Part shown: piece by piece, positions 1 through 64,000 of the stretch
Layout: each line of letters starts with the position of its first letter
Position numbering within the stretch: the stretch's first letter is position 1
The notes under the pieces: model-generated
Told to the model about the DNA's origin: nothing
The model's input: the letters and a program-made list of their open reading frames with translations, nothing else
Databases searched by the model: none
NCBI RefSeq assembly: GCF_000169455.1
Contig: NZ_AAYC01000008.1
Coordinates: 1 to 64,000 of the forward strand
Direction: 5' to 3'
Source of the DNA: Roseobacter sp. SK209-2-6
GTDB taxonomy: Bacteria > Pseudomonadota > Alphaproteobacteria > Rhodobacterales > Rhodobacteraceae
Length of the DNA stretch: 64,000 nucleotides
Translations under genes and position numbers: made by a program

Positions 1-1
1 T

Positions 2-1483
2 CTGGCAGCTCCCTATGCGGCCATGGTTTTAGACGCGCGAACAGGTGAGGTGCTGCATTCACGCAATGCAGATACGCGGTTGCACCCCGCCTCGCTCACC
101 AAAATGATGACGCTCTATATTGCCTTTGAGGCAATCCGAAACGGTGAGATCTCTCTCGATACCAAGGTGCGCATCAGCAAAAACGCGGCGGCAGAACCCC
201 CGTCCAAGCTTGGCCTGCGCTCAGGCCAACGGATCGCTCTGCGTTATCTGATTCGAGCTGCGGCGGTGAAATCGGCCAATGATGCGGCCACCGCAATCGG
301 TGAGGCCCTTTCAGGCTCAGAGGCCGCCTTTGCCCGCCGCATGACCCGGACAGCCAAGGCCCTAGGCATGTCGCGCACCAGTTTCAAAAATGCCCATGGC
401 CTGACCGAGTCGGGGCATATGTCGACCGCACGGGATATGACGACCCTGGGGCGGCATATTCTGTACGACTACCCAGAGTATTATAATCTGTTCTCCCGCA
501 AGACAGCGGATGCAGGTGTCAAAACCGTACCCAATACCAATCGCCGCCTTCTGGCTGCCTATAAAGGCGCGGACGGGATCAAAACCGGCTACACTCGTGC
601 GGCCGGTTTCAACCTCGTTGCCTCGGCCAAGCGGGGCAATGAACGTATCATTGCAACGGTTTTTGGTGGTAAATCTTCTACCTCGCGCAATGCGAAGGTT
701 GCTGAACTCCTGGATCTCGGTTTCCGCCGCGCGCCCTCTCGGGCGAAGCTGCGCAAACCTGGTCGCCCGGCCTATCAAGGCAATCAGGGTCTGGGAACAC
801 TTGTGGCAAGTGCCGGAGCTGAAGGCAACGGTGCAGGTAAGACCATTCGCGTGAACGGCCTGGTGAAAACCAGCCTTCGCCCCAAACTCCGCCCCAATAC
901 CGAAGACCAGCCTGTCTTGCTGGCCGAAGCTTCTGAAACACCAGAACAAAGCCCCGCCGCAATTGCCGAAGCTGCGCCCGCAGCACCGGCGGTGCAACAA
1001 CAGATCCTGCAGGCCAGCATCAATACAGCCATTGCCGAAGCCCTTGTGCAACCCGCATCTGTACAATCCGCATCTGTGCAGACAGGCCCTGATGCTCGCA
1101 CACAGGATCGCGACGCTTCACCGCTTGTCGCTTCTGCAGCACCCTACAGAGGGCTGCGCCCACAGGCCCGCCCTGTGAAACTGGCCAATGCTGTGCCGAC
1201 ATCGGAGCCCGCCCCCGTAGTTGTGACCCGCCTGTCCACCTCTGGCGGGCGGTACTGGGGTATCAATGTCGGACGCTACACCAGCCGCTACAAAGCAGAG
1301 AAGGTGCTCCTGCGAACCGCCTTGGCGGAGATGGAAACCCTGGATGGATCCCTGCGCAAGGTTGCGGAATCGCGACAGGGGTATGACGCCAACTTCCTGG
1401 GCATGACCAAGGAAGGCGCGGATCTCGCCTGCCGCAGGTTGCGGGCACGTAACATCGCTTGCGATACGCTGGGGCCATCCTAA
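2..1483 (+). CDS. D-alanyl-D-alanine carboxypeptidase with C-terminal SPOR domain (5' partial)
   Basis: Serine DD-peptidase of the low-molecular-weight penicillin-binding protein type, which trims the terminal D-Ala from peptidoglycan stem peptides in the periplasm. The reading frame is open to the window edge and no signal peptide is visible, so the true start lies upstream. Counting from the Met at base 23, all three active-site motifs are present: SLTK (about residue 24), SAN (about 84) and KTG (about 187). After a Pro/Ala-rich linker, the last 80 residues (from GGRYWGINVGRY) look like a SPOR domain, which binds denuded glycan strands. This pairing is common in Rhodobacteraceae and suggests action at the division site. 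A terminator lies 50 bases after the stop. Confidence 0.92.
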   Translation: MAAPYAAMVLDARTGEVLHSRNADTRLHPASLTKMMTLYIAFEAIRNGEISLDTKVRISKNAAAEPPSKLGLRSGQRIALRYLIRAAAVKSANDAATAIGEALSGSEAAFARRMTRTAKALGMSRTSFKNAHGLTESGHMSTARDMTTLGRHILYDYPEYYNLFSRKTADAGVKTVPNTNRRLLAAYKGADGIKTGYTRAAGFNLVASAKRGNERIIATVFGGKSSTSRNAKVAELLDLGFRRAPSRAKLRKPGRPAYQGNQGLGTLVASAGAEGNGAGKTIRVNGLVKTSLRPKLRPNTEDQPVLLAEASETPEQSPAAIAEAAPAAPAVQQQILQASINTAIAEALVQPASVQSASVQTGPDARTQDRDASPLVASAAPYRGLRPQARPVKLANAVPTSEPAPVVVTRLSTSGGRYWGINVGRYTSRYKAEKVLLRTALAEMETLDGSLRKVAESRQGYDANFLGMTKEGADLACRRLRARNIACDTLGPS

Positions 1484-1534
1484 GACACTATGGAACAACC
1501 GGCAGACAGGCTTACCTCGCCCCTGCCAACAAAG

Positions 1535-1561
1535 AAAGGCCCCTGTCCCAGGGGCCTTTTT
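1535..1561. terminator. Bidirectional intrinsic terminator between the carboxypeptidase gene and ccoS
   Basis: A perfect stem AAAGGCCCCTG/CAGGGGCCTTT with a 2-3 base loop is followed by a T-run on the plus strand and has an A-run before it, so it reads as a terminator on both strands. It separates the two convergent genes. Confidence 0.85.
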
Positions 1562-1604
1562 GCTGTGAGCAACCACTTGGCGCAAGCAACGCTCTCAGAT
1601 CCTG

Positions 1605-1763
1605 TCAGGGTTTGGGGCGATCATCCCAATCATCGCTAAGAATGCGCCGGGAATCCCCCTCTGGGTCCTCATATTGATTTGACCGCAGCGTATAGACAAA
1701 CCCCGCCAGCGCTGCACCACCAAGGAGCAGAGAAATCGGTATGAGATAGGCAAGGACACTCAT
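1605..1763 (-). CDS. ccoS: cbb3-type cytochrome oxidase assembly protein CcoS
   Basis: Small 52-residue membrane protein needed for cofactor insertion into the cbb3 oxidase. It starts MSVLAYLIPISLLLGG, has one N-terminal membrane segment (about residues 4-25), then a short acidic tail with the typical sequence QYEDPEGDSRRIL. The start lies 30 bases downstream of the ccoI stop, as the last gene of ccoGHIS. Length and order match the family. Confidence 0.9.
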   Translation of the reverse strand: MSVLAYLIPISLLLGGAALAGFVYTLRSNQYEDPEGDSRRILSDDWDDRPKP

Positions 1764-1793
1764 GGTTTATGCTCTTTCCTGCTGAAACAGACG

Positions 1794-3971
1794 TCAGCGC
1801 AGACGCAGGGCGTTCAGGGATACGGTGATGGAAGAGGTAGACATTGCCAATGCCGCAATCAAGGGCGTTGCCAGCCCCGCAATAGCCAGCGGCACAGCAA
1901 TGACATTGTAAAGCGTTGCAATGCGGAAGTTTTCCCGGATGCGTTTGATCGCTTTCTGCGCAACGGTGCAGGCTTCTGCAATTGGACTCAGGTCCTGGCC
2001 GAGCAAGACGATATCAGAGGCAACACGCGCGGCATCAAGCGCTGAAGCTGGCGAGATCGACACATGCGCCGAGGCCAGAGCCGCGGTATCGTTCAACCCA
2101 TCCCCAACCATCAGGACCTTTCGCCCCTCTTCCGCCAGGCGGGCTATTCTTTGTGATTTATCCTCAGGCAGCGCCTCTGCCACCCATTTGCGGATCTCTA
2201 GTCGCGCGGCGAGCTCCTCTACCGCCCCCATGGCATCTCCGGAAATCAGCAGCACTTCTTTGCCTGCGTCATGCAGCGCTGCCACCGCCTCCGCAGCACC
2301 AGGGCGCAAGTTGTCCGCAAAATAAAAGGCCTGCGCTTCACCCGTTCCCGTCTCTAACCAAGCGGCGGTTTGGCTGCCCTGCTTGGCCCCCAGCCAGCTG
2401 GCCCGACCCAAACGCACTGTCCGGCCCTTATAGCGCCCTTCGGTTCCAAAACCCGGATGCTCCCGCAGATCTGTGACCTCAGCGGGCTGTAGCCCAGCCT
2501 CCCGCGCTGCTGCGCATAGCGCCTTGGAGAGCGGATGCGCGGACCCTTCAGCCAGGGCAAAAGCGATTTCCAGATCCCGTCGGGTGAAATCTTCGAGGTT
2601 TTCCAACTGCGGAGTGCCTGTTGTCAGGGTTCCGGTCTTATCAAAAACCACCGTATCCACTTCGGCCAAACGTTCCAGCGCGGTTGCGTGTTTGATCAGC
2701 ATTCCCCGCTTGAACAACCTCCCCGAGGCAGCGGTGGTCACCGCAGGAACTGCCAGCCCCAGTGCACAGGGGCAGGTGATGATCAACACCGCCGCCGCAA
2801 TATTCAGCGCCATGCGAATGTCAAAAGTGTAGAGATACCACCCAAGGAAGGCCAAAGCAGAGAGGATATGCACCCCTGGTGCATAGAGCTTGGCCGCACT
2901 ATCCGCCAAAGATGTATAGCGCGAGCGACCGGATTCCGCGATCGCCACCAGATCCGTCATGCGATGCAGCGAAGTATCTTCGCCAACGGCTTCTGCACGA
3001 ATGACAAGCGGGCCGGTCAAGTTCACCTCTCCCGCAGAAACCTGGTGCCCAGCCTCAGCAAAAATCGGCAGGGTTTCCCCGGTCAGCAAAGAGCGATCGA
3101 GTTCCGATTGCCCTTTTGCGACCTCTCCATCAATTGGCATGCGACCACCCGGACGCACCAGGATCAGATCACCAATTCGCAGATCGGAAACAGCAACTTC
3201 TACCTCCTGCCCAGCCTCCAGGCGAATGGCGCGGGGCACTTCCAGCGCAGCGAGTTCTTCCGCTGCGGAGCGCGCAACCGCACGGGTGCGAAAATCCAGA
3301 TAACGGCCCGCCAGTAGAAAGAAGGTCAGTGTCAGCGCCGCATCGAAATAGGCATGTTTCCCAGAGAGCATCGTCTCCCACAAAGAGGTCACCAAGGCCA
3401 GCACTAGGGCCAGCACAATCGGGACATCCATGTTCAGGCGCCCAACCCGCAAGGCGGTCCAGGCGCTTTTGAAAAACGGTTGCCCAGCAAAAATCACCGC
3501 CGGGAAAGCAATCGCCGCAGAGATCCAGTGGAACATGTCACGAGTGGCATCAGATGCCCCGGACCAAACGGATATGGACAGGAGCATGACATTCATCGAC
3601 GCGAAAAAGGCCACGGCCAATCGCATCAACAACTCCCGCCCTTGACGGTCGCTGTTGGTATCGCTCAGCGCAGCCAGATCCAGTTCATGCGCTTCAAAGC
3701 CATTTGCTTCCAGCACCGGGATCAGATCCGTGGCCTTCAGGTCGGGATCTGCTTCGATCATGGCCCGTTTCAGGGTCAGATTCACCCGCGCTGACTGCAC
3801 GCCGGGCTGCGCATTCAGCACCCGCTCAACACCGGAGATGCAGGCCTGACAATGGATCTGCGGCAAAGAAAGCGCCAGTCGCGCCTCTTGTGGCACCGCC
3901 TCGACCGGGCCTTCCGGTGCCGCGACACAGCCAGGGCAAACTGCCATCGAAGGACGCATCTGCGCGGTCAT
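1794..3971 (-). CDS. ccoI: Copper-translocating P1B-type ATPase CcoI (FixI)
   Basis: Heavy-metal P-type ATPase that exports Cu(I) for assembly of the cbb3 oxidase, in the inner membrane. Visible marks are an N-terminal CPGC (residues 12-15), a heavy-metal-associated domain with CQAC (41-44), the intramembrane CPCALGLAVP copper motif, the phosphorylation motif DKTGTLT and the hinge GDGLNDTAAL. The 725-residue length is usual. It starts 7 bases after the ccoH stop and is followed by ccoS, the standard ccoGHIS order. The CPC motif marks it as a copper rather than zinc transporter; its place in the cco cluster marks it as the assembly pump rather than a detoxifying CopA. Confidence 0.95.
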   Translation of the reverse strand: MTAQMRPSMAVCPGCVAAPEGPVEAVPQEARLALSLPQIHCQACISGVERVLNAQPGVQSARVNLTLKRAMIEADPDLKATDLIPVLEANGFEAHELDLAALSDTNSDRQGRELLMRLAVAFFASMNVMLLSISVWSGASDATRDMFHWISAAIAFPAVIFAGQPFFKSAWTALRVGRLNMDVPIVLALVLALVTSLWETMLSGKHAYFDAALTLTFFLLAGRYLDFRTRAVARSAAEELAALEVPRAIRLEAGQEVEVAVSDLRIGDLILVRPGGRMPIDGEVAKGQSELDRSLLTGETLPIFAEAGHQVSAGEVNLTGPLVIRAEAVGEDTSLHRMTDLVAIAESGRSRYTSLADSAAKLYAPGVHILSALAFLGWYLYTFDIRMALNIAAAVLIITCPCALGLAVPAVTTAASGRLFKRGMLIKHATALERLAEVDTVVFDKTGTLTTGTPQLENLEDFTRRDLEIAFALAEGSAHPLSKALCAAAREAGLQPAEVTDLREHPGFGTEGRYKGRTVRLGRASWLGAKQGSQTAAWLETGTGEAQAFYFADNLRPGAAEAVAALHDAGKEVLLISGDAMGAVEELAARLEIRKWVAEALPEDKSQRIARLAEEGRKVLMVGDGLNDTAALASAHVSISPASALDAARVASDIVLLGQDLSPIAEACTVAQKAIKRIRENFRIATLYNVIAVPLAIAGLATPLIAALAMSTSSITVSLNALRLR

Positions 3972-3978
3972 TGGTGGG

Positions 3979-4443
3979 TCATCCCTTTACGTGCAAGATC
4001 ACCCGTTGAGTGAACTCGATCCCATTTTCGGCGCGGGCAACAAGCCGCAGGTTCCAATTACCTGGCCCCAGAATGGCTGGCGCCACATAGGCTTGGCCAT
4101 CAAATCGGAAATCCGGCTCCTGGTCATCTTTGACATGCGTTGCCCGACCCAGGGTGGCGCTGAGCTTGGCAACCTCAACTGGATTGCCATTCTGGTCAGA
4201 GATTTCCAATTTCACCTGATCTTCCTGAGCTGAAGCATAGATCGACCAACCAAGCGACTCCTGCGCCGAGCGTCGCGCATCAAACTCCTGACTGGCAACA
4301 TAGGAGTTCTTCACCTCAAGCCCCGGAAAGGTACTGACGGCATTCACAGCCAGGGTGATATTCACCGAAATGATCACCGCAAAAGCCGCGGCAAAGATCA
4401 AAAACACATGGAGCCCGGTCAGTTTACGCGGTTCTTTTGCCAT
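3979..4443 (-). CDS. ccoH: cbb3 oxidase assembly protein CcoH (FixH)
   Basis: 154-residue FixH-family protein with one N-terminal membrane anchor (HVFLIFAAAFAVIISVNI) and a periplasmic beta-rich domain. FixH proteins help assembly and stability of the cbb3 oxidase. It sits between ccoG (2-base gap) and ccoI (7-base gap), so the three are almost certainly co-transcribed and translationally coupled. Confidence 0.9.
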   Translation of the reverse strand: MAKEPRKLTGLHVFLIFAAAFAVIISVNITLAVNAVSTFPGLEVKNSYVASQEFDARRSAQESLGWSIYASAQEDQVKLEISDQNGNPVEVAKLSATLGRATHVKDDQEPDFRFDGQAYVAPAILGPGNWNLRLVARAENGIEFTQRVILHVKG

Positions 4444-4445
4444 GA

Positions 4446-5885
4446 TCAGTTCCCCCGTCCATTGAATGTCGTGTCCTTATAGGCGCGCTCACCATTGCTG
4501 AGGTCTTCAACCCAGATCCGCACTGGTGTGGCCTCAGCTGCAGAGGCCGCCGCCGCCTTTGGCGTCACGATATAGACCTTCTGAAGATAGGCTGCATCGG
4601 CAGGTACCTCAACCGAGTCATAGGACGTCCCTTCCAGCTGGATCCGCATCGCTGGATCACCTTTGACCGAGAGTTTGAAGGGCCGTGCTTCACCATGTTT
4701 GTTGCGCAGACGGACCTCATAGGTATTGCGGATAGAGCCATCGGAGAGCGTCACAAAGGTCGGGTTGCGAACCGGAGCCACGGTCAGATCAATGTCCGCC
4801 CGGATAAAGAGCGCAAACAGAAGCCCCAGACCAACAAAGCTCCAGAGGCTGGTATAGAGGATCGTGCGGGGGCGCAGAATATGTTTCCAGATGTTCTTTG
4901 GAGGCTCCCCTGCCCGCTCACGGGTTTCATCGGAGAGCGCCATATAGTCGATCAGACCACGCGGTTTGCCGATCTTCTCCATGATGTCATCACAGGCATC
5001 GATGCAAAGGGCGCAGGTGATGCATTCCAGTTGCTGGCCATCGCGAATATCAATCCCCACGGGGCAGACATTGACGCAGGCCATGCAGTCGATGCAGTCG
5101 CCCTTTGGCTCTGCCCCGGCTTCTTGCTGCTTCTTATTCAGCTTGCCACGGGGTTCTCCCCGCCAGTCCCGATACCCTACGACCAGGGTGTCTTCATCCA
5201 TCATTGCGGCCTGAATACGGGGCCAGGGGCAAGCGTAGATACAGATTTGTTCCCGCGCAAAGCCACCAAAGAAAAAGGTGGTGGCTGTCAGGATCAGCAT
5301 TGTGGAATAGGCAACCGGATGCGCTTGACCGGTGACTAGATCCACCAGGAGCGTAGGTGCATCAGCAAAATAGAAGACCCAAGCGCCGCCTGTCGCCAGG
5401 CCGATCAAGAACCAGGCGGTCCATTTGGTCAGTCGCAGCCGCGCCTTGCGAAAATCCATCTTCTTCTGGCGATGCAGCCGCAGACGGGCATTGCGATCCC
5501 CCTCGATCCAGCGCTCCACCAGAATATAGAGATCCGTCCAAACCGTCTGCGGGCAGGCATAGCCACACCAGACACGCCCCAGGGCCGAGGTAAACAGAAA
5601 AAGGCCAAGACCCGCCATGATCAGCAAACCGGCAACAAAGTAAAACTCATGTGGCCAGATCTCGATCCAGAAAAAATAGAACCGACGGTTCGCCAGATCC
5701 AGCAAGACGGCCTGATCCGGCAAAGAGGGACCGCGGTCCCAACGAATCCATGGCGTCAGGTAATAAATACCAAGCGTGATCGCCATGATGTACCATTTCA
5801 GGTTTCGGAACACGCCCGATACTCGTCTTGGAAAAATAGGTTCCCTAGCGGCGTATAGGCTGGGGGCGGGATTGGAATCACTCAC
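4446..5885 (-). CDS. ccoG: Cytochrome c oxidase accessory protein CcoG (FixG/RdxA)
   Basis: Polytopic membrane ferredoxin-like protein that acts as a cupric reductase in cbb3 oxidase biogenesis. It has membrane segments in the first 200 residues, two 4Fe-4S binding stretches (CIDCMACVNVCP and CITCALCIDACDD), and a C-terminal FixG Ig-like domain after the last membrane segment. The start is GTG; a GGAG sits 7 bases before it. It is the first gene of ccoGHIS. An FNR box centred about 70 bases upstream of the start implies activation by FnrL at low oxygen. Confidence 0.94.
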   Translation of the reverse strand: MSDSNPAPSLYAAREPIFPRRVSGVFRNLKWYIMAITLGIYYLTPWIRWDRGPSLPDQAVLLDLANRRFYFFWIEIWPHEFYFVAGLLIMAGLGLFLFTSALGRVWCGYACPQTVWTDLYILVERWIEGDRNARLRLHRQKKMDFRKARLRLTKWTAWFLIGLATGGAWVFYFADAPTLLVDLVTGQAHPVAYSTMLILTATTFFFGGFAREQICIYACPWPRIQAAMMDEDTLVVGYRDWRGEPRGKLNKKQQEAGAEPKGDCIDCMACVNVCPVGIDIRDGQQLECITCALCIDACDDIMEKIGKPRGLIDYMALSDETRERAGEPPKNIWKHILRPRTILYTSLWSFVGLGLLFALFIRADIDLTVAPVRNPTFVTLSDGSIRNTYEVRLRNKHGEARPFKLSVKGDPAMRIQLEGTSYDSVEVPADAAYLQKVYIVTPKAAAASAAEATPVRIWVEDLSNGERAYKDTTFNGRGN

Positions 5886-5947
5886 GGACTCACTCCACTG
5901 GAATTCTTATCTTGTGCAGTTTCTTTCAAATGCAGGCGCTGCGCTCT

Positions 5948-5961
5948 TTGACGTGGATCAA
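5948..5961 (-). promoter_or_regulatory. FNR/FnrL box upstream of ccoGHIS
   Basis: TTGACGTGGATCAA matches the FNR consensus TTGAT-N4-ATCAA except for one base. It is the only such site in the 240 bases between ccoG and the next gene, and is placed so that an FNR class II promoter would start transcription about 30 bases before the ccoG start codon. Confidence 0.8.
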
Positions 5962-6126
5962 TAAAGAGTATCAGATAAGCATCTTTTACCAAATCGCGTG
6001 AGAGCTTTGCCTAATCGTCCTCTTAGAGCAAATCACAGGCAAGCGGCAGGGTTCTCCCTTCTGAGAGGCTGAGGCATGCCGTCGCGGATGTCCCTTCAGC
6101 TATTTTTCGCAATATAAATCAAAGAT

Positions 6127-6990
6127 CTATTGTTTTCTTAGCCAGGAAATAAACCGTCTCGCTTCGGGGCGCTGCACACCAGGCCGGGTCACGATATGAT
6201 AGCCGCGCCCATCCTGCTCTGTAAAAAGCTCGACCAACCGTCCCAACCGCAGATCTTCCTTCACGAATTCGCGAACGCTGACAGCAACCCCCTGCCCTGC
6301 TCTGACCGCTTCCAGCAAGAGATTGCCCGGCAGGGTCACTCTGGCGCCCCTTTGGGCCTGGGTCACGCCTCGCGAACGCAACCAAAATGCAGCCTCGGTT
6401 GTGCCAAGCTCTTCTAGCCAGGGAAAATCCAGCAGCTCCTCAGGGGCATGCACGCGGCGGTCCGCAAGCAAATCCGGCGCCGCTATCACTACCATCGGGG
6501 AGGACAGAAACAATTCCGACTGTAGCCCAGGCCAGTTTCCGCCCCCATATCGCAGCGCCAAATCAATGCCGCCGGGTTTCAGCTCTGATACCGTTCCGAC
6601 CGGATCCACAACCAAATCAATATCTGCATATTCCTGTTGAAACCCCGCTAGACGCGGCATTAGCCAGTGGGCTGCAAAAGTCGGCGTGCAGGTTATATGC
6701 AAGGGGCGGCTGGAACCTGCTCTGGACAATTCCTGAACTGCGGTTTCGATGGCCCCAAACCCCAGTTGCAACGCGCGGGCCAAATGGTGCCCAGCCGCTG
6801 TCAGCTCCAATGCACGCCCACCACGATCCAGCAGCTCAACCCCCAAATGCGCTTCTAGGGCACGCAATTGCTGACTGACCGCCGCATGACTGACATTCAA
6901 CGAAGCCCCGGCCTTCGCCAAACTTCCAGTTTCCGCATAGGCACAAAACGCCCTAAGCGTGGAGAGTGATGGTAGGTCCAGCCAGTTCAT
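6127..6990 (-). CDS. LysR-family transcriptional regulator (GcvA-like)
   Basis: 287 residues: an N-terminal winged helix-turn-helix (LSTLRAFCAYAETGSLAKAG, then SHAAVSQQLRALE) followed by a LysR substrate-binding domain. The pattern resembles the GcvA/AmpR branch. It is divergent from a small gene at 7090, and a short inverted repeat abuts its start codon, suggesting autoregulation. The target gene and effector cannot be deduced; it is not obviously tied to the cco genes downstream. Confidence 0.88.
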   Translation of the reverse strand: MNWLDLPSLSTLRAFCAYAETGSLAKAGASLNVSHAAVSQQLRALEAHLGVELLDRGGRALELTAAGHHLARALQLGFGAIETAVQELSRAGSSRPLHITCTPTFAAHWLMPRLAGFQQEYADIDLVVDPVGTVSELKPGGIDLALRYGGGNWPGLQSELFLSSPMVVIAAPDLLADRRVHAPEELLDFPWLEELGTTEAAFWLRSRGVTQAQRGARVTLPGNLLLEAVRAGQGVAVSVREFVKEDLRLGRLVELFTEQDGRGYHIVTRPGVQRPEARRFISWLRKQ

Positions 6991-7009
6991 ATGTAACCTC
7001 AGCTTACAT
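6991..7009. promoter_or_regulatory. Candidate LysR operator (ATGTAA-N7-TTACAT)
   Basis: A perfect 6-bp inverted repeat with a 7-base spacer lies directly against the start codon of the LysR gene and about 80 bases before the small ORF at 7090. Spacing fits the T-N11-A type sites of LysR regulators. Assignment is by position and symmetry only. Confidence 0.4.
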
Positions 7010-7089
7010 GATGATTATTTTCCTGACTCGCATGAAACACCCTATTCGTACAAGTTTTAAAGGCACCAAGATGAGAAGGAGTAAAGAAA

Positions 7090-7281
7090 GTGTTAGTTGA
7101 TATCTACGCCAGATCTTTCACAATCGCGACCCGCCAAGACTGTGTTCATTTGCGGGAGCTTCCCCCAGTTGAACCTGCGGCCACCTCTCGCAAGGGCATT
7201 TGGAAGCCCCTAGCGGCTCTCTCTGTTTGGCTCAAAGGAACAGGCAGACAGACCCGCTGTGTCAAACCGCAAGAGATTTGA
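7090..7281 (+). CDS. Small hypothetical protein (63 residues) divergent from LysR
   Basis: I do not recognise this protein. It begins with GTG, preceded at 8 bases by a strong ribosome binding site (AAGGAG), the best argument that it is translated. The product starts MLVDIYARSFTIATRQ, is mildly basic, has three cysteines and no signal peptide or membrane segment. It lies divergently from the LysR gene with a shared promoter region. It could be the regulator's target or a leader peptide for the structured region that follows. Confidence 0.45.
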   Translation: MLVDIYARSFTIATRQDCVHLRELPPVEPAATSRKGIWKPLAALSVWLKGTGRQTRCVKPQEI

Positions 7282-7284
7282 GGG

Positions 7285-7478
7285 GCTGCGACACCCCTGC
7301 GGGGGCCAGAGATTTAACAATGGAGGGGGTATGCGTCGGCTTTCCAGGAAACGCGCGAACAGATCGAAAAGCCGACGCTAGATCCCCTTCAGCCTGCACG
7401 TTGGCTTTGGGGAACCGATGCTGGCAATTCTGAAATCCCATGGGAGGGTAGAGCAGCTCGCCAGCATGTCTCTTATGT
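7285..7478 (-). ncRNA. Candidate FnrL-controlled structured small RNA
   Basis: The segment has two long perfect stems: an 8-bp pair at 7460-7467/7418-7425 enclosing the palindrome TCCCATGGGA (7436-7445), and an 11-bp pair at 7368-7378/7333-7343 flanked by complementary G/C runs. Read on the minus strand, an FNR box at 7514-7527 would sit at about -41 from a start near 7478, with TTAATT near -10. The 3' end is unclear: a GC hairpin at about 7281-7310 has no T-run after it. Transcription on the plus strand is also possible. No known RNA family was recognised. Confidence 0.35.
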
Positions 7479-7513
7479 TGAACCCAATTAAGCAGATACC
7501 ACGGCATCTGAAC

Positions 7514-7527
7514 TTGACCCTAATCAA
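7514..7527 (-). promoter_or_regulatory. Orphan FNR/FnrL box in the intergenic region after the PfkB gene
   Basis: TTGACCCTAATCAA has the same half-sites as the box before ccoG and lies in a longer perfect repeat (AACTTGA-N6-TCAAGTT, 7511-7530). No protein gene starts downstream of it in either direction; on the minus strand it precedes the folded segment at 7285-7478. Confidence 0.6.
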
Positions 7528-7557
7528 GTTGCGCAAAAATAATTTCCGTCTTGCACA

Positions 7558-7604
7558 TTTTTCCCGGCCAGCCCCAGCCCAAAGAGACCGGGAAGCCTTT
7601 TTGA
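7558..7604 (+). terminator. Possible terminator (plus strand) near the end of the PfkB gene
   Basis: TTCCCGG (about 7560-7566) pairs with CCGGGAA (about 7588-7594), followed after three bases by TTTTT. The loop is long (about 20 bases), so this is a weak candidate. It would end plus-strand transcripts from the small ORF at 7090 before they run into the convergent kinase gene. Confidence 0.4.
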
Positions 7605-7606
7605 GC

Positions 7607-8539
7607 CTACCCCAGCTCTGCCCGTCGGGGTGGGTTTGCCCCGGCCCGAGAAACCGTAATGCTTGCCACTTGAACTGCAAATGTCAGTGCCCGCTGCAAG
7701 TGCTCATCGGAGAGCAATGCCACTTTCTCTTTGTTGAGAAGATCTTGGTCGTTCAGGTAGGTCAGGAAACCAGCATTAAAGCTGTCCCCCGCTCCAACCG
7801 TATCTGAAACAACCACTTTGCGCCCAGGTACAACAATAGGTGGGCCATCCGGCCGCAGAGCCATAACCCCGCGCGCGCCTTTGGTCTGCAAAACTAGGCG
7901 CGGCCCGAGGTCAAAGAGCCCCTTCAGCTTGTCCTGTGTCTCCCGAGAGTCTGATGGGAAGAAATGCTCCATATCCTCTTCCGAGAGTTTCACGACATCG
8001 CTGAGCCTGACCATACGCTCAAGCCTTTGACGATAGGCCTCTTCATCCTCGGCAAAACCGGGCCTGATATTCAGATCCAACATCACTAGATGCTGATCCG
8101 CGACCTTTTCCGCATAGCTGCATAAGGTGGTTGCAAAGGGACCGTTGCAGAGACTGATCCCCCCAAACAAAAGACCCAGGGTTTCTTTCGGCACCAGCGG
8201 CATATCGGCAAGAGTGATCTCCCGCATGGCGGAACCGTGGTCATAAAAGCGGTAGCTGGCGTCCCCATCCTGCAGGCTGACATAGGCAAGCGTGGTTGCG
8301 CGATCGCTGACGATTGCCAGACCCGTTTCCACTGCGCTCGCTGTGAGCTCATGGTGCAGCTGCCTGCCGAACTGGTCTTCTGACAATCCGGAAACAAGGG
8401 CCACTGGTGCTCCAAGCCGACCCAAGGCAATTGCAGAGTTGAAGGCAGCGCCCCCACACAGGGGACGGAAACAGGGATCTCCCTGTTCTGTGACAGCTGG
8501 CAACATATCGATCAGCGCTTCACCACAGCACAAGATCAT
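7607..8539 (-). CDS. PfkB-family carbohydrate kinase, likely fructokinase
   Basis: 310-residue ribokinase-fold sugar kinase. The N-terminal GGAAFNSAIALGRLG is PfkB signature 1 and the C-terminal DTVGAGDSFNAGF is signature 2 with the catalytic Asp in the GAGD anion hole. Overall it resembles fructokinases (start MILCCGEALIDMLP). I chose the ATG at 8539, which has GGAG at 8 bases; a GTG at 8548 would add three residues. It stands alone after the ccoP terminator; no sugar transporter is nearby to fix the substrate. Confidence 0.88.
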   Translation of the reverse strand: MILCCGEALIDMLPAVTEQGDPCFRPLCGGAAFNSAIALGRLGAPVALVSGLSEDQFGRQLHHELTASAVETGLAIVSDRATTLAYVSLQDGDASYRFYDHGSAMREITLADMPLVPKETLGLLFGGISLCNGPFATTLCSYAEKVADQHLVMLDLNIRPGFAEDEEAYRQRLERMVRLSDVVKLSEEDMEHFFPSDSRETQDKLKGLFDLGPRLVLQTKGARGVMALRPDGPPIVVPGRKVVVSDTVGAGDSFNAGFLTYLNDQDLLNKEKVALLSDEHLQRALTFAVQVASITVSRAGANPPRRAELG

Positions 8540-8646
8540 CTTTGGCACTCCACCGGAATGAAAACTCTGGGCCCAGAGCTACCGCAAAGCACAATTTACC
8601 ACCAGAGGCGAAACACAGATCCACCCATGCTATCCATAGCACCAAA

Positions 8647-8676
8647 GAAAAAGGCCGCTCTGAACGAACGGCCTTT
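8647..8676 (-). terminator. Intrinsic terminator of ccoNOQP
   Basis: AAAAGGCCGTTCG and its partner CAGAGCGGCCTTTTT form a stem with a T-run on the minus strand, 25 bases after the ccoP stop. Confidence 0.85.
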
Positions 8677-8701
8677 TCAATTTCTTCACCAGAAAGGGAG
8701 G

Positions 8702-9571
8702 TTACTCACCACCGCCAAGCTGATGCACATAGGTGGTTACTGCACGCACCTGCGCTTCGGTCAGGCGGTTATTCCACGAAGGCATAACCCCGTAGCGTGA
8801 GTTGTTCACGGTCTCCATCAAAGTGGCGTAGTCGCCACCATAGAGCCACAGCGCATCTGCAAGGTTCGGCGCACCCTGGCTGCGATCACCGGTGCCGTCA
8901 TCCATATGGCAAGAGGCACAGTTGTCCGCGTAGATCTCCGCGCCGGCTTCCACTTTGGATGCGTCCTGCGCGTCGCCAGAGAGGGACATGACATAGTTCA
9001 CAACCTGATCGATCTCTTCTTTTTCCAAAAGCTCATCGCGGCCAAAGGCGGGCATCTCGGAATAGCGCGCTTCGTCGCTCTCCTCGTTGCGGATCCCGTG
9101 GCTGATGGTCATGTGGATGTCCTCAACTGAACCACCCCAGAGCCAATCATCGTCCAGAAGGTTCGGATAGCCCTTGGCACCATTGGCACCAGAACCATGG
9201 CATTGCGCACACCAGGTCTTAAAGACCGCGGCACCAGAGGAAGCCGCATAGCTGCCCAGTTCCGGATCTGTTGCGATGGAAGCCAGCTCCACCTCTTCTA
9301 GCTTGGTGTTCATCGGTGCATTGGCTTCTTCCACCGCAGCGATTTCAGCCGCAACATCTGCACGTGTCGACCACCCCAGCACCCCGGCTGTGGCACTATT
9401 CACCAATGGCCATGCCGGATAGGCAATGGTGTAGATCACCGCCCAGATGATGGTGGCATAGAAGGTCCAGAGCCACCAACGCGGCATCGGATTGTCAAAC
9501 TCTTCGATCCCATCCCAGCTGTGGCCGGTGGTGTTTGGATCGTCGTCGAACTTTTTGACGGGCTTGCTCAT
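8702..9571 (-). CDS. ccoP: cbb3-type cytochrome c oxidase subunit III (diheme cytochrome c) CcoP
   Basis: 289-residue membrane-anchored diheme cytochrome c that takes electrons from soluble or membrane cytochromes and feeds CcoO/CcoN. One membrane segment lies near residues 33-57 ([18 protein letters not shown]), followed by two haem c motifs, CAQCH (about 140) and CASCH (about 228). The N-terminal [15 protein letters not shown] is the standard CcoP signature. It overlaps ccoQ by 4 bases and is the last gene of ccoNOQP. Confidence 0.97.
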
Positions 9572-9780
9572 GTCCGCGCCTCCTTCTTAGCGGCGGGTGT
9601 CGCCTCTGCCTCAGCCGGAGCCGGAGCATCTACGTGGCGAAAGGGAATGCTGGCGGTATCTTCGTAGACCTTGGTGCTGCCTGGGCGGAACGCCCAGAAC
9701 ACAATGCCCATGAAAAAAGTGAACAGGAACAAAAGCATCCAGCTGTCTGCAAATTCCCGTAAGAGGGTATAGATTTCCAT
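9568..9780 (-). CDS. ccoQ: cbb3-type cytochrome c oxidase subunit CcoQ
   Basis: 70-residue protein with one membrane segment ([19 protein letters not shown]) and a short soluble tail. CcoQ stabilises the cbb3 complex. It lies between ccoO (12-base gap) and ccoP (ATGA overlap), the usual place and size. Confidence 0.94.
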
Positions 9781-9792
9781 TCCATTTCCTCC

Positions 9793-10521
9793 TTAGCGGC
9801 TTGCGTCAGGGGTAAAGGTTGAGAAATCAACCAATGTGCCGAGCATCTGCAGATAGGCCACCATAGCGTCCATTTCGGAGACACCGGGCTTGCCGTCAAA
9901 GTTCCGCACGCTGACATTTTCGCCATAGCGTTCCAGCAGACCATCATAGTCGCTGTCCGGATCAGCCTGAGCACGGAAATCCGCCTGAGCATTGGTCACC
10001 ATCTCATCGCTATAGGGCACGCCCACCAGCGCATTCGCTGCCATGATGTCACCGATGTATTTGCCATCGATCATCTTCTGCTCGAGGAAGCCATATTTTG
10101 GCATCACAGATTCCGGCACAACGGATTGCGGATCACGCAGGTGGTCGACATGCCACTCATCCGAGTAGCGACCGCCAACGCGGGCCAGATCAGGTCCGGT
10201 GCGTTTGGAGCCCCACTGGAAGGGGTGGTCATACATCGATTCCGCTGCCAGCGAGTAGTGGCCATAACGCTCGACCTCGTCGCGCATCGGGCGGATCATC
10301 TGGCTGTGGCAGACATAGCAGCCTTCGCGCAGATAGACCTCCCGGCCTGCCATCTCCAGCGGGGTGTAAGGGCGCATGCCCTCCACCTTTTCGATGGTGT
10401 TCTCCAGGTAGAACAGCGGAGCGATCTGAACCAAACCACCAATTGTCACCACCAGGAAACTGCAGATCAGCAGGAGGGTCGCATTGGTCTCGAGGATCTT
10501 ATGTTTATCGAGAATTGCCAT
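9793..10521 (-). CDS. ccoO: cbb3-type cytochrome c oxidase subunit II (monoheme cytochrome c) CcoO
   Basis: 242-residue membrane-anchored cytochrome c. It has an N-terminal anchor ([19 protein letters not shown]), one haem c motif CYVCH (about residue 72) and the downstream Met region of the family ([20 protein letters not shown]). It passes electrons from CcoP to the catalytic subunit CcoN. It starts 14 bases after the ccoN stop. Confidence 0.96.
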
Positions 10522-10535
10522 TTGTCCGGCCCTCC

Positions 10536-12146
10536 TTATTCAGCCGGGACCTGGACCGTAAGGCTCGACTCTTTGGCCGGAGCTCTACGGACGGTCATCC
10601 ACAGATTGTAGCACATGATGATGGAACCGGTGAGGAACATTACCCCGCCCAGACCACGCACGATGTTCATTGGCTTCTTTGCAGCTACGGTGTCTGCAAA
10701 AGAGTTCACCAGGAAGCCATTGGCATCCACTTCACGCCACATCAGGCCTTCCATGATGCCGGTCACCCACATCGATGCCGCATAGAGAATGATGCCGATG
10801 GTGGCGAGCCAGAAGTGCCAGGAAACCAGGCTGAGGCTATAGAGGCGCTCACGTTTCCACAGCACCGGCACTAGGAAGTACAGAGCACCAAAGGTGATCA
10901 TCCCGTTCCAACCCAAAGCACCGGAATGCACGTGGCCAATGGTCCAGTCGGTGTAATGCGACAGCGAGTTCACAGCGCGGATCGACATCATCGGACCTTC
11001 AAAGGTGGACATGCCGTAGAAACCGATCGAGATCACCATCATGCGGATCACCGGGTCGGTACGCAGCTTGTCCCAGGCGCCCGAGAGCGTCATCAGACCA
11101 TTGATCATGCCGCCCCAGCTGGGCATCCACAGCACAACCGAGAACACCATGCCAAGGGTCGAAGCCCAGTCAGGCAGCGCGGTGTAGTGCAGGTGGTGCG
11201 GACCGGCCCAAATATACAGGAAGATCAGCGCCCAGAAGTGGATGATCGACAGCTTGTAAGAGAAGACAGGACGCTCGGCCTGCTTTGGCACAAAGTAATA
11301 CATCATGCCGAGGAAGCCTGCGGTCAGGAAGAAGCCCACTGCATTGTGGCCATACCACCACTGAACCATAGCATCCTGCACGCCAGACCAGACGATCACG
11401 GATTTGGAACCCCAGATCGAAACGGGAATGGTCAGGTTGTTCACAACATGCAGCATCGCAACGGTGACGATGAAGCCCAGGTAGAACCAGTTGGCCACGT
11501 AGATATGCGGCTCTTTGCGCTTGATGATGGTACCGAGATAGACCGCCAGATAGGCCACCCAAACGATGGTCAGCCACAGGTCAACATACCATTCTGGTTC
11601 CGCGTATTCTTTTGATTGGGTGCCACCCAGCAGATAGCCGGTTGCGGCCAACACGATGAATAGCTGATAGCCCCAGAATACAAACCAGGCCAGGTTACCG
11701 CCCCAGAGGCGTGCAGCTGATGTCCGCTGCACCACGTAGAAAGAGGTTGCCAGCAGCGCGTTGCCTCCAAAGGCAAAAATCACCGCCGAAGTGTGCAATG
11801 GACGGAGGCGGCCGAAATTGGCAAGACCCTGCGCCCACTCAAAATTCAATGCCGGGAAAGCCAATTGAAAAGCGATAAAAGTGCCCGCAAGAAAACCAAC
11901 AACACCCCAAAAGGCGGTGGCAATCACACCAGCACGAATAACACTGTCAAAATACTCACCCTGCAGGCTGCCAGTGGCCACCTGCGGCTCGCCTGTGCGG
12001 CGCAGTGTATAAAGGAAGAGGCCACCAGCAACGAGCATAACGATCACCGCATGCACCTGGTAAGCCAGATCCCGCGCGTAATTGGTCCCGATCATCGCAA
12101 ACAGCGTGACCAAACCAAGCGCTATCAGCTTGATAAAATTAGACAT
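10536..12146 (-). CDS. ccoN: cbb3-type cytochrome c oxidase catalytic subunit CcoN
   Basis: 536-residue haem-copper oxidase subunit I of the C family, with about 12 membrane segments, which reduces O2 with high affinity. Histidine-rich stretches expected for the haem and CuB ligands are present ([45 protein letters not shown]). I start at [11 protein letters not shown] because the frame upstream to 12434 overlaps the FNR box and has no family resemblance. It heads ccoNOQP. Confidence 0.97.
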
Positions 12147-12240
12147 CTTGCGTCCCTTTGCCTTGTCCCCCGCGATTCTTAACGCCGCGTGGAATCCATT
12201 TAGACTGTGCGCTTGATGCAAAACATGTGCTGCGGATGCA

Positions 12241-12254
12241 TTGATCTGCATCAA
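12241..12254. promoter_or_regulatory. Consensus FNR/FnrL box between ccoN and uspA
   Basis: TTGATCTGCATCAA is a perfect FNR consensus site. It lies about 100 bases before both the ccoN start (minus) and the uspA start (plus), so one FnrL dimer may serve both promoters. A 9-bp inverted repeat (12212-12220 with 12247-12255) overlaps one half-site. Confidence 0.88.
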
Positions 12255-12352
12255 GACAATTGCCTCTAGTCTGTGACACACCACAAAGCAGAGGTCTTCT
12301 TCAACCACTACTGTGACAGATAGACTGAAATTACTCCACCATGAGGTGAACC

Positions 12353-13192
12353 ATGACGTATAAATCCATACTGACCGTGCTGACCTCCGAAGCGACAGCA
12401 AATGCGCCTCTGGCCCAGAGTGCAGCTCTAGCAACTAGCTTTGAAGGCCACGCAGAGGCCCTGTGCCTGGGCGTGGATCGCACTCAGACTGGGTACTATT
12501 ACGCCGGGGCCAATGCCCTGGTTTTACAGGAAACAATGAGCCGCGCCAAAGACGACGCAGCAAAACTGCAGAATTTGGCCGAAGAGACTCTCAAGAAAAC
12601 TGGATGCAGATATTCAACCGATGCGGGAATTGCGCAGATCGCCGACATGGGGCGCCATGTCGCAAGGCTTTCACGCTTTTCCGATCTCGTGGTGTTGGGA
12701 AAACCCTATGGGGAAGGTGTCGGTGTTGAAGCAGAGCCGGTGGTCGAAGCAGCTCTCTTTGAAGGGCGCGCGCCGGTACTCGTCACCCCCGAGGAAAATC
12801 AACTGAAAGGTAAGCCAAAAACCGTTCTTGTTGCCTGGAATGAGAGTATTGAGGCGATGACGGCCATTCGCAGAGCCCTTCCCTTGTTGATCACCGCTGA
12901 TCTAGTGCGCATCGTGGTGATTGATCCTCCGCAGCACGGCCCCGAACGCTCCGACCCTGGTGGCATGCTCGCCCAGATGCTGGCTCGTCATGGCGTGAAA
13001 TGTGAGATTGATGTTCTAAGCAAAACGCTTCCACGGGTTTCGGACCTTCTGATCCGCCATACAACGGATACAAATGCAGACCTCATCGTTATGGGCGCCT
13101 ACGGCCATTCCCGTTTTCGGGAAGCAATCCTGGGCGGTGCCACCCGCAACATGCTGGAGAAAGCCACGGTTCCGGTATTGATGGCTCACTAA
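12353..13192 (+). CDS. Universal stress protein with two UspA-type halves
   Basis: 279-residue cytoplasmic protein. The C-terminal half ends in the ATP-binding signature [20 protein letters not shown]; the N-terminal half is more diverged (residues 1-145). It starts after a GAGG ribosome binding site. It is divergent from ccoN with a shared FNR box, so it is probably induced at low oxygen with the cbb3 oxidase, as reported for several Usp genes in Proteobacteria. The ligand and molecular role cannot be read from sequence. Confidence 0.9.
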
Positions 13193-13509
13193 AGATGAGC
13201 CACCTCGCACTGTTGGTATGCCTTTGATCGTATCGAGTTTTTTTTGGATTGGGCCAAATTCTCGATTACGTCCCGTCAAACACTTGATCTTGGCAATCTA
13301 TTAGTAGGGGCTTTGTTCTACCATAGGGTGTGCCTGGGTGGATTCTGACACCTCAACTCAACCTCTGGCGCAGGGCTGACTGCTCTGGCCTTGCTCCTCG
13401 TCAGAGTTTTCCCGAGCCGACCCCGGTTCTGCGCGTCGTATTTACGCGCAGAACCACCCCCCCCCCTTTTTCTTTCACGCCGCCCTGGTCTTATCCAAAG
13501 CGCCTGGGC
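13193..13509. other. Gene-free stretch between uspA and the SHMT-like gene
   Basis: About 320 bases between two convergent genes. Apart from the long hairpin and C10 tract at 13425-13471 nothing supportable is seen; short frames here lack ribosome binding sites or family features. Confidence 0.6.
13425..13471 (+). terminator. Long hairpin followed by C10-T5 tract
   Basis: GGTTCTGCGCGT (13425-13436) pairs perfectly with ACGCGCAGAACC (13444-13455) over a 7-base loop. An A, ten C and five T follow. It probably ends uspA transcription, but a C10 run between stem and T-tract is not a standard terminator. Confidence 0.5.
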
Positions 13510-14841
13510 TCACTTACGCACATAGTGGAAGCCTTGGAACTCTGCCCGCAGTGCTGCGGTGCGTTTGGCAACATCTTGCAGTGCATTCCCCTTCAGACCA
13601 TCGGCGATAAGCCCAGCCAAAACCGGTGCATGTTCTGGGGTCACACCGCGCCGCACCAGTTCCGGCGTGCCAATCCGAAGCCCGTTCATGTCACCTGACA
13701 CAGGATCAATCGGCAGGCCGATTCCACAGGCCAGAAACCCTGCCTGACGCAGGCGCTTGGACGCTGCTTGACCTCCGCCAAAGCACGCAGCTTCAAGCGC
13801 AAACTGATGAGATGCCGTCGCTTGCCCTCCCGCTTTGAAAATAGGCAGCCCCTGCTTTTCCAACTCATCTGCCAGCGCTATTGCCAGCTCAATCATCGCC
13901 CTGGTGTAATCAGCCCCATATTCCAGCCAATCCAGCATCGTCAGAGCCAGAGCCGCAGACTTGGCGGCATCGAAATTGGCCGTCATTCCCGGAAAGGCAA
14001 TTTTGTCCAACCGCTCAGCAATCTCTGCCTCATTTGTCACGATCAAACCGCCAGCGGGTCCGCCTAGACTTTTGTAGGTGCTCATGGTCATCAGATGCGC
14101 GCCCTCAGCCAGAGGGTTGGCCCAGGCGCCCCCGGCGATCACACCGCATTGATGAGCCGCGTCAAACAGCACCTTGGCGCCCACCTCATCTGCGATGGCA
14201 CGGACCTCGGCAACCGGATGGGGGAGCACATTCAGGCTACCGCCAATTGTGATCAGCTTAGGCTGCAGTTTATGCGCCAGAGCCCGCAAGGCTTCCAGGT
14301 CCACCGAGTAGCCATCTGCATTCACCGGTGCAGGATGGGTTTCCAATCCATAGAGCCCGGCACAGCCTTCCCCATGATGGGTCACATGCCCTCCTATCGC
14401 TGCCGGTGGCGCGATTATGCAATCGCCGGGCTTGGTGAGCGCCATGAACCCATAGAGATTGGCCATTGCCCCTGAAGCCACCCGGATTTCTGCAAAGCCT
14501 GCACCAAAGACCTGAGCAGAGAGCTCTGCCGCCATGACCTCAATCTCTTCGATCGCCTCGAGCCCCATCTCATATTTGTCACCAGGGTAGCCAAGCGAAG
14601 GGCGGCTACCCAATCCGCGGGCCAGAATAGCCTCGGCTGCGGGGTTCATGACATTGGTTGCAGGGTTGAGGTTAAAGCACTGGTGGTCGTGAATTTGGGT
14701 ATTCTCTTGCACCAGGGCTTCAATGCGGGCAGCGGCCTGCGCAGCCTCCATCTGAGCTGTCGCACGAGCAATCTGCTGTACGCGTGTTTCGCAAGGCTCG
14801 GGCACCCAAACACGCTGTTTCAGGTGAGCGGTTCTAGTCAT
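13510..14841 (-). CDS. Serine hydroxymethyltransferase-like PLP enzyme
   Basis: 444-residue fold-type I PLP enzyme of the GlyA family. The probable PLP lysine is in TMSTYKSLGGPAGG, with DAAHQCGVI upstream as the cofactor-binding Asp region and PSLGYPGDKYEMG near the N-terminus. It is a divergent paralogue, not the housekeeping GlyA: several canonical GlyA blocks differ. Its partner is the divergent LysR gene at 14954, which implies an inducible catabolic or one-carbon role, for example on serine, 2-methylserine or another beta-hydroxy amino acid. The substrate is unknown. I start at MTRTAHLKQR; an AAAGGGA lies upstream. Confidence 0.85.
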   Translation of the reverse strand: MTRTAHLKQRVWVPEPCETRVQQIARATAQMEAAQAAARIEALVQENTQIHDHQCFNLNPATNVMNPAAEAILARGLGSRPSLGYPGDKYEMGLEAIEEIEVMAAELSAQVFGAGFAEIRVASGAMANLYGFMALTKPGDCIIAPPAAIGGHVTHHGEGCAGLYGLETHPAPVNADGYSVDLEALRALAHKLQPKLITIGGSLNVLPHPVAEVRAIADEVGAKVLFDAAHQCGVIAGGAWANPLAEGAHLMTMSTYKSLGGPAGGLIVTNEAEIAERLDKIAFPGMTANFDAAKSAALALTMLDWLEYGADYTRAMIELAIALADELEKQGLPIFKAGGQATASHQFALEAACFGGGQAASKRLRQAGFLACGIGLPIDPVSGDMNGLRIGTPELVRRGVTPEHAPVLAGLIADGLKGNALQDVAKRTAALRAEFQGFHYVRK

Positions 14842-14915
14842 GGTTTCATTCCCTTTCAGGCTTGGTCGGCTTCTCACCCCCAGATCATCTCAAGACAGGC
14901 TTGCCCGCAAATCAG

Positions 14916-14941
14916 TTTTCTGAAAAATTAGGGTCAGAAAA
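14916..14941. promoter_or_regulatory. Candidate LysR operator between the SHMT-like gene and its LysR regulator
   Basis: TTTTCTGA (14916-14923) and TCAGAAAA (14934-14941) form a perfect 8-bp inverted repeat with a 10-base spacer in the 112-base divergent promoter region. Confidence 0.45.
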
Positions 14942-14953
14942 ATTGAGCCTCAT

Positions 14954-15841
14954 ATGCCTGTATCCCCTCCCAGACCGCGCAACCTTTCCTTGACCGCGTT
15001 GCGCGCTTTCGAAGCCGCCGCCCGGTTGGGTGGTTTTGCTGCTGCGGGTCAGGAGCTGGGGGTGACACCCGGAGCAATCTCCGCCCAGATCAAATCCCTC
15101 GAGGAAGAGCTGGGTGCGCCCTTGTTCTTACGCGGGGTAAAGGGCGTTCAGCTGAGTGCCCTCGGGCAACGGGCCCTGCCTGGGTTCAGCCAGGTGTTTG
15201 ATCAATTGGGTGAAGCGATCCAAATCCTGCGCGATGAAGCCCCGCCACGGATTGTGCATATCGCAACCCTGCCCGCCATTGCGCAATACTGGCTTTCCCC
15301 CCGGCTACCCAGGCTTCGTTCGGAAATGCCTGGAACAGAGATCTCGATAACGGCTCTGGAACACCCCCCAAACTTAAAGCGCACCCCCTATGACCTCTGC
15401 CTCTTCTTTCAAGAGGCGCCTACCTCTCAGCAAGTCTGCGCCGATGTCATCTTTCCCGTCTGTTCCCCTGATTTGGCAGGGGATCTGAAATCACCAAAGG
15501 ACCTAGAAAGGATACCCTGCCTCAGCGACACAACTTGGGTGGATGATTGGCAGCATTGGTTGGACGCGACGGTTCCAGGCCAAAAAATCACTCCGCGCGG
15601 CCCTGTCTATTCGCTTTATGCGCTTGCTGTCGAAGAGGCCCTGAATGGTGCCGGGGTACTGATGGGCCATGAGGCCCTCTTGGCCCCACTCTTAGCGAGT
15701 GGTCGCCTCATCGCCCCCTTTGAAGCACGTGTTACCCTGCCCCGTGGCCTGTGCCTTTGGTCAATGCCCGGGCGCAGCCAGAATTCAGCCAGTCGGCATG
15801 TTGCAGATTGGCTAAGGGGTCAGGGCGAAGCACCCTCTTAG
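14954..15841 (+). CDS. LysR-family transcriptional regulator (GcvA-like)
   Basis: 295 residues with an N-terminal helix-turn-helix (LTALRAFEAAARLGGFAAAG; then PGAISAQIKSLEEELG) and a LysR ligand-binding domain. It is divergent from the SHMT-like gene, sharing a 112-base promoter region with an 8-bp inverted repeat, so it most likely controls that gene. The GcvA-like head matches regulators of glycine and one-carbon metabolism, consistent with this pairing. Confidence 0.9.
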   Translation: MPVSPPRPRNLSLTALRAFEAAARLGGFAAAGQELGVTPGAISAQIKSLEEELGAPLFLRGVKGVQLSALGQRALPGFSQVFDQLGEAIQILRDEAPPRIVHIATLPAIAQYWLSPRLPRLRSEMPGTEISITALEHPPNLKRTPYDLCLFFQEAPTSQQVCADVIFPVCSPDLAGDLKSPKDLERIPCLSDTTWVDDWQHWLDATVPGQKITPRGPVYSLYALAVEEALNGAGVLMGHEALLAPLLASGRLIAPFEARVTLPRGLCLWSMPGRSQNSASRHVADWLRGQGEAPS

Positions 15842-15967
15842 AGCGCGACAATGCTCACGCTAGCACCTTCTGAGACAGTGCTGCCCTATCCAAACCCATG
15901 AGAAATATCAGAAAAACAGGGCTCAACATCGCTGAACCCCAGAGCATTCGAAATGAAGGCTTTGGCC

Positions 15968-16708
15968 TTACATCAAAAAGCCACCGTCACTGTCATCCCC
16001 TGCCTCTTCCAGCAGGTTGCCCATATCCGGTACGGTAACGCGGCGCTTACCTTCTAGCGCGATGACACCGTCCTTTTTAAGCGCCGACATCTGACGGCTG
16101 ACGGTTTCCAGGGTCAGACCGAGGTAATCCGCCATTGCTTCGCGAGTTAGAGGCAAATCAAAGGTCATTTCATTGACCGCGCCACCCGGCGTCAAAGAGG
16201 CATCACGGCGGGCGATAATGGCCAGCAGGCTTGCAATTTTCTCGCGTGCAGTCTTTCGCCCTAGCACAAGCATCCATTCCCGCGCGGCATCCAACTCATC
16301 CAGAGTCATTTCCAGCAAGCGATGCGCGATATGTGGTGTCGTCACCATCATCTCTTCGAAAGGTTTCTTACGGAAACAGCACATGACCAGATCGGTGGTT
16401 GCAACCACATTATAGGCAGCGCCATCGCGACCTGGGCGACCAACAAAATCGCTTGGCAGCAACAGACCAACCATTTGGGTGCGGCCATCTTCCATTGTCT
16501 GTGTCAGCGTTGCGATGCCAGAGACAACAGACCCCACGAAATTCATCTGATCGCCAGACCAGATAATCGGCTGCCCGGCTTCATAACTGCGGTAGTATTT
16601 GATCGAATCCAGCGCCGCGAGCTCATCCGATTCGCAGCGTGCGCATACAGCACGATGGCGGATTGGGCAGTCTGCACAGTTGATATGCGATATGGTCGGA
16701 GCGTTCAT
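15968..16708 (-). CDS. fnrL: Oxygen-sensing transcriptional regulator FnrL
   Basis: 246-residue CRP/FNR-family activator carrying an oxygen-labile 4Fe-4S cluster. Cysteines at 11, 14, 22 and 25 plus the internal MCC pair provide cluster ligands; the helix-turn-helix has the FNR recognition pattern ETVSRQ. I start at MNAPTISHIN; an upstream ATG at 16735 would add nine residues encoded by the FNR box itself and is unlikely. It is divergent from hemN and probably autoregulated through the box at 16722-16735. It is expected to control the cco genes, uspA and hemN in this window. Confidence 0.95.
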   Translation of the reverse strand: MNAPTISHINCADCPIRHRAVCARCESDELAALDSIKYYRSYEAGQPIIWSGDQMNFVGSVVSGIATLTQTMEDGRTQMVGLLLPSDFVGRPGRDGAAYNVVATTDLVMCCFRKKPFEEMMVTTPHIAHRLLEMTLDELDAAREWMLVLGRKTAREKIASLLAIIARRDASLTPGGAVNEMTFDLPLTREAMADYLGLTLETVSRQMSALKKDGVIALEGKRRVTVPDMGNLLEEAGDDSDGGFLM

Positions 16709-16721
16709 TACCTGCCTCGGC

Positions 16722-16735
16722 TTGATCCATGTCAA
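16722..16735. promoter_or_regulatory. FNR/FnrL box between fnrL and hemN
   Basis: TTGATCCATGTCAA matches the FNR consensus with one deviating base. It lies 35 bases before hemN and 13 bases before the fnrL start, so it may activate hemN or repress fnrL. Confidence 0.78.
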
Positions 16736-16770
16736 AGTGCTACAGCACCGGTCCTGCCTAGGTTACCCGG

Positions 16771-18135
16771 ATGAGCCGGAAATCACAATTGGCGAAGCTT
16801 GGTTTGTTTACTGCCAAAGTGCCGCGCTATACGAGTTACCCCACTGTTCAACATTTCACGCCGAATGTTGATGCTACTCTCTACTCCAGCTGGTTGAAAG
16901 CAATCTCACCGGGGAGTCAGATCTCTCTCTATGTCCACATCCCATTCTGCCGCAAGCTGTGCTGGTTCTGTGCCTGTCGCACACAGGGAACCCAGAGCAA
17001 TGAGCCCATTGAAGCCTATCTGGAGGTTTTGAAATCGGAAATCTCGCTCGTGGCCTCACAATTGCCGGAAGGGTTGGAAATCTCCAGGTTGCATTGGGGC
17101 GGTGGAACCCCCACCATTCTTTCGGCTGCGCAGATCCGGGACCTGGCGCAGAGATTTGCAGATCACTTGCCGCTTTCCCCCACCACGGAGTTCTCGGTTG
17201 AGGTCGACCCATGGGAAATTGACCAAGAACGCTGTGACGCGCTGCTTGAGGCCGGGATGACACGCGCCTCTATTGGAATACAGGATTTCAACGACCACAT
17301 TCAGCAGGTGATTGGCAGGCAGCAGAGCTTTGAACAGACCAATGGGGCCGCCCGATTGCTCCGCGCGGCTGGGCTCCAAAAGCTCAATGCTGAAATCTTG
17401 TGTGGGTTGCCCTATCAAACCCAGCCAAGCATCACCGAAACCACGCAGCTTCTTTTGTCACTGACGCCAGACCGGGTGGCTGTGTCTGACTACATCCACC
17501 AGCCCGGTATGGCGCGACGCCAAAGCATGATCCCAACGGATTCGCTGCCAAAGCCCGAGGAAAAATTTGACCTGTTTGAAACCGCTGCCGCACTGCTGCG
17601 TTGGGACGGCTATGAAGCAATCGGGATCGACCATTTTGCACGGAGTGATGACTCCCTCACTCTAGCACGTAACACGGGACGATTGCGACGCGGGTTCCAG
17701 GGGTATTCCGCCGACCCCTCAGAGGTTCTGATCGGACTTGGCGCATCCGCTGTTTCACGCTTTCCGCAGGGCTATGCGCAAAATGAAGCGAGTACGGCCA
17801 AATACAGCGCTGCTATCAAGAAAGGTCGATTTGCCACCAGGGCCGGACATGCTTTTTGTGGCGAGGACGCGCTAAGGGCCAGGCTGATAGAGATGCTGTT
17901 GTGCCAGTTCGAGATTTCGCGGTCAGAAGCTTTAGATGAGTTTCCAGGTTGCCAGGCAATTCTTGATCCGCTGCTGAACCTGGCCTATCGCTCCTTTCCT
18001 GGGGCAATGGATCTAAGCAACACTCGCCTCTCTCTGACAGAACAGGCGCGTCCCTTGGTCAGAGTGATCGCACAGCAGATCTTTGACAGTTTCGCACAGG
18101 AGCAAAGCGCGCACAGCGACGCCCCCCGAGCCTAG
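16771..18135 (+). CDS. hemN: Oxygen-independent coproporphyrinogen III oxidase HemN
   Basis: 454-residue radical SAM enzyme that decarboxylates coproporphyrinogen III to protoporphyrinogen IX without oxygen, for haem synthesis. The cluster motif C-x3-C-x2-C is at residues 60, 64 and 67 (HIPFCRKLCWFCAC). The N-terminal RYTSYPTVQHF and the HWGGGTPT block are typical of true HemN rather than HemW. It is divergent from fnrL with a shared FNR box, a classical arrangement in Rhodobacteraceae. Confidence 0.95.
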   Translation: MSRKSQLAKLGLFTAKVPRYTSYPTVQHFTPNVDATLYSSWLKAISPGSQISLYVHIPFCRKLCWFCACRTQGTQSNEPIEAYLEVLKSEISLVASQLPEGLEISRLHWGGGTPTILSAAQIRDLAQRFADHLPLSPTTEFSVEVDPWEIDQERCDALLEAGMTRASIGIQDFNDHIQQVIGRQQSFEQTNGAARLLRAAGLQKLNAEILCGLPYQTQPSITETTQLLLSLTPDRVAVSDYIHQPGMARRQSMIPTDSLPKPEEKFDLFETAAALLRWDGYEAIGIDHFARSDDSLTLARNTGRLRRGFQGYSADPSEVLIGLGASAVSRFPQGYAQNEASTAKYSAAIKKGRFATRAGHAFCGEDALRARLIEMLLCQFEISRSEALDEFPGCQAILDPLLNLAYRSFPGAMDLSNTRLSLTEQARPLVRVIAQQIFDSFAQEQSAHSDAPRA

Positions 18136-18178
18136 CCCGCCTTTGCTGCTGCCATCAGTGCCGAGTGGCTAGAGAGGA

Positions 18179-19759
18179 TCAGAGAGCTGCGGCCAGCAGA
18201 TGGCGGGTATAGTCTTCCTTCGGAGCGTCAAAAATCTCCTGCGCGTTGCCGCTTTCTACGATGTCGCCTTGTTTCATCACAACAACCCGATGCGACATGG
18301 CACGCACCACGTTGAGGTCATGAGAGATAAAGAGATAGGCCAACCCATAACGTTCCTGCAGACCACGCAACAGTTCCACGATCTGCACCTGTACTGTCAT
18401 ATCCAGCGCTGAAGTTGGCTCATCCAAGACAACAAGTTTGGGGCGCAGAACCATGGCGCGCGCGATAGCGATGCGCTGACGCTGCCCACCAGAAAACTCA
18501 TGCGGGTAGCGGTCCATGGCGGCAGGGTCCAATCCGACCTCCTCCATGACCTCCGCCACCAGCTCACGTGGGGGGCGGTCCTGATCCACATCATGTATGG
18601 CCAGTCCTTCAGAAATGATCTGCGCGCAGGTCATACGTGGACTGAGGGAGCCAAAGGGATCCTGGAAAACGATCTGCATATCCTTGCGCAGGCTGCGCAG
18701 ATCCCTGGTCGACCACTGGCGCAGGTCTTGCCCCTGGAAACGAACCTCCCCCTCGGAGGCGATGAGCCGCATGATGGCCAGCGCCATGGTAGTCTTGCCC
18801 GATCCGCTTTCTCCGACGATGCCCAGGGTTTCACCGGCCCGCACATTGATAGAGCTGGGGTTGACTGCTTTGACATGACCTACCGTCCGCTTCAGCAGGC
18901 CTTTTTCGATCGGGAACCAGACCTTCAAGTCCTTTGTAGCCACCATCTCGGCAGCCTCATCCGCCACCGGTTCCGGCGCTCCCGAAGGTTCCGCCGCCAA
19001 AAGCTTTTGCGTATAGGCGTGCTGCGGATTGGCAAAGACCTCTGCCGCAGGGCCTTCCTCGACGATCTCACCGTTTTTCATCACACAAACGCGGTCGGCG
19101 ATGCGTCGCACCACATTGAGGTCATGAGTGATGAACAATAGCCCCATGCCTTCGCTTTTCTTCAGGTCGGCCAATAGCTCCAGTATCTGCGCCTGAATGG
19201 TCACATCCAGTGCAGTGGTCGGCTCATCCGCGATCAGGATTTCCGGTTTGTTGGCTAAGGCCATGGCGATCATCACACGCTGTCGCTGCCCGCCCGAAAG
19301 CTGGTGCGGATAAGACCCCAATCGGGTTTCAGCATCGCGGATACCAACCTTGTCCAGGAGTTCAAGCACACGCGCCCGCGCTGCTGCACCCACCAATCCC
19401 TGATGCAGAGAGAGGGATTCCACCAGCTGCTTTTCGATCGTGTGCAGCGGATTGAGCGAGGTCATCGGTTCCTGGAAGATAAAACTGATGTCATTGCCGC
19501 GCACCTGCATCAGATGCTTCTCGGAAGCGCCTACCATCTCGGTCCCCGCATAGGTGACAGAACCTTCGACAATGGCGCTATCGCCTAAAAGCGAGACCGT
19601 CGACAGAGCTGAAACCGATTTTCCGGAGCCGCTTTCGCCAACCAGAGCCACGGTTTCGCCCCGATCCACGCTAAAGGAAACGCCCCTCACCGCCTGGGTA
19701 ATCTCGCCGTCCTGACGGAATGAAACTCGCAGATTCTTAACTTCGAGCAGCGCGGTCAT
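18179..19759 (-). CDS. yejF: Peptide ABC transporter, fused double ATP-binding protein (YejF-like)
   Basis: 526 residues with two complete ABC ATPase domains. Each has Walker A (GESGSGKS), an [16 protein letters not shown] signature and Walker B ([20 protein letters not shown]). The fusion of OppD- and OppF-like halves is the YejF layout. The start overlaps the stop of the upstream permease gene by 4 bases. It powers uptake of oligopeptides or peptide-like compounds by the yejABE products. Confidence 0.92.
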
Positions 19760-20862
19760 GAAAAGGTCTTCCTAGGGTCAAAGGCATCGCGGATGCCTTC
19801 AAAAATAAAGATCAGCAGCGAGAGCATCAGCGCAAAGGTGAAAAAGGCGGTGAAGGCTAGCCAGGGTGCATCCAGGTTCTGCTTGGCTTGCAGCGTCAGC
19901 TCCCCCAGCGAAGGCGCCGAGGAGGGCAATCCAAAGCCCAGAAAATCCAGGCTCGCCAGCGCGCTGATGGTGCCAGTGACGATAAAGGGCAGCATGGTCA
20001 GCGTCGCTACCATGGCGTTGGGCAGCATATGGCGGAACATGATGGTCATATTGCTCACCCCCAATGCCTTGGCGGCACGGACATACTCCAAATTGCGAGC
20101 CCGTAGGAACTCTGCCCGCACCACGCCAACCAAAGCGGTCCAACCAAAGATGATCATCAAAATTACCAGGAGCCAGAAACTGCGTCCCAGAATGGCAAAC
20201 ATGATGATGATCACATAAAGCGTCGGCGTTGAGGACCAAATCTCGATAAAGCGCTGAAAGGCTAGATCCAACCAGCCGCCAAAATAGCCCTGAACAGCGC
20301 CGGCCATGATACCAATCACCGTCGCCGCCCCCGTCACGATCAGGGTAAAGACGATAGACAGGCGGAAGCCATGGATCACCCGCGCCAGCACGTCCCGCTT
20401 GGTGTCATCCGTCCCCAACAGGTTCTGGCTATTGGGCGGCAGCGGCGCAGCACCCGGACGATCCACCGAGGTGTCATAGGAATAGGGAATAAGCGGCCAA
20501 AGGCTCCAGCCCTTCTCAAATCCATCAGCGGTGTAGGTCCCGGCGGCGATCTCTTCCAGAATCTCTTCTGGTTCATCAAAGCAGTCTTCGATGCCACCGG
20601 ATTGGATCAGGCACTCCACCTCTGGATCGCGATAGATGGCTTCGGTTTGGAAATCCCCACCAAAGGCGGTCTCTGGGTAGAATTTGAACACAGGAGTGTA
20701 AATTTCACCGCGATAGCTCACCAGGATGGGTTTGTCATTGGCCAGAAACTCGGCAAAGATCGAGAGACCAAAAAGCACTGCAAAGATCCACATGGACCAA
20801 TAGGCGCGCTTGTTGCGGCGGAAGTTGTTCCAACGGCGTTGGTTGAGCGGGGACAATGCCAT
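19756..20862 (-). CDS. yejE: Peptide ABC transporter permease (YejE-like)
   Basis: 368-residue inner-membrane permease of the OppC/DppC family. It has an N-terminal membrane segment, a large periplasmic insert (about residues 40-150), and a C-terminal permease domain with the EAA-type loop (RARNLEYVRAAKALGVSN). The long insert after the first segment is typical of YejE. It lies 3 bases after yejB and overlaps yejF. Confidence 0.92.
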   Translation of the reverse strand: MALSPLNQRRWNNFRRNKRAYWSMWIFAVLFGLSIFAEFLANDKPILVSYRGEIYTPVFKFYPETAFGGDFQTEAIYRDPEVECLIQSGGIEDCFDEPEEILEEIAAGTYTADGFEKGWSLWPLIPYSYDTSVDRPGAAPLPPNSQNLLGTDDTKRDVLARVIHGFRLSIVFTLIVTGAATVIGIMAGAVQGYFGGWLDLAFQRFIEIWSSTPTLYVIIIMFAILGRSFWLLVILMIIFGWTALVGVVRAEFLRARNLEYVRAAKALGVSNMTIMFRHMLPNAMVATLTMLPFIVTGTISALASLDFLGFGLPSSAPSLGELTLQAKQNLDAPWLAFTAFFTFALMLSLLIFIFEGIRDAFDPRKTFS

Positions 20863-20865
20863 AGC

Positions 20866-21954
20866 TCAGCCCTCCCTCTTGCCAAAGTCGATGCGGGGAT
20901 CGACCAGCACATACATGATATCCGAGAGAATTCCGATCACCAGGCTCATCAAGCCAAAGATGAATAGCGTGCCAAAAATCACCGGATAATCTCGTGCAAC
21001 AGCCGCTTCAAAGCCAAGCCGACCCAGCCCGTCGAGCGAAAAGATCGTCTCGATGATCAGGCTGCCGGAGAAGAAAATACTGATAAAGACCGCAGGAAAT
21101 CCCGCAATCACAATCAGCATGGCATTGCGGAAGACATGCCCATACAGCACACGATGTTCGCTCAGGCCCTTGGCCCGCGCCGTAATCACATATTGCTTCT
21201 TGATCTCATCCAGAAAGGAGTTCTTGGTCAAAAGGGTCAATGTGGCAAAGGCCCCAATGGTCGAAGCAATGACCGGCAGCGCGATATGCCAGGCGTAGTC
21301 ACCAATCTTCCCCATCAGGCTTAGGCTCTCCCAGTTATCAGAGGTGAGGCCCCGCAGCGGGAAGATCTGCCAATAGGAACCACCTGCAAACAAAACCAAG
21401 AGCATGATGGCAAAGAGGAAAGACGGGATGGCATAGGCCGCAATGATGACTCCACTGGTCCAGGTATCAAAGCGGCTACCATCCCGCAGGGCCTTGCGAA
21501 TACCCATGGGGATTGAAATCATATAGGCGATCAAGGTCGACCAGAGGCCAAGCGAGATCGAGACTGGCATCTTCTCAAGCACCAGATCAGTCACATCGAT
21601 TTTGCGAAAGTAGCTCTCGCCAAAATCAAACTGCAGGTAGTTCCAGATCATCAGGGCAAATCGCTCGAGCGGGGGCTTATCAAGACCAAACTGCTGTTTC
21701 AGCTCTTCGATCAATTCTGGTGGCAGGCCCTGACGGCCGGCATAGCTGTCGTTAGCCTCCAGGATTTCGTTTCCGCCCGCATCTCCACCGCCTCCGGCAA
21801 AACCTTCAAAAACATCGCCACTGCCCTGCAACTGGGCAATGACCTGTTCGACCGGACCGCCGGGTACAAATTGTACCAGGGCAAAGTTCACCACCATGAT
21901 CCCAAAGAGCGTCGGAATCACCAGAAGCAGGCGTCTAAGGATATAGGCTGCCAT
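20866..21954 (-). CDS. yejB: Peptide ABC transporter permease (YejB-like)
   Basis: 362-residue OppB/DppB-family permease starting [20 protein letters not shown]. It has six predicted membrane segments and an insert with a Gly-rich stretch ([15 protein letters not shown]) before the main permease domain, a YejB feature. It follows the binding-protein gene by 9 bases. Confidence 0.92.
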
Positions 21955-21963
21955 GTCGCGACC

Positions 21964-23904
21964 CTAGCGCAGCACGCCAGCGGCCCTCAGCGCCGCTTCG
22001 CGCTCCACGTTCACCCACCAAAGGTCCAACAGACCGGTGGAATAAGGCGGCATTTTCTCTGGGTATTCATATTGCTTCCAATAGGCGATCCAGTTGACGT
22101 CCAAATACCAGGTTGGCACCATGAACCGTTTGGCGCGCAAGACACGGTCCAGAGCACGGGTATTCGCATAAAGCTCTTCCTGTGACTTGGCATCGACTAT
22201 ATTGGCAATCAGGGCATCCACTGCAGGATCCGCTAGGCCAGCCGGATTGAACACCGAGTAGAGATGCGCTTCGGACCCGAATTGCTGATAGAGACCCGTC
22301 GAAGGTTCCAGCGATTTTGGGTAGGAAAAGGAGACCATGTCAAAATCCTTTTCGCGACGGCGGCTGGTATATTGGGCATAGTCCACCCGGTTCAAGGTTG
22401 CGTCGATCCCCATCGCTCTGAGGTTCGCGACATAGGGTTGGACGATCCGTTCCAAGGTTGGTGTATCCAGCAAGAATTCCAGCGCCAGGACTTTACCCTC
22501 AGCATTGCGACGCAACCCGTCGTCACCCACACTCCAGCCTGCCTCATCCAATAGCTTCATGGCCCGACGCAGATTGCGCCGGTCCGTAGGGCGCTTGGCT
22601 TTGGAACTATGCGCCATCACCGGTTCTGACGTCAGAATGGAGGCGTCGATCTGATTGCCCAAGGCTTGCAGAACGTCCAGTTCCTGCCCTTCAGGTAAAC
22701 CGGTGGCCGCCAGGGCAGTGTCTTGCCAAAAAGAACTACGATGACGGAACAGCCCGTATTGCAAGCTCTCATTGGTCCATTCGAAGTTGAAGGCAAGCTG
22801 CACCGCCTCGCGAACACGAATGTCCTGGAATTGGGGTCGCAGCAGATTCATCACAAAACCGCCAGCTGCCGGGACATTGCCATTTGGGATTTCATCCTTG
22901 ATTACATTCCCGGTTGTCACCGCCTGAAACTCATAGGCTGTCGCCCAGCTCTTGGAGCTGTTTTCAGGCCGCAAGGTATAGATCCCAGCCTTGAACCCTT
23001 CCATCGCCGCAATGGCATCGCCAAAATACTCAACCCGGATTTTATCGTAGTTGTGGCGGCCGATGTTCACATTCACATCCTTGCCCCAGTAATCCGGGTT
23101 GCGCCGATATGTGATGCGCTGATTGATGTCGATTTCGTCCAGGATATAGGGACCCGAACCAATGCCCGGATCAAGACGCGGCTCATCCAGTCGGCGATTT
23201 TTCGGATCAGCTTCAAACCAGGCCTTTGAAAATACCGGTGTCCCGGAAACCTGACTGATCATCGCGCGACGGGGGAAATCTGGCGAGAAATGAAATTTGA
23301 CCTGATGCGGGCCCAGAACCTCCGCCTGGGGGATTCGTTTGCGCACCGCCTCTGCATAGGACTTCAGCCCCTGATCCAGCAGAATATTGTGAGAGAACAC
23401 AACATCTTCAGCCGTTACCGGAGAGCCATCAGAAAACCGTGCCTCAGGTCGCAGGTTGAAAACCACCCAGTCCTGATTTTCCGGATATTCCAGACTCTCG
23501 GCGATCAGCCCATAGTAAGATCCCGGTTCATCGTAGGATTCAATCATCAGACTTTCAAATTGCTCTGATGAGAGGGCACCGGCCCGGCCGTTGCGCGTAT
23601 AGGGGTTCATGCTGTCGAATGTCCCGACAGCCGAGATCGAAAGCTCTCCACCTTTGGGCGCTTCAGGGTTCACATAGTCAAAATGTGCAAAATCCTGCGT
23701 ATATTTCAACGCCCCAAACTCAGCAAAACCATGGCTTTTGATCAGCGCCTCATTCGATTTGGCAGGGAGCGCAAAAAGGGTAAGAAAAAAGCTAAAGAGA
23801 AGTAGCGTAGCAAGCTGACCAAACCGTAGCAGACCCTCAGGTTCTGCGGTTTTTGCGATGATGCGCGATGTGCTCTGCTCTTTTGGTATCGGGTTGCGTG
23901 CCAT
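21964..23904 (-). CDS. yejA: Extracellular peptide-binding protein of an ABC transporter (YejA-like)
   Basis: 646-residue SBP_bac_5 family protein that binds peptides in the periplasm. I start at MARNPIPKEQ, 9 bases after an AGGAGG; upstream codons to 23955 lack support. A hydrophobic stretch (LATLLLFSFFLTLFALPAKS, about residues 31-50) is the signal sequence, with an unusually long charged N-region. The mature part starts with HGFAEFGALKYTQDF, typical of YejA. First gene of yejABEF. In enterobacteria the system imports microcin C and peptides; here the substrate is unknown. Confidence 0.9.
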   Translation of the reverse strand: MARNPIPKEQSTSRIIAKTAEPEGLLRFGQLATLLLFSFFLTLFALPAKSNEALIKSHGFAEFGALKYTQDFAHFDYVNPEAPKGGELSISAVGTFDSMNPYTRNGRAGALSSEQFESLMIESYDEPGSYYGLIAESLEYPENQDWVVFNLRPEARFSDGSPVTAEDVVFSHNILLDQGLKSYAEAVRKRIPQAEVLGPHQVKFHFSPDFPRRAMISQVSGTPVFSKAWFEADPKNRRLDEPRLDPGIGSGPYILDEIDINQRITYRRNPDYWGKDVNVNIGRHNYDKIRVEYFGDAIAAMEGFKAGIYTLRPENSSKSWATAYEFQAVTTGNVIKDEIPNGNVPAAGGFVMNLLRPQFQDIRVREAVQLAFNFEWTNESLQYGLFRHRSSFWQDTALAATGLPEGQELDVLQALGNQIDASILTSEPVMAHSSKAKRPTDRRNLRRAMKLLDEAGWSVGDDGLRRNAEGKVLALEFLLDTPTLERIVQPYVANLRAMGIDATLNRVDYAQYTSRRREKDFDMVSFSYPKSLEPSTGLYQQFGSEAHLYSVFNPAGLADPAVDALIANIVDAKSQEELYANTRALDRVLRAKRFMVPTWYLDVNWIAYWKQYEYPEKMPPYSTGLLDLWWVNVEREAALRAAGVLR

Positions 23905-24057
23905 CTGCCATAACCTCCTTTTCCCGCCGCTTGTTGCTGCGGTTTCTCGTCTCAAAGCTAATGGGCCGGGGTGGTAAACTGCAAGTTCAGATTGAATGAA
24001 CTTTCAGAGAGGGCCGGTTTTACGCTGTTTTTCTGGCGCAATTTAGCGGGGGAGCAG

Positions 24058-24088
24058 AAAAAAGGGCCTCAGCTTGCGCTGCGGCCCT
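24058..24088 (-). terminator. Intrinsic terminator of the cytochrome c552 gene
   Basis: Read on the minus strand, GGGCCGCAGC-GCAA-GCTGAGGCCC is followed by six T, about 27 bases after the stop codon. Confidence 0.85.
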
Positions 24089-24114
24089 CAATTTCTCTCT
24101 GACAGTCAGACGAT

Positions 24115-24618
24115 TTAGTCGTCGAGGCTGTCCAGATATGCGATCAGGTTCACACGGTCTTTTTGCTTTTTCAGACCGGAGAAAGACATCGAAGTGCCAG
24201 AGGCATAGGCCGATGGCTTGGCGATGAAGGCATCCAGCTCTTCAGCGGTCCAGGAGCCATCACGACCTGCAAGAGCGCCGGAATAGCCAAAGCCATCTTC
24301 GGTGCCCTGGGTCCGTCCAACCACGTCATAAAGCGAAGGCCCGGTTGCGTTTACACCGTCCTCAAGCTTGTGGCACGCGGCACATTTCTTAAATACCTTT
24401 GCGCCTTTGGCAACATCGGCGGAGGCCATCAGCTCTTCAAAGCTGACTTCTTCGACTTCAGTCGCGGCCTCGGCGCTGGCGACTTCAATTACATAAGATT
24501 GCTCACCGTGCGCATCGGTGGAATAGAGCACATCCGCGGCCCAATGGCCCAGAAGAAACACAAGGAACGTGCTGCAGACGCCCGCAGTCGCCTTGGTTAG
24601 GGTCATAGTGTCAAACAT
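24115..24618 (-). CDS. Membrane-anchored cytochrome c552 (CycM-like)
   Basis: 167-residue class I cytochrome c with an N-terminal membrane anchor (TAGVCSTFLVFLLGHWAADV), an acidic linker, a haem motif CAACH and a distal Met (GTSMSF). The MFDTMTLTKA head matches the CycM/c552 type of Paracoccus, which carries electrons between the bc1 complex and terminal oxidases. I start at MFDTM because 27 upstream codons show no family features. With the cbb3 genes nearby it likely serves as an electron donor to oxidases. Confidence 0.88.
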   Translation of the reverse strand: MFDTMTLTKATAGVCSTFLVFLLGHWAADVLYSTDAHGEQSYVIEVASAEAATEVEEVSFEELMASADVAKGAKVFKKCAACHKLEDGVNATGPSLYDVVGRTQGTEDGFGYSGALAGRDGSWTAEELDAFIAKPSAYASGTSMSFSGLKKQKDRVNLIAYLDSLDD

Positions 24619-24737
24619 GAATCGCGTGTCCGTTTTAGCTGTCTGGCGCTTGTCTAAGGCTTCCACTCCCAAGTGGCAAGGTATAGACATCGCGACCAAA
24701 TGCCCGTTTCTTCAAGTTTTGCAGGAAAGTCGCACTG

Positions 24738-25571
24738 ATGACCGGAAAAATCGCTATCCAGGGAGAGCTCGGCTCTTACAGCCATGAAGCCTGCCGCAAT
24801 ACGCGCCCCAACATGGAGGTGCTGCCCTGCCGTACTTTTGAGGACGTCATAGAGGCCGTGCGCAGCGGTGAAGCGGATCAGGCCATGCTGCCGGTGGAAA
24901 ATTCCACCTATGGCCGCGTCGCCGACAGTCATCGCCTGCTCCCCCACAGTGGTTTGCATATCATCGATGAGGCCTTTGTCCGTGTGCATATCAATCTTTT
25001 GACAGTGCCCGGCGCCAAGCTGGAAGATATCCGTGAGGCAAAATCACATCTTGTGCTGCTGCCTCAATGCGGCGGTTTCCTGCGCAAACACAATATCCAC
25101 GGGCGCGTCAGCCCGGACAACGCGCGCGCCGCCCGCGATGTAGCAGAGGCCGGGGACAAGCATGTTGCAGCCCTGGCCAGTGAGCTGGCCGGTGAAATCT
25201 ACGGGCTGGACGTGCTGGCACGGCACATCGAAGATCACGGTGACAACACCACACGATTTCTGATCATGTCTCGCGAACCTGACTATAATCGTCGCGGTGC
25301 CCATGGGATGATCACCAGTTTCGTCTTCCAGGTGCGCAACATTCCCGCTGCACTCTACAAAGCGATGGGCGGTTTTGCCACCAATGGAATCAACATGACC
25401 AAGCTGGAAAGCTATATGGTGGATGGTTCTTTCACCGCGACCCAGTTTTATGCGGACATCGAAGGGCACCCCGAAGATTCCAACGTCAAACTTGCCATGG
25501 ATGAGCTGGCCTATTTCACAACCAATGTGGAAATATTGGGCGTCTATCCCGCAGATAATGGACGCTACTAA
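24738..25571 (+). CDS. pheA: Prephenate dehydratase
   Basis: 277-residue monofunctional PheA: it converts prephenate to phenylpyruvate for phenylalanine synthesis. The catalytic part starts GKIAIQGELGSYSHEA; the TTRF motif needed for catalysis is at about residue 173. A C-terminal ACT domain with the Phe-binding KLESY motif follows. No chorismate mutase domain is fused. It is divergent from the cytochrome gene. An AGGA ribosome binding site precedes the ATG. Confidence 0.95.
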   Translation: MTGKIAIQGELGSYSHEACRNTRPNMEVLPCRTFEDVIEAVRSGEADQAMLPVENSTYGRVADSHRLLPHSGLHIIDEAFVRVHINLLTVPGAKLEDIREAKSHLVLLPQCGGFLRKHNIHGRVSPDNARAARDVAEAGDKHVAALASELAGEIYGLDVLARHIEDHGDNTTRFLIMSREPDYNRRGAHGMITSFVFQVRNIPAALYKAMGGFATNGINMTKLESYMVDGSFTATQFYADIEGHPEDSNVKLAMDELAYFTTNVEILGVYPADNGRY

Positions 25572-25580
25572 GCCTTAGTT

Positions 25581-25659
25581 TTCGACGGCATCACCCCTGA
25601 TGCTGGGCCATTTCTCCTATCAGGCACCTTACTGGAGCCCGGACTTCAATGCCGTCGAA
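25581..25659. repeat. Nested inverted repeats at the convergent ends of pheA and the GGDEF-EAL gene
   Basis: TTCGACGGCAT (25581-25591) pairs perfectly with ATGCCGTCGAA (25649-25659); inside, CCTGAT pairs with ATCAGG. The right arm lies in the last codons of the GGDEF-EAL gene. It could slow or end transcription from both sides. Confidence 0.4.
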
Positions 25660-27563
25660 GCCCCAAAAACCTGACTTTTGATCTCTTCCAGAGATGCTGC
25701 TCTGCCAAAGAGATACCCCTGCAGGACATCACAGCCAAGATCCGTCAGCAACTGAGCCTGAGCCGCTGTTTCCACCCCTTCGGCAGTAATCTCCATGTCC
25801 AACTTTGCCCCCAAAAGAACAATAGTTTCAATGATCTCCCGCGATCTCTCTGGATTCCTCTCGAGCGCCGCAACAAAGGAGCGATCAATTTTCAGGCGGT
25901 CAAACCGGTGCTTCCAAAGGTAGCTCAGACTGGAGAAACCGGTTCCAAAATCATCCATTGCGATGGACACCCCCATCTCCTTGAGCGTGTCCAGCTGCAT
26001 TTCAATCATCATGCTGTCTTCTAACAGCAGGGTTTCAGTTACTTCCAACTCCAATAGGTTTGGCGGAAAACCCGTGTCCATCAACGCCTTTTGCACAAAC
26101 CCCACAAGATCACCGCTGCGATACTGTGTCGGTGACAGATTGATCGCCAGCTTTTTCCCCTCTTCCAAGGATGCCATTTGACCAATGGCCGTTTGAAGGG
26201 TCCAACGCCCGATTTCTTCGATCAGACCGGTCTCTTCCGCCATTGGAATGAAGTCACTGGGGGAGATTTGATTGCCGTCATGATCCTTCAACCTCAACAA
26301 AGCCTCATAGCCTATCACCGCTTGATCTGCGCTTCGAACAAGAGGTTGATAGTGCACGTCGAATTCCTTGTTCAAGGTTGCTTCACGCAGCCGCGTCTCC
26401 AGGCCATGACGTCGCCGCAACTCATCACCCATCTCTTCGCCATAAATCGCAAAGTCATTTCGCCCCGCATTTTTGGCAAAATAAAGAGCCGCATCAGCAT
26501 TGTTCAAAATTACTTCGAGGCTGCCAGCCTCTTCGACCGCGACAACGCCAATACTGACAGAAGCTTCGAGGCTGATGGCTCCCAACTCCACCTTGCGTGC
26601 GCATTCCTTGAGTATGTTGCGCACCGTTTGGATAGCCTCATCCAGTGGAACCTCACAAAACCCAATGACGAACTCATCACCGCCAAAACGCGAAAGCAGA
26701 TCCCCTGAATTGCTGTTTTCCTTAAGGATCTGGGCAACATGGGTAAGAAAAGCATCTCCGATTGCATGCCCAAAAGTATCATTGATCGCCTTAAAACGGT
26801 CGAGATCAATGTAACACACTGCAACCAGTGATTTTTCCTGAATACACTGCTCTGCCTGTTCCACGAAAGAGCGCCTGTTCAATAGCCCCGTCAGCGGGTC
26901 GTATTTGGCCAGATATTCGGCTTTCTTCCTGGATCGTTCCGCAAAGATCCGCTGCAAATAGAAAGCACTCCCCGGTACAGCGAAGACCACCGAACAAAAA
27001 ACGGCCATAACAACCGCAAAGCTCTTAAAGCTCTCCACAAAATGGTCGCGCGTTTTGGATTGATCCACATAAACCTTAACGACCCCTCGTAGAGCCCCAT
27101 CCTGCCCCCGGAGCGGAATATAGGCCTCGGCATAGAGGTCCGGTCGATCCGGCTTTTGTTCGCCGTTTTTAACCACAACAATCGGCATCCCTGAGTGAGC
27201 CACTCGGTTGGCTTCAGCATCGGGTTCTGCTGCCACACCAGGTGGAGAGGTTATGCTCTGATCATCAGAGACAAGAACCAAATGTCCGGTGGCAGAAAAC
27301 AGCTTAAAACGGAAAATGTCGCCCGCCTGACGTACATCCCTAATATTCTTCCGCTGCTCAGGTGAGGGAATACCGGTCAGGACCAAAGTATCGAGATCGG
27401 GAACATGTGTGGCGAGATAAGAACCCCACTGCCCTGCTTTGTTTATCGCATCGCGCATAACTGCACGCTCAACTGCACGGTCTACGCCACTATTGATAAC
27501 CGACCATACTGCTCCGAGCAGTATGATACCTAAAACCAAGATACGACCAAATTGGAGCAACAT
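25629..27563 (-). CDS. Membrane-bound GGDEF-EAL protein (cyclic-di-GMP synthesis/breakdown)
   Basis: 644 residues: a first membrane segment (about 5-24), a periplasmic sensor region (about 25-180), a second membrane segment (about 183-203), a GGDEF domain with an intact RFGGDEF site (about 290), and an EAL domain with an intact EAL (YEALLRLKD), DDFGTGFSSL and KIDRSF. Both catalytic sites look complete, so it could both make and cleave cyclic-di-GMP; which activity dominates cannot be told. It is convergent with pheA and sits downstream of the SRP RNA gene without obvious co-transcription. Confidence 0.93.
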   Translation of the reverse strand: MLLQFGRILVLGIILLGAVWSVINSGVDRAVERAVMRDAINKAGQWGSYLATHVPDLDTLVLTGIPSPEQRKNIRDVRQAGDIFRFKLFSATGHLVLVSDDQSITSPPGVAAEPDAEANRVAHSGMPIVVVKNGEQKPDRPDLYAEAYIPLRGQDGALRGVVKVYVDQSKTRDHFVESFKSFAVVMAVFCSVVFAVPGSAFYLQRIFAERSRKKAEYLAKYDPLTGLLNRRSFVEQAEQCIQEKSLVAVCYIDLDRFKAINDTFGHAIGDAFLTHVAQILKENSNSGDLLSRFGGDEFVIGFCEVPLDEAIQTVRNILKECARKVELGAISLEASVSIGVVAVEEAGSLEVILNNADAALYFAKNAGRNDFAIYGEEMGDELRRRHGLETRLREATLNKEFDVHYQPLVRSADQAVIGYEALLRLKDHDGNQISPSDFIPMAEETGLIEEIGRWTLQTAIGQMASLEEGKKLAINLSPTQYRSGDLVGFVQKALMDTGFPPNLLELEVTETLLLEDSMMIEMQLDTLKEMGVSIAMDDFGTGFSSLSYLWKHRFDRLKIDRSFVAALERNPERSREIIETIVLLGAKLDMEITAEGVETAAQAQLLTDLGCDVLQGYLFGRAASLEEIKSQVFGASTALKSGLQ

Positions 27564-27735
27564 GCTTTAGCCCAGACACAAAACCTAGCGGGCACGTTGA
27601 CACAAAAAACCTAATGTAAACCGAATCTGGGGAAAGCGCGTCAGAAACAGGTCTGACCCGGTCCATCTGGAGCACAGCAAAAAGCACCTGATCCAAAGCC
27701 AAGGGCCGTCGCAAAATCAATTCTAGCAAGGATGA

Positions 27736-27838
27736 AGTGAGAGGTTGGACATCGACCCAAGCGGGGCTCGTTGTGGCTGCTTCCTTCCGGATCTGACCAG
27801 GTTGGCGAGGCGCCTGCCCGCGCCAACCTCTCAGGGAT
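27736..27838 (-). ncRNA. ffs: Signal recognition particle RNA (4.5S, small bacterial type)
   Basis: The minus strand contains the universal SRP core GGTCAGATCCGGAAGGAAGC with AGCC after it. The 5' TGAGAGGTTGG pairs with CCAACCTCTCA at the 3' end, closing a single long hairpin of about 100 bases. The RNA binds Ffh and targets membrane proteins. The ends are estimated from the closing helix. A frame running through it (27490-27876) is not a gene. Confidence 0.93.
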
Positions 27839-27885
27839 CCATATAGGCCTCTCCTGCGGCTAACGCAAGAGCTCACAACAAGTGC

Positions 27886-29760
27886 TCACAAACAGATCTG
27901 TAGCTGCAAGAATCCGCCAGGTGTTACACCAAGCTCCTCAAACTGCAGCTCACTGAGTTCGTGAAGATACTTACGTGCAGTGGGCGAAGAATAGACAAAG
28001 ACATTGGCGTCAACCCCGGCTGAAAATGCCCATGGATAGGGCATCTGCCGCTCAGGCGGGTGGCCAGCTGCAAAATCGCAGACCGCCTCACGAATGCGAA
28101 GCTTGGGCAGAGGCAAGCGCTCCGCCTCCTGCGCCATCCGAAAATTCCCGCCACCGCTGACACGATAGCTACTTGTCGCAACAACAAAACGTTGGTCCGA
28201 GGTTACCTCTATGCCGTTGCAACGCAGGTTGTGAATTCGGTGAGCCTCTGCATTGATGAGCAGACCCGAAGCGGAAAACCGGGGAGGTTGCGTCACATCT
28301 ATTTCGTACTCAAGCCCAAACAGCACATCAAAATTGTGCCCTGCGCGATCACTATTGACCAGATCCCTGCCAGTTTGACCTGGCTGGATCTGATTGAAGA
28401 GCCCTGCCGACATCTCCAGCCAATCCAGCAAATGCGCACCATCCACGACCACAGCCCAAAGTTCATTGGGAAAGATCTGGAGATCGGCAATATTGCGTAG
28501 ACAGAGCTCGCCCGCCTCAATGTCCGTATAGCTCTCCGGGCCGGATCTTCCGCCAAATTTGCCTGGCGAAACTGCAGAGATCAGCGGGAGGTCGCCTGCC
28601 TCTGTTCCGGCAAGTAAGGAACGGACGGCTTCCAACTGCGCTTGCCCAACCATGGCAAGCCCCTGATCCCTACCAAAAAGCGTAAAGAAGGAATGCAGCG
28701 CGACGCTAGAATGGCCGACAGGTTTTTGCATTCTTCGGCGCGTTTCTTCATGCGGCTCTGCCAAAAGTTCGACGAGACCGGTATCTTCTTCCACCAAAGA
28801 GCCGAGCTTGCCCGCTTCGCTACGGCGTGAGATTGGAATGACCTTTGCCTGCCAGTCCGCAAGTTGCCATCCTGCCTGATCAAACTCTAGATTCAGGTCA
28901 ATTTGCCCCAGATGCGACCCATGCGCACCAGGCATCACAACCGGCTTTGGCAAAGGGGTGGCTGGATCTGGCAGGACCAAATGCGTGTGCCCCGCAACAA
29001 CCGCATCAATTCCAGAAGTCGCCACAATCGGCAGCAATGCGTTTTCCATATTTGGCACCGCTTCTTCGCCACCTGCACCGGTATGCGCCAGCGCGATCAC
29101 CAGATCACATCCAGCGGATTTCAGCTCTGATGCCCGATGAGCCGCGGATTGCACCATATCCTCGATCCAGACCCGTCCTTCCAACAAATGAGCGTCCCAC
29201 TTCAGCGTTTGCGGCGGCAAGACGGACAGGAGGCCAATTCTAAGGGTGGGGAGCTTAGGGTGCCCTGCAAATCCGCGTTCCAGGATGGTTGTATGCAGAA
29301 ATGGTAGAACCTGATCATGGCCTACCGGGCGCATGTTTGAACACAGAACCGGGCAAGGCGCATCCGCAAGCACCTGCCCCAATTTCTCCAATCCGAAATT
29401 GAAATCGTGGTTCCCCAGACCGATGGCATCATAGTCTAAGGCGGTAAAAGCCTTCATCACCGGATGAGGTTCACACGGTTTCCTACCCTGTTCTATTTGA
29501 GGCACATCATTCAGGCCGATTTCACCAATTGGCGCGCCCTGTAGGCTATCGCCATTGTCTAGCAAAATTGTAGCACCACCAAGTACCTGAACTTCTTGCC
29601 GGGCTTTCTCGATATAGGCGGCCACGCGGGACAATCCGACGCCAGGATCATTCCGGTCGGCAAAATAATCATAACTCAGCAAATTGCAGTGCAGGTCCGT
29701 TGTCGCAAGAACGCGCAACAGAGTGCTCGGCATCTGATCTGACGCGCCAAGGCCCGCCAT
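27886..29760 (-). CDS. Bifunctional 2',3'-cyclic-nucleotide 2'-phosphodiesterase/3'-nucleotidase-like protein
   Basis: 624 residues of the CpdB/UshA family. The N-terminal metallophosphatase domain carries TTDLHCNLLSYDYF, DNGDSLQG, GNHDFNFG and GHTHLV metal motifs; the C-terminal 5'-nucleotidase domain carries the substrate-binding region. The TDLHCNLLSYDYF pattern points to CpdB. Oddly, no signal peptide is visible: only about 16 residues precede the first metal motif, whereas CpdB is normally periplasmic. Either the start is misplaced or the protein works in the cytoplasm. Confidence 0.88.
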   Translation of the reverse strand: MAGLGASDQMPSTLLRVLATTDLHCNLLSYDYFADRNDPGVGLSRVAAYIEKARQEVQVLGGATILLDNGDSLQGAPIGEIGLNDVPQIEQGRKPCEPHPVMKAFTALDYDAIGLGNHDFNFGLEKLGQVLADAPCPVLCSNMRPVGHDQVLPFLHTTILERGFAGHPKLPTLRIGLLSVLPPQTLKWDAHLLEGRVWIEDMVQSAAHRASELKSAGCDLVIALAHTGAGGEEAVPNMENALLPIVATSGIDAVVAGHTHLVLPDPATPLPKPVVMPGAHGSHLGQIDLNLEFDQAGWQLADWQAKVIPISRRSEAGKLGSLVEEDTGLVELLAEPHEETRRRMQKPVGHSSVALHSFFTLFGRDQGLAMVGQAQLEAVRSLLAGTEAGDLPLISAVSPGKFGGRSGPESYTDIEAGELCLRNIADLQIFPNELWAVVVDGAHLLDWLEMSAGLFNQIQPGQTGRDLVNSDRAGHNFDVLFGLEYEIDVTQPPRFSASGLLINAEAHRIHNLRCNGIEVTSDQRFVVATSSYRVSGGGNFRMAQEAERLPLPKLRIREAVCDFAAGHPPERQMPYPWAFSAGVDANVFVYSSPTARKYLHELSELQFEELGVTPGGFLQLQICL

Positions 29761-30174
29761 TATGTTTTCGCCGCAGAATTCACTGCCCGCCCCATTTTCT
29801 TAACCAACCCGACCCACCACAAGCCCGTTACCAACACTCAAACAACGTTTTTCAGATTTGCAAAGTCACCATTTCCACCGCTTTTGAGAAACTTGGAAAT
29901 GATACCGTTGACGTAGCAGGGAAAACGACACAATCAAGGCGTGCAAATCATCCTCGGAAAGGTTTTTTTCGCGGAACGAAAAAGAGTCTGAAATAACAAG
30001 TGCTTTCCTTGCTGAACCTTCATTACAAGGGGCATCGTAGGAAGAGATGGATTGAAATCCATTTCCCCTTCCTCATGTTTCAAGCGAAGTAGCTTTCCCT
30101 AGGGGCGGCTTTCAGACGGCAAGTTGCGGCTTTGATGGCTTGTATTTTTGCAACATCCAAAAGGAACTTAAAAA
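29761..30174. other. Divergent promoter region between the nucleotidase gene and nudC
   Basis: About 415 bases without a supportable gene. It holds a small repeat TTTTTCG-N5-CGAAAAA near 29965-29983 and two copies of GCGGCTTT about 20 bases apart near 30105-30135. An AAGGA for nudC is at the right end. Nothing else is supported. Confidence 0.5.
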
Positions 30175-31161
30175 ATGAGAAACGCAGAACAGGTCACCTT
30201 TGGAGGCGGCGGGGGATTGAACCGCAGAGCAGAACTGCGTGACGACACAGCTAAGCTGATGGATTTCTGGACCAAACCCGAGACACGTGTTCTGCTCTTT
30301 TGGCGGGGCAAGGTATTGGCCTCGCGAAGTAATCCCGAACGAGGACTGGACACTCTTGCCTATATTCAAAGCCATCACCCCCTGGTGGCAGATCAACCAG
30401 ACAAAGCGTTCTTTCTCGGCATAGGTCCGCAACACGAAGCCTATTTTGCTTGCGACATTAGCAACTGGGCGCCGGATGCGCTGGACGAAATGGCGCTGGC
30501 CAGTTTTGCTGATCAAAGTGAGCAACAGCACCCGGACCTCCCTCTGGGCGATGTCTTCGCCGAACTGCGCCTCATCATGGCGCGTTTGACTCCCTTAGAG
30601 GCGGAGCTCGCAGCCGGTGCAAAGGCTCTGTTTTCTTGGCATCAGTCCCACAAGTTCTGTGCCCGTTGCGGGCATCGCAGCGATCTTACCCAGGCCGGCT
30701 GGCAGAGACGATGCCCTAGCTGTCAAGGCATGCATTTTCCACGGACCGACCCGGTGGTTATCATGCTTATCACCCATGATGATGACGTCCTGATGGGACG
30801 TTCACCTGGTTGGCCCGAGGGGATGTACTCACTTTTGGCCGGTTTCGTGGAACCGGGAGAAACCCTTGAGGCAGCGGTTCGGCGCGAAGTCATGGAAGAA
30901 ACCAATGTCACCGTCGGTGCGGTCAGCTACCTTTCGAGCCAACCCTGGCCCTTCCCGATGTCCCTGATGATCGGGTGTCATGGGGATGCCCTAAGCCGAG
31001 ACATCATTATCGATCCGAAGGAAATCGAAGATGCCATCTGGGTCAGTCGCCAAGACATTCTGGCCTCTTTTGCCGGTGAGCATCCTGTGCTGAAACCCGC
31101 ACGCAAAGGCGCAATTGCGCATTTTCTGCTCCAGAACTGGCTTGCGGACACTTTGGATTAA
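30175..31161 (+). CDS. nudC: NADH pyrophosphatase (RNA decapping hydrolase) NudC
   Basis: 328-residue Nudix hydrolase cleaving NAD(H) and NAD caps on RNA. It has a zinc ribbon (CARC about residue 161; CPSC about 180), a Nudix box GFVEPGETLEAAVRREVMEE in which the usual Gly near the end is Asn, and the NADH-specific SQPWPFP signature after it. An AAGGA lies 9 bases before the ATG. It is followed by an SRPBCC gene 70 bases on. Confidence 0.94.
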   Translation: MRNAEQVTFGGGGGLNRRAELRDDTAKLMDFWTKPETRVLLFWRGKVLASRSNPERGLDTLAYIQSHHPLVADQPDKAFFLGIGPQHEAYFACDISNWAPDALDEMALASFADQSEQQHPDLPLGDVFAELRLIMARLTPLEAELAAGAKALFSWHQSHKFCARCGHRSDLTQAGWQRRCPSCQGMHFPRTDPVVIMLITHDDDVLMGRSPGWPEGMYSLLAGFVEPGETLEAAVRREVMEETNVTVGAVSYLSSQPWPFPMSLMIGCHGDALSRDIIIDPKEIEDAIWVSRQDILASFAGEHPVLKPARKGAIAHFLLQNWLADTLD

Positions 31162-31230
31162 GGAGATTGTTCTAAGACCCAAGAACCCCAGAACAGAAAA
31201 CATCTGGAAACAGAGGCCAGAGAGCAAGAG

Positions 31231-31698
31231 ATGGAATTTTCAAGCAAAGAAGACCTAGACGCCCCAATCGCAGATGTCTTTGCCGCAATCTCGGATTTCG
31301 GCAGCTTTGAACGCTCGGCGATACGACGGGGTATCGAAGTGCAAAGCCAGGATCATCCGCAAACTCCCGAAGTTGGTCAGTTTTGGGATGTTCGGTTCGA
31401 CTTTCGTGGCAAGCCCCGGGACCTGCATCTGACACTGACCGCCTATGAGCCCTCAACCCTAGTTGGCCTTAGCGGTGAAAGCGCGGCTCTTAAGGGCGAA
31501 GGCCGGATTGAGTTGCTGGCCTTGTCGCCACAGCGCACACGCATTTCTGTTTCGATGCAAATTCAGGCCAAGGGTCTTACCGGGCGACTGTTGCTGCAAA
31601 GCTTCAAGCTTGCCAAATCCAAGATCAACCGCCGCTTCAAGCTGCGCGTGGCAGAATTTGCAAAACTGACGGAAGAGCGGCTGAGCCATAGCGCCTGA
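31231..31698 (+). CDS. SRPBCC-family protein
   Basis: 155 residues of the START/Bet v1-like fold used for binding hydrophobic ligands: EDLDAPIADVFAAISDFGSFER at the N-terminus and a long C-terminal helix. No signal peptide. It follows nudC closely and may be co-transcribed. The ligand is unknown. Confidence 0.82.
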   Translation: MEFSSKEDLDAPIADVFAAISDFGSFERSAIRRGIEVQSQDHPQTPEVGQFWDVRFDFRGKPRDLHLTLTAYEPSTLVGLSGESAALKGEGRIELLALSPQRTRISVSMQIQAKGLTGRLLLQSFKLAKSKINRRFKLRVAEFAKLTEERLSHSA

Positions 31699-31774
31699 CG
31701 TTTCGCTCTTCGTATGTGAACAGACGCAAATCCGATTGACGACTCACCCTTTCCAGCGATAGCGCTGGAGAGGA

Positions 31775-31975
31775 TGGTTCCTGCGAGACACAAACTGTGT
31801 GTCCAGGATGAAAAGGGAACGCGGTGCGGCTGGTACTGATCAGCCAATTCCGCGACTGCCCCCGCAACTGTAAGCGGTGAGCGGACCGGGTGAACCACTG
31901 GCATGGAGTTTTGCGCTCCAGGTTGGGAAGGACCGGTTTCGCAGCGACCCGCAAGTCAGGAGACCTGCCATCATA
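31775..31975 (+). promoter_or_regulatory. Cobalamin (B12) riboswitch
   Basis: The conserved elements appear in order: GAAAAGGGAA near 31810, CCGCGACTGCCCCCGCAACTG near 31850, CCACTGG near 31895, GGGAAGGACCGG near 31925, and the B12 box AGTCAGGAGACCTGCC at 31954-31969. It lies upstream of the small gene at 32092 and should lower its expression when adenosylcobalamin is present. Confidence 0.94.
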
Positions 31976-32083
31976 TGAAAACTCGAACCCGGACGGGGTG
32001 TCCGGACAGGGTCTGATGGCAGCGTCTTCACTCGCCTTTCATCCGAACTCTTGTCCCATGGGCCTCCGTACCACGCGCGGAGG
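31965..32083 (+). promoter_or_regulatory. Expression platform of the B12 riboswitch
   Basis: CTGCCATCA (31965-31973), the 3' strand of the B12 box, is perfectly complementary to TGATGGCAG (32014-32022), giving a fold that competes with ligand binding. A second hairpin, CCTCCG (32063-32068) with CGGAGG (32078-32083), covers the ribosome binding site of the gene at 32092, so control is probably at translation. Confidence 0.6.
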
Positions 32084-32091
32084 GCGCAAAT

Positions 32092-32496
32092 ATGATGTGG
32101 ACAGACCAAACGCATTTCTATGCGGCAACGGATTGCAAATACCTGGGCAGGCCATGCCCTGCGGCACAAAGGATGATCGCCAAGCTGGCAGAGGCGATCA
32201 CCAAGGCCAAACCGCTAACCCAGGAGGATTTCGAGATCACCGGCACCTCAGCGCTGGACGGGTGCCCCCGCAATTGCCCGGCGCAGTTCGCCGCCAGTCA
32301 CGACCGGATCCGGCTTTATTGTGGTGTAGGAGAAGAGGCGCCGCGTGCAGGGCTTGACCAGTTCGCCGATGCCATCCTCAGCCGCGATGGTAAGGGTTTT
32401 GCGGCCGATGCGCTAAAAACTCGCCCCTGCGCCCTGATGGAGGCGCTGCCAAAAACCGCAGAGGCCCGGCAGGCAGAACAAATGATGGCCTTGTAA
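32092..32496 (+). CDS. Cysteine-rich ferredoxin-like protein (DUF1636-like) under B12 riboswitch control
   Basis: 134 residues with TDCKYLGRPCPAAQ at the N-terminus, LDGCPRNCPAQFA in the middle and RLYCGV after it. The spacing resembles thioredoxin-fold 2Fe-2S ferredoxins and DUF1636 proteins, which occur near cobalamin genes; the match is by eye and remote. GGAGGG lies 7 bases before the ATG, inside a hairpin. Being the only gene behind the riboswitch, it likely works in cobalamin or cobalt metabolism, for example as an electron carrier for corrinoid reduction or a metal-binding protein. No signal peptide. Confidence 0.7.
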   Translation: MMWTDQTHFYAATDCKYLGRPCPAAQRMIAKLAEAITKAKPLTQEDFEITGTSALDGCPRNCPAQFAASHDRIRLYCGVGEEAPRAGLDQFADAILSRDGKGFAADALKTRPCALMEALPKTAEARQAEQMMAL

Positions 32497-32638
32497 CCTG
32501 TTGCCCGAGCGGGCTGGCGCCATTGCCGCAGAGACCCCTGATCTAACTGACGGGAATGTGTTCCGCAGCAGGCTGGCCCGCTTTTGAAATTGGTTTTTGG
32601 CAGGTCCGGTGTCCTGATTTTGAACAAGAGGATTGCCA

Positions 32639-33006
32639 ATGACCAAGACCTTATTGTCGGTCTGCGGCTTTAGCGGCCGAACAGCCACTGTCCACATCAG
32701 AGATCAGCGATTTGCTGACCGGGAAAACCATTGAAGGGCTGCATTTCGAAAGCCACACCCGTCAGTATTTCTCGGCGTCCGGGCTGACGCTCTGGATCAA
32801 GCAGGGGGGACGCTGCCCCGTCGGAAGCGCGCTACAAAATCGAAGATGGCAAATACTGTTCCAGCTGGTCCGGCTTGTGGAACACACCGGAATGGGGCTG
32901 CTTCTCCATTCTGAAGGATACAGAACAGGGCCTGTACTATTTCCACAGCGAAAACTTCCGGGGCCCCTTTATCATCGGCAATGGCTTCGACCTCAGCTTT
33001 GACTAG
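32639..33006 (+). pseudogene. Secreted-protein-like gene broken by two frameshifts
   Basis: An ATG with an AGAGGA site before it starts MTKTLLSV, but the continuation (ALAAEQPLSTSEISDLLTG and on to SGLTLWIKQG) is in a second frame, and the rest (APSEARYKIEDGKYCSSWSG to NGFDLSFD, then stop) in a third. The second shift lies at a run of six G near 32803. Joined, the pieces give a protein of about 120 residues with a possible short signal peptide and WNTPEWGCF/YYFHSENFRG blocks. I do not recognise the family. Either it is decayed or the sequence has two indel errors. Confidence 0.65.
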
Positions 33007-33042
33007 CCACGGGATCTACAAACTCTCTCCTAAAAGAACCGC

Positions 33043-33579
33043 TCAAGACTGGGCGGCATGTGCTCCGGCATAGGCCCATTCCATCTGCGACTGGGTTTCA
33101 ACCGCACAGGGTCTGACCGCACGAAGCCGAGCCAGAGCCTTGGCCGGTGGTTCGCCGCTTTCAACCATCAGCCGCAACAGCACCATGCCCGAGCGGCCAC
33201 AGCCGCCCTTGCAGTGCACCAGTACCCGGCCGCCGCCACGCAGGGCCTGCAGTGCCAGGGCGCTTACCTCTTGCCAGGGTTCGCACATCTCGTGATCAGG
33301 AGCGGAAAAGTCAGCCAATGGCAAATGAGACCAGCGGCAGCCCATATTCTGCAACCTAAGGCCAAGATCCGCAGCCCCCACCGCTGCATGTTCGGCATCT
33401 GTTGTCATGGAAATAACCAGGCCAGGCTCCCATTCATGAATGTGGTTCAGATCCCCCAGCAAATCGCCACCTGCACCTGGCAGGGGACAAAGGGCTAAGA
33501 TCCCCTCACCAACGGATAGAGCATAGAGTGTCAGCCCATTTGGCGCCTCGAGATTTGCTTCCGAACTCACATCCTGCAT
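33043..33579 (-). CDS. Protein tyrosine/dual-specificity phosphatase-like protein
   Basis: 178 residues with the catalytic Cys-x5-Arg loop HCKGGCGRSG (about residue 121 of the shorter form) and an upstream Asp candidate (PLADFSAPDHE) that would be the general acid. No signal peptide. I start at MQDVSSEANL, 6 bases after a GGGGAG; a start at 33651 would add 24 residues. Substrate unknown: protein phosphotyrosine or another phosphate ester. It stands alone, convergent with the broken gene. Confidence 0.82.
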   Translation of the reverse strand: MQDVSSEANLEAPNGLTLYALSVGEGILALCPLPGAGGDLLGDLNHIHEWEPGLVISMTTDAEHAAVGAADLGLRLQNMGCRWSHLPLADFSAPDHEMCEPWQEVSALALQALRGGGRVLVHCKGGCGRSGMVLLRLMVESGEPPAKALARLRAVRPCAVETQSQMEWAYAGAHAAQS

Positions 33580-33796
33580 CTCAATCTCCCCACCCCAAGA
33601 GAGGGCACCGCATAAAATCACCAAAACACTGCGCGTCCCAGGATTGGACAATACCGCTCTTTGACCGCAGCCCAGGAACTTTGCCCTTTTCCACCAGTTC
33701 GGGTCAACAGCGGTAGACCTTGGCCTCCCTGTTGCGTACCTTGCCCTGACCCGATACCGCCACTTCGAATCCGGCTCAAACCGCTAAGAGAACTAT

Positions 33797-35608
33797 ATGA
33801 CCGACAGCACCAGCGACACCGGCCAAACTCAGTATCAGGTCTTGGCCCGTAAATACCGGCCAGAGACTTTTGCCGATCTCGTTGGCCAGGACGCCATGGT
33901 GCGCACACTGAAAAATGCCTTTGAGACCAATCGGATCGCTCAGGCCTTTATCATGACCGGTATTCGCGGCACCGGTAAAACCACCACCGCACGGATCATC
34001 GCCAAGGGGATGAACTGCATCGGGCCGGATGGCACCGGTCAACCCACCACAGAGCCCTGTGGAACCTGCGAACATTGCACTGCCATTATGGAAGGGCGTC
34101 ATGTCGATGTAATGGAGATGGATGCCGCGAGCCGAACGGGTGTCGGCGATATCCGTGAAATCATTGATTCGGTCCAATACCGCGCGGCCTCTGCCCGCTA
34201 TAAGATCTACATCATCGATGAGGTGCATATGCTCTCCACCTCGGCTTTCAACGCGCTGTTGAAAACCCTGGAAGAGCCACCCGCCCATGTTAAGTTCATT
34301 TTCGCAACCACTGAAATACGCAAGGTGCCGGTCACGGTCCTGTCGCGCTGTCAGCGGTTTGATTTGCGCCGGATCGAGCCGGAAGTGATGATTGCGCTCA
34401 TGCGCAAGATTGCGACTGCGGAAGGGGCCGAGATCCACGAGGATGCCCTCGCGCTGATTACCCGTGCCGCCGAAGGGTCCGCCCGTGATGCAACCTCTCT
34501 TCTGGATCAGGCGATTTCTCATGGGGCAGGAGAGACCACTGCGGATCAGGTTCGCGCCATGCTGGGCCTTGCTGATCGCGGCCGTGTCTTGGACCTGATA
34601 GACATGATCCTGCGTGGCGATGCTGCCGGCGCACTCAGCGAGCTTGGTGCGCAATATGCCGAAGGGGCTGATCCGCTGGCCGTTCTGCGCGATCTCGCCG
34701 AAATTACCCATTGGGTTTCTGTGGTGAAGATCACCCCGGATGCGGCCAAAGATCCAACCATCAGCCCGGATGAACGCTCACGCGGGCAACAGATGGCCGA
34801 AGCCCTGCCCATGCGCGTTCTAACCCGCATGTGGCAAATGCTGCTAAAAGCACTTGAGGAAGTCTCTGCCGCGCCAAATGCGATGATGGCTGCAGAAATG
34901 GCGGTGATCCGCCTGACCCATGTCGCAGATCTGCCCAGCCCCGAGGAGTTGATCCGCAAGTTGCAGGACACCCCTCCTCCACCACATCCCGGTGGCCCGA
35001 TGGGCGGACCCGGTGGTGGTATGGCGCAGTCACAGGGGGGCGGGGCACAGCAGGGCACACAGGCCTATGGCGCCCCCGCCGGAGGCACACCAGAAGGCCC
35101 CGGCTCGGGACCTGTCATGTCACTAGGCTCTGGCCAAGCCGCAGCCCTCGCTCCGCAGACGGATCAAGCTCTGGCCCGCTATCCGACATTTGAGCATGTG
35201 GTGGAACTCATCCGTGTGAAACGCGACGGGCTGCTGCTGGAATATGTAAAGACCTATCTGCGGCTGGTGGCCTATCAGCCCGGCCGCATTACTATCCAGC
35301 CCACCAATGACGCCCCCAAGGATCTCGCCGCGCGTCTGGGCCAGCAGCTGCAGGGCTGGACCCATGCGCGCTGGATCATCTCACTGGAAAACGAAGGCGG
35401 CGGTGAGACCATAACCGAGCGTGAAAACGCCGCTGAAAACGCATTGCGCGATAAGGCCAAGGCACACCCTTTGGTGCAGGCCGTGCTAGAGAGTTTTCCC
35501 AAAGCCAAGATCACCAAGATCCGCACCGCCGAAGAACTCGCCGCCGAGGTCGAGGCCGAAGCCCTACCCGAAGTGGAAGACGAATGGGATCCCTTCGAGG
35601 AAGAATAA
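33797..35608 (+). CDS. dnaX: DNA polymerase III subunit tau/gamma
   Basis: 603-residue clamp-loader ATPase. It has Walker A GIRGTGKTTTARI, a zinc site including CGTCEHC, Walker B IIDEVHML, the SRC sensor (LSRCQRF), and a Gly/Pro/Gln-rich linker (about residues 390-455) before the C-terminal tau region that binds DnaE and DnaB. Full-length tau is encoded; I did not see a clear slippage site for gamma. It heads the dnaX-ebfC-recR neighbourhood. Confidence 0.96.
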   Translation: MTDSTSDTGQTQYQVLARKYRPETFADLVGQDAMVRTLKNAFETNRIAQAFIMTGIRGTGKTTTARIIAKGMNCIGPDGTGQPTTEPCGTCEHCTAIMEGRHVDVMEMDAASRTGVGDIREIIDSVQYRAASARYKIYIIDEVHMLSTSAFNALLKTLEEPPAHVKFIFATTEIRKVPVTVLSRCQRFDLRRIEPEVMIALMRKIATAEGAEIHEDALALITRAAEGSARDATSLLDQAISHGAGETTADQVRAMLGLADRGRVLDLIDMILRGDAAGALSELGAQYAEGADPLAVLRDLAEITHWVSVVKITPDAAKDPTISPDERSRGQQMAEALPMRVLTRMWQMLLKALEEVSAAPNAMMAAEMAVIRLTHVADLPSPEELIRKLQDTPPPPHPGGPMGGPGGGMAQSQGGGAQQGTQAYGAPAGGTPEGPGSGPVMSLGSGQAAALAPQTDQALARYPTFEHVVELIRVKRDGLLLEYVKTYLRLVAYQPGRITIQPTNDAPKDLAARLGQQLQGWTHARWIISLENEGGGETITERENAAENALRDKAKAHPLVQAVLESFPKAKITKIRTAEELAAEVEAEALPEVEDEWDPFEEE

Positions 35609-36000
35609 CGCTTCTGTTCTATGTCTCTCTTTTGTTTCTGCCAACAGCAGGACTTGCAGCGGAATGCGAAGTAAGCCGTCCCCTATGGAATCCGAGCCAA
35701 GGCCCTGCAACCGATAGGGATGAGTTGGCCTATTTGGTCACCCAGCCCCTGACGCTTGCATTGCTTACTCTTGCCCTCCTCGCAATACTGGTGCGTCGGC
35801 GATGGCTCTTCGTGGTTGCATCGCTCCTTTGGGCCGTAGCAGCCATTGTTGGAAGCGCCAATTTCTATGGGGTGATCATGAATGATGTGCGGTATTATTC
35901 TATCAAAGAGGGATGCATCGGCCCGCCGGACTTGTTCATCGCGCTCGCAATTGCGATATGTGCGGGGATGACTTATGGCGCATTGCGCCCCCGTAATTAG
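35584..36000 (+). CDS. Small membrane protein overlapping the 3' end of dnaX
   Basis: 138 residues, not recognised. It has a clear signal peptide (LLFYVSLLFLPTAGLAAE), a short cysteine-containing exported part, then three hydrophobic stretches around 53-70, 73-95 and 117-135. The start lies 25 bases inside dnaX in another frame, with GGA upstream, so translation is probably coupled. Its stop is 10 bases before ebfC. It interrupts the usual dnaX-ebfC adjacency. Confidence 0.75.
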   Translation: MGSLRGRITLLFYVSLLFLPTAGLAAECEVSRPLWNPSQGPATDRDELAYLVTQPLTLALLTLALLAILVRRRWLFVVASLLWAVAAIVGSANFYGVIMNDVRYYSIKEGCIGPPDLFIALAIAICAGMTYGALRPRN

Positions 36001-36010
36001 GAGAAAACAG

Positions 36011-36355
36011 ATGCTCAAAGGCCTCGGCGGTCTTGGCGACATGGCCAAGATGATGAAATCGGCACAGGAACTGCAGACCAAAATGGCAGAGATGCAGGAA
36101 GAGCTGCACAATGTCATGGTCACTGGCGAAGCGGGTGCAGGCCTGGTCAAGGCGACGGCCTCTGCCAAGGGTGACCTGAAAGGCCTGGATATCGACCCCT
36201 CGATCTTCAATGGCGATGACAAGGAAGTTGTCGAAGATCTCATCCTGGCAGCGATCAAGGACGCCCAGGCCAAGGCAGCAGAGAAGGCCAAGGATGAGAT
36301 GACCAAGCTGACCGAAAGCATGGGTCTTCCAAAGGACATTAAACTGCCCTTCTGA
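36011..36355 (+). CDS. Nucleoid-associated protein YbaB/EbfC
   Basis: 114-residue DNA-binding protein: N-terminal GLGGLGDMAKMMKSAQELQTK and the glycine-rich middle typical of the family. It starts after AGGAG. The usual dnaX-ebfC-recR order holds here, apart from the membrane gene before it and the divergent cspA after it. A terminator follows. Confidence 0.94.
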   Translation: MLKGLGGLGDMAKMMKSAQELQTKMAEMQEELHNVMVTGEAGAGLVKATASAKGDLKGLDIDPSIFNGDDKEVVEDLILAAIKDAQAKAAEKAKDEMTKLTESMGLPKDIKLPF

Positions 36356-36386
36356 TCCGACCTGACGGATGTGAGACATTTGGATC

Positions 36387-36415
36387 AAGCGCCTTCCCAC
36401 CGGAGGCGCTTTTTC
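36387..36415 (+). terminator. Intrinsic terminator after ebfC
   Basis: AAGCGCCT pairs with AGGCGCTT over a 9-base loop and is followed by TTTTT on the plus strand. Confidence 0.85.
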
Positions 36416-36484
36416 TGTATCCTGTTTCTCCACCCTATCGGCGGTGCGAAGATCTCGACAGGGTAACGATCTCTTCAGGGCAAA

Positions 36485-36519
36485 GAAAAACGCGGCCTTC
36501 TGAAAGAAGACCGCGTTTT
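36485..36519 (-). terminator. Intrinsic terminator of the cold-shock gene
   Basis: Read on the minus strand, AAAACGCGGTCTTC pairs with GAAGGCCGCGTTTT, ending in a T-run, 25 bases after the stop codon. Confidence 0.85.
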
Positions 36520-36542
36520 CTATTTCAACTCAGCAGTGGCGC

Positions 36543-36749
36543 TTAGGCCAGTGCGAGGTTCACCGCCGACTCGCGACCGTCACGGCCGGGCTCGATGTCG
36601 AAGGTTACTTTCTGGTTGTCGGCCAGACCGGTGAGGCCCGAACGCTCAACAGCGGAAATGTGAACGAATACGTCCTTGCTGCCACCATCGGGTGCAATAA
36701 AGCCGTAGCCTTTGGTAGAGTTGAACCATTTTACGGTGCCTGAAGCCAT
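36543..36749 (-). CDS. Cold-shock-domain protein (CspA family)
   Basis: 68-residue single-strand nucleic-acid-binding protein with RNP1 (KGYGFIAPD) and RNP2 (DVFVHISAV) motifs. I start at MASGTVKWF, with TTAGGAG upstream. A GC-rich hairpin about 20 bases before the start codon lies in the leader, as in other csp mRNAs whose leaders sense temperature. Confidence 0.95.
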   Translation of the reverse strand: MASGTVKWFNSTKGYGFIAPDGGSKDVFVHISAVERSGLTGLADNQKVTFDIEPGRDGRESAVNLALA

Positions 36750-37067
36750 CCCGTAGTCTCCTAAGTTATTGCCGCCCGCAGGAGTGCGGCGGCCCGGCGT
36801 TGTCGTCTGGATCGAAAGACTGAACACCGGTGAACGGAAGACAGTGGCCGAAAAAGAGAAACGTCTGCGCCTTTTCTATGCCGTCCTGACTGCGTTCATA
36901 CAAGGGGGAATTGAGAGAATCCTGCAACACAACAGCATTTCCGATGCCAATTGTGCCCAAAAACCCAGCTTTCCCCGAAGAAACAAAACCCGAACATAAT
37001 TGCTACCAGCTCTTGCACCCGCTCCCCGCTGAGGCCTAAATGTCAGAGGCGCAAAGAAGGCCCCAAC
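36750..37067. other. Divergent region between the cold-shock gene and recR
   Basis: About 320 bases with no gene. A hairpin, GCCGCCCGCA (36771-36780) with TGCGGCGGC (36785-36793), lies in the cold-shock mRNA leader. The rest holds the recR promoter region; nothing more is supported. Confidence 0.5.
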
Positions 37068-37667
37068 ATGAGCGACAACAGCATCAGCGATATTGAGAAC
37101 CTGATTGGACTAATGGCAAAGCTGCCGGGAATGGGTCCAAGATCTGCACGGCGCGCCGTTTTGCACCTGATCCGCAAACGGGGCCTTTTGCTCACCCCCC
37201 TGGCCGATTGCATGAGCGAGGTCGCCGCCACAGCACGCGAATGCCTGAACTGCGGGAATGTTGGCACAAGCGACATTTGCAGCCTCTGCAATGATGAAGA
37301 TCGCGCGAATGGCGAACTTTGTGTGGTTGAAACGGTTTCAGATCTTTGGGCGATGGAGCGCGCCGCGGTGTTCAAAGGCCGCTATCATGTGCTTGGCGGA
37401 ACCCTCTCTGCGCTGGACGCCGTTGGTCCGGAGGATCTGCACATTCCACGCCTTGTCGATCGGGTCACAAGCGAAGGGATTCGGGAAGTCATCCTGGCGC
37501 TGAACGCTACAATTGATGGCCAGACCACGGCGCATTACATCGCCGACCAGCTGGAGGGACAGGTACGCTTGACCTCACTGGCGCAGGGTGTGCCTATTGG
37601 CGGGGAGTTGGACTACCTGGATGAGGGCACAATTACAGCGGCCCTGCGGGCCCGCAAAGACCTCTAG
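37068..37667 (+). CDS. recR: Recombination mediator protein RecR
   Basis: 199 residues: N-terminal helix-hairpin-helix ([19 protein letters not shown]), a zinc finger ([16 protein letters not shown]), a Toprim domain ([14 protein letters not shown]) and a C-terminal Walker-B-like region. It loads RecA with RecFO. I start at [10 protein letters not shown], the family's usual start. Part of the conserved dnaX-ebfC-recR neighbourhood. Confidence 0.96.
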
Positions 37668-37771
37668 CTTACCCATGTGTTGTTAGACGCTCAGCCCAAG
37701 CAGGCCCAAGTGCTCAGGCGAAACGCAGGGGCCAGACGCATAGCCTGCCCCCACTCGCAGAGTGTCTCTTA

Positions 37772-38827
37772 CTAGTTTGAGAAAAACCGCCCTATTCCAT
37801 CTATCGCGACCTCAAGAGCATCGTCAGAGATGTCTCGGTGCAGAACCAGGCGAATCGCGCCAGAATCGGCTCCACCAATGATCACGCCCTCACTAGCCAA
37901 AGCGGCGCGCAGATCCCTATGAGTGCCCTCTGGCGGCGTGAAGAACACCATGTTGCTGGCCTGTTGCACCACACCGACGCCAAGGGAATGTAGAACCTCA
38001 GCAAGCCTTTCAGCCCGGCAATGATCATCTGATAGCGCTTGCACATTGTGCTCTAGCGCATAAAGGCCCGCTGCCGCCAGAACTCCCGATTGACGCATCC
38101 CGCCGCCCAGCATCTTGCGCCAGCGTCGGGCGCGAGCAATGAGATCAGCAGGCCCGACCAAAACCGAACCGGCAGGGGCACCCAGCCCCTTAGACAGGCA
38201 AATCGAGATTGTGTCCGGGATTCCCGCCAATGCCAGTTCATCACAGCCCAGGGCAGCCACGGCATTGAAGAAACGCGCGCCATCCAGATGGACCGCCAAG
38301 CCGTGCCTGCGCGCGGTTTTCGCAGCACCAGAGGTTTCTGCAAGCGAGACAGCCATGCCGTTATGCGTATTCTCAAGCGAGAGCAGGCGACTCACCGCCA
38401 GATGGCTGTCATCAGGCTTCACTTCGCTTGCAATCTCTGTCGGGTCCAAACCGCCAGTTGCCCCTACCGCAAGCGGGCAAAGCGCGATGCCACCCAGGAC
38501 AGAGGCCCCCGCTGCCTCATAGCGGTAAACGTGATAGTTCCGCCCCACCAGGATCTCTTCACCACGTTGGCAATGCGCCAGCAGGCCTGCGAGATTGCTC
38601 ATGGTCCCGGTGGGCAGGAAAAGCCCCGCCTCTTTGCCCAGCCTTTCGGCAAGGCTCCGCTCCAGACGGTTAACACAGGGATCCTCTCCGTAGACATCAT
38701 CCCCCAGTTCTGCCGCAGCCATTGCTGCCTGCATGCCCGCATCTGGGCGGGTCACGGTATCACTGCGCAGATCGCAGAGCGGCGTGTTGCGCCCTGCACT
38801 CCCTGTCATTCCGGCATATTGGTTCAT
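37772..38827 (-). CDS. ltaE: Low-specificity L-threonine aldolase-like enzyme
   Basis: 351-residue fold-type I PLP enzyme cleaving beta-hydroxy-alpha-amino acids to glycine and an aldehyde. It has LRSDTVTRPDAGMQ at the N-terminus, the LENTHNG block, the HLDGARFFNA Asp region and the PLP lysine in CLSKGLGAPAGS. It overlaps the upstream dioxygenase gene by 4 bases (ATGA), so the two are made together. That link suggests its substrate is the product of the hydroxylase rather than threonine itself. Confidence 0.92.
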   Translation of the reverse strand: MNQYAGMTGSAGRNTPLCDLRSDTVTRPDAGMQAAMAAAELGDDVYGEDPCVNRLERSLAERLGKEAGLFLPTGTMSNLAGLLAHCQRGEEILVGRNYHVYRYEAAGASVLGGIALCPLAVGATGGLDPTEIASEVKPDDSHLAVSRLLSLENTHNGMAVSLAETSGAAKTARRHGLAVHLDGARFFNAVAALGCDELALAGIPDTISICLSKGLGAPAGSVLVGPADLIARARRWRKMLGGGMRQSGVLAAAGLYALEHNVQALSDDHCRAERLAEVLHSLGVGVVQQASNMVFFTPPEGTHRDLRAALASEGVIIGGADSGAIRLVLHRDISDDALEVAIDGIGRFFSN

Positions 38828-39501
38828 TCCTGCACCTGCTCATAGGCCAGCGCTGCTACGATGTGGACACGCTGGGTTTCACCACCATTCAACGCGGTAT
38901 GATAGCCACGCGTGTCGGTAAAATATACCGATCCATCTGCAGGCAGGTGGGTCACATGATGGTTCACGATGAAAAGCGATCCCGGATTGCTGACAATCGG
39001 AATATGAAGACGGGGCTCTGGGTCCCGATGCCACGAATTACAATTGTAGAGCCCTTTGGACAGAATGCGGGTCCGCCCGATAGGAAAGCGCCTGCACAGC
39101 TCCGCATGAACCTGCTCAAAATAGGTCCCCACGAATTTGGGATTGAATTCGCTGAAATCCACCTCTGGAACCAAGTACTCGCGGGGTTCTTCAACATAGC
39201 GGTCATCACCACGCAGCCAGTAGCGCCCCGAGAGGTCATTGGCAGTCCATTCCGTCTGGCCAGGCCGCTGCGTCAGTGGCAAGGCGGCAAAACCCTGGCC
39301 CTGCATATCCCCCATAAAGGCCTCTCGCCGGAGGCATTCCTCCAGCGCTTCGCGCAGTAGCTGAATGTCGAACTTCAGTTCCAAACGAGCAATACCCGGC
39401 CCTGGAACAAAGCCCGCAACCGAAGCACTATCGGGTTGTCGCTTCATTTGGCTAGCGATGAAATCAGTATCTGCATCCTGGACTTCGGGTTGGTAGGTCA
39501 T
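38824..39501 (-). CDS. Aspartyl/asparaginyl beta-hydroxylase-like 2-oxoglutarate dioxygenase
   Basis: 225-residue cupin-fold Fe(II)/2-oxoglutarate oxygenase. Candidate iron ligands are the His of NSWHRDPEP and of RGYHTALNGG; the Arg of ETQRVHI would bind 2-oxoglutarate. These match the AspH/LpxO family pattern. It lacks a membrane anchor or signal, so it acts in the cytoplasm on a soluble substrate, probably a free amino acid or derivative. I start at MTYQPEVQD after CAGGAG. It is first in an operon with the threonine aldolase and divergent from a LysR gene. Confidence 0.82.
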   Translation of the reverse strand: MTYQPEVQDADTDFIASQMKRQPDSASVAGFVPGPGIARLELKFDIQLLREALEECLRREAFMGDMQGQGFAALPLTQRPGQTEWTANDLSGRYWLRGDDRYVEEPREYLVPEVDFSEFNPKFVGTYFEQVHAELCRRFPIGRTRILSKGLYNCNSWHRDPEPRLHIPIVSNPGSLFIVNHHVTHLPADGSVYFTDTRGYHTALNGGETQRVHIVAALAYEQVQE

Positions 39502-39576
39502 GGCGCGCTCCTGGGAGATGTTTTGCATCTTTTGCGACATTGCACAGCGCAAACCCCATTGCAAAGTAGAGAATAC

Positions 39577-39590
39577 GCAAGATATCTTGC
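39577..39590. promoter_or_regulatory. Candidate LysR operator (GCAAGATATCTTGC)
   Basis: A perfect 14-bp palindrome in the 116-base gap between the hydroxylase gene and its divergent LysR gene; another TTGCAAGA half-site follows at once. Confidence 0.5.
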
Positions 39591-39617
39591 AGAAATTGCA
39601 AGAACTGGAAGTGCCGG

Positions 39618-40517
39618 ATGCGCCGGAAGATACCCTCAACCTCCGCCCTGCTATGCTTTGAAGCCGCCGCGCGTTGTGAGAGCTTTGCCGAAGCTGCTCG
39701 TGATCTGAACATGTCTCAGAGCGCCCTCGGCAGGCAGATTCAGGCCCTGGAGGCCCAATGTGGACAAAGCCTGTTCCATCGGATCCGCCAGCGAGTGAAA
39801 CTCACCGATGCTGGCAGGGTTTTGCTGCTGGAGCTGGAACCACTGCTGGAAGCTCTCGAAGCCAGCTTCCTGAGGCTCAGCAGCCACGACAACCCGGATG
39901 GGGCAATCAACATTGGCACCTATCCAACCCTTGGCAGTCGCTGGCTGATGCCAAAACTTTCCTTTTTGGCTCAACAACACCCGAAACTGACGGTCAGCAC
40001 ATTGACCTATCTCGATAACAGCCAGCTTGACGCAGGCCTTGTGGATCTTGCTATTGTTCAAGGCGATCCGCCTTGGCCCGGATTTCGTATTGACCCACTG
40101 ATGCGCGAAACCCTGGTTGCGGTTTGCGCACCAAGCACCAAAGAGCTTCCTACCAAAAACCCAGAGGCACTGCTTTCCCACCGCATCTTGCAGCACCGCA
40201 GTCGCATACTCAGTTGGAAGATTTGGCTAGAAGCGCAGGGGGTTGCGCTGCCCAGAGCACCAACAGGGCCCCTGTTCAGCCAGTTTGAGATGCTGATAGA
40301 TGCGGTGAAGTTTGGCCATGGCATCGCCATCGTGCCCGAGGTGCTGATCGCACCTGAATTGGATCAGGGGCATCTCATTCTTGCCCACCCCTTCAAGGCG
40401 ATGCCTCCCAGCGCCTATTACCTGCTAACGCCTCAGGCCAAGGTCGGGACCCGTCGGATTGAACGGTTGCGAGACTGGTTGTTGCAGCAAGAAAGCGATG
40501 CCAAGGCCCCAACATAA
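39618..40517 (+). CDS. LysR-family transcriptional regulator (GcvA-like)
   Basis: 299 residues with the helix-turn-helix STSALLCFEAAARCESFAEA and MSQSALGRQIQALEAQ, then a LysR ligand-binding domain. It is divergent from the hydroxylase-aldolase pair, with a perfect palindrome between, so it most likely controls that operon. Its effector would be the substrate or product of the pathway. A bidirectional terminator overlaps its stop. Confidence 0.9.
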   Translation: MRRKIPSTSALLCFEAAARCESFAEAARDLNMSQSALGRQIQALEAQCGQSLFHRIRQRVKLTDAGRVLLLELEPLLEALEASFLRLSSHDNPDGAINIGTYPTLGSRWLMPKLSFLAQQHPKLTVSTLTYLDNSQLDAGLVDLAIVQGDPPWPGFRIDPLMRETLVAVCAPSTKELPTKNPEALLSHRILQHRSRILSWKIWLEAQGVALPRAPTGPLFSQFEMLIDAVKFGHGIAIVPEVLIAPELDQGHLILAHPFKAMPPSAYYLLTPQAKVGTRRIERLRDWLLQQESDAKAPT

Positions 40518-40550
40518 AAACCCTGCGGGCAGATGCACGCAGGGTTTTTA
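40516..40550. terminator. Bidirectional terminator between the LysR gene and trcR
   Basis: AAAAACCCTGCG pairs with CGCAGGGTTTTT over a 10-base loop, with T-runs in both directions. It begins within the LysR stop codon. Confidence 0.85.
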
Positions 40551-40575
40551 TGGAATTCAGCCAATTGGGACCGGA

Positions 40576-41346
40576 TCAGAAACGGGGATCGATCCCGTTG
40601 TCTTCCTCTTCGTCCTCATCCGAAGCATTGGGCAGGTTAAAGAAGCTATCCGCATCAAGGATATCTTCCTCGCGCTTATCCTCTTCAGGAGCACCACCCA
40701 GCGTAAAGGTCTCCAGACCTTCAATCGCCGATGGGATCTTCGGCTCTGCATCCATACCGAGCGATTGCTCTGTGGAAACCAGCTTGCGACGCTCATCATC
40801 GCTCATCACGCCGCCTTCGGCCGCTTTCTTGGCTGCAGCCTTTTGCACAATCGCATCCAGTTCGGACTGTTTACACAGGCCCAGCGCAACTGGATCGATT
40901 GGCTGCATATTGGCGATGTTCCAGTGGGTACGCTCGCGGATCGACTGGATAGTCGGCTTGGTTGTACCCACCAACTTCGCGATCTGGCCGTCGGAAAGCT
41001 CGGGGTGGAATTTTACCAGCCAGAGGATCGAGTTCGGGCGGTCCTGACGTTTGGAGAGCGGTGTGTAACGTGGACCACGGCGTTTTTCTTCGCCGGCAGC
41101 CGCAGCATTGAACTTGAGCTTAAGCTTATGAAGCGGGTTGTTTTCCGCAGCAGAGATCTCTTCCTGGGTCAGCTGGTTGTTGGCGATGGGATCAAACCCT
41201 TTGACGCCCGCTGCAACATCACCATCGGCGATGCCCTGGATCTCCAGTTCATGCATGCCGACGAAATCGGCGATCTGCTTGAAGCTGATCGTTGTATTGT
41301 CTACCAGCCACACGGCGGTCGCTTTGGCCATCAACGGTTTTGCCAT
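40576..41346 (-). CDS. Cell-cycle transcriptional regulator TrcR (DUF1013)
   Basis: 256-residue protein of the alphaproteobacterial DUF1013 family: MAKPLMAKATAVWLVDNT head, a helix-turn-helix-like ISFKQIADFVGMHELEIQ, a basic middle (KRRGPRYTPLSKRQDRP) and an acidic tail. Family members are linked to cell-cycle transcription. AGGAG lies 8 bases before the ATG. Divergent from RNase T2. Confidence 0.9.
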   Translation of the reverse strand: MAKPLMAKATAVWLVDNTTISFKQIADFVGMHELEIQGIADGDVAAGVKGFDPIANNQLTQEEISAAENNPLHKLKLKFNAAAAGEEKRRGPRYTPLSKRQDRPNSILWLVKFHPELSDGQIAKLVGTTKPTIQSIRERTHWNIANMQPIDPVALGLCKQSELDAIVQKAAAKKAAEGGVMSDDERRKLVSTEQSLGMDAEPKIPSAIEGLETFTLGGAPEEDKREEDILDADSFFNLPNASDEDEEEDNGIDPRF

Positions 41347-41491
41347 GCGCTCATCTCCTTACAAACTTGTTGGTCCGACATACATCTCTCCCGTCGCCTG
41401 AAAGAGGCTTCCCCGGCGTTTCGGGGCGGTTTCCGTTGTCGGGGAACTTCAGTCCTATATAGTCGCGCCAATTGCATAAGGAAAGAGGCGA

Positions 41492-42139
41492 ATGCGCAGG
41501 TTCTTCAAAGCAGCTATTTTGACCCTTTTGGCCGCAGTGGGTACAGGCGCCCTGGCGGATGGTGAAAAGGCGGGCGAGTTCGATTACTACGTTCTGGCGC
41601 TCAGCTGGTCGCCGAACTGGTGCGAGATCGAGGGTGACGCCAAAGGCTCGGAGCAGTGCGCCCCCCGCCACGACCATGGCTGGACCCTGCACGGGCTCTG
41701 GCCGCAGTTTCACCGCGGCTGGCCAAGTTATTGCCGCACAGCCGAAGCACCACCCCGGCGCAGCGCCTCTGCGGCGATGGCTGACATCATGGGCACCGCT
41801 GGCCTCGCCTGGCATCAGTGGAAAAAGCATGGAACCTGTTCTGGCCTGAGCGCGCGCGGCTATTTCGACCTATCGCGCAAGGCCTATGAGGCCATCAATC
41901 GCCCGCAGATTTTCCGCAAACTGGAGCGCGAAGTTACCCTTCCCGCCAGCCTTGTTGAGCAGGCTTTCCTGAAAGAGAACCCCGAATTCAATGCAGATGC
42001 CGTAACCGTCACTTGCCGGGATCACTTTATTCAGGAAGTTCGGCTGTGCCTCTCCAAAGCTCTGGAACCCGTGCCCTGCGGTAGAGATGTGATCAAGGAT
42101 TGCCGCCTCAAGGACGCGCGTTTCACGCCTATTCGCTAA
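41492..42139 (+). CDS. Ribonuclease T2 family protein, secreted
   Basis: 215 residues with a signal peptide (FFKAAILTLLAAVGTGALA). Both T2 active-site blocks are intact: LHGLWPQ (CAS I) and WHQWKKHGTC (CAS II), with several cysteines for disulfides. Such enzymes cleave RNA to 2',3'-cyclic phosphates in the periplasm or outside the cell, a way to gain nucleotides and phosphate. Strong ribosome binding site AAGGA. Confidence 0.94.
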   Translation: MRRFFKAAILTLLAAVGTGALADGEKAGEFDYYVLALSWSPNWCEIEGDAKGSEQCAPRHDHGWTLHGLWPQFHRGWPSYCRTAEAPPRRSASAAMADIMGTAGLAWHQWKKHGTCSGLSARGYFDLSRKAYEAINRPQIFRKLEREVTLPASLVEQAFLKENPEFNADAVTVTCRDHFIQEVRLCLSKALEPVPCGRDVIKDCRLKDARFTPIR

Positions 42140-42263
42140 GCTTTTGGAGCTAACTTCCGATTAGCCTCGATAACAGTCACTTCGCTGGCTCTGTCAGCAG
42201 CAGCGCCAGCAGCCTATGGCAAGTGACCCAAACCGCATGAGATTTGCGGCCTCGAACAAAAGA

Positions 42264-42285
42264 AGGGCGCCAAGCGCGGCGCCCC
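42264..42285 (-). terminator. Intrinsic terminator of the quinone oxidoreductase gene
   Basis: On the minus strand GGGCGCC-GCGCTT-GGCGCCC is followed by TTCTTTT, about 24 bases after the stop. Confidence 0.75.
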
Positions 42286-42309
42286 CTAGGAAAAGTTGAA
42301 TTGTGGGCC

Positions 42310-43299
42310 TTAGGCGCCGCTGACCTCCAGCACAATTTTTCCAATGTGGCCCGAACTCTCCATCCGTGCATGTGCTGCAGCAGCTTCATCCAGGCTAAAG
42401 GTGCTGTCCATCACCGGCTTCAGTTTGCCGGTTTCAATCAGCGGCCAGATCACCTCTGACAGGTCTTGCGCAATCCGTGCCTTGGCCTCGTCGCTTTGCG
42501 GCCGCAGGGTTGAGCCGGTCACCGTCAAGCGTCTCGCCATGATCTGGGCAAAGTTCAGCTCTGCTTTGGGTCCGGAGAGGAAGGCGATGTGAACCAACCG
42601 CCCATCATTGGCCAGGGTCTTGATATTGCGTGGAATATAGTCGCCACCCACCATATCGAGGATCAGATCGGCGCCGCCTTCTTCGCGCAGCACCGCGACA
42701 AAATCCTCCTCCCGGTAGTTGATTGCTCGCTCTGCGCCCAGATCCAGGCAGGCCTGGCATTTCTCGGCAGATCCGGCGGTGGTGAAGACCCGCGCGCCCA
42801 GGGCCGAGGCCATCTGGATCGCGGTTGTGCCAATCCCCGAGGAGCCGCCATGGACCAGAAACCGTTCCCCTGCCTTGAGGCCACCACGGGTGAAAACATT
42901 GGACCAGACGGTAAAGCAGGTTTCCGGCAAGCAGGCCGCCTCTTTCAGCGAGAGGCCGGCAGGCACCGGAAGGCAATGGGCCGCTGGCGTGGCGACATAT
43001 TCCGCATAGCCACCGCCGGGCAATAGTGCACAGACCTGATCACCAATGGAGAGGCCGGACACACCGGCGCCCAGCTCGACTACTTCACCGGCAGCCTCCA
43101 GCCCCGGCAGGTCGCTAGCACCTGGCGGAGGATTATAAGCCCCGGCCCGCTGCAGCGCATCAGGGCGGTTCACCCCTGCATAGGCCACCTTGATCACCAC
43201 CTGGCCATGACCGGCCTCCGGCATCGGTCGCTCACAAAGCCGCAGCACCTCCGGCCCGCCGGGTTCGGCAATCTCCACCGCGCGCATCATCTCTGTCAT
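42310..43299 (-). CDS. NAD(P)H-quinone oxidoreductase, zinc-independent MDR family
   Basis: 329-residue medium-chain reductase of the quinone oxidoreductase type (MRAVEIAEPGGPEVL head; HGGSSGIGTTAIQMASALGA nucleotide-binding motif). No zinc-binding cysteines of alcohol dehydrogenases are seen. I start at MTEMMRAVEI after GGAGG. The family reduces quinones or acts as an enoyl reductase; the substrate is not clear. Confidence 0.9.
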   Translation of the reverse strand: MTEMMRAVEIAEPGGPEVLRLCERPMPEAGHGQVVIKVAYAGVNRPDALQRAGAYNPPPGASDLPGLEAAGEVVELGAGVSGLSIGDQVCALLPGGGYAEYVATPAAHCLPVPAGLSLKEAACLPETCFTVWSNVFTRGGLKAGERFLVHGGSSGIGTTAIQMASALGARVFTTAGSAEKCQACLDLGAERAINYREEDFVAVLREEGGADLILDMVGGDYIPRNIKTLANDGRLVHIAFLSGPKAELNFAQIMARRLTVTGSTLRPQSDEAKARIAQDLSEVIWPLIETGKLKPVMDSTFSLDEAAAAHARMESSGHIGKIVLEVSGA

Positions 43300-43434
43300 T
43301 GCTGAAATCCTCCTGATCCTTGCCCCCTGCCTAGCACTCGGCAAGGTGAGCGCAAACAGGAAAGGCGGCGCTGCACAGACGGTTTACGGAGTGGTTCACC
43401 CTAGAGACTGAGTTACATTGCACACCGAAGCAAG

Positions 43435-44205
43435 CTAGTTGACTGTGTCACCGTTGTCCGCCTCCATCTCCTCAAGCACCGCAAAATCCATTTCATGGGA
43501 GAAGCCCACTACGTTCGCCGCCATCGAAATGAAAGAAACAAAAATGATTGCGATACATGCGGAATAGATGGCCCATCCGGGAATGTCATTTGAGAGACCA
43601 GAGTGTGCAATATAAAGTATACTTGCTATTGCGAGTAGCCACAATGCAAGCAGTACCAGCGTCATGGAACCAACGAGGATATTGTAGAAGAACCTTCCAT
43701 GTGTAGAGATTCTGAAACCCGGCGACCTTCCGTTAACCGGAGTTTCTCGGGCGTATTTCAAAAATAACCAAGCAGGAGTATGCGCGGCTGCAAACAAGTC
43801 GGGGTCAAGCTTGTTTTTAGCCAGCACATCATCCGCCACAGCCTCAATCACTGCATTGTAAATCTGTATTGAAAGAAAGGTGTAGGTCACCATCAACACG
43901 CTGAATGACGCTGCGACCAAGCTAAGCTCCAAAAATGCTGGCACCTCTGCCATTGAAGCACCTGTACCGGGGATTTGGATGTTGCCCCCATTCCATGCAA
44001 TGAAGGCTAAGAACAACGAGATCATGAGTGAGCGAATAACCGTATTTTGCTGTACCTCCAATTTGGCCCTTTGACTGACCAGTCCTTCGAGTACTTCTTG
44101 GTTGAATTGACTTAAACCAAGTCGTTTTTGCCGCCGAAGTTCATCTGCGGTAAACATGCTAGCACGAACATATAGGCTCAGATTCAATAGATTTCGTTCT
44201 GTCAT
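43435..44205 (-). CDS. Hypothetical membrane protein with four membrane segments
   Basis: 256 residues, not recognised. Membrane segments lie at about 60-76, 92-115, 181-203 and 214-238 in the ATG-start form; the N-terminus is hydrophilic with a KLEVQQ-type helix and the C-terminus is acidic. Base composition is visibly more A+T-rich than its neighbours and codon use differs, pointing to recent acquisition. I start at MTERNLLNLS; a TTG at 44223 would add six residues. No good ribosome binding site is seen. It follows the COQ9 gene by 72 bases. Confidence 0.72.
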   Translation of the reverse strand: MTERNLLNLSLYVRASMFTADELRRQKRLGLSQFNQEVLEGLVSQRAKLEVQQNTVIRSLMISLFLAFIAWNGGNIQIPGTGASMAEVPAFLELSLVAASFSVLMVTYTFLSIQIYNAVIEAVADDVLAKNKLDPDLFAAAHTPAWLFLKYARETPVNGRSPGFRISTHGRFFYNILVGSMTLVLLALWLLAIASILYIAHSGLSNDIPGWAIYSACIAIIFVSFISMAANVVGFSHEMDFAVLEEMEADNGDTVN

Positions 44206-44276
44206 AATACCAAGTACTGCCAAAAAAGTTCAAACCAACTCGAGCTACCATTTCGATACCAACAGGGAGCTCGGCT

Positions 44277-44990
44277 TCACCCCCGCGCCCCCTGTGAACC
44301 CGGCATATCATCACGCGGCTTTGGAGCTTTGACCTGACCTGCCAGCCACTCGGGCCCAGCCAGAAGTGGCTTGAGCAAAGGATTCTTGCGCAGGGAGCCC
44401 TTTAGCTTTTCGAACTGCATCACATTGTCGATTCGCCGGTCCAGGAACTCCCAGGTGGCCTGATGGCCGGGGCTGTCATCGCCCAGCCAATAGAGCAGCG
44501 TCGCGGAATAGACACCCGACAGCGTGGTACGTTTGCTGTACCAGTTCAGGTCATCGGAATTGTCACCTAGCGCGTTCCAGATTGCATCACAGGTGCCCCA
44601 AAGCGCCTTGAGCCCATCGCCCGCATATTGCGGCAAGGCGAAGAGCGTGGTGCCACGTCGCACCGCCTCTTTGTCCTCAGCAACCTCCAACCGGAAGCGC
44701 ACAGCGGCGGCAATCTTATCGCGAAAGCGGTATCCGGTCAGATCTTCTTCGGCCAGCCGCTGAAGCATCAGCCGATCGCCGCGCCTGTGATAGGCCAGGG
44801 CCAGATCAGCCGCACCACGCGGACAAAGCGCACGGGCCAGAGCTGGATCGATCTCCGTTTCTGAAATAGCAGCTTCAAAGGTGGCCTCGGACCAACCATC
44901 AAAAACAACATGGAGCAATGCCGCATCCAACAGCAGCTCCACAGGATCTGAAGAATCGGCCATTGGCTTGGCACTGGTTTGGCAGGTCAT
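44277..44990 (-). CDS. COQ9-family ubiquinone biosynthesis protein
   Basis: 237 residues with a TetR-like helical fold. The C-terminal block DLNWYSKRTTLSGVYSATLL is the COQ9 hallmark. COQ9 binds lipids and presents the quinone precursor to the hydroxylase COQ7. AGGAG lies 7 bases before the ATG. Divergent from rpsU. Confidence 0.92.
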   Translation of the reverse strand: MTCQTSAKPMADSSDPVELLLDAALLHVVFDGWSEATFEAAISETEIDPALARALCPRGAADLALAYHRRGDRLMLQRLAEEDLTGYRFRDKIAAAVRFRLEVAEDKEAVRRGTTLFALPQYAGDGLKALWGTCDAIWNALGDNSDDLNWYSKRTTLSGVYSATLLYWLGDDSPGHQATWEFLDRRIDNVMQFEKLKGSLRKNPLLKPLLAGPEWLAGQVKAPKPRDDMPGSQGARG

Positions 44991-45143
44991 GGTTATGCTC
45001 CTAGACTGTCAGATCCTGGTTTGATGGGAAAATAGGGTCAAACCCACCCTATTCACAGTACTAGACAACTTTAAGAGGCTTTGCTATACGGCGGCTTCCT
45101 GCAAATCCTTGCAACTCTTATCTAGAAAGGTGGTGAAAACCAC

Positions 45144-45350
45144 ATGCAGGTTAGTGTTCGTGACAACAATGTCGATCAGGCGCTCCGTGCCCTGAAGAAA
45201 AAGCTGCAGCGTGAAGGCGTCTTCCGCGAAATGAAGCTCAAGCAACATTTCGAAAAGCCGTCCGAGAAAAAAGCGCGCGAGAAAGCTGAAGCGATCCGCC
45301 GTGCCCGTAAGCTGGCACGCAAGAAAGCACAGCGCGAAGGTATGCTCTAA
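45144..45350 (+). CDS. rpsU: 30S ribosomal protein S21
   Basis: 68-residue, strongly basic protein: [20 protein letters not shown] start and a Lys/Arg-rich tail ending KKAQREGML. It helps initiation on the small subunit. Standalone gene with its own terminator. Confidence 0.97.
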
Positions 45351-45391
45351 GCAGCCCTTCCTCTCCAGGTTTTTCTGGACACCTATTGATG

Positions 45392-45427
45392 ACCCCCGCG
45401 CCCCGGCTCGGGGGTTTGTCTTTTTTG
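45392..45427 (+). terminator. Intrinsic terminator of rpsU
   Basis: ACCCCCG pairs with CGGGGGT over a 10-base loop, then TTGTCTTTTTT. Confidence 0.82.
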
Positions 45428-45760
45428 GGTGCCCTTTATTGGAGGGATCGCACCTAAGGTTGGGCTGAGATGTGACGGGCTGAAATCGCCTCGAATAAAC
45501 TGCACTCCACACCTGCATGCCTCCCGGAACACCCTTCTCAAGGCCCCCAGGCATGCTGAATCTGAAGGTTATTGCCGAACGCGTAGGTTGAAAACCCTCA
45601 TATCTTCAATCCCTTCAGTAAATTCTAGAGAAAAATTCCAATACATTTAAACTTTAACGTGTATTTTTTATTTTTCTTGATCTAACCTCTGAGACATGGG
45701 TCGGTTCCACAGGGTTTCCCCGCCCAGCACCTCTAGCCGGATTTGGAACACCCGGCTGTG

Positions 45761-45840
45761 TCCCGGGATGGCTACGCGCCCCCCCACGTCGTCGCGGCGC
45801 TTGCCTTTTCCCCTGCGCACAAGGCTCTGCCATCCCGGGA
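45761..45840. repeat. 12-bp perfect inverted repeat in a G+C-rich intergenic segment
   Basis: TCCCGGGATGGC (45761-45772) and GCCATCCCGGGA (45829-45840) enclose 56 bases. It may be the stem of a structured RNA or a long-range terminator arm; no T-run follows on either strand. Confidence 0.5.
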
Positions 45841-46044
45841 GTTTTCCAACCACCACAGCAACTGCTTGCCTCAGCAATCCGGATTTCCTTACCCCATAGC
45901 AAGAGCGCAACCCAAATTGCCGCATGCTCAAGCATCGTTCACGCGGGTCATATGGCCGACCGTAGCCCTATTCGGTCGCAGTCCTCCACACTCTCCGCTC
46001 ATCCTGGCCGCACATCTTGGGAAGCGCATCAAGGTATAAGGTTG

Positions 46045-47280
46045 TTAGACCTTTTCTTGCGTGTGTTTCTTCAGCTCGACCCGCGCCACCTGGCGGCGAT
46101 GGACCGCATCTGGCCCATCCGCAAGGCGCAGGGTGCGCACATGGGTCCAGGCGATCCCCAGCGGGGTATCCTGACTGACACCCTGCCCCCCGTGCATCTG
46201 CACAGCCTCGTCAATGACCTTGAGCGCAACCCGAGGGGCGACCACCTTGATCTGGCTTATCCAAGGGGCGGCAGCGCGCCCATCCCCCTGATCCATATAC
46301 CAAGCCGCCTTGAGGCAGAGGAGGCGCGCCATTTCGATTTCCATCCGGCATTCAGCAATAATGTCATAGTTGGCACCAAGATGTGCCAACTTCTTGCCAA
46401 AGGCTTCGCGCTGCAGAGAGCGTTTGCACATGCGCTCCAGCGCAGCCTCTGCCTGGCCAATGGCGCGCATGCAGTGATGAATGCGACCGGGCCCAAGCCG
46501 CCCCTGAGCAATCTCAAACCCGCGCCCCTCGCCGAGCAGCAGGTTCTCAGCAGGCACACGCACATCCGTGAAGCGGATATGCATATGCCCATGCGGCGCG
46601 TCATCGTGGCCGTAGACCTCCATCGGGCGCAGGATTTCTATCCCAGGCATCTCAGCGGGCACCACAATCATGGACTGACGATTGTGAACCGGCAGTTCGT
46701 CCCCGCCGGTTTTCACCATGACGATATAGACCTTGCAGCGCGGATCCCCGGCCCCGGAAGCCCACCATTTCTCTCCGTTCAGCACATAATCATCGCCATC
46801 GCGCACGCAGGACATGGAGATGTTGGTGGCATCAGAACTGGCGACATCCGGCTCGGTCATCAGATAGGCCGATCGGATCTGCCCCTCTAGCAGCGGCAAC
46901 AGCCAGTCTTGCTTCATCTTTTCGCTGCCGTAGCGCTCAAAGACTTCCATATTGCCGGTATCGGGCGCTGAGCAATTGAACACCTCGGCCCCCAGAGGCG
47001 TTTTGCCCATCTCCTCAGCAAAATAGGCATATTCCACCGTCGAAAGGCCAAAGCCCTTGTCACTGTCCGTGAGCCAGAAGTTCCACAGGCCTGCCGCTTT
47101 GGCCTTTGCCTTCAGCCCTTCCAATATCTCGGCCTGACGATCGGTATAGGACCAACGGTCCCCTTTGCTGATTTCGGCCTGATACTCTTCTTCCAAGGGC
47201 ATGATGTCATCGCGCACCATCATCGCAACGCGTTCCAAGAGTTCGCGGTTTTCCGCCCGCATACCGAAGTTCATATCCAT
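46045..47280 (-). CDS. Acyl-CoA dehydrogenase
   Basis: 411-residue flavoprotein of the ACAD10/11-like branch, oxidising an acyl-CoA at the alpha-beta bond. FAD and substrate motifs are present: YLMTEPDVASSDATNI, GEKWWASGAG and the C-terminal QMHGGQGVSQDTPLG. I start at MDMNFGMRAEN, 6 bases after AGGAGG; ATGs one codon before and two after are possible. It lies 120 bases after the aminotransferase gene, separated by a branched terminator. Confidence 0.92.
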   Translation of the reverse strand: MDMNFGMRAENRELLERVAMMVRDDIMPLEEEYQAEISKGDRWSYTDRQAEILEGLKAKAKAAGLWNFWLTDSDKGFGLSTVEYAYFAEEMGKTPLGAEVFNCSAPDTGNMEVFERYGSEKMKQDWLLPLLEGQIRSAYLMTEPDVASSDATNISMSCVRDGDDYVLNGEKWWASGAGDPRCKVYIVMVKTGGDELPVHNRQSMIVVPAEMPGIEILRPMEVYGHDDAPHGHMHIRFTDVRVPAENLLLGEGRGFEIAQGRLGPGRIHHCMRAIGQAEAALERMCKRSLQREAFGKKLAHLGANYDIIAECRMEIEMARLLCLKAAWYMDQGDGRAAAPWISQIKVVAPRVALKVIDEAVQMHGGQGVSQDTPLGIAWTHVRTLRLADGPDAVHRRQVARVELKKHTQEKV

Positions 47281-47310
47281 CATCTTCCTCCTGAAACGCT
47301 TTAGCCTTTG

Positions 47311-47379
47311 AAAAAACATGGCTTAGCCGCAGGACACCTGTCCAGCGCAGTGACGGGACGTCATGCGGCGAAAGCCATG
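47311..47379 (-). terminator. Branched (three-way) intrinsic terminator before the acyl-CoA dehydrogenase gene
   Basis: On the minus strand CATGGCT and CGCCGCA at one end pair with TGCGGC and AGCCATG at the other. The arm encloses two smaller hairpins, TGACG-TCC-CGTCA and GGACA-GG-TGTCC. Six T follow. Only about 30 bases remain before the next start codon, too few for a promoter. Confidence 0.7.
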
Positions 47380-47400
47380 TTACGGAGGGGAAGCTTTGGA

Positions 47401-48726
47401 TCAGCGCCCCAGGCGGGTCGCCGCTTTCTGAAACGCCTGATCCAACCCCTTGGCCACGTGATCAACATCTTCGAGCGACAGGCACAAAGGGGGCACCATG
47501 CGCAAACAGGATTGAAATGGCCCCGACTTCGACAGGATGATCCCCTGTTCTCGGCATGCCTCAAACACCTCTGTTGTTGTGTCTTTGTCTGGCGTTTTGC
47601 TGTCCCGATCCTGAACCATTTCGATGGCCAGCATCAGACCCTTACCCCGGACATCCCCAATGGCTTGGTGCTTGTCTTTTAGGTTTTGCAGCCGTTCCAA
47701 CAAAACCGCGCCTACCTTGCGTGCATTGTCCTGCAAACCCTCGTCGTGCATCACCGCAAGGACCGCCCGCGCGGCAGCGGCGGAGGTTGGGTTGGCGCCA
47801 TAGGTATGGAACATGAATTTCTCAGCCATTGGTGCGGCGATATGCTTTTTCGCTACGACCGCACCTATGGGGAAGCCATTGCCCAACCCTTTGGCCATCA
47901 CCACAATGTCGGGCACGACCCCGTCGGCCTCAAACCCCCAGAAATGGGCGCCTGTGCGTCCAAATCCCGACTGAACTTCATCCGCAACATAAAGCCCCCC
48001 TGCGGCGCGCACTCGTTCGGCGGCACCAGACATATAGCCCGGTGGCATTTCGATAATGCCCCCATAGCCCTGCACGCTTTCGACAAAGAGTCCCGCAACC
48101 TGACCAGAGGTCGCCGCTGCGATGGTTCGGTCAATCTCGTCCAGATAGGGTTGGGTGCCGGGCCCAAAGATGCCACGGTATTGATTGGGTTCCGGTACGA
48201 AGGCAACGTTGCCCGGCATGCCCGGGTGTCGCCAACCAGAGATTCCGGTGATGGATTGTGCCGCAGCCGTTGGCCCATGATAGGCGGTGCGCAGCGCCAG
48301 GAGATCCAGATTACCCGTATAGGTTCGCGCCATGGTCATGGCGAGATCGACCGCTTCGGATCCTGAGTTGGTCAAATGCACCACCCAGTCATGTCCTGCA
48401 GGCATTGTCGCTGCCAGCTCCTCTGCCAGGTGTGCGGGGGTGGGATGATAGAACATCGTGGTGCAATGGGTCAGCTCCTGAGCCTGCTCCATTGCAGCAG
48501 CAACAACCCTGTGGTGGGAATGCCCAACGGAAATGCAGACATTCATCCCAAGCATATCGGTATATCTGCGACCCTCCGTATCCCAGAGATATTGCCCCTG
48601 TCCTTTCTTGAACACGATAGGTTCCCGAAACGGAGTAAAGCGGGTCAAGGACGCCGCATAAAATCTGTCCCGCCTCTCAGCGGTCGCTTGAAAATCCCAG
48701 TTGGTGTGAAGGGCGTGATCAGTCAT
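47401..48726 (-). CDS. Class III aminotransferase
   Basis: 441-residue PLP transaminase (AGXT2/omega-aminotransferase group). It has the Asp of ADEVQSGFGRTG and the PLP lysine in VMAKGLGNGFPIGAVV. It overlaps the upstream flavoprotein gene by 4 bases and is the last gene of the MttB/DMGDH operon. It probably removes nitrogen from, or recycles amino groups to, the demethylated product. The exact donor cannot be read from sequence. Confidence 0.92.
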   Translation of the reverse strand: MTDHALHTNWDFQATAERRDRFYAASLTRFTPFREPIVFKKGQGQYLWDTEGRRYTDMLGMNVCISVGHSHHRVVAAAMEQAQELTHCTTMFYHPTPAHLAEELAATMPAGHDWVVHLTNSGSEAVDLAMTMARTYTGNLDLLALRTAYHGPTAAAQSITGISGWRHPGMPGNVAFVPEPNQYRGIFGPGTQPYLDEIDRTIAAATSGQVAGLFVESVQGYGGIIEMPPGYMSGAAERVRAAGGLYVADEVQSGFGRTGAHFWGFEADGVVPDIVVMAKGLGNGFPIGAVVAKKHIAAPMAEKFMFHTYGANPTSAAAARAVLAVMHDEGLQDNARKVGAVLLERLQNLKDKHQAIGDVRGKGLMLAIEMVQDRDSKTPDKDTTTEVFEACREQGIILSKSGPFQSCLRMVPPLCLSLEDVDHVAKGLDQAFQKAATRLGR

Positions 48727-51101
48727 TTGGGAGCTCCGTTTTTGAGACGCGTATTGTCAGGGTCAAAGGGGGGCTGTGTCAGTATCTTTGCTGCGCGGCG
48801 CTGCCCGAGGATAGAAACTTCGAGATCCTGCTGCGCTGAAGGAGACCGCAGATAGGCCAGTGCAAGAACCTTGCCAGTGCGATGCCCAAAGGCACCCGAT
48901 GTGACAATGCCAGCCGGATTTGCCCCCTGCCACAGCGTATGGGCGTAGAATGGGTCTACCTCACCAGTTTCAAGCTCCAGAAGCACCATGTCCCAGGCGT
49001 CCTGGCGCACCAGCGCGTCTTGCAGTTCTGGGCGGATAAAGGTCGCAAGCCCCGCCTCAAGCGGGCTGCGCTCGGTAGTCAGATCACTGCCCCAGCCGCG
49101 ATAGCCCTTTTCCAACCGCATGGAATTGGCGGCATAAGCGCCATAAAAGCCGAGGCCATAGGGAGTGGCACGTTCCTCTATAACAGCAAAGAGCTGACGC
49201 GCATCTTCCGCCTGAACATGCAGCTCCCAGCCTACCTCCCCAATGTAGGATAGCCGCATTGCACGGACTGAAATTCCGGCAACACATGTCTCGCGCACCG
49301 TCAGCCAGGGCATGTCTTCCAACTCAGGCAGGATGCGAATGCCTTCAGGCCCCATGATGCCAATCACCGCAAGGCCTTCAGTCACATCCTGTAGCTGCAC
49401 ATCGAATTCACCCTTTCGCGACTGCAGCAGATCCCAGTCAATCTCCTGCGCCGCGGCCGCAGAGGTCAAATAAGCATGATCCTGCCCCAGGCGCGCAACC
49501 GTGAACTCGGACAATACTCCGCCCTCTGGCGTCAGCGCGTGGGTTAGGCCGATGCACCCAACCTGCGGCACTCTGTTTGCGCCAACTGCCTCAAGGAAGG
49601 CCGACACATCCGGGCCGTGTAACTCGAATTTGGAAAAGACCGAAAGATCCGCCATCGCCACCCTAGAGGTTGCGGCCTCCACCTCGGCAGCGACGGGTGC
49701 AAACCAATTGGGGCACCGGAAGGTTGCATCCGCGACAGCCCCGGGAGTGGATGAGAACCAGTTTGGCCGCTCCCAGCCATGGGCGGCCCCCATGACTGCG
49801 CCACGTTTCAACATCTCATCATGTAGGGGGGATAGTCTGAGGTCACGACCCGCCGGGCGTTCTTCATGCGGGTAGTGAACACCGAATTGGAGGCCAAAAC
49901 ACTCTATCGCTTTTGCCACCCGATACTCTCGATCCGCCCAAGAACCAAACCGACGGCTATCAATGGCAAGCGCATCCATTGGGGGGGCGCCATGAGTCAT
50001 CCAATGCGCCAGGAACCAGCCAGCGCCGCCACCCTCCATGACTCCCATGGAAGATCCGGTCAGCAACCAGGCATTCGCCAAACCATGAGCAGGTCCAACC
50101 AGAGGATTGGCATCCGGCGTAAAAGTGATTGGCCCGTTGATAACTGTTTTGACACCAGCGGTCTCGAGCGCGGGAATGCGCTCCATCGCAGCCTGAATGA
50201 TATGTTCCACCCGATCCAGATCCGGGGCCATCAGATCCGCGCCAAACTCCGGGGGCACACCATCAACCGACCAGACTTGCGCTTCCTTTTCATAAGGCCC
50301 CAGGATCAGCCCATCGCGTTCCTGGCGCACATACCAGCTCTCTTCCGGGTCCCGAATGATCGGCAACTCGGGCTGAGCTTCGGCCATTCTACTGCTGACA
50401 GCCTCAACCCGGTCAGTGACCAGATACTGGTGCAGCACCGGAACTGAAGGGATATTCAGCCCCATCATGGCACCGATTTCCCAGCCCCATGTCCCTGCTG
50501 CGTTGACCACATGCCGGGCTTCAACAGTGCCTTTGCTGCACTCCACCTTCCATGTTTTCCCTTCGCGGCGGATAGCAGTGACGGGACAATTGCGCCAAAT
50601 CTGCGCGCCTCCTCTGCGGGCCACTTCTGCCATTGCCTGGGTCGCCAGAGTGGGGTCAACATGGCCATCGTCCGGCTCATAGATCCCTCCCAGAAGCCCA
50701 TCCAGCTTGGCCAAAGGATAGAGTTCCGCGATCCTCTCAGGCGTCAGGATCTCCAGCGGATAGCCGGTGAATTCCGACAGCCCGGCCACATGACGAAATT
50801 CGTCCATTCGGTCGCTGTTGCGGGTAATGCGCATCGCACCCGAAGGGTGGAAGCCACAGTCCCGGCCTGTCTCCTGGGGAAGAACATCGCGATAAAGCCG
50901 GACCGAAGTGGCCCGCAGCTCTTGAATTGTCGAATTATGCGCAAAATGAGTGCAAAGCCCTGCCGCATGCCAGGTGGAGCCATGGGTCAGATCATTCTTC
51001 TCCACCAAAAGGACATCCGACCAACCCATCTTGGTCAGATGGTACATCAGCGAAACACCCATGGCGCCCCCACCGATAATGAGAACTTGTGCCTTTGTCA
51101 T
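48723..51101 (-). CDS. DMGDH/sarcosine-dehydrogenase-type FAD flavoprotein with GcvT domain (copy 1)
   Basis: 792 residues: an N-terminal DAO-type FAD domain (VLIIGGGAMGVSLMYHL) with HGSTWHAAGL, where the His is the site of covalent FAD attachment in dimethylglycine dehydrogenase, and a C-terminal GcvT-like tetrahydrofolate-binding region. Such enzymes oxidatively remove N-methyl groups, passing formaldehyde to tetrahydrofolate. It overlaps both neighbours by 4 bases. It is similar in layout to, but clearly diverged from, the next gene. Confidence 0.92.
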   Translation of the reverse strand: MTKAQVLIIGGGAMGVSLMYHLTKMGWSDVLLVEKNDLTHGSTWHAAGLCTHFAHNSTIQELRATSVRLYRDVLPQETGRDCGFHPSGAMRITRNSDRMDEFRHVAGLSEFTGYPLEILTPERIAELYPLAKLDGLLGGIYEPDDGHVDPTLATQAMAEVARRGGAQIWRNCPVTAIRREGKTWKVECSKGTVEARHVVNAAGTWGWEIGAMMGLNIPSVPVLHQYLVTDRVEAVSSRMAEAQPELPIIRDPEESWYVRQERDGLILGPYEKEAQVWSVDGVPPEFGADLMAPDLDRVEHIIQAAMERIPALETAGVKTVINGPITFTPDANPLVGPAHGLANAWLLTGSSMGVMEGGGAGWFLAHWMTHGAPPMDALAIDSRRFGSWADREYRVAKAIECFGLQFGVHYPHEERPAGRDLRLSPLHDEMLKRGAVMGAAHGWERPNWFSSTPGAVADATFRCPNWFAPVAAEVEAATSRVAMADLSVFSKFELHGPDVSAFLEAVGANRVPQVGCIGLTHALTPEGGVLSEFTVARLGQDHAYLTSAAAAQEIDWDLLQSRKGEFDVQLQDVTEGLAVIGIMGPEGIRILPELEDMPWLTVRETCVAGISVRAMRLSYIGEVGWELHVQAEDARQLFAVIEERATPYGLGFYGAYAANSMRLEKGYRGWGSDLTTERSPLEAGLATFIRPELQDALVRQDAWDMVLLELETGEVDPFYAHTLWQGANPAGIVTSGAFGHRTGKVLALAYLRSPSAQQDLEVSILGQRRAAKILTQPPFDPDNTRLKNGAPK

Positions 51102-53464
51102 GCACGCATCCTTTCACCTTTTGGATCAAATGGCGGGTTGCGCAACACGCGCGCCAAATAGTCTTTTCCAGCAACTTTGAGGGTGAGTTTCCGTTCTGCA
51201 GTCTGAGCCCGGCTCTCACCCGCAGCGGTTTTGATAATCGCAAAACACAGGTTCGCGCCCGTTCGTGGGCCACGCCCACCAGAGGTCGTCATGCCAATAT
51301 GCCATCCGCCTTCATAGACCGGCTCATCATGCAGCAAGAGGGCCTCCCCCTCGACCTCCAGCAAGACCAGGCGCTGCGATACCCCATCGGCACGCTGTTG
51401 TTGCAATCTGGCCTTGCCGAGGAATTCCTTGCTCCAATCGATGGTAAACCCAAGACCCGCTTCTAAGGGGGTCACCTCAGGTCCCAACTCGTGCCCCCAG
51501 TGTTTGAACCCTTTTTCAAGTCGACACCCATCCAGCGCGAAATGCCCTAGGGGCTTTGCGCCTGCTGTCAGCAACGCCTCAAACAGCTCTGGCGCCGCTG
51601 AATTGGCAACCCTCAGCTCCCAGCCCAGCTCTCCCACAAAGCTCACCCTTGTGGCACAGCAGTTCACGCCAGAGATCCGGGCCATGCCCGAAGTGCCAAA
51701 TGCACCGGAAGGCAAGTCACCTAGGTTCTTGAGCATATCCCGGCTCCACGCCCCCATAACGCCGAGAGTGCAGAAGTCCTCTGTCACGTCTTCTATGAGA
51801 AGAGACCCAGGAAGGTTACGCTTCAGATAGGCCAGATCCCGCATTCGGGTTGCCGCACCAGAGGTGAGATGAAAGCTCTCTTCCCCGGTTCGTGTCAGCG
51901 TCACATCCATTTCGATGCCGCCACGCAGGTTCAGAAACTGGGTATAAACCGCCCGCCCCACCGCAACATCCAACTGCGCGGTGCAAAGCCTGTTCAACGC
52001 GCCAAGCGCCCCTGAACCAGTGATATCGATCTTGGTAAAGGGGCTGAGGTCAAGCAGGGCGACCCCCTCTGCCAGCTCCGCCGCTTCGGCCTGTGCAATC
52101 GGCCACCATTCTTGCGCACCCACCGAATAGGGTAGCGCTGGACCATACCAGAGCCCGCGCTCCCACCCGGCAGTGAGGCCGAAATGCGCTCCCGCCTTGG
52201 CCCAATGGTCATGCAGTGCCGATTTCCGCAAGCCTCGCCCCGCCTTGGGCTGTTTGTAAGGCCAGTGAAGGGCAAAGAGGTCAGACACTGCCTCTTTCAT
52301 ACGATCTTGCATATGTTCCGGGCTGGCCGCCTGCGGATCTACACGGGCAACATCAACTTCCCACAGATCCATGGGGGGGTGTCCATCAACCAACCAGTCC
52401 GCAAGTGCCCGACCGATCCCAGCGGAGGACATGATCCCTACCGAGTTCATGCCCGCTGCCACAAAGAGGCCGTTCACCTTGGTCTCGCCAACCAGAGGCC
52501 TGGTATCTGCAGTAAAACTCTCTGGGCCGTTCATGAAATGCTGGATGCCGACTGTCTCCAATGCTGGGCAAAGATCGAGAGCGGCCTCCATGAAGGGGGC
52601 AAACTGATCCCAATCTTCACCCATTTCCAGAAAGGCGCGATCCCCTTCGGGGCCATATGCCTCCCAGCACTTGGCATTGGGCTCAAAGCCACCGATCACC
52701 AGTTTTCCGGCGTCTCCCTTGATGTAGATCCCACGATCAAGGTCACGGATAACCGGCAATGTGTCAGGTAGGCCCGACAGGGGTTCCGTCACAACATACA
52801 TGTGTTCGACCGCCTGAAGCGGCAGCTCTACTCCGGCTGTCGCTGCCAGTTCCCGCGTCCAGGCACCGGTGGCCAGAACAACCTTATCCGCCGTGATCCT
52901 GGAACCATCTGCAAGTTCTACACCAGTGATGCCTTGCCCATCGCTCACGAGGCCTTTGACATGCACTTGCTCCCGGATCTCTACACCCCGGCTGCGCGCC
53001 CCACTCGCGTAGGCCATGCAAAGGTCCACAGGGTTCACATTTGCATCTTCCGGCACATAGAGTGCCCCGACATGCTTGGTCAGATACAAAATGGAAAGCG
53101 GTACATCTGCGGCTTCAATTACGCGGGGCGTAAGACCTTGCGTTTCACCCAGGTCGGCAATCCGGTGCAATTCATCCAACCGTGCCTTTTCACGGGCCAG
53201 CCAATAGCCGCCTGTGCGCCGATAGCCCGTGGACATTCCCGTTTCCGCCTCCAATGCAGGGAAGACCTCCAGCGCGGCTGACGCCAGCTTGGTCATATTC
53301 GGCGTTGCACGCAGCGGGCCAACAATCCCTGCCGCATGCCAGGAAGTGCCGGAGGTTAGCGAATTGCGTTCCAACAGAACAATCTCATCCGCGCCCCGCT
53401 TACTCAGATGATAGGCGATGCTCAGCCCGAGTGCGCCCCCGCCAATGATCAGGATCTTTGGCAT
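51098..53464 (-). CDS. DMGDH/sarcosine-dehydrogenase-type FAD flavoprotein with GcvT domain (copy 2)
   Basis: 788 residues with the FAD motif ILIIGGGALGLSIAYHL, the SGTSWHAAGI flavinylation site and a C-terminal GcvT fold. Same domain plan as copy 1 with different sequence, so the two probably act on successive N-methyl substrates (for instance dimethyl then monomethyl). Its start shares a base with the stop of the MttB-family gene; its stop overlaps copy 1. Confidence 0.92.
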   Translation of the reverse strand: MPKILIIGGGALGLSIAYHLSKRGADEIVLLERNSLTSGTSWHAAGIVGPLRATPNMTKLASAALEVFPALEAETGMSTGYRRTGGYWLAREKARLDELHRIADLGETQGLTPRVIEAADVPLSILYLTKHVGALYVPEDANVNPVDLCMAYASGARSRGVEIREQVHVKGLVSDGQGITGVELADGSRITADKVVLATGAWTRELAATAGVELPLQAVEHMYVVTEPLSGLPDTLPVIRDLDRGIYIKGDAGKLVIGGFEPNAKCWEAYGPEGDRAFLEMGEDWDQFAPFMEAALDLCPALETVGIQHFMNGPESFTADTRPLVGETKVNGLFVAAGMNSVGIMSSAGIGRALADWLVDGHPPMDLWEVDVARVDPQAASPEHMQDRMKEAVSDLFALHWPYKQPKAGRGLRKSALHDHWAKAGAHFGLTAGWERGLWYGPALPYSVGAQEWWPIAQAEAAELAEGVALLDLSPFTKIDITGSGALGALNRLCTAQLDVAVGRAVYTQFLNLRGGIEMDVTLTRTGEESFHLTSGAATRMRDLAYLKRNLPGSLLIEDVTEDFCTLGVMGAWSRDMLKNLGDLPSGAFGTSGMARISGVNCCATRVSFVGELGWELRVANSAAPELFEALLTAGAKPLGHFALDGCRLEKGFKHWGHELGPEVTPLEAGLGFTIDWSKEFLGKARLQQQRADGVSQRLVLLEVEGEALLLHDEPVYEGGWHIGMTTSGGRGPRTGANLCFAIIKTAAGESRAQTAERKLTLKVAGKDYLARVLRNPPFDPKGERMRA

Positions 53465-54993
53465 CAGAAATACTCCTGATCTGGCACTTCGGCTTTTCGC
53501 CGCGCAATATAGTCCTTCAGAGCCTCATCCACATCCTGATCCAGACCCGGATCTTCATAGCTTGCCAGGCGGTCTTTCCAGATTGCATTGGCACGACTTG
53601 CAGCGTCTTTGCTGCCCGTGGCCTCCCATTGCTCAAAGGAATTGTCATCCGGCGTCCAGGGTCGAAAGAGAGCGCTCTTAAAATTGGCTTGGGTGTGCTC
53701 TGATCCAAGGAAATGCTGCCCTGGCCCGGTTGCGGCAATGGCCTCCATCGCCTGGGCATTTTCACTCAGATCAATGCCGTCAAAGAACCGCGCCAGTTTT
53801 CCGCAGAGATCATGGTCAAGGATGGTCTTCTCATAGGAGGTCACCAACCCACCTTCGAGCCACCCCGTAGCGTGGTTGATCAGATTTGCGCCAGCAAACA
53901 TTGACATCATCAACCCCCATGCCGCCTCCTGCTGGCTCTGCCCATCGGGGAGTTTAGAAGCACTCAGTGTGCCAACCGTATGAAGCGGCACACCAAGGCG
54001 GCGCGCCAATTGACCTGCAGCCAGGACCATCAGCCCGGCCTCTGGGGTGCCAAAGGTGGGTGCGCCGGACCTCATCGACATGGTTGAGGCAAAGCTCCCC
54101 ATCAAGCAGGGCGCACCGGGTGCAATCAGCTGGACCAAGGTCATTGCCGCCATTGTTTCTGCCAGAACCTGCGCGAGCGTACCTGCCACCGTCGTCGGAG
54201 ACATGGCCCCGGTCAGCACCCAGGGCGTACAGGCCACCGGCTGCCCCGCACGGGCATAGGTCTTGAGCGCCCCTGACATATGGCTGTCCATCACCAGCGG
54301 CGCATTGGTATTGGACACACAGTAAAGCACCGGGTTTTCGGCAACGAATTCGTCACCAAAAAGGATCCGCGCCATGTCCAGGGCATGCCCGGCCCGCCCT
54401 GCCCCAATAAAGGCCCCCATAAAAGCACGATCAGACCAGCGAATATGGGCATAAAGCATATCGAGATGGCGCTTGTTTGCAGGAAGGTCCACCGGCTCAC
54501 AGACCACGCCGCCAGAATGATGCAGCCAGGGCAGAGTATGATGGAGTTTCACCAGATCGGTGAAATCCTGATAGTTGGCATAGCGCCTTCCCCGATCCAG
54601 ATCATGCACGAAAGGCGGGCCCCAGGACGGACAAAGCACCGTCGCGTCACCCCCGAGCTGCAGATTGTTTTCCGGATTGCGCGCATGTTGCGTGAAACGC
54701 GCTGGCGCAGTGGCCGTGATAGTCTTCCGGCAAAACCTTGGGGCAAAGCGAACGCGGGTTCCATCAACATCGCATCCGGCCTTGGCAAAGATCTCCAGGA
54801 TTTCCGGATCATCGTGAAACTCCATTCCGGTCTCATGCAGGATCCGATCCGCATTGGCCTCAATCTGCTCCAGCCCCGCCTCACTCAACACATTGAAGGT
54901 CGCAAGCTTGCGCAGGACAAAGGGGGCTCGGGGCTCTGCTGCAGCAGGCCGGTCTGCACCTCTGCGGCGTCTATGTCTTCGCGTTTTTTCCAT
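53464..54993 (-). CDS. MttB-family (trimethylamine methyltransferase-like, COG5598) protein
   Basis: About 509 residues. The family transfers a methyl group from a quaternary or tertiary amine to a corrinoid protein. After a basic, Arg-rich head comes the TIM-barrel body (RKLATFNVLSEAGLEQIEAN; EFHDDPEILEIF; GQSQQEAAWGLMMSMFAGAN). There is no in-frame amber codon, so it is a non-pyrrolysine member like the glycine-betaine methyltransferases. No corrinoid protein gene lies beside it. I start at the ATG MEKTRRHRRR; a TTG at 55029 would add 12 residues. First gene of a four-gene coupled operon. Confidence 0.88.
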   Translation of the reverse strand: MEKTRRHRRRRGADRPAAAEPRAPFVLRKLATFNVLSEAGLEQIEANADRILHETGMEFHDDPEILEIFAKAGCDVDGTRVRFAPRFCRKTITATAPARFTQHARNPENNLQLGGDATVLCPSWGPPFVHDLDRGRRYANYQDFTDLVKLHHTLPWLHHSGGVVCEPVDLPANKRHLDMLYAHIRWSDRAFMGAFIGAGRAGHALDMARILFGDEFVAENPVLYCVSNTNAPLVMDSHMSGALKTYARAGQPVACTPWVLTGAMSPTTVAGTLAQVLAETMAAMTLVQLIAPGAPCLMGSFASTMSMRSGAPTFGTPEAGLMVLAAGQLARRLGVPLHTVGTLSASKLPDGQSQQEAAWGLMMSMFAGANLINHATGWLEGGLVTSYEKTILDHDLCGKLARFFDGIDLSENAQAMEAIAATGPGQHFLGSEHTQANFKSALFRPWTPDDNSFEQWEATGSKDAASRANAIWKDRLASYEDPGLDQDVDEALKDYIARRKAEVPDQEYF

Positions 54994-55043
54994 AGGCGCA
55001 GGTTTGCAGGCAGATTGACTTTTTCCCAAATGCTTTCCAACAG

Positions 55044-55060
55044 TATTAGAAGTTCTAATA
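55044..55060. promoter_or_regulatory. Perfect 17-bp palindrome between the MttB operon and its LysR gene
   Basis: TATTAGAAGTTCTAATA (8 bp, central G, 8 bp) lies between the operon start and the divergent LysR gene. It is the probable regulator binding site. Confidence 0.7.
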
Positions 55061-55074
55061 CTAAGGATGATCAG

Positions 55075-56037
55075 ATGCTTGATCGCCGCACCCTGTCGCC
55101 GGGCCTCATTCGGTCACTGGAAGTCTTCATCGCTGTTGCCGAAACCGGGCAGATGCGCTCCGGCGCGAAGCTTCTGGGTCTGTCACAATCGGCCGCCTCA
55201 CAACATATCGCAGCCTTGGAAAAGTCTTTTGGCACCCGGCTCATTGATCGCAGCGTTCGCCCAGCAAGACTAACCCATGCTGGGATGCGCCTGCATATCC
55301 GAGCCCAGAAGATCCTGCACGCCTTGTCAGACATGGAATCAGAGTTGCGCCACGTGGGCCAGGCCTCAATCAGCCTGTTGCGCGTCGGGATCCAAGCTTC
55401 AATCGCAACAACCCTCACCCCCTCTCTGGTGGCTCTGGCACAGAAAGATTTTGGGGTAGAGGATATAACCCTGCACGCAGGTCAGAGCGGCAATCATGAA
55501 CAGCTGTTGCGTACCAAACAGGCTGATCTCGCCATCACCTCAAACCCGTTTCTGGATATGGACGGGCTGGAGCGCCACCATATCCTGAAAGAAGACTATC
55601 TTCTGGTATTGCCTGCGGGCTACCAGGGCTCAACCGACAGTCTGGAAGCCATCCAGCGAGAGCTGCCGCTGGTGCGCTTTGGTGATACGACCAATGCTGG
55701 ACGGCAGATCGCACAACACCTACGGCGCCTCCGGTTTGAACCGGATCGTGTCATTCAGGCGGATCGCTCCAGCATGGTAACCTCCTGTGTTGCTACCGGT
55801 CAGGGTTTTAGCCTGCTGACGCCCACCCTGTTGATCGATGGGTTGGTGGAGAACATGAATTTGCGCCTGCTGAAACTGCCTGTGGTGGGGCTATCGCGGA
55901 CCTTGACCGCCGTGGCCCGTGAGGGGGAATTGCAGGACCTGCCTGCTGCGGTCGCAAAGATGTCCAAACACAGTTTGATGGATCAAATTGTCAGGTTTGT
56001 CGGCGAAATCGGCCTAAAAAGCGTCGACCGTTCCTGA
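55075..56037 (+). CDS. LysR-family transcriptional regulator of the MttB/DMGDH operon
   Basis: 320 residues with helix-turn-helix (LIRSLEVFIAVAETGQMRSG; SQSAASQHIAALEKS) and a LysR ligand domain. I start at MLDRRTLSPG, preceded by AAGGA at 8 bases; a longer frame to 54280 lies inside the opposite gene and is not real. Divergent from the MttB operon with a perfect palindrome between them. The effector is likely the operon's substrate. Confidence 0.9.
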   Translation: MLDRRTLSPGLIRSLEVFIAVAETGQMRSGAKLLGLSQSAASQHIAALEKSFGTRLIDRSVRPARLTHAGMRLHIRAQKILHALSDMESELRHVGQASISLLRVGIQASIATTLTPSLVALAQKDFGVEDITLHAGQSGNHEQLLRTKQADLAITSNPFLDMDGLERHHILKEDYLLVLPAGYQGSTDSLEAIQRELPLVRFGDTTNAGRQIAQHLRRLRFEPDRVIQADRSSMVTSCVATGQGFSLLTPTLLIDGLVENMNLRLLKLPVVGLSRTLTAVAREGELQDLPAAVAKMSKHSLMDQIVRFVGEIGLKSVDRS

Positions 56038-56083
56038 TGTTGAAAGCGCGCGAAGTCGCCCCAGCTTCGCAAATCCTGCACGA

Positions 56084-56986
56084 TCACCGCGAGTTGAGGA
56101 CCTCGACCGCTCTTAACCGTGTCTTTGCCAGATCAACAAAGGCGCGCACCTTGGCCGGGGCGCGGCGACCTTCCACATGGACAAGATGGATCGGCAAAGG
56201 CGTCGGCTCAAAATCCTCTAAGACCGTTTGCAGCTTCCCCGATTGGAGGTCAGGCCCAACCTGATAAGAGAGAACACGGCACAGACCCCAGCCCCTTCGG
56301 GCCACTGAGATGGCGGTCGCAACGCTGCTAACGATCAGTCGCGGCTCAATCCGAACGGGTGTCTGCAACTCGCTGCCAAAACGCCATTCTGTCACCGGGC
56401 TAACGGGTGAAGCAGAGATCATCTGATGCTGCTGCAGATCTGCCGGAGTTTCCGGGCGCCCGTTCTTTTCAAAATACTCTGGTGTTCCGCAGATCAGCCG
56501 CCGAACCTGCCCCACGCGTACAGCGGTCAAACCCGAGGAGGGAAGCTCGCCAATGCGAACGGCCAGGTCGAACCCTTCCTCAACCATATTGACGATGCGA
56601 TCGACCATCAGGACATCTGCAGTAACCGAATGGTGCAGATCAAGGAAATCAGTCAGAATTGGCGCAACATAAATGCGCCCGAATTCTGTTGGGCAGGTAA
56701 TACGCAACTGCCCAGAAGGCTTGATGGCTGCACCGGTCGCCGCATCATCCGCAGCCTGCATCTGCGCCAGAATATGGCGAGCGTCTTCGAGATAGGCCTT
56801 GCCCACATCTGTCAGACGAACACGCCGAGTGGTGCGCGATAGCAGTCTCGCGCCTAGACGCGCCTCCAACGCGTTGATCCCCCTTGTAGCAGAGGGCGCG
56901 CTAAGGCCAACTTTTCGGGCACCAGCAACAAAGCTGCCTGCCTCAGCGACCGCAATAAACACTTCCAAGGATTGCAGGCGATCCAT
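56084..56986 (-). CDS. LysR-family transcriptional regulator (CrgA-like)
   Basis: 300 residues: QSLEVFIAVAEAGSFVAGARK and SATRGINALEARLG helices, then the ligand domain. The pattern is of the large CrgA/DmlR group. It is divergent from the NTF2-like/GST/flavin-reductase genes, which are its likely targets. A loose repeat ATTATT-N12-AATAAT (57001-57024) lies next to its start. It is convergent with the preceding LysR gene. Confidence 0.9.
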   Translation of the reverse strand: MDRLQSLEVFIAVAEAGSFVAGARKVGLSAPSATRGINALEARLGARLLSRTTRRVRLTDVGKAYLEDARHILAQMQAADDAATGAAIKPSGQLRITCPTEFGRIYVAPILTDFLDLHHSVTADVLMVDRIVNMVEEGFDLAVRIGELPSSGLTAVRVGQVRRLICGTPEYFEKNGRPETPADLQQHQMISASPVSPVTEWRFGSELQTPVRIEPRLIVSSVATAISVARRGWGLCRVLSYQVGPDLQSGKLQTVLEDFEPTPLPIHLVHVEGRRAPAKVRAFVDLAKTRLRAVEVLNSR

Positions 56987-57118
56987 CCAAGCCTACCTCA
57001 ATTATTGCCATTTCTCGAAATAATATCTTTCTTGCATAGCATATTAATCTGAAAGGCAAAGCAATTTAGATCTCTTGTCATCGCAACACCAATGCACCCA
57101 CAGACCATAGGCAAGCAG

Positions 57119-57595
57119 ATGACGACAGAACCACCCCGCAGTCCCCTCCCCCCTTTCACCGAAGAAACTGCCGGCCAAAAGGTACGTTTAGCGGAGGATG
57201 GCTGGAACAGCCGCAACCCGGCGAAGGTCGCGCTCGCTTATACAGTCGACACCAAATGGCGCAACCGCACCGCTTTTCCAGTTGGCCGCCAAGAGGTGGA
57301 GAAGTTCCTGGAGGAAAAATGGCGCAAAGAGCAAGACTATCGCCTGATCAAGGAGCTCTGGGCCCATAGTGGCAATCGCATCGCCGTTCGCTACGCCTAT
57401 GAGTATCACGACGAATACGGCAACTGGTTCCGGGCCTATGGCAATGAGAATTGGGAGTTTGACGCTCTGGGTTACATGTCGAACCGCCATGCCTCGATCA
57501 ACGAAAAACCCATCACCGAAGAAGAACGCAAGTTTCGCTGGCCCCTTGGGCGGCGCCCTGACGATCACCCAGGTCTAAGCGATCTCGGCCTATAA
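57119..57595 (+). CDS. NTF2-like DUF1348 protein
   Basis: 158 residues of the nuclear-transport-factor-2 fold, DUF1348: [22 protein letters not shown] at the N-terminus and [13 protein letters not shown]. The pocket can hold small hydrophobic ligands. I start at [10 protein letters not shown]; an ATG at 57092 is also possible and neither has a strong ribosome binding site. First gene of a three-gene cluster. Confidence 0.88.
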
Positions 57596-57619
57596 CTGTT
57601 TTCAAGAGAAGAAAAACCA

Positions 57620-58243
57620 ATGACCCCAATCAAACTCTACCGCACCCCGAAGTCTGGTCACTGCCACCGCGTGGAACTCATGCTGGCGCTGCTGGACTTG
57701 CCCTATGAGACCATCGACCTGGATATGGCCAATGCCGCGCATAAGGCTCCGGACTATTTACAGATCAGCCCATTTGGGCAGGTTCCGGCCATCGATGATA
57801 GTGGCTACATTCTGGCGGATTCCAATGCGATCCTTGTCTATCTGGTACAGACCTACGCCAAGGACACCGGCTGGATCCCTCGGGATGCAAAAACGGCCGC
57901 CGAAGTCCAGAGCTGGCTCACGGTAGCGGCGGACCAGATCTATTCCGGCCCCTGTGCCGCACGGTTGGTCACCCTCTTTGGTGCGCCACTGGACCATCAG
58001 GCAGCCATCGCAAAATCCCATACGCTGTTCCAATACATGGAAACACATCTGAACAATCGTTCCTGGCTGGCCTCTGAGCGGATCACAATCGCTGATATCG
58101 CCGGTTACAGCTATATCGCGCATGCTCCGGAAGGTGGCGTTGACCTCGCGCCATATCCGAACCTGCGTGCCTGGTTGAACCGTATAGAAGCGGAGCCAAA
58201 GTTTGTTGGCATGCTGGCCTCTCCCATCGCTGAGTTGGCCTAA
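57620..58243 (+). CDS. Glutathione S-transferase
   Basis: 207 residues: N-terminal thioredoxin-like domain (LYRTPKSGHCHRVELML; SPFGQVPAIDD; glutathione-binding SNAILVYL) and a C-terminal helical domain. It starts 24 bases after the DUF1348 gene. Likely detoxifies or isomerises an electrophilic substrate; the substrate is unknown. Confidence 0.92.
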   Translation: MTPIKLYRTPKSGHCHRVELMLALLDLPYETIDLDMANAAHKAPDYLQISPFGQVPAIDDSGYILADSNAILVYLVQTYAKDTGWIPRDAKTAAEVQSWLTVAADQIYSGPCAARLVTLFGAPLDHQAAIAKSHTLFQYMETHLNNRSWLASERITIADIAGYSYIAHAPEGGVDLAPYPNLRAWLNRIEAEPKFVGMLASPIAELA

Positions 58244-58300
58244 CTGATTAGGGCCGCCAGTCGGCCCTAGTCACCTCCTCCATTCTGAAAGGCCGAAATT

Positions 58301-59962
58301 ATGTCATCCAAGGCTCTGCGAAATCCCTTCCATGAAGGTGAGTTGGCCGCTCAGATGCGAGTCGGCGCGGGCGATGTGGCTCGATGGGCCGCTGGCTTTA
58401 TCCGGGACCACATGCCTGATCAACACCGCAGGTTCTACGAAACCCTGCCTTTCATGGTTTTCGCCGGGGAGGATCACCATGGGCAGAACTGGGTAACGCT
58501 GGTCGAAGGCAAGGAGGGTTTTATCACCTCGCCAAACTCGCGGCAGCTGGCCCTGGATATGAAGCTCGATGACCAGGATCCATTGAAGAAGGCCTTGAAC
58601 TCTGGTGCGGATATTGGGGCTATCGGTATCGAGCCCTCCACGCGACGGCGCAACCGGTTCAGCGGTCACCTAAAACGTAACGGATCGCGATATATCGTCG
58701 ATATAAAACAGAGCTTCGGAAATTGCCCTCAGTATATCACCGAGCGCACCTGGCATTACTCCGGGAAAAACACCCCCGGCGTTGCAGTCACTGGTGATCA
58801 GCTTACCCCTTCACAACGCACCCTAATTGAAAAATCTGACACTCTGTTCATCGGGTCTGGGCAACAATCAGGGGCAAGCACTTTTTCTCGCGGCTATGAC
58901 GCTTCGCACAGAGGCGGCGCGCCGGGTTTTGTCCAGGTCCTGGGCAACAATCGCCTTCGTATTCCCGACTTCTCCGGCAACAACTTTTTCAACACGATAG
59001 GCAACCTGATCGCCAACCCTAAGATAGGTCTTGTCTTTGTCGATTTTGAGACCGGCGACTTGTTGCATGTTACAGGACGGGCAAAGATCGATTGGATGCC
59101 GAACCAAGAGATCGACCCACTGGCACAGAGGTTTATCGAGGTCGAAATCTGCAAGATTGTCGAACGTCCCTCCGCCCTGGCTTTACGCTGGTCATCCCCA
59201 GATCAACCAACCCGCTCTTACCTTGTCACAAAGAAGGTACGGGAGAGCGCGACCATAACCTCTTTCTATCTTACACCCGAAGGTGGGCGAGCTTTGCCCG
59301 CCTTCAAACCGGGCCAACATCTGCCAATAGAAGTTCAGATTCCAGGCCATAGCGCCCCAGTCAAACGCAGTTATTCCCTGTCTGGCTCACCAAAGGACGC
59401 CAAAGCCTACCGCTTGACAATCAAGCGCGAACAAGCAGGGCTTGTCTCGCAGTTTCTCCATCAAGAAATAGCAGAGGGGTCCAGGCTGCGTGCCTCAGCG
59501 CCCTCTGGGACTTTCACCCTACCAAAGGCGGATGAACCATTGGTTTTGGTTAGCGCGGGCGTGGGACTGACACCTATGGTCTCTATGTTGCATGCAGCAC
59601 TTGCCGCTCCACGACACTCTCCTGTCTGGTTTGTCCATAGCGCCCGCAGTAGCGCGGAACATGCGCTGCGTCAGGAAGTGGAAGATCTGATTGCCCAGAG
59701 CCCGGTTGCGCAACAGCGCATTTTCTACACCCGCCCCTCAAGGGCGGATGCCTTGGGGCGGCAGTTCGACAAGCAAGGCAGAATAACGGTCCAAGACCTG
59801 TTGCGCCTTCGCGCAGGAGAAAGAGCTCACTACAGGCTCTGTGGACCTGCGGGGTTTGTCGCGGATCTATCTAGGGGCTTGGAAACGGCAGGTGTCGGTC
59901 CTGAAAGCATCGCTTTTGAACTCTTCGGGGCAAGGCCAACCAGCCAGTGTCTTCCAGAGTGA
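58301..59962 (+). CDS. Fusion of pyridoxamine-phosphate-oxidase-like FMN domain and ferredoxin-reductase-like domain
   Basis: 553 residues. Residues about 30-290 are a PNPOx-like split-barrel flavin-binding region (HHGQNWVTLVEGKEG; NNFFNTIGNLIANPKIGLVF). Residues about 310-553 are a ferredoxin-NADP reductase module with KRSYSLSG (FAD) and VSAGVGLTPMVSML (NAD(P)). It ends at ELFGARP without the 2Fe-2S domain often attached. It probably moves electrons from NAD(P)H to a substrate on the first domain. Last gene of the cluster. Confidence 0.88.
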   Translation: MSSKALRNPFHEGELAAQMRVGAGDVARWAAGFIRDHMPDQHRRFYETLPFMVFAGEDHHGQNWVTLVEGKEGFITSPNSRQLALDMKLDDQDPLKKALNSGADIGAIGIEPSTRRRNRFSGHLKRNGSRYIVDIKQSFGNCPQYITERTWHYSGKNTPGVAVTGDQLTPSQRTLIEKSDTLFIGSGQQSGASTFSRGYDASHRGGAPGFVQVLGNNRLRIPDFSGNNFFNTIGNLIANPKIGLVFVDFETGDLLHVTGRAKIDWMPNQEIDPLAQRFIEVEICKIVERPSALALRWSSPDQPTRSYLVTKKVRESATITSFYLTPEGGRALPAFKPGQHLPIEVQIPGHSAPVKRSYSLSGSPKDAKAYRLTIKREQAGLVSQFLHQEIAEGSRLRASAPSGTFTLPKADEPLVLVSAGVGLTPMVSMLHAALAAPRHSPVWFVHSARSSAEHALRQEVEDLIAQSPVAQQRIFYTRPSRADALGRQFDKQGRITVQDLLRLRAGERAHYRLCGPAGFVADLSRGLETAGVGPESIAFELFGARPTSQCLPE

Positions 59963-60767
59963 TACGGGTCTGCCGTGACACACACCCACAAGCAATCCTG
60001 CCGCTCAATCAAAGCAGCCATTGTTGTATGAGCAGCAAAAAAAATAGACATATTCAATCGTAGGAGGTCGGTATTCCAGGTCATCACCGTCTTTAAGCAG
60101 CAGTCCACCGCCTTCACTGCCTGTCACACCGAACTCTATCGTCTCGGGCATGCCTCTGGGCATTTTCTTCCAAACGTCACCCCAAAGCCTTTGCAGACCA
60201 CTGGCAAACGGGGCGTTACCCCGCTGATCCCGCACCAAGGGGGGGGGCAAGGACACTTTGGAAGCGATACAATCCGCAGCCGTGGGGTAGAGGATGCTTG
60301 CAGGGCTTGGGAACTTGTTTTGCGTTCTCATCCTAGCCAGGACGATTGCCAAGAAACGGTAGTGACTGCACATCTTCCTTATCACTGAGCCTTCTGCCGC
60401 AAAAGGATCTCAAAGCCGGTCGAATCATCAGCTCTTGATCACTGCGCTTTTGAAAAAGGAAAGGATCATTTTCCACATAACTATCGAAATCCACCCCTAT
60501 GACGCTTTCTCGCCACTCAAAAAGGAGATGACCTCTTTTACGATAGAGAAACGCTCATTACCGGAAGGAGAGTAGCTGAATTGAAGCATCTCAATTCCTG
60601 CATCAGCTTGTAATATCAAAAAGAAACTAGACTTCAACCCCTCTTCAACAAAATTTGCCAAGCAAAAACAAAAAATTAGATATCGCAATCGCAGCGCAAA
60701 AAAGTGTCTCAGCAGCACGGTTCTACCTTTCTTAATGAACACATCCTACGGTTAGGAAAACAACTGT
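59963..60767. other. Long region before the chemoreceptor gene
   Basis: About 800 bases. The only candidate gene is on the minus strand at 60005-60385. The rest, 60390-60767, is A+T-rich and holds the chemoreceptor promoter; a minus-strand frame at 60497-60742 overlaps that promoter and is not supported. Confidence 0.5.
60005..60385 (-). CDS. Possible hypothetical protein (126 residues) with a G9 tract
   Basis: Not recognised. GTG start with AAGG upstream; an ATG four codons in is also possible. The product ends EYVYFFCCSYNNGCFD and contains a Pro-rich SLPPPLVRDQ made by a run of nine C on the coding strand. No signal peptide or domain is seen. It could equally be a decayed fragment or chance. 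Confidence 0.3.
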   Translation of the reverse strand: MIRKMCSHYRFLAIVLARMRTQNKFPSPASILYPTAADCIASKVSLPPPLVRDQRGNAPFASGLQRLWGDVWKKMPRGMPETIEFGVTGSEGGGLLLKDGDDLEYRPPTIEYVYFFCCSYNNGCFD

Positions 60768-62678
60768 ATGGTGTATTTGGTCATGTTTCGTACCCTTCCA
60801 ATCAAGACGCGGCTGGTCTTTTCAGGCATCGTCTCCATCTTCTCTATCGTAATTCTTGGCGCTCTGGCGGTGTACAGCCTTTGGCAAAGTGAGCTGGAGC
60901 TGGAGAAGCAAATCGTGATGACAGAGGCAGTCGGGCATCAATGGGCGGCAATTGCAAAACACGAGAAGATCGATGGCAGAGTGAACTATGCTTTACTCAT
61001 AGCTGAAAACTCTTCTGCCACAAAGAAATCGCACCTAAAAACCACACTTGCAGAAGATATCGAGGTATTCCGCCACTCCTTGCGCTCTTTGCGTGGCTTG
61101 GACCTCTCGCCTGAAATCAATGCGACGCTTGATCAAATAACACCCGCCGCAGAAGAGTTCATGTCTGCAGGTCAGAAACTCATGAATGAGGCCTTCTCGG
61201 ATTTAGACGCAGCAATGGCCACGCTGCCAAAGTTCCACAAACAGTTTTCTGCCCTAGAGGCCGCTCTGGTGCCACTTGGTAAACGCTTGGCAGCCCATGC
61301 AGAAGCCTCTGCGGCGGCGTCAAAGCAGCATGACCAGAACATGCTCTACGCGCTCCTAGCTGTGGCGGTCGTTACCATTGGTCTTGTACTGCACAATGCG
61401 CGCAAAGTGACCAACACGATCACCAAACCAATCGAACGCCTGCGCGCTGCCTTGCATGATGTTGCCAAGGGGGATTTTGGCCTCAAGATTGCCTCAAGAA
61501 TGCGGGCGGATGATTTTGGTGAAATCGCTCAGGACATCGACCAGATTTCCGAGCGTGTTGTAAAAACCCTGGATGAGCAGGACGCCCTGCGGGCAGAGGG
61601 TGAAAGGGTCATCAAACGTCTGGGCTCGGGTCTGCGCATGCTGTCTGCCGGTGATTTCAGTGATCAGATCAACGAAACCTTCAATGAAGACTACGAGCCA
61701 CTGCGCCAAGACTTCAATGAAACGGTTGATAAGCTGAACAACCTGTTGTCTCAGGTGGTTCAGGCCAGCCAGGGCATTCAGAAACAATCTTCTGACATTC
61801 GCGATGCATCGCAAGAACTGTCAGTCCGCACTGCCAGCCAGGCTGCAACACTGGAAGAAACCGCAGCCGCGCTGGAACAGATGACAAATAGCGTTCAAAC
61901 TGCGGCGCAAAACACCAAAGACGCAGAAGAAGCCGTTGTCACTGCCAAAGCAGATGTCGAACACAGCGGCAGGGTTGTTGAAGGTGCGATTGAAGCCATG
62001 AACGAAATTGAGTCCTCATCCAGCAGGATCTCGCAAATCATTGGAGTGATTGACGATATTGCCTTCCAAACCAACCTCCTGGCCCTCAACGCAGGTGTTG
62101 AAGCGGCCCGAGCGGGTGAAGTTGGTCGCGGTTTCGCCGTGGTGGCATCGGAAGTCCGTGGGCTTGCTCAGCGTTCTTCCGAAGCCGCCAACGAAATCAA
62201 GGTTCTTATTAGCACCAGTACCAAACATGTGCAGGACGGCGTACGCCAAGTTGACGGAGCCGGCAAAGCCCTGTCAGCGGTCGTTCGCCAAGTCGCGAAT
62301 ATTTCTGATTTGGTGACAGGCATCGCGACAACCTCCGTCGAACAGGCAAATGGCATCAAAGAGGTCAATGTCGGTGTTTCTCAACTCGATCAGGTAACGC
62401 AGCAAAACGCCACTATGGTCGAAGATTCCAGCAATGCGACCCAGAGCTTGAACAATGAGACCCTCGGCCTGGGCCAATTGGTTGGGCAATTCAAACTGAT
62501 GAGTGGCGCCCCAATGGGGAGTTCCGAATTTTCCTCCTATCCGGAAAGCGACGACACCCCGTATGAGCAGTCCTTTGAAAGCGGCTTTGACGAACCCGCA
62601 GAGGAAATGTCCATTGACGATGAAGACTTCCAGTCGTTCGATGATTTCGATGATGAGGACATTGCCAAAAGCGCCTAG
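60768..62678 (+). CDS. Methyl-accepting chemotaxis protein
   Basis: 636 residues: membrane segment about 15-38, periplasmic helical sensor about 40-190, second membrane segment about 192-210, HAMP region, and a signalling domain with the hairpin tip IDDIAFQTNLLALNAGVEAA and RGFAVVASEVRGLAQRS. It senses a chemical outside the cell and signals through CheA/CheW. The tail is very acidic (DDEDFQSFDDFDDED) and lacks the NWETF-type pentapeptide. An ATG at 60783 is an alternative start. Confidence 0.94.
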   Translation: MVYLVMFRTLPIKTRLVFSGIVSIFSIVILGALAVYSLWQSELELEKQIVMTEAVGHQWAAIAKHEKIDGRVNYALLIAENSSATKKSHLKTTLAEDIEVFRHSLRSLRGLDLSPEINATLDQITPAAEEFMSAGQKLMNEAFSDLDAAMATLPKFHKQFSALEAALVPLGKRLAAHAEASAAASKQHDQNMLYALLAVAVVTIGLVLHNARKVTNTITKPIERLRAALHDVAKGDFGLKIASRMRADDFGEIAQDIDQISERVVKTLDEQDALRAEGERVIKRLGSGLRMLSAGDFSDQINETFNEDYEPLRQDFNETVDKLNNLLSQVVQASQGIQKQSSDIRDASQELSVRTASQAATLEETAAALEQMTNSVQTAAQNTKDAEEAVVTAKADVEHSGRVVEGAIEAMNEIESSSSRISQIIGVIDDIAFQTNLLALNAGVEAARAGEVGRGFAVVASEVRGLAQRSSEAANEIKVLISTSTKHVQDGVRQVDGAGKALSAVVRQVANISDLVTGIATTSVEQANGIKEVNVGVSQLDQVTQQNATMVEDSSNATQSLNNETLGLGQLVGQFKLMSGAPMGSSEFSSYPESDDTPYEQSFESGFDEPAEEMSIDDEDFQSFDDFDDEDIAKSA

Positions 62679-62713
62679 CGGACCGTAAGCAGTTTTTGAA
62701 AGCTAGATCTTAC

Positions 62714-62748
62714 AAAAGTTCGGGCCCCAAAAGCCGGGTCCGAACTTT
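62714..62748 (+). terminator. Terminator-like hairpin after the chemoreceptor gene
   Basis: AAAAGTTCGG pairs with CCGAACTTT with an imperfect G/C-rich middle, 36 bases after the stop. The T-run is short. Confidence 0.6.
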
Positions 62749-62888
62749 GCCATGCTCGCAGGCCTCCCCCTTCCTTTCTCGTGAGAAAGCGCAAAAAGGT
62801 TTTCGGAACCAGGTCGTCGGCAGGGTTTATGATGAGTTGTGGCGGCGAACTGCTGCGCTCACCCGAAAACGCCAAAGGTGGGAACAGT

Positions 62889-63179
62889 TCAAAGCTCTTC
62901 GTAGACCTGAAACTCCATCTCACAGGCTTCATCGCGGAGCGGGATCAGCTCGGCATAGGCAGGCGAGCCAAAGAAGGCCTCAAGAGTGTCGCGACTGTCA
63001 TATCGGAAAGCCGCCATTATATGCTCCCCCTGAGTGGCTCCCTTGAGGGTATGATCGTAACGCCCGCGCATCACCACTTCGACGCCATGATCCAGCATCA
63101 GCTTCCCCGCGCCTTCAACATAGTTTGCGAATTTTTCCGGGTTCAGGATCACTGCCTTGGCAATCATCAAAAGCGGCAT
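62889..63179 (-). CDS. DUF1330-like (dimeric alpha-beta barrel) protein
   Basis: 96-residue ferredoxin-like barrel protein: MIAKAVILNPEKFANYVEGA, RGRYDHTLKGATQGEHIM and FFGSPAYAELIPLRDEACEM. AGGAG lies 8 bases before the ATG. A longer frame to 63440 runs through a terminator and ileS and is not real. Function unknown in the family. Confidence 0.86.
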   Translation of the reverse strand: MPLLMIAKAVILNPEKFANYVEGAGKLMLDHGVEVVMRGRYDHTLKGATQGEHIMAAFRYDSRDTLEAFFGSPAYAELIPLRDEACEMEFQVYEEL

Positions 63180-63196
63180 CTTCAAAGCTCCTAAAG

Positions 63197-63226
63197 AAAA
63201 GGCCCCGGCAATGCCGAGGCCTTTTT
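63197..63226 (-). terminator. Intrinsic terminator of ileS
   Basis: On the minus strand AAAAAGGCCTCGGC-ATT-GCCGGGGCCTTTT forms a strong hairpin with a T-run, directly after the ileS stop. Confidence 0.85.
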
Positions 63227-63231
63227 GATAC

Positions 63232-64000
63232 TTAGCTGAGCGCCGTTTCGCAACGCCCGCAGACGCCTGCGTGGCTGTGACTACCGACATCCGGCAGGAT
63301 CTTCCAGCAGCGCTGGCATTTTTCGCCCTCGGCCTTTTCAAAGACCACGGAAACACCATCGACTTCGGGCATACGGAAGGCCTCGGCCGGAGCGGGGTCA
63401 CCGGTGAGGGTGATATCGGAGGTGATGCAGACATCGGCAAAATTCACCGTGCCCAGTGCCTCCAGAGCTTCAGCGTCGCGTACATGGACAAACGGGTGCG
63501 CCTCGAGCGAGGCACCGATGACCTTGTCAACGCGCTGCACTTCCAGTGCTGCTGTCACCACACGGCGGGCCTGACGGATCTTGGACCATTTGGCCGCCAG
63601 AGGCTCATTCAGCCAATCCGCCGGAGTCGCAGGAATGTCTTGCAGGTGGATCGAACTGTCCTCGCCGGGGAAGCGCTCCAGCCAAACCTCTTCCATGGTG
63701 AAGACCAGGATCGGCGCCAGCCAAGCGGTCAGGCGGTGGAACAGGATATCCAGCACCGAGCGCGCGGCCCGTGCATTCAGCGTGTCGCCATCACAATAAA
63801 GCGCATCCTTGCGGATATCGAAGTAGAAGGCCGAGAGATCCACGGTAGCAAAGTTGAAAATCGCCTGCCAGACCCCGTTGAAATCGAACTTCTGATAGCC
63901 GCTGCGCACCTGATGGTCGAGCTCTGCCAGACGGTGCAGCACCCATTGCTCCAGCTCGGGCATATCGGCAGGTTCTACCCGCTGATCTTCGCTGAAATCA
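63232..64000 (-). CDS. ileS: Isoleucyl-tRNA synthetase, C-terminal part (5' partial)
   Basis: The reading frame continues past the right window edge. The visible 256 residues hold the anticodon-binding domain (ELEQWVLHRLAEL; FDFNGVWQAIFNFATVDLSAFYFDI) and the C-terminal zinc finger (CQRCWKILPDVG then CGRC). The catalytic HIGH and KMSKS motifs lie outside the window. The finger marks the bacterial type IleS. Confidence 0.95.
   Translation of the reverse strand, partial: DFSEDQRVEPADMPELEQWVLHRLAELDHQVRSGYQKFDFNGVWQAIFNFATVDLSAFYFDIRKDALYCDGDTLNARAARSVLDILFHRLTAWLAPILVFTMEEVWLERFPGEDSSIHLQDIPATPADWLNEPLAAKWSKIRQARRVVTAALEVQRVDKVIGASLEAHPFVHVRDAEALEALGTVNFADVCITSDITLTGDPAPAEAFRMPEVDGVSVVFEKAEGEKCQRCWKILPDVGSHSHAGVCGRCETALS

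Follow-up and report, generated by a model that had tools for sequence, protein, structure and literature searches.

A B12 riboswitch devoted to a single small cysteine-rich protein of a branch related to DUF1636

We found that a complete cobalamin riboswitch in the window (the whole 64,000-nucleotide stretch of DNA analysed here) precedes a single gene, encoding a cysteine-rich protein of 134 amino acids, and that riboswitch and protein have stayed together across the bacterial family, which marks the protein as part of B12 metabolism. That the protein belongs to B12 metabolism and is controlled by the riboswitch is, in our judgement, very probable; the sequences show the riboswitch, the single gene, the purifying selection, the recurrence of the unit across genera, the homology to DUF1636 and the location of deep-branching members in B12 loci. 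Most likely, the protein is a small helper in corrinoid uptake, salvage or activation that binds a metal or an iron-sulfur cluster. An uncharacterised protein family is thus tied to vitamin B12 through regulation that is conserved over many genera, and the case carries a warning for annotation, as a gene that adjoins dnaX would, without its riboswitch, never have been linked to B12.

The aptamer (positions 31,758 to 31,986, plus strand) matched RF00174 with 117.9 bits (cmscan, E = 6.2e-29), clearing the gathering score of 31.5 bits across the full model (positions 1–189 of 189). A complete B12 riboswitch, as claimed in the original prediction, was therefore borne out, its earlier start of 31,775 lying 17 nt inside the aptamer. 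The gene itself (32,092 to 32,496, plus strand, ATG start) begins after a spacing of 105 nt and is the only one 3′ of the riboswitch on that strand, which bears out the claim that the riboswitch is devoted to one small protein. The next intact gene (33,043 to 33,651) has the opposite orientation and encodes a dual-specificity-phosphatase-like protein; because this opposed gene and dnaX are what lies beyond 32,496, the riboswitch serves one gene. A NUDIX NAD pyrophosphatase gene and a polyketide-cyclase-like gene lie on the 5′ side, and the phosphatase-like gene and dnaX (named from sequence) on the 3′ side. When compared with eight Leisingera-type orthologues (87–92% identical), the protein showed purifying selection with a dN/dS of 0.04–0.10, so that 32,092–32,496 is really coding. 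Two further features of the window were seen: an apparently broken small gene at 32,639–33,010 on the plus strand, spread over three reading frames (MTKTLLSVCGFSG.. / ..TIEGLHFESHTRQYFSASGLTLWIKQGG / DAAPSEARYKIEDGKYCSSWSGLWNTPEWGC..), and a bacterial small SRP RNA at 27,735–27,833 on the minus strand (RF00169, 53.7 bits), which in several further genomes likewise adjoins the clade gene.

The leader between aptamer and gene offers a plausible two-state switch. The closing stem of the aptamer pairs GATGGT (31,773–31,778) with GCCATC (31,967–31,972), and a hairpin CCGGAC(GGGGT)GTCCGG (31,989–32,005) follows directly 3′ of the aptamer; resembling hairpins follow most other B12 aptamers of the same genome. 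Further downstream, a candidate competitor of the closing stem, TGATGGCAG (32,014–32,022), is complementary to CTGCCATCA at the 3′ end of the aptamer (31,965–31,973) and could thus compete with P1: the 3′ strand of the closing stem can pair either with GATGGT or, more extensively, with TGATGGCAG, over 9 bp, and equally good pairing arose in none of 200 shuffles. Competing pairing of this type extends over 8–11 bp in the Leisingera-type orthologues and was also found at the btu riboswitch of the same genome; it is mostly missing or shorter in other genera. A sequestering hairpin is predicted, CCTCCGT(ACCACGC)GCGGAGG (32,063–32,083; 7 bp between 32,063–32,069 and 32,077–32,083), with the Shine-Dalgarno (SD) sequence in its 3′ arm, and in the ensemble fold of the whole leader the SD sequence was only 9% unpaired, held by the upstream CCTCCGT. 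Folded alone, this hairpin was no more stable than shuffled sequence (z = 0.41). The expression platform that had been called readable is hence readable in part: an SD hairpin and a competing 9-bp stem are predicted, but the hairpin is unremarkable against shuffles and the direction of switching cannot be read from the sequence. B12 riboswitches usually turn expression off, and by that usual behaviour we infer that B12 would turn this gene off as well. A sigma-70 promoter scan returned no match.

The SD sequence is embedded in a 13-nt box, GCGCGGAGGGCGC (32,075–32,087, 4 nt 5′ of the ATG), which was identical in all inspected riboswitch-bearing members of the protein's clade, though the proteins diverge to 28% identity, and which occurs in this genome as one copy with an ATG. 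Uniqueness to the clade protein was rejected, as the box occurs elsewhere and is also found after B12 riboswitches that precede another small protein. Two further candidate interactions were set aside. The aptamer core GCCCCCGC is complementary to the SD box (−18.8 kcal/mol, a value that 15 of 1000 shuffles reached), but direct pairing between the two is not claimed because ensemble folding preferred local partners in the window and mixed partners elsewhere. L5–L13 kissing (GGUGCGG with CCGUACC) amounted to complementarity on visual inspection of the window and Leisingera sequences and was weak in other genera.

Among the 37 clade members checked, which come from many genera, 36 had RF00174 directly upstream on the same strand (the window; L009–L024 and L026; eight Leisingera-type loci; L095, L099, L101–L103, L105, L107 and L108; L141; and L159); L029 is an antisense chance match. 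In the sole exception, G051, riboswitch and SD box are absent at the gene and the protein sits on a long branch in the tree; profile searches of this genome found no CbiC/CobH, CobO or PF07845, and its only riboswitch precedes what we read as a TonB-dependent receptor gene, followed by ABC uptake genes. Judged from these searches and the tree, the G051 protein is evolving fast, and riboswitch, SD box and corrin-ring synthesis (CbiC/CobH) have been lost. The clade was monophyletic in a maximum-likelihood tree with 32 clade rows (support 100/99). Within it, the window protein nests inside Leisingera (97/94), with 92% identity to L041 and 44–57% to the copies of its own genus, and the flanking genes match the own genus best, with DnaX reaching ∼96% identity over the matched parts as compared to ∼80% with Leisingera. 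Along the window, the riboswitch-gene unit (31,733–32,500) is Leisingera-like and its flanks are own-genus-like. An exchange of the unit between genera is likely from these comparisons, with its direction a matter of interpretation.

The original prediction described the protein as DUF1636-like, which holds as distant homology and fails at the Pfam cut-off. The window protein had no match to PF07845 at E ≤ 1 (Pfam gathering score, 31.6 bits), and two clade members scored 13.3 and 14.5 bits, below that cut-off. No curated family matched it in Pfam (where only DGC appeared, at E = 0.11), NCBIfam, PHROGs or, by sequence, the PDB, and viral contigs contained no relatives. Profile-profile alignment (hhalign), however, joined it to btu-type DUF1636 over residues 9–99 (98.3%, E = 1.8e-14) and less strongly to cob-type DUF1636 (71.6%, E = 3.5e-5); on profile comparison, it and DUF1636 are divergent sisters, homologous at the superfamily level. 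The cob subtype was also separate in the tree (100/99). C15, C22, C58, C62 and P112 are invariant in the clade and C77 is nearly so, so that "cysteine-rich" was a fair description. These cysteines depart from the DUF1636 pattern C-x2-C ... C-x3-C(-x3-C): the clade has C15-x6-C22 ... C58-x3-C62, is without the first cysteine of C-x2-C and of C-x3-C-x3-C in the alignment, and keeps C22, which it has in common with some btu-type proteins only. By these alignments, the clade forms a new branch within the DUF1636 superfamily, with a rewired set of cysteines.

A published prediction makes DUF1636 a [2Fe-2S] ferredoxin of thioredoxin-like type that retains three of the four ligands (PMC4520260). Because the cysteine positions of the clade differ from those of DUF1636, this prediction need not transfer to it. 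The likeness to the thioredoxin-like [2Fe-2S] ferredoxin of Aquifex (1F37/1M2A) consists of two cysteine pairs, the second being C-x3-C, but the first pair of the window protein is C-x6-C and there was no significant sequence or fold match; for DUF1636 itself, a weak sequence hint to 1f37 was obtained (E = 0.16). AlphaFold2, run on an alignment of twelve sequences, gave a low-confidence model of the window protein (pLDDT 54.7) with the order beta-alpha-beta-beta-beta-alpha, and Foldseek with this model found no match at E ≤ 0.001. A solved DUF1636 structure exists in 9jn8 (molecule named ORF378; match to the cob-type, E = 7.6e-49), and our literature search found nothing on ORF378/9JN8 as a DUF1636 protein.

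The host genome, of Rhodobacteraceae type (4.55 Mb in 29 contigs), has seven B12 riboswitches, three of which lead DUF1636-type genes: the window gene and two true DUF1636 genes. One of the latter heads the operon DUF1636-cobW-cobN-cobG, with cobO divergent beside it, and the other heads DUF1636-ABC ATPase-SBP-FecCD. A third riboswitch-led operon consists of DUF4198 and a CbiMLQO-like cobalt importer (CbiMLQO named by eye), and the further targets are an oligopeptide/nickel-type ABC system, BluB and a GbcAB-like oxygenase. The ABC system, of SBP_bac_5 type (L078:9875–11431, minus strand; G000:C27, riboswitch 275,695–275,906, minus strand), is a candidate cobalt or corrinoid importer. The Rieske oxygenase and reductase (L077:6068–8394; G000:C27, riboswitch 114,499–114,698, minus strand) had GbcA and GbcB as their best NCBIfam matches, below cut-off, and may possibly carry out B12-independent betaine demethylation switched on at low B12. 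Three paralogous roles, in synthesis, in uptake and standing alone, are thus separated in one genome. The btu-type (PF07845, heading SBP-FecCD ABC operons) resembles the window clade in its homology and its B12 riboswitch, and several members share the SD core CGCGGAGGGCG; the clade is nonetheless separate, without the first cysteine of CTSC and of CMAGCDRPC and without the C-terminal DGW...RPGKL region, and its gene stands alone whereas the btu-type gene leads a transporter operon. The cob-type (before cobW-cobN; homologue 9JN8) likewise shares B12-riboswitch control and distant homology, but differs in cysteine set and operon, at ∼20% identity.

In the same bacterial family, a riboswitch lay directly upstream of cob-type DUF1636 in 19 of 20 loci (in L059 it is further upstream) and upstream of btu-type DUF1636 in all 15 loci scanned. 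The unit is less isolated than had been thought, as the whole superfamily here is B12-controlled, and its link to B12 is stronger than the original prediction could know. A B12 role had been called new for this protein; our literature search indeed found no paper with both DUF1636 and cobalamin, but cob operons that are annotated as such contain true DUF1636 genes, and in this family a B12 riboswitch almost always precedes these genes. Known cobalamin riboswitch regulons have the same aptamer class and a translational-type leader as in the window, and comprise biosynthesis, B12 transport, cobalt transport and isozymes (PMC3766115), yet the single target of the window fits none of the four. On plasmids of Trichormus and Gloeocapsopsis (L134 and L139), DUF1636 genes occur without a B12 riboswitch, beside COG0523-type GTP-binding proteins and additional copies of thrS, hisI, folE, hemB or zinc transporter genes, a setting like that of a zinc-shortage regulon.

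Most clade members, the window's included, adjoin dnaX and not B12 genes, but the deepest branch of the clade, formed by G062 and G160 (99/98 within the clade), is located in B12 loci. In G062 the order is riboswitch-gene-X-cobC, in which the clade gene overlaps X and cobC scores above the TIGR01140 cut-off; gene X looks like BluE but had no profile match, hence its neutral label. In G160 the order is riboswitch-gene-riboswitch-SBP-FecCD-ATPase. The two riboswitches of this locus (L123:5916–6815; G160:C5) are in tandem, ∼500 bp apart, the first preceding the clade gene and the second the SBP-FecCD-ATPase operon. The idea that orthologues would never be found near cobalamin genes is contradicted by the cobC operon of G062 and by the riboswitch-led FecCD-type ABC operon of G160. 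In G222, where no CbiC/CobH and no CobO were found, the clade gene is intact and the only two B12 riboswitches precede it and an ABC uptake operon; this combination speaks for uptake or salvage rather than for cobalt chelation. The clade loci, as read from their gene content, favour uptake, salvage or activation over cobalt insertion.

From these observations we propose that binding of AdoCbl would lock the leader in its SD-hidden form, so that the protein would be made when B12 is scarce; that it would fold thioredoxin-like as other DUF1636 proteins do, four cysteines holding a [2Fe-2S] cluster or a metal; and that it would serve in the uptake, salvage or activation of corrinoids, its likeliest role being that of a small redox partner which helps to reduce the cobalt of incoming or newly made corrinoid before adenosylation. 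As a whole chain, a B12-riboswitch-controlled, DUF1636-related redox partner in these processes is a tentative reading to which we give somewhat less than an even chance. It is possible, though we lean against it, that the clade is a dedicated stand-alone factor for corrinoid salvage or activation with a rewired cysteine site, and that three riboswitch-controlled paralogues (de novo synthesis, uptake and free-standing) serve an unnamed B12 step, such as the reduction of imported corrinoid before adenosylation. To our knowledge, the natural reductant and the metal partners in the aerobic synthesis and salvage of cobalamin are poorly characterised, and a small B12-controlled cysteine protein is for this reason a concrete candidate. 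CobR-like reductases may be non-specific (PMC8123684).

The main rival to a redox partner is metal (cobalt) handling, in which the cysteines of a protein made at low B12 would bind Co(II) or another metal and pass it on, in the manner of a partner of a CobW/COG0523 GTPase. Such a role would suit the same-genome DUF1636 paralogue directly before cobW and cobN, the cysteine sets that differ among subfamilies, and the cyanobacterial-plasmid DUF1636 genes, whose neighbours (GTP-binding proteins, thrS, hisI, folE, hemB and a zinc transporter) fit it better than electron transfer. We still regard it as unlikely for the window protein, as the clade is tied to cobC and FecCD-type uptake and not to cobW/cobN, and G222 retains the gene without CbiC/CobH. 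Known riboswitch targets include, as a class, isozymes of B12-dependent enzymes (PMC3766115), and this genome has a GbcAB-like Rieske oxygenase/reductase pair controlled by a B12 riboswitch. With these precedents, the protein might stand outside B12 handling and act as a substitute during B12 shortage by supporting a B12-independent route, for example as redox partner of a betaine monooxygenase-like enzyme. This is improbable given the deep clade members with cobC and an uptake ABC operon, and the oxygenase has its own reductase.

The contrast between the invariant 13-nt SD box and proteins that fall to 28% identity could suggest a role at the RNA level, as a B12-responsive leader or a small regulator that, for example, binds its own SD box. 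Because an unrelated small protein has the identical box after its B12 riboswitches, the box is part of the expression platform, and strong purifying selection on the clade protein also argues against this role, to which we assign little credence. That the gene is a decaying relic without function in this genome is highly improbable: G051 shows that loss occurs, and a broken gene lies just 3′ in the window, but dN/dS is 0.04–0.10, the frame is intact and all four cysteines are kept. The small proteins that share the box GCGCGGAGGGCGC after B12 riboswitches form a second family (L146, L152, L154, L158, L161 and L168) of 88–103 amino acids with an Arg/Gly-rich tail (e.g., PRRRGGA..RR) and no Pfam match. 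In L154 and L158, the gene that follows resembles metH; its product depends on B12, and such a target would be unexpected under an off switch.
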